Shown: positions 1-8,673 of the stretch, one piece after another
How the letters are laid out: each line of letters opens with the position of its first letter
Numbering within the stretch: position 1 is the stretch's first letter
Assembly: GCA_016550415.1 (NCBI GenBank)
Contig: JABXGU010000073.1
Coordinates: 1 to 8,673 of the forward strand
Direction: 5' to 3'
Origin: an archaeon
GTDB taxonomy: Archaea; Asgardarchaeota; Hermodarchaeia; Hermodarchaeales; Hermodarchaeaceae
DNA: 8,673 bases
The notes under the pieces: model-generated
Told to the model about the DNA's origin: nothing
Seen by the model: the letters and a program-made list of their open reading frames with translations, nothing else
The model's database searches: none
Made by a program: the position numbers and the translations under genes

Positions 1-452
1 CGTTCGGGTCGGAAGGTTCCTTCGGTGTCGATGTAGGCGGCTTTTGCTGCGCAGCCTCCTTGTTCTGCTGGAACTTGGACGTTGACGCAGAGTTGGTGGC
101 AGAGTTGGGTTTTGCCGCTGCGGAAGGCGCCAGCGAATTCTGTCATGGATCCGGTTTCGACGCCGCCTCCTAGGAGTGCGTCTAGTTCTCTGCTGCTTGT
201 GGTTATGCGTTCGATGGTTTGGCGTTTTTTCCAGAGTTTGTCGGCTGTTTCTATGCCTATTGAAGCGAGGCGTTGTGCGGATTCGATGATTTTTTGGGCG
301 GTGGCTGCGCCTATGCCTGCTAGGCTCGTTAGTTCCTTGACTGTGGCTGCGGCGATGCCTTCGATTGTGCGGAAGCCACATTCTTCCAGTTTTTGGGCGA
401 CGGTGGGTCCGATGCCGTCGATTTGTTCAAGTTCTGAGGGCATTTTTTCCAT
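1..452 (-). CDS. radA: DNA repair and recombination protein RadA, N-terminal part (cut by window edge)
   Basis: RadA is the archaeal RecA/Rad51 recombinase: it forms ATP-dependent filaments on single-stranded DNA and drives strand exchange. The first 150 codons are visible. Residues about 8-60 hold two helix-hairpin-helix DNA-binding motifs (IDGIGPTVAQKL and LAGIGAATAQKI). The linker to the ATPase core follows, then ITTSSRELDALLGGGVETGS and a Walker A loop GAFRSGKT (residues 108-115, with the Lys and Thr needed for ATP). The visible part ends in YIDTEGTFRPE, typical of the RadA core. The start is ATG at 450-452 (MEKMPSEL); a second in-frame ATG at 441-443 is equally possible, and neither has a strong Shine-Dalgarno. 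The linker has IETA where Rad51/RadA proteins often carry the FxxA polymerisation motif. Codons are strongly C-ending, as in the solute-binding protein gene. It lies downstream of the AOR gene on the same strand, but 245 bp away, so it probably has its own promoter. Confidence 0.95.
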   Translation of the reverse strand, partial: MEKMPSELEQIDGIGPTVAQKLEECGFRTIEGIAAATVKELTSLAGIGAATAQKIIESAQRLASIGIETADKLWKKRQTIERITTSSRELDALLGGGVETGSMTEFAGAFRSGKTQLCHQLCVNVQVPAEQGGCAAKAAYIDTEGTFRPE

Positions 453-497
453 CCCATTACTCAAATTACAATTTCTTTGTGGGTGTGTGGGCAGGTT

Positions 498-512
498 AAT
501 TCCTTTTTTATG
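498..512 (-). promoter_or_regulatory. candidate radA TATA box
   Basis: On the minus strand the sequence reads ACCATAAAAAAGGAA, an AT-rich TATA-like element about 50-60 bases before the radA ATG. An archaeal TATA box about 25 bases before the transcription start would put the mRNA start near 473-480, with a leader of about 20-30 bases. This is inferred from base composition and spacing only. Confidence 0.35.
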
Positions 513-657
513 GTTGTATTAGTGGAGTTAAGCTGCTTGGTGGGTTTGTTGGTTGTGTTCCTTATTTAACGTAATTGGTTGCTAAAGATGTCTCGCCCAC
601 CTGCAGTTCCATCTCTTTTTTCGTTATTCTTTAAATGGCTTTGACACCCCTCTGGCT

Positions 658-672
658 AAGTGAAAAACAGGT
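658..672 (-). terminator. weak U-tract terminator after AOR gene
   Basis: On the minus strand, about 30 bases after the AOR stop codon, the sequence reads CCTGTTTTTCAC, giving a run of five T. Archaeal termination often needs only a U-tract. There is no clear hairpin, so support is weak. Confidence 0.25.
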
Positions 673-697
673 TATCCTTTTTGTTCTATGTTTGTAT

Positions 698-2578
698 CTA
701 TCTGGTCCTCTGGTCAACGAGGCTGCTGAGCCCTAGTTTTTGTAGTGCTTTTCTTGTTGGGTTTCCATCGGAATCGCATCCTCGGAGTCGATATAGTTTG
801 GTGAGGCTGTCTTCGAAGTCTTGTTGGCTGACAAAGGCTGTGAGTCCTTTCATTGGACCGTTCGGTATTGGTTCCTTCATGTGACGCGGGGGGAGTTTAT
901 CATAGGCGCGTGGTGGCTTATCATATTCTCGTATGTTGAATAAACGCGATAAGAGCCAAATCCTTGATGCTATCTCTCTGACTGTTTTTTCTGTTGATTC
1001 GATTCCTGTAGCTATTTGATAGATGCGGGCGCAATCTTTGTTCGAGATTGGAGGAATTATAGAGTGTGTGAAATGGCAGAGTATGAGTGAATCCTTTAGG
1101 ATCTTCAAATCCTGTTGTTCAACAAGGGAAGGCAATACTTTGAGTGCACTCATTTGAGGGATTTCTTTTGTTACGGGCCAGCCGCTAAGATGGCTTGCGC
1201 CTGATGCTGCTGTGGCGAAGCTGAGTCCAAGTCCCAGTTTGCCTCTGGGGTCCCATGCAGGGAATTCCAATCCTTTGACATGGATTGCGAGTTGTTCTGC
1301 TTTTGGTCCAAGTTGCTGAGCGAAATTTCGGCTTCCTTCTGCGAGTAAGTTGCCTAGTCCTTTTCGGCTGGCAATTTTTTGTATTGTTTGGAGGACTCCT
1401 TTGCAGTCACCAAACTTGATTCCTTCTGCTTGCTCTTTTTCTGGTAGAAGTTCTTTTTCTGTGAGTTCCATTAGCAAGCCGATTACGTTGCCCGTGCTAA
1501 TTGTATCCAAACCTAGTAGGTTGCAGATGTGGTTGATTTGTATGATGGCTTCAGTGTCCTTAAGTCCAAGGTTGCCGCCTATCATCCCTAGGGTCTCATA
1601 TTCTGGTAGTGCTACATCTCCTGTGTATTCGTATTGTGCCCAAGAAAATTGTTTTTTAATTATCCAAGCACAACTGATAGCGCAGTTTTCACAGGGTCTG
1701 CGTCTAATTTGGTTGTCTAGGCTTGACTCTAGATTTTCTGAAGTTAATTTTGGATAATTCTCAAAGTATGTGGTTTTGTAATTATATGTTGGAAACATGC
1801 CAACGGTATTGGAATACTCAACAAGCCAGGGTGTTCCATGATAGTGTAATGAATGTTTTTTCTGCTTGGCTTTCCGTGCTCTTGCCATTAACTCCTTGAC
1901 AAGGGATAATTCTTTACCAGTATCTGGTGTCGGAATGAAACCAGGCGTTCCCCTTATTGTTATTGCTTTTAGCCGCTTTGATCCAAAGACTGCTCCTAAT
2001 CCGCCACGAGCTAGATTGCGAAAGTAATTGTGTGTTAAACAGGCGAAGCGAACCAGTTTTTCTCCCGCAGGACCAGCGGATAAAACACTGATTTTTGGGT
2101 CTGTCTTCTTAAGTGCAAGTTCAACCTTGTGTGTTGTTTTACCCCAGAGGTGTTTCGCATCCTTAATTGCAGTTTCTCCAGGACTTATTTGTACCCATAC
2201 TGGTTTCTCTGCCTGTCCTTGCACAATGAGCAAATCATATCCTGCACGTTTCAGCTCTGGACCCAATTGTCCTCCCATATTGCTATCAATATAGAGATTT
2301 GTCAATGGGCTCTTTGAGACTGCAGCACAGCGTCCTGTAATTGGCACTCTTGTTGCTTGAACAGGACCACTTGCTAGATAAAACCTGTTCTCCGGACCAA
2401 GAGGATCTGAGCCAGCTGGTACTTCCTGATAAAGATAATATGTTGCAAGTCCTTTGCCTCCCATAAATTGTGATAACACATCAGATGAAATGTTCTCCTC
2501 CTTGATTCGATTATTTGATAAATCCACTCGGAGCAGCTTACCAGTCCAGCCATACACCTGTGTCAATCTCCATGACAT
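698..2578 (-). CDS. tungsten-dependent aldehyde:ferredoxin oxidoreductase family protein
   Basis: AOR-family enzymes are cytoplasmic tungstopterin, [4Fe-4S] proteins that oxidise aldehydes to carboxylic acids and reduce ferredoxin. The product (626 residues from ATG 2578) is close to the usual family length. The N-terminal domain is typical: YGWTGKLLRVDLS (10-22), GGKGLATYYL, a SGPVQATRVP stretch, and RGGLGAVFGSKRLKAI near 192-207. The cluster ligands are visible as C297-x2-C300-x3-C304 and C502 (numbering from TTG 2581). Conserved PEYET (326-330), GLDTIS (357-362), GLEFPAWDPRG (437-447) and H464 fit the tungstopterin and active-site regions. The second pterin motif reads DSLILC (497-502), with I where G is usual, and the first reads NLLGLD (354-359), with N where Pyrococcus AOR has D. 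A TTG at 2579-2581 directly precedes the ATG; the start could be either. The substrate cannot be told from sequence. It is transcribed divergently from the solute-binding protein gene. Confidence 0.93.
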   Translation of the reverse strand: MSWRLTQVYGWTGKLLRVDLSNNRIKEENISSDVLSQFMGGKGLATYYLYQEVPAGSDPLGPENRFYLASGPVQATRVPITGRCAAVSKSPLTNLYIDSNMGGQLGPELKRAGYDLLIVQGQAEKPVWVQISPGETAIKDAKHLWGKTTHKVELALKKTDPKISVLSAGPAGEKLVRFACLTHNYFRNLARGGLGAVFGSKRLKAITIRGTPGFIPTPDTGKELSLVKELMARARKAKQKKHSLHYHGTPWLVEYSNTVGMFPTYNYKTTYFENYPKLTSENLESSLDNQIRRRPCENCAISCAWIIKKQFSWAQYEYTGDVALPEYETLGMIGGNLGLKDTEAIIQINHICNLLGLDTISTGNVIGLLMELTEKELLPEKEQAEGIKFGDCKGVLQTIQKIASRKGLGNLLAEGSRNFAQQLGPKAEQLAIHVKGLEFPAWDPRGKLGLGLSFATAASGASHLSGWPVTKEIPQMSALKVLPSLVEQQDLKILKDSLILCHFTHSIIPPISNKDCARIYQIATGIESTEKTVREIASRIWLLSRLFNIREYDKPPRAYDKLPPRHMKEPIPNGPMKGLTAFVSQQDFEDSLTKLYRLRGCDSDGNPTRKALQKLGLSSLVDQRTR

Positions 2579-2628
2579 CAATCATCAAGAATATTAGAAA
2601 CCATATGTTAGCAGGGTCAAAAAATGAT

Positions 2629-2687
2629 TTTTGCATCTAAATATAATAACAATAGAGTTATAATAAAAATAATTGATTAATGCAAAA
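2629..2687. repeat. 8-bp inverted repeat flanking the AT-rich core of a divergent promoter
   Basis: TTTTGCAT at 2629-2636 and its exact complement ATGCAAAA at 2680-2687 enclose 43 AT-rich bases containing the TATA-like elements. Arm centres are 51 bp apart, close to five helical turns. The left arm overlaps a second small inverted repeat, CAAAAA-ATGA-TTTTTG at 2618-2633. The layout suits paired operator sites for a dimeric regulator, but AT-rich DNA makes chance matches more likely, so this is a suggestion only. Confidence 0.35.
2637..2650 (-). promoter_or_regulatory. candidate AOR TATA box
   Basis: Read on the minus strand, this AT-rich stretch is GTTATTATATTTAG, a good TATA-like sequence. 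With the usual spacing, transcription would start near 2610-2615, giving a leader of about 35 bases before the AOR start. It lies just inside one arm of the TTTTGCAT/ATGCAAAA inverted repeat. Inferred from sequence only. Confidence 0.4.
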
Positions 2688-2748
2688 CATTCCTCTTTTT
2701 CCATCTCTAAAACACATTCATAGCAGTTTTTTCCTCAACAAAAAGTCA

Positions 2749-2760
2749 TTTAAGTAATAA
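2749..2760 (+). promoter_or_regulatory. candidate TATA box of the solute-binding protein gene
   Basis: The sequence TTTAAGTAATAA lies about 80 bases before the TTG start. An archaeal TATA box here would place the transcription start near 2776-2780, so the mRNA would begin about at the 2778-2799 hairpin. Inferred from composition and spacing. Confidence 0.35.
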
Positions 2761-2771
2761 GACTTCCAAGT

Positions 2772-2799
2772 AGAGCGTATCGTAGCTCTAGCTACGGTA
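2772..2799 (+). promoter_or_regulatory. leader hairpin with an overlapping alternative fold
   Basis: CGTAGC (2781-2786) pairs perfectly with GCTACG (2791-2796) around the loop TCTA. In RNA the stem can extend by one G-U and two A-U pairs to 2778-2799. AGAGC (2772-2776) can instead pair with GCTCT (2785-2789), a fold that excludes the first. The hairpin ends 32 bases before the TTG start and 17 bases before the AGAGGT ribosome-binding-like site. It could be a stabilising 5' hairpin, an operator in DNA form, or a simple attenuating structure. No known riboswitch class is recognised. Confidence 0.4.
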
Positions 2800-2814
2800 A
2801 GAAAAACAAAAACC

Positions 2815-2821
2815 AAGAGGT
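2815..2821 (+). promoter_or_regulatory. Shine-Dalgarno-like site deciding the TTG start
   Basis: AGAGGT lies about 10 bases before TTG 2832 and partly matches the complement of the archaeal 16S rRNA 3' end. It supports the TTG start, which also places the signal peptide correctly. Confidence 0.5.
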
Positions 2822-2831
2822 TTAAAATAAA

Positions 2832-4673
2832 TTGGAGCGAAAAACAATCGTACAATTACTTGCAGTTGTAATGGTTTGTGCTCTCCTGCCATTCTTTCTA
2901 GCGCCAACAAGTGTTGGACAAGTGAATGCAAAATACAAGGCACCTGCTTGGGAAGGTTTTGATCCTACAGGTCCTTACGCCGATTCTGTTGTCTTCAAAA
3001 TAATCGGTGGTCAAGATGTAATGGTAGCTTCATTGCGAACAGGTGAAATCGATATTATCACAGACTTCATTGATGACGCAGCAATTATTGCTGAACTCGA
3101 AGCTGACCCCAATGTCGTCGTTGAGCAAACATTGAGGCGAGGTTTCGGGCACCTAACTTTCAACTGCTTGAACTACCCCTATACATTCCCTGAATTTCGC
3201 AGGGCAGTAAACCTTCTACTTGATAAATATGAATTCTCCGATATCATGTGGGGCGGCATTGGTTACCCACTTGACTCACCAATCCCAACGAACACTCCCC
3301 CATGGCACAACGATGCCGTTGAAGGAACATACTACGAGTCTGATATTCCTGCTGCCAGAGCAGCACTAGAGAGTGCTGGCTTCGAAGATCTTGACAGTGA
3401 CGGATACTACGAGGCACCCAACGGTGAATCATTCACCCTAAGAATTGCTTATCACCTTGTAGGTACCAACTGGCAAGCAGCCTGGCAATCAGCTCAAGAT
3501 GAGTTTGATGATGCAGGTATCAGAATGGAGACTATGCCTGTCGACTTCAACACCTACCTTGACCAGATGTACCAAATTCCACGTGCCTACGAAGCAATAG
3601 CTTTTGGATATTCAACAGGTCCTAATCCATTGTTCCTCTCTGAATTTAGAACTGAACTAATTCCAGAACCCTATGGTAACATATGGAACTGGTCCAACGA
3701 GGACTTTGACACAGCTGTAGAGAACATGCTTGCAGCCACCACAATGGAGGATGCATTGGACTACTGTTATGAAGCACAAGAAATCTTCGTGTACAACAGT
3801 CCATTAGTTGTTACCTACACCAACTTGAACGTTAACGCCATCCGAAATGACAGATGGACTGGCTGGATTAACGCCCCTGGTTGGTCAATTGGTATCAGCA
3901 ATGATTGGACTCCACAGGTTGTCAAGCTGAAGGAAGGCGCTGAAGGTCGTGACACAACCACTGGTACAGGTGGCACCTTCAACTCCATGCTTCCTGTTAC
4001 CATAGACACTCAAAACCCGTTGATGTCAACCTCATCATACGGTATCCACGTTCTTGACCAGATCTACACAAGTTTGGTTGGCTCCCTCAGCCCAATCGAC
4101 CTAGAGGTAACACCATATGGCAACGGTCTTGCCTCAGGCTGGACCCAGACACTAGTAAGCACTCCCTCTCCTCACTGGGAGTTCACCTTCACCTTGCATG
4201 AAAACGCCACATGGCATGACGGTGTTCCAGTAACTGCAGACGATGTTGTCTTCAGCTACAACTACATCGATGAAAATGAGATGCCCAACTTCATCAGCGC
4301 ACGTGCATATTTCGACTCAGTTGAGAAACTAGGCAATTTCCAGGTCAAGGTTGTCGCTACCTCTGACAGCTACTGGGCTTGGGAATACCTGCGAAGCTGG
4401 ACTATCCTTCCTGAGCACATTTGGGAAGGTATCGTGAACCCAATAACCTACACGAACCCAGTCCCGATTGGCTGTGGTCCATACAAGTGGGCTGAATACG
4501 TTGAGGGTGAATACATCAAACTTGACTTTCACGATGGCTACTTCCGTGGCGTCCTTGGACACCAACCAACTGAAGGAGGCCAAGTGAGCTTAGTCGGTCT
4601 CTACCTTGCTGTCGGAGTACTAGTAATTGTCGTGGTTCTTCTTGGCAGTGTCTGGTACCTGCGCAAGAAGTAG
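2832..4673 (+). CDS. family 5 (peptide-type) ABC solute-binding protein, apparently circularly permuted, C-terminally membrane-anchored
   Basis: This 613-residue protein resembles DppA/OppA-type extracellular binding proteins, which capture peptides or similar solutes for ABC importers. It starts with a signal peptide (about 1-33, ending VNA) and ends with a membrane helix (about 586-609) followed by RKK, so it should sit outside the cell on a membrane anchor. The order of its parts is unusual. Residues about 48-370 match what is normally the second half of the fold: SVVFKIIGG, SLRTGEIDII, FNCLNYPYTFPEFRRAVNLLLDK split across 110-132, and GGIGYPLDSPIP at 141-152. Residues about 380-572 match the normal first half: NPLMSTSSYGIHVLDQIYTS (395-414), the cluster-5 signature WHDGVPVTADDVVFSY (461-476), ILPEHIW and PIGCGPYKWAEYVEGEYIKL. 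Start is TTG with AGAGGT upstream; no other good start precedes the signal peptide. C-ending codons suggest strong expression. No permease or ATPase gene is in the window. Confidence 0.88.
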   Translation: MERKTIVQLLAVVMVCALLPFFLAPTSVGQVNAKYKAPAWEGFDPTGPYADSVVFKIIGGQDVMVASLRTGEIDIITDFIDDAAIIAELEADPNVVVEQTLRRGFGHLTFNCLNYPYTFPEFRRAVNLLLDKYEFSDIMWGGIGYPLDSPIPTNTPPWHNDAVEGTYYESDIPAARAALESAGFEDLDSDGYYEAPNGESFTLRIAYHLVGTNWQAAWQSAQDEFDDAGIRMETMPVDFNTYLDQMYQIPRAYEAIAFGYSTGPNPLFLSEFRTELIPEPYGNIWNWSNEDFDTAVENMLAATTMEDALDYCYEAQEIFVYNSPLVVTYTNLNVNAIRNDRWTGWINAPGWSIGISNDWTPQVVKLKEGAEGRDTTTGTGGTFNSMLPVTIDTQNPLMSTSSYGIHVLDQIYTSLVGSLSPIDLEVTPYGNGLASGWTQTLVSTPSPHWEFTFTLHENATWHDGVPVTADDVVFSYNYIDENEMPNFISARAYFDSVEKLGNFQVKVVATSDSYWAWEYLRSWTILPEHIWEGIVNPITYTNPVPIGCGPYKWAEYVEGEYIKLDFHDGYFRGVLGHQPTEGGQVSLVGLYLAVGVLVIVVVLLGSVWYLRKK

Positions 4674-4711
4674 ATGCACCTTCATCTGAGTGCAAAACAC
4701 TTCCCTAACAT

Positions 4712-4746
4712 AGGTGCTGGAAACAGCACCTTCTCCCTTCTTTTTT
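4712..4746 (+). terminator. hairpin plus T-run terminator after the solute-binding protein gene
   Basis: AGGTGCTG (4712-4719) and CAGCACCT (4724-4731) form a perfect 8-bp stem closed by a GAAA tetraloop, followed by pyrimidine-rich sequence and six T at 4741-4746. It begins 39 bases after the stop codon. Archaea mainly use U-tracts, but a stable GNRA-capped stem would also protect the 3' end of the mRNA. Confidence 0.65.
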
Positions 4747-4756
4747 GGTATATTGA
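4745..4756 (+). promoter_or_regulatory. candidate TATA box of the presenilin-like gene
   Basis: TTGGTATATTGA is TATA-like and would give a start near 4775 and a leader of about 65 bases. A second AT-rich stretch at 4819-4828 is an alternative that would give a nearly leaderless transcript at ATG 4854. Neither can be preferred from sequence alone. Confidence 0.25.
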
Positions 4757-4841
4757 ATTATTGTGAGTGCTATCCTTGATAGGAAACTGCATCAGTTTTT
4801 TGGTTTTGCCCCCTTCGGTAAGATTTTAACAGGATAATCAT

Positions 4842-5750
4842 TTGATTTGTCCTATGGAACAAGATGGTGTGCTTAGCTGGCGATTGCGTATACGATCGCT
4901 TTTCCCGCCTGTGCTAGCGATGATTTTGTCTATTCTTCTGACCTCAATGATAATTGCTTCTAATCCCCCTCTCTATGCCTTTGTATTTCCAGATGCAGCT
5001 GAATTGACCGAAGGGCTGTTAGTAATTGTACTTATTGGAGTTATTGGAGGCATCGCGACTTTAATAACGTTTAAAGTGTTTCAACATGGCGGCGAGTTGC
5101 TCAATCGAATAGTTATTGCGGTTTTTGTATCTCCTGTATTTTTCCTATTGACCATATTTGTTGGTCAGGCGATTCTTCTTCTCCTCTTTTTTCAAGGAAT
5201 GAATAACCTCCATTATTCATTTATTGCCATGGCATCGATTTTCTTTTCTTCAATGTCTCTTGTCCTGATTTTCACAGATGCACTGAGTCCATCGTTTCGC
5301 AATGTTGTATTCACAATCTACGGATTGATTCTTGGAGTATTCATTGGGTGCAGTCTTTCATGGTACGCTTCATTGGCCCTACTGATAGTATTAGGCGCAG
5401 AAGACACACTCTTCGCTACTAGACTTGGAAAAACTATTGTTGAAGCTGATCCACATCAACATGCTCGTGCTGCCTTTGCCTTCATGGTTGGACCAATCAT
5501 GATTGGCATTGGGGATCTTGTAGTCTATGCTGCCTTGGTCGCTTACGCTCTCCGCTTCTTTGGTTGGACCATTGCTTATGTGACGATGTTTACAATACTG
5601 ATTGGTTGTATTATTAATGCGCATCTTGTTTCTCGTCGTCCAAACCGTGTCTTGCCTGGTTTACCAATCCCGCTGATCTGCGCATTTGTACCTATTCTCT
5701 TTAGTCTGACACAGTTTATATTATTAGGCATGGGAATTGGTCTCTTCTAG
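4842..5750 (+). CDS. presenilin/signal-peptide-peptidase-like intramembrane aspartyl protease
   Basis: The product (302 residues) is very hydrophobic, with about nine membrane segments (roughly 22-40, 56-77, 88-117, 125-146, 154-172, 175-190, 212-235, 240-262, 271-298), the presenilin topology. It carries the family's three signatures in order and in the expected helices: a TM6 aspartate at D188 (LGAEDTLFA), the TM7 motif GIGD at 222-225 (D225), and a PAL-like motif LPGLPIP at 271-277 in TM9. In presenilin and SPP enzymes the two aspartates cut substrate helices inside the membrane. Two signature residues differ: ED replaces YD, and PGLP replaces PALP. The TTG start has AGGA seven bases upstream; ATG 4854 is the alternative. 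Prepilin peptidases share GxGD but lack the PAL-like motif, so they fit less well. The gene is 104 bp upstream of the Rab-like GTPase on the same strand. Substrates are unknown. Confidence 0.8.
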   Translation: MICPMEQDGVLSWRLRIRSLFPPVLAMILSILLTSMIIASNPPLYAFVFPDAAELTEGLLVIVLIGVIGGIATLITFKVFQHGGELLNRIVIAVFVSPVFFLLTIFVGQAILLLLFFQGMNNLHYSFIAMASIFFSSMSLVLIFTDALSPSFRNVVFTIYGLILGVFIGCSLSWYASLALLIVLGAEDTLFATRLGKTIVEADPHQHARAAFAFMVGPIMIGIGDLVVYAALVAYALRFFGWTIAYVTMFTILIGCIINAHLVSRRPNRVLPGLPIPLICAFVPILFSLTQFILLGMGIGLF

Positions 5751-5765
5751 ACTCATAAAGAAATG

Positions 5766-5826
5766 GACTGGGTGACATGAAACTTAGAACGAAAGCTTTA
5801 ATGCCCAAATAGCACTTCACCCATTC
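5766..5826 (+). repeat. inverted repeat upstream of the GTPase gene
   Basis: TGGGTGA (5769-5775) is exactly complementary to TCACCCA (5817-5823); after one mismatch two further bases also pair (GA 5766-5767 with TC 5825-5826). The 41-base spacer contains the TATA-like CTTTAATG. It could be an operator pair around the GTPase promoter or a long-loop mRNA structure after the protease gene. A 7-bp match can occur by chance. Confidence 0.25.
5794..5802 (+). promoter_or_regulatory. candidate TATA box of the GTPase gene
   Basis: The stretch around AGCTTTAATG lies about 55 bases before the TTG start, so transcription would begin near 5822-5828 with a leader of about 30 bases. Co-transcription with the protease gene is also possible. 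Confidence 0.25.
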
Positions 5827-5842
5827 AATAAGTATCCATCAT

Positions 5843-5849
5843 GGAAGGG
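5843..5849 (+). promoter_or_regulatory. Shine-Dalgarno-like site for the GTPase TTG start
   Basis: GGAAGGG ends five bases before TTG 5855. It supports that start over the nearby ATG at 5841, which is in another frame, and over the in-frame methionines at residues 26-27, which would remove the beta-strand before the P-loop. Confidence 0.45.
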
Positions 5850-5854
5850 TTACT

Positions 5855-6439
5855 TTGTCAAAACTTGCTCCAACTGATTTGCATGAGCAATTAACTTCTG
5901 ACTCGTCTGACTTTGGATTGAAAGTAGTCATGATGGGCGATGGACGAGTCGGTAAAACCTCCCTAGTTCTTCGATATACAAAGAACTCCTTTTCTCCTGA
6001 ATACAAACAATCACTTGGTGCTAGTTTTGCTGTCAAGGATTTAATGGTTGCTAAAAGGCAAGTAAAACTAGTCATTTGGGATATTGCTGGCCAACCTTCT
6101 TTTAATCAAGTAAGACGACACTATTACAGTGGCGCACATGGGGCACTACTTGTCTTTGATGTCACAACTCCCTCCAGTTTCATGACACTTCACAATTGGT
6201 ATAACGACTTTATCCAAGCGGTACCAGATGGTACAGTGATTCTAGTTGCCAACAAGGTTGATTTGGGGGAAAATCGGATGGTTCCCCAAGAAGCAGGGAA
6301 AATGCTGAGCGAATGGTGGAAAATCCCCTACATTGAAACCTCAGCTGCCACTGCTAAAGGTGTACAACAAGCTTTTGAAATTGTAGCCGCTCATGCACTA
6401 GAAAAAGCAGTCTCACAAGGAAATAACTTCTCTGATTAG
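5855..6439 (+). CDS. Rab/Ras-like small GTPase
   Basis: This 194-residue protein is a single small-GTPase domain with a 20-residue N-terminal extension. All five nucleotide-binding motifs are present: P-loop GDGRVGKT (28-35), switch I near YKQSLGASF (50-58), WDIAGQ (75-80, with the Q that positions the attacking water), NKVD (133-136) and ETSA (161-164). The stretch RRHYYSGAHGALLVFDVTTPSSF, split across 87-109, is Rab-like. Small GTPases switch between GDP and GTP states to recruit effectors, often at membranes. Oddities: the switch I threonine is a serine (S53), the G3 motif is DIAGQ in place of DTAGQ, and the C-terminus (SQGNNFSD) has no cysteine, so it cannot be prenylated in the eukaryotic way. 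Many Asgard genomes carry large families of such GTPases, which is the main hint to the host lineage. Its nearest same-strand neighbour is the presenilin-like gene. Confidence 0.93.
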   Translation: MSKLAPTDLHEQLTSDSSDFGLKVVMMGDGRVGKTSLVLRYTKNSFSPEYKQSLGASFAVKDLMVAKRQVKLVIWDIAGQPSFNQVRRHYYSGAHGALLVFDVTTPSSFMTLHNWYNDFIQAVPDGTVILVANKVDLGENRMVPQEAGKMLSEWWKIPYIETSAATAKGVQQAFEIVAAHALEKAVSQGNNFSD

Positions 6440-6515
6440 TTCCTTTTTCTATTCTGATTTTGCAACCATATCTGGTTACGATTATTAAGGTTCAACTTAA
6501 TTTTCTGAAGTTGAA
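6440..6515. terminator. shared 3' region of convergent GTPase and NfeD-like genes
   Basis: After the GTPase stop, the plus strand has a T-rich stretch TTCCTTTTTC (6440-6449), suitable as a U-tract terminator. Two small hairpins follow: AACCA-TATC-TGGTT at 6464-6477, and TTCAACTT (6491-6498) pairing with AAGTTGAA (6508-6515) across the NfeD-like stop codon. They may stop or protect transcripts from both sides. No minus-strand U-run follows, so that direction is less supported. Confidence 0.4.
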
Positions 6516-6958
6516 AAAGGCTCAACTGTTAAGCAGAGTCCTTCAACGGCAATAACTTGTACTTTGATATCTTTTTTTAGAGGTGTCTTTGCAACAGCTC
6601 TCCATATTTCCCCCCGCAAGCGTACTTTTCCTTTCCATTGATTTAAGCTAGTTGAGAAATCGTCAAGTACGATGGCTAGTTGGCCTATAACGGGGTGTTC
6701 GATGGGTATCTCGCTACTTGAAGTGAAGAAATGAATTTTTAGAGCGGTGAATAATCCCAGCCCCACTATCACACAAATCAAACCCGGAAATAAAAGGAAT
6801 GGAATAATTAATTGAATTACTATGGTTGCGACGATGCCAATTATTGTTTCTTCAAGTACGCTAAATGCTATGAATGCTCGGAGCGAGCTACGTGCTTTTT
6901 TTCCTCCTTTTTCAGTGGAGCTTGATTGGTAAGAATCAGAATTTTCATCAACATCCAA
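6497..6958 (-). CDS. small NfeD-like membrane protein with C-terminal OB-fold domain
   Basis: The 153-residue product has a polar N-terminus (1-30), two membrane segments (about 36-55 and 57-78) and a soluble C-terminal domain (about 88-147). The C-terminal segment GKVRLRGEIWRAVA (110-123), ending in VQVIAVEGLCLTVEP (133-147), follows the NfeD beta-barrel pattern (G-x-V-x-x-x-GE-x-W, then a V-x-V-x-x-V-x-G-L-x-L-x-V strand pair). NfeD proteins usually accompany stomatin/SPFH proteins and, in long forms, include a ClpP-like serine protease. This is the short form without the protease part, and no stomatin gene is nearby. The start is TTG 6958; there is no methionine codon before the membrane segments, and GGTG lies eight bases upstream. 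It is convergent with the GTPase gene and divergent from the M20 peptidase gene. Confidence 0.8.
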   Translation of the reverse strand: MDVDENSDSYQSSSTEKGGKKARSSLRAFIAFSVLEETIIGIVATIVIQLIIPFLLFPGLICVIVGLGLFTALKIHFFTSSSEIPIEHPVIGQLAIVLDDFSTSLNQWKGKVRLRGEIWRAVAKTPLKKDIKVQVIAVEGLCLTVEPFSTSEN

Positions 6959-6970
6959 GGTGATTGCACC
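6959..6970. repeat. short inverted repeat at the NfeD-like start
   Basis: GGTGATTGCACC has a GGTG/CACC stem around a four-base loop and abuts the TTG start codon of the NfeD-like gene. On the minus strand the GGTG may act as ribosome-binding site, and folding would hide it. The stem is only four pairs long. Confidence 0.25.
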
Positions 6971-6991
6971 AATTCTCTCCTACTAGAGCAA

Positions 6992-6999
6992 CTTATAAG
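6992..6999. promoter_or_regulatory. palindromic TATA-like box of a divergent promoter
   Basis: CTTATAAG is a perfect 8-bp palindrome in the 110-bp space between the NfeD-like and M20 genes. Read to the right, it would start transcription near 7022-7027, about 45 bases before ATG 7069. Read to the left, it would start near 6966-6970, about 10 bases before TTG 6958. One box could therefore serve both genes. No other TATA-like element of similar quality is seen in this space. Confidence 0.5.
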
Positions 7000-7052
7000 A
7001 ATTTGACCTAGTGCATCGGTAGTCTTATTGCATTGGAAGTCTCACTTTATGC

Positions 7053-7058
7053 AGGAGG
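7053..7058 (+). promoter_or_regulatory. Shine-Dalgarno site deciding the M20 start
   Basis: AGGAGG is the strongest ribosome-binding sequence in the window and lies 10 bases before ATG 7069. It argues against the upstream in-frame TTG at 7033. Confidence 0.6.
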
Positions 7059-7068
7059 ATGCTGGTAT

Positions 7069-8292
7069 ATGGTCTCAAACGATAATCTTGAATTCGAGTT
7101 GTCTCTGTTACGTAAGTTGGTTGAAATTGATACAACAGTCACAAGTTCAAGTCGAACAGGTTATGCAGAATGTTCTGAAATGATTCGCCTGGAAGCTCAA
7201 AGATTGGGCTTAGGTACTGAGGTTCTAGATGGTCATAACGTAACTATTGATGGAGAAACCCGACCTAATGTCGTGGTCAGTTTAGATGGCTCATCAGAGG
7301 TGGATCTTCTTTTGATTACACATTTAGATGTGGTTCCTGCTGAGGCCTCTAAATGGGTAAGCCCCCCTTTCCAGTTGAAGGTTACAAGGGATAGAGCTTA
7401 TGGGCGTGGCACGGCAGATAACAAATCAAATATTGTTGCTGCAATGAGTGCCATGGGCGAACTTGCTAAAGATGAACCTGAAGTGAATATTAAACTCCTA
7501 GTCACTTGCGATGAAGAAGTTGGAGGGCGTGCTGGTATTGGCTATCTATTCGATGATATTGGTATCCGTGGAACTGCAGGTGTTGTTGTTGACAGTGCCC
7601 CCGATTACATCAGCATTGGTGCAAGTGGTGCATTATGGGGTCGTTTTCTTGTTAAGGGTAGGGGCGGGCACAGTGGAAATCCTGAAAAATTTGATAATCC
7701 AATTCTGCGTGCCGCCACTCTCATTGAAAAGCTTCAACAGTATCACCGAGTAGTCTCACGAATAAGGAGCAAGCTAAAGGCACCACCAGATGCTCCCTAT
7801 TCAAAGGTTCATGGACGATTCAGTGTGACCATGATCAAGGCTTGGGAGAAGGAAAATGTCATTCCTGGAGAATGTGAAATCAGGTTTGATCGCCGGCTCA
7901 TTCCTGAAGAAAATGCAAAGCAAGCAGAGGATGCCCTTTGGAAATTTATCCGCGCATTAGCGGAGAAGCAAGCAACTGAAATTGAAGAGCTTGAAATCAT
8001 CAGTGGCGTGGAAGGATACTATACTGATGAAAAACACCCCTTTGTCCGTCACTTCACTTCTGTAGCTCAGAAAGCAACTGGTACAAAATTGCCATTAGCA
8101 GCAGATTTAGGTGGCAATGATGGTGCTCATCTTGCAAAAGCTGGCATACCGGTAGTAAGCTTTGGCACAATTAGAACTGATACAAACTATCACGCACACA
8201 ACGAGTTTGTCTATCTACAAGATATCAAGCTTGTAAGAGATACAATTACCCTCCTGGGGAGAAGCCCTGCAGAAAAATTCCCTAGAGCATAA
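7069..8292 (+). CDS. M20 family metallopeptidase (ArgE/DapE-like amidohydrolase)
   Basis: M20 enzymes are cytoplasmic two-metal hydrolases that cut amide bonds in N-acyl amino acids, succinyl-diaminopimelate or small peptides. The product is 407 residues, normal for the family. All metal and catalytic residues are visible: THLDVVP with H85 and D87, YGRGTADNK with D117, CDEEVGG with E149 (general base) and E150 (ligand), D175 in VVDSAPD, and a C-terminal NYHAHNEF with H375 and E379. GRGGHSGNP (197-205) marks entry to the lid domain, whose H201 assists catalysis in the family; NDGAHLAKAGIPVVSFGT (350-367) leads into the last metal site. The start is ATG 7069 because of AGGAGG ten bases upstream; a longer in-frame TTG start at 7033 would add 12 residues of unlikely character. 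The substrate cannot be told: no lysine, arginine or diaminopimelate pathway genes are adjacent, so a general peptide or acyl-amino-acid role is as likely as a biosynthetic one. Confidence 0.92.
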   Translation: MVSNDNLEFELSLLRKLVEIDTTVTSSSRTGYAECSEMIRLEAQRLGLGTEVLDGHNVTIDGETRPNVVVSLDGSSEVDLLLITHLDVVPAEASKWVSPPFQLKVTRDRAYGRGTADNKSNIVAAMSAMGELAKDEPEVNIKLLVTCDEEVGGRAGIGYLFDDIGIRGTAGVVVDSAPDYISIGASGALWGRFLVKGRGGHSGNPEKFDNPILRAATLIEKLQQYHRVVSRIRSKLKAPPDAPYSKVHGRFSVTMIKAWEKENVIPGECEIRFDRRLIPEENAKQAEDALWKFIRALAEKQATEIEELEIISGVEGYYTDEKHPFVRHFTSVAQKATGTKLPLAADLGGNDGAHLAKAGIPVVSFGTIRTDTNYHAHNEFVYLQDIKLVRDTITLLGRSPAEKFPRA

Positions 8293-8343
8293 TATGATTT
8301 ATCTGATTCAAGAATGTGGAAATAAGGTCACAAGAGTGGACTA

Positions 8344-8349
8344 TTTTTT
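8344..8349 (+). terminator. U-tract terminator after the M20 gene
   Basis: Six T in a row lie 52 bases after the M20 stop codon and are the only clear T-run in this spacer. There is no strong hairpin before them. Confidence 0.35.
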
Positions 8350-8373
8350 CCGCACTATAGGATTTAGAATTTA

Positions 8374-8406
8374 AGCTCTATATGAGGTTAGAGAAAAGAT
8401 TTAAGG
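8374..8406 (+). promoter_or_regulatory. candidate promoter region of the Top6B-like gene
   Basis: Two TATA-like stretches are present, GCTCTATATGAG (8374-8385) and GATTTAAGG (8399-8407). They would give leaders of about 65 or 40 bases before ATG 8472. I cannot choose between them. Confidence 0.25.
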
Positions 8407-8471
8407 TATCAACTATGTTATTTGAACAGTTGTAGATTTTAGTCGGCAGATACGCCAGGCGGGGTAATGAA

Positions 8472-8673
8472 ATGGCAAAAACAGATAGGAATACTTCATC
8501 CAAAGGCTCCACATTATCAGATAAAGGCAGTGTAATTCGGCGCGGGGAAGTTGCTGAATTTTTCCGGAAACGAACCCAGCTTGTAGGCTTCTCCATGGAA
8601 TTACACAAGTTCACTCAGTATGTTGCTGAATTCAGTGATAATGCCCTAGATGCCATTGAAACCTATTATTGGA
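8472..8673 (+). CDS. topoisomerase VI subunit B-like GHKL ATPase, N-terminal part (cut by window edge)
   Basis: Topoisomerase VI is an A2B2 type II topoisomerase of archaea; subunit B is its ATP-driven clamp. Only 67 codons are visible. After a polar tail of about 25 residues, GEVAEFFRKRTQLVGF (25-40) matches the N-terminal strap of Top6B, and AEFSDNALDAIE (52-63) is the GHKL N-box, with E53 as likely general base and N57 as likely Mg2+ ligand. The segment between (SMELHKFTQYV) lacks the usual PxRALYxTVxEL-type sequence, so this may be a divergent Top6B-like protein and not the standard subunit. The start is ATG 8472, with GGCGGGG upstream at 8458-8464 as a possible ribosome-binding site. Whether subunit A follows is outside the window. 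Confidence 0.7.
   Translation, partial: MAKTDRNTSSKGSTLSDKGSVIRRGEVAEFFRKRTQLVGFSMELHKFTQYVAEFSDNALDAIETYYW

What the first reader, a model, noticed from the sequence alone, without database searches (positions are those of the whole stretch)
2832..4673. Naturally circularly permuted family 5 solute-binding protein
Seen: after the signal peptide the protein begins with sequence normally found past the midpoint of DppA/OppA-type proteins (SVVFKIIGG, LRTGEIDI, FNxxNYPYTFPEFRRAVN, GGIGYPLDSPIP). About 330 residues later come the motifs normally near the N-terminus (QNPLMSTSSYG, LDQIYTSLVG, WHDGVPVTADDVVFSY, GCGPYKWAEY), then a membrane anchor. The protein starts about where its own C-terminal soluble part stops in the canonical order (after the GPYK...EGEYIKL...GYF segment). 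Together the halves would make one complete fold. Inference: a circular permutation, possibly from an N-C-N-C tandem duplication that lost its outer halves. It would bring the membrane anchor next to a different lobe than usual.
Basis: partly seen in the sequence, partly recalled or inferred. Interest (0 to 1): 0.78.

Follow-up and report, generated by a model that had tools for sequence, protein, structure and literature searches.

The report
Circularly permuted solute-binding protein
This archaeal nutrient-capturing protein appears to have the same overall shape as the well-known OppA/DppA transporter receptors, but its chain is cut and rejoined so that the usual back part comes first and the usual front part last, and many Asgard archaea, some other archaea and some bacteria carry proteins built in the same order.

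The parts
2817..2821 (+). likely ribosome-binding site GAGGT, about 10 bases before the TTG start
   Evidence: read by eye in the upstream sequence printed
2832..4673 (+). gene of the permuted family 5 solute-binding protein, 613 aa
2832..2933 (+). N-terminal hydrophobic segment, probable signal peptide (about aa 1-34)
   Evidence: sequence; predicted helix 2-22; no signal-peptide predictor was run
2961..3935 (+). first soluble part (aa 44-368), equivalent to the second part of canonical SBPs (AppA 208-520)
3936..3956 (+). linker (about aa 369-375) joining the canonical C-terminus to the canonical N-terminus
   Evidence: gap between the two structural matches
3957..4559 (+). second soluble part (aa 376-576), equivalent to the first part of canonical SBPs (AppA 17-213)
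4593..4667 (+). C-terminal membrane anchor (aa 588-612), followed by the last lysine
   Evidence: predicted helix 588-612; hydrophobicity

Best explanation
The gene encodes a complete, naturally circularly permuted cluster C (family 5) solute-binding protein of an Asgard archaeon, probably Hermodarchaeota or close kin (inferred from its nearest relatives). The canonical ends were joined by a short linker and new ends opened in the surface loop after the strand ending ...GEYIKL..GYF and before ...DSVVFKI. Shown: the order, the presence of the whole fold in complementary parts, the conservation of order and cut point, and, in relatives, gene order with Dpp/Opp-type permeases and ATPases. Inferred: it is exported by the N-terminal signal, held outside the cell by the C-terminal helix, closes on its ligand like other such receptors, and hands it to a Dpp/Opp-type ABC importer encoded elsewhere in the genome. 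Because both new ends leave from one loop, the domain could hang from an N-terminal tether (Bacillota), a C-terminal helix or stalk (archaea) or a large fusion partner (subtilase fusions) in the same orientation. The origin was probably a tandem duplication followed by loss of the outer parts.
For: Reversed order. Complementary structural halves. Same order in 7 relatives at 45-78% identity (P0005 lacks its N-terminal end) and in 7 Hermodarchaeota contigs L001-L007 from 6 assemblies. PF00496 scan of 8 Asgard genomes: 55 of 82 genes permuted, the first piece starting at profile 143-148 in 45 of 55; the same scan of 8 other genomes, 124 matches, shows no such pattern. Complete order SBP, two BPD_transp_1 permeases, two ABC_tran/oligo_HPY ATPases in Bacillota L196 and L197; a permease directly after the SBP in L198, L199, L200 and L202 as well, not in L201, so 6 of 7 fetched Bacillota loci. 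Permeases beside permuted genes in Asgard L129, L130, L131, with ATPases in L129 and L131. Hydrophobic C-terminal segment in 67 of 74 Asgard and 19 of 25 Thermoproteota permuted proteins (overlapping loci not merged, some misses are proteins cut by the fetched DNA).
Against: No permease or ATPase lies in the window, and only 6 of 55 permuted genes in the 8 Asgard genomes lie within 5 kb of a permease, against 8 of 11 canonical ones: most may not serve an importer directly. No binding data; ligand class unclear (nearest solved relatives by sequence include chitin-oligosaccharide, mannoside and oligopeptide binders). Joint packing of the two parts was not checked with an order-independent aligner. 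No intermediate of the supposed duplication was found, and no remnant in the window.
Confidence: 0.85

Rival explanations
1. A misassembled or chimeric contig, or two incomplete genes, produced the reversed order.
For: The window is a single 8.7 kb contig and no whole genome is held for it.
Against: Seven relatives at 45-78% identity and contigs from several assemblies have the same order and cut point; 120 of 120 proteins listed by a search with a broader permuted alignment have the order, though that query favours them.
Confidence: 0.01
2. The order is as described, but the protein is a surface receptor or scaffold that no longer takes part in ABC import (for example peptide capture for a protease, or sensing).
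For: No transporter genes in the window; 49 of 55 permuted genes in the 8 Asgard genomes are not within 5 kb of the permease rows used; some permuted domains are fused to subtilase.
Against: In 6 of 8 Asgard genomes exactly one permuted gene lies next to such permeases, and two Bacillota loci have complete operons; that orphan SBPs can share an importer is recalled, not tested.
Confidence: 0.25
3. The permuted form arose independently in Asgard archaea and in the Thermoproteota/Bacillota lineage at the same loop.
For: The free trees separate the two groups, with canonical proteins like those of ANME-1 next to the Asgard group (95*).
Against: Holding all permuted rows together gives a higher likelihood and is not rejected (+15.3, p-AU 0.686; +12.4, p-AU 0.625); the cut point is the same.
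Confidence: 0.3

Closest known systems
AppA of Bacillus subtilis (PDB 1xoc) and other canonical SBP_bac_5 / cluster C binding proteins (OppA, DppA, NikA, chitin-oligosaccharide-binding protein)
   Same: same sequence family and same fold, part by part
   Different: order of the two parts reversed; canonical ends joined by a linker; C-terminal membrane helix
TpMglB-2 (Tp0684) of Treponema pallidum, for which its authors propose the names Type Ic / cluster Bc (PMC4990184; passages seen)
   Same: a natural circular permutation of an ABC-importer solute-binding protein, in proteins thought to be tethered; its authors also raise a link with anchoring
   Different: cluster B glucose-binding protein, another family; here cluster C, in archaea and Bacillota
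NCBIfam NF045467 Opp4A (best-scoring curated model)
   Same: same family, matches in two stretches
   Different: 102.2 bits against a cut-off of 650

Membership tests
SBP_bac_5 (PF00496), cluster C solute-binding proteins | sequence match above Pfam's curated cut-off | tested here: met
   179.2 bits against 32.4
SBP_bac_5 (PF00496), cluster C solute-binding proteins | all of the fold present | tested here: met
   aa 44-368 = AppA 208-520 and aa 372-576 = AppA 17-213; two separate models, joint packing not superposed
SBP_bac_5 (PF00496), cluster C solute-binding proteins | canonical collinear order of the chain | tested here: not met
   hence a permuted variant of the family, not a canonical member
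SBP_bac_5 (PF00496), cluster C solute-binding proteins | export signal and tether | tested here: inconclusive
   hydrophobic N-terminus and C-terminal helix by sequence, model and hydrophobicity; no signal-peptide predictor run
SBP_bac_5 (PF00496), cluster C solute-binding proteins | encoded with Dpp/Opp-type permeases and ATPases | tested here: inconclusive
   not in the window; 6 of 55 permuted genes in 8 Asgard genomes; 6 of 7 Bacillota loci, two with the complete set
SBP_bac_5 (PF00496), cluster C solute-binding proteins | binds a solute and closes on it | not testable with these tools
   no binding data
TpMglB-2-like permuted cluster B proteins | cluster B (MglB-like) sequence family | tested here: not met
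   the only Pfam family at E up to 0.001 is PF00496
Opp4A equivalog (NF045467) | score above the curated cut-off | tested here: not met
   102.2 against 650 bits

The most novel reading that the evidence does not exclude
Family 5 solute-binding proteins contain an unrecognised, old topological class, cut at one fixed loop, that is shared by Asgard archaea, Thermoproteota and Bacillota and makes up most of the family 5 receptors in many Asgard genomes. There, many permuted receptors, some in tandem arrays and some fused to subtilases, serve one or few Dpp/Opp-type importers as capture modules; and the same fold has been re-cut at a second site several times independently.
Probability: 0.5. Interest if true: 0.75.

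Novelty: new variant of a known kind. Interest (0 to 1): 0.66.

Why it matters
OppA/DppA-type proteins are among the best-studied transport receptors, and their chain order is normally taken as fixed. A large permuted class would show that the fold tolerates relocation of its ends in nature, offer natural comparisons for how end position affects anchoring, docking and closing, and give natural cut points for sensor design. It would also change how the uptake repertoire of Asgard archaea should be annotated, because collinear models match these proteins only in fragments.

Tried and rejected
Own-genome search: no genome is held. The first genome-contig scan, with the single protein, found no relative. 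Misassembly: rejected (independent relatives). Remnants of outer halves in the window: none; outside the gene the best stray match to a half profile has E 0.86, apart from the tail of the gene's own match seen again in an overlapping segment at E 0.11. Ligand inference from the Asp motif of dipeptide binders (motif recalled): it looks absent in the window protein by eye; I could not test what that means for the ligand. One origin of the second permutation (type II): rejected on the first tree (p-AU 5.7e-82, 9 rows), which still held L085, a doubtful row (a match in the same gene region crosses a TGA) that I dropped from the second tree; there starred branches still force at least 3 changes for 11 type II rows. 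L025 was labelled type I by the script but is cut by its contig end, so its type is open. In the control scan one pair at a contig start, G538:C159 (75-365, then 2-55), has reversed pieces with another cut; two neighbouring genes are the likelier reading. PMC2588589 names SBP_bac_5 and circular permutation in unrelated places (passages). A Hermodarchaeota paper, PMC8163825 (passages), mentions oligopeptide transporters; the passages say nothing on permutation. Searches for a report on family 5: in an open-licence library only; I saw listings, and passages of PMC4990184, PMC2588589 and PMC8163825, and read no paper in full.

Full report
What is there. Window 2832-4673 (+) is an ORF with a TTG start and 613 codons, preceded by GAGGT at 2817-2821 (read by eye). 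The protein has a hydrophobic N-terminus, two soluble parts and a C-terminal helix. Pfam finds only SBP_bac_5, in two stretches, 179.2 bits.

The cut. In 130 canonical proteins the gap between the two half-profiles is a loop of median 7 residues. Twelve permuted proteins that I printed end just before it and begin in it, most with GP[YRK] and then [VA]D, which resembles the canonical loop. In the 8-genome Pfam scan the first piece of the permuted genes begins at profile 143-148 in 45 of 55 and the second piece ends at 141-150 in 41 of 55. By OppA/DppA domain boundaries that I recall, this loop and both canonical ends belong to lobe I, so the anchor probably leaves the same lobe at another edge.

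Not a misassembly. Seven relatives, 45-78% identical, keep the order (P0005 lacks its N-terminal end); two are named Promethearchaeota. A scan of genome contigs with a seven-sequence alignment found permuted genes in seven Hermodarchaeota contigs, L001-L007, from six assemblies (two contigs are of YT1_014). Of the 150 proteins held after two searches, 10 were permuted this way (P0001 and P0002 are identical), 3 had one half only, and the script called the other 137 canonical, one of which, P0081, is the second kind of permutation.

How widespread. Counts of genomes are mine, by hand, from listings that are cut off, so they are lower bounds; a match counts if it spans at least 500 positions of the permuted model. 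Phylum of a Hermodarchaeota genome (Asgard): at least 48 of 227. Phylum of a Thermoprotei genome, taken as Thermoproteota: at least 21 of 300 (one, G417, with an in-frame stop), and G228. Phylum of a Sutcliffiella genome (Bacillota): 11 of 199; in five of these the best row crosses in-frame stops. Phylum of a Methanosarcinales genome, taken as Halobacteriota: 0 among the listed matches of 196. By names, such proteins occur in Thorarchaeota, Odinarchaeota and other Promethearchaeota; all 120 listed proteins of a search with a broader permuted alignment are permuted, which the query favours.

Share within genomes. In 8 Asgard genomes that I chose because they had permuted hits, PF00496 gives 82 genes by my joining rule: 55 permuted at this loop (type I), 11 canonical, 3 of a second kind (type II) and 13 single pieces. 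In 8 other genomes (7 bacteria, 1 Methanosarcinales; 124 matches), all taken from loci of the relative search, none shows the 145-364 then 2-141 pattern; type II appears in G233, and G232 holds the type II locus L010; one pair at a contig start (G538:C159) is open but has another cut.

Function. Beside permuted genes of G186, G193 and G049 lie BPD_transp_1 permeases, and in G186 and G049 also an ABC_tran/oligo_HPY ATPase (L129, L130, L131). In Bacillota L196 and L197 the order is permuted SBP, two BPD_transp_1 permeases, two ABC_tran/oligo_HPY ATPases; in L198, L199, L200 and L202 Pfam confirms a permease directly after the SBP; in L201 none is seen in the 8 kb fetched. All seven of these bacterial proteins end at the cut without a C-terminal helix. 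In the 8 Asgard genomes 6 of 55 permuted genes lie within 5 kb of a permease, one in each of six genomes, against 8 of 11 canonical and 1 of 3 type II genes (50 of 109 permease rows used). This suggests many receptors for few importers, or other duties. The window gene itself has no such neighbour: around it lie an aldehyde ferredoxin oxidoreductase, a presenilin-like ORF, a Ras-like GTPase, an NfeD-like protein and an M20 peptidase.

Fusions and arrays. In L122, L134 and L135 a permuted SBP of about 550 aa opens a protein of 2299-2578 aa with a subtilase domain; L122 reaches the edge of the fetched DNA. L125 holds six complete permuted genes in a row plus two cut ones, L124 four, L002 three, one cut by the contig end. 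Tandem arrays fit a duplication origin, but I found no intermediate.

History. On trees of the two parts aligned to fixed columns, the 24 Asgard permuted rows form one group (95*, 96*) and the Thermoproteota rows, joined by the Bacillota ones in the second tree, another (94; 97*), which also holds one type II protein, L165. Forcing all permuted rows together raises the likelihood and is not rejected (+15.3, p-AU 0.686; +12.4, p-AU 0.625). So one origin is possible and not shown. These are quick trees with long branches.

A second permutation. Type II proteins are cut near Pfam position 280-298: L009-L013, L016, L023 and L027 in bacteria; L029 of Natrialbaceae; L203 in the Bacillota set; L204-L206, probably haloarchaea; L159, L165 and L174 in the Thermoproteota set; P0081; and three genes of G054. 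One origin of type II is rejected on the first tree (p-AU 5.7e-82), with the caveat of one doubtful row.

Known or new. Natural permutation of an ABC-importer binding protein is known for TpMglB-2, a cluster B protein (PMC4990184; passages seen). Nine searches of an open-licence library found no report for family 5; subscription papers were not searched.

Noticed in passing
L009 2456-4102, L010 5297-6946, L011 960-2555, L013 958-2553, L016 1682-3274, L204 729-2477, L206 933-2702, P0081: A second kind of circular permutation of family 5 SBPs, cut near Pfam position 280-298, in bacteria, probable haloarchaea and other archaea; one origin is rejected by an AU test that included one doubtful row.
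   Followed up: partly
L122 2-7705, L134 2798-10531, L135 3184-10080: Giant Asgard proteins (2299-2578 aa; L122 may be cut) in which a permuted SBP domain is followed by a subtilase (Peptidase_S8).
   Followed up: partly
L196, L197, L198, L199, L200, L202: Bacillota loci in which a permuted SBP without C-terminal helix is followed by Dpp/Opp-type permease genes, with both ATPases confirmed in L196 and L197.
   Followed up: partly
L125 359-12216: Tandem array of six complete permuted SBP genes, with cut ones at both ends, in one Asgard contig.
   Followed up: partly
L002 3648-5639 and 5860-7872; P0005: Some permuted SBPs carry a short cysteine-rich, zinc-ribbon-like tail after the membrane helix (by eye).
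   Followed up: no
L165 881-2929: A type II permuted protein that falls among type I proteins in the trees: possibly a re-cut of an already permuted protein.
   Followed up: partly
window 4842-5750: Multi-pass membrane ORF with a presenilin match below Pfam's cut-off (25.8 against 34.3 bits) and a GIGD motif of the GxGD kind (motif recalled, seen by eye).
   Followed up: no
window 5855-6439: Ras-family small GTPase, usual for Asgard archaea (recalled).
   Followed up: no
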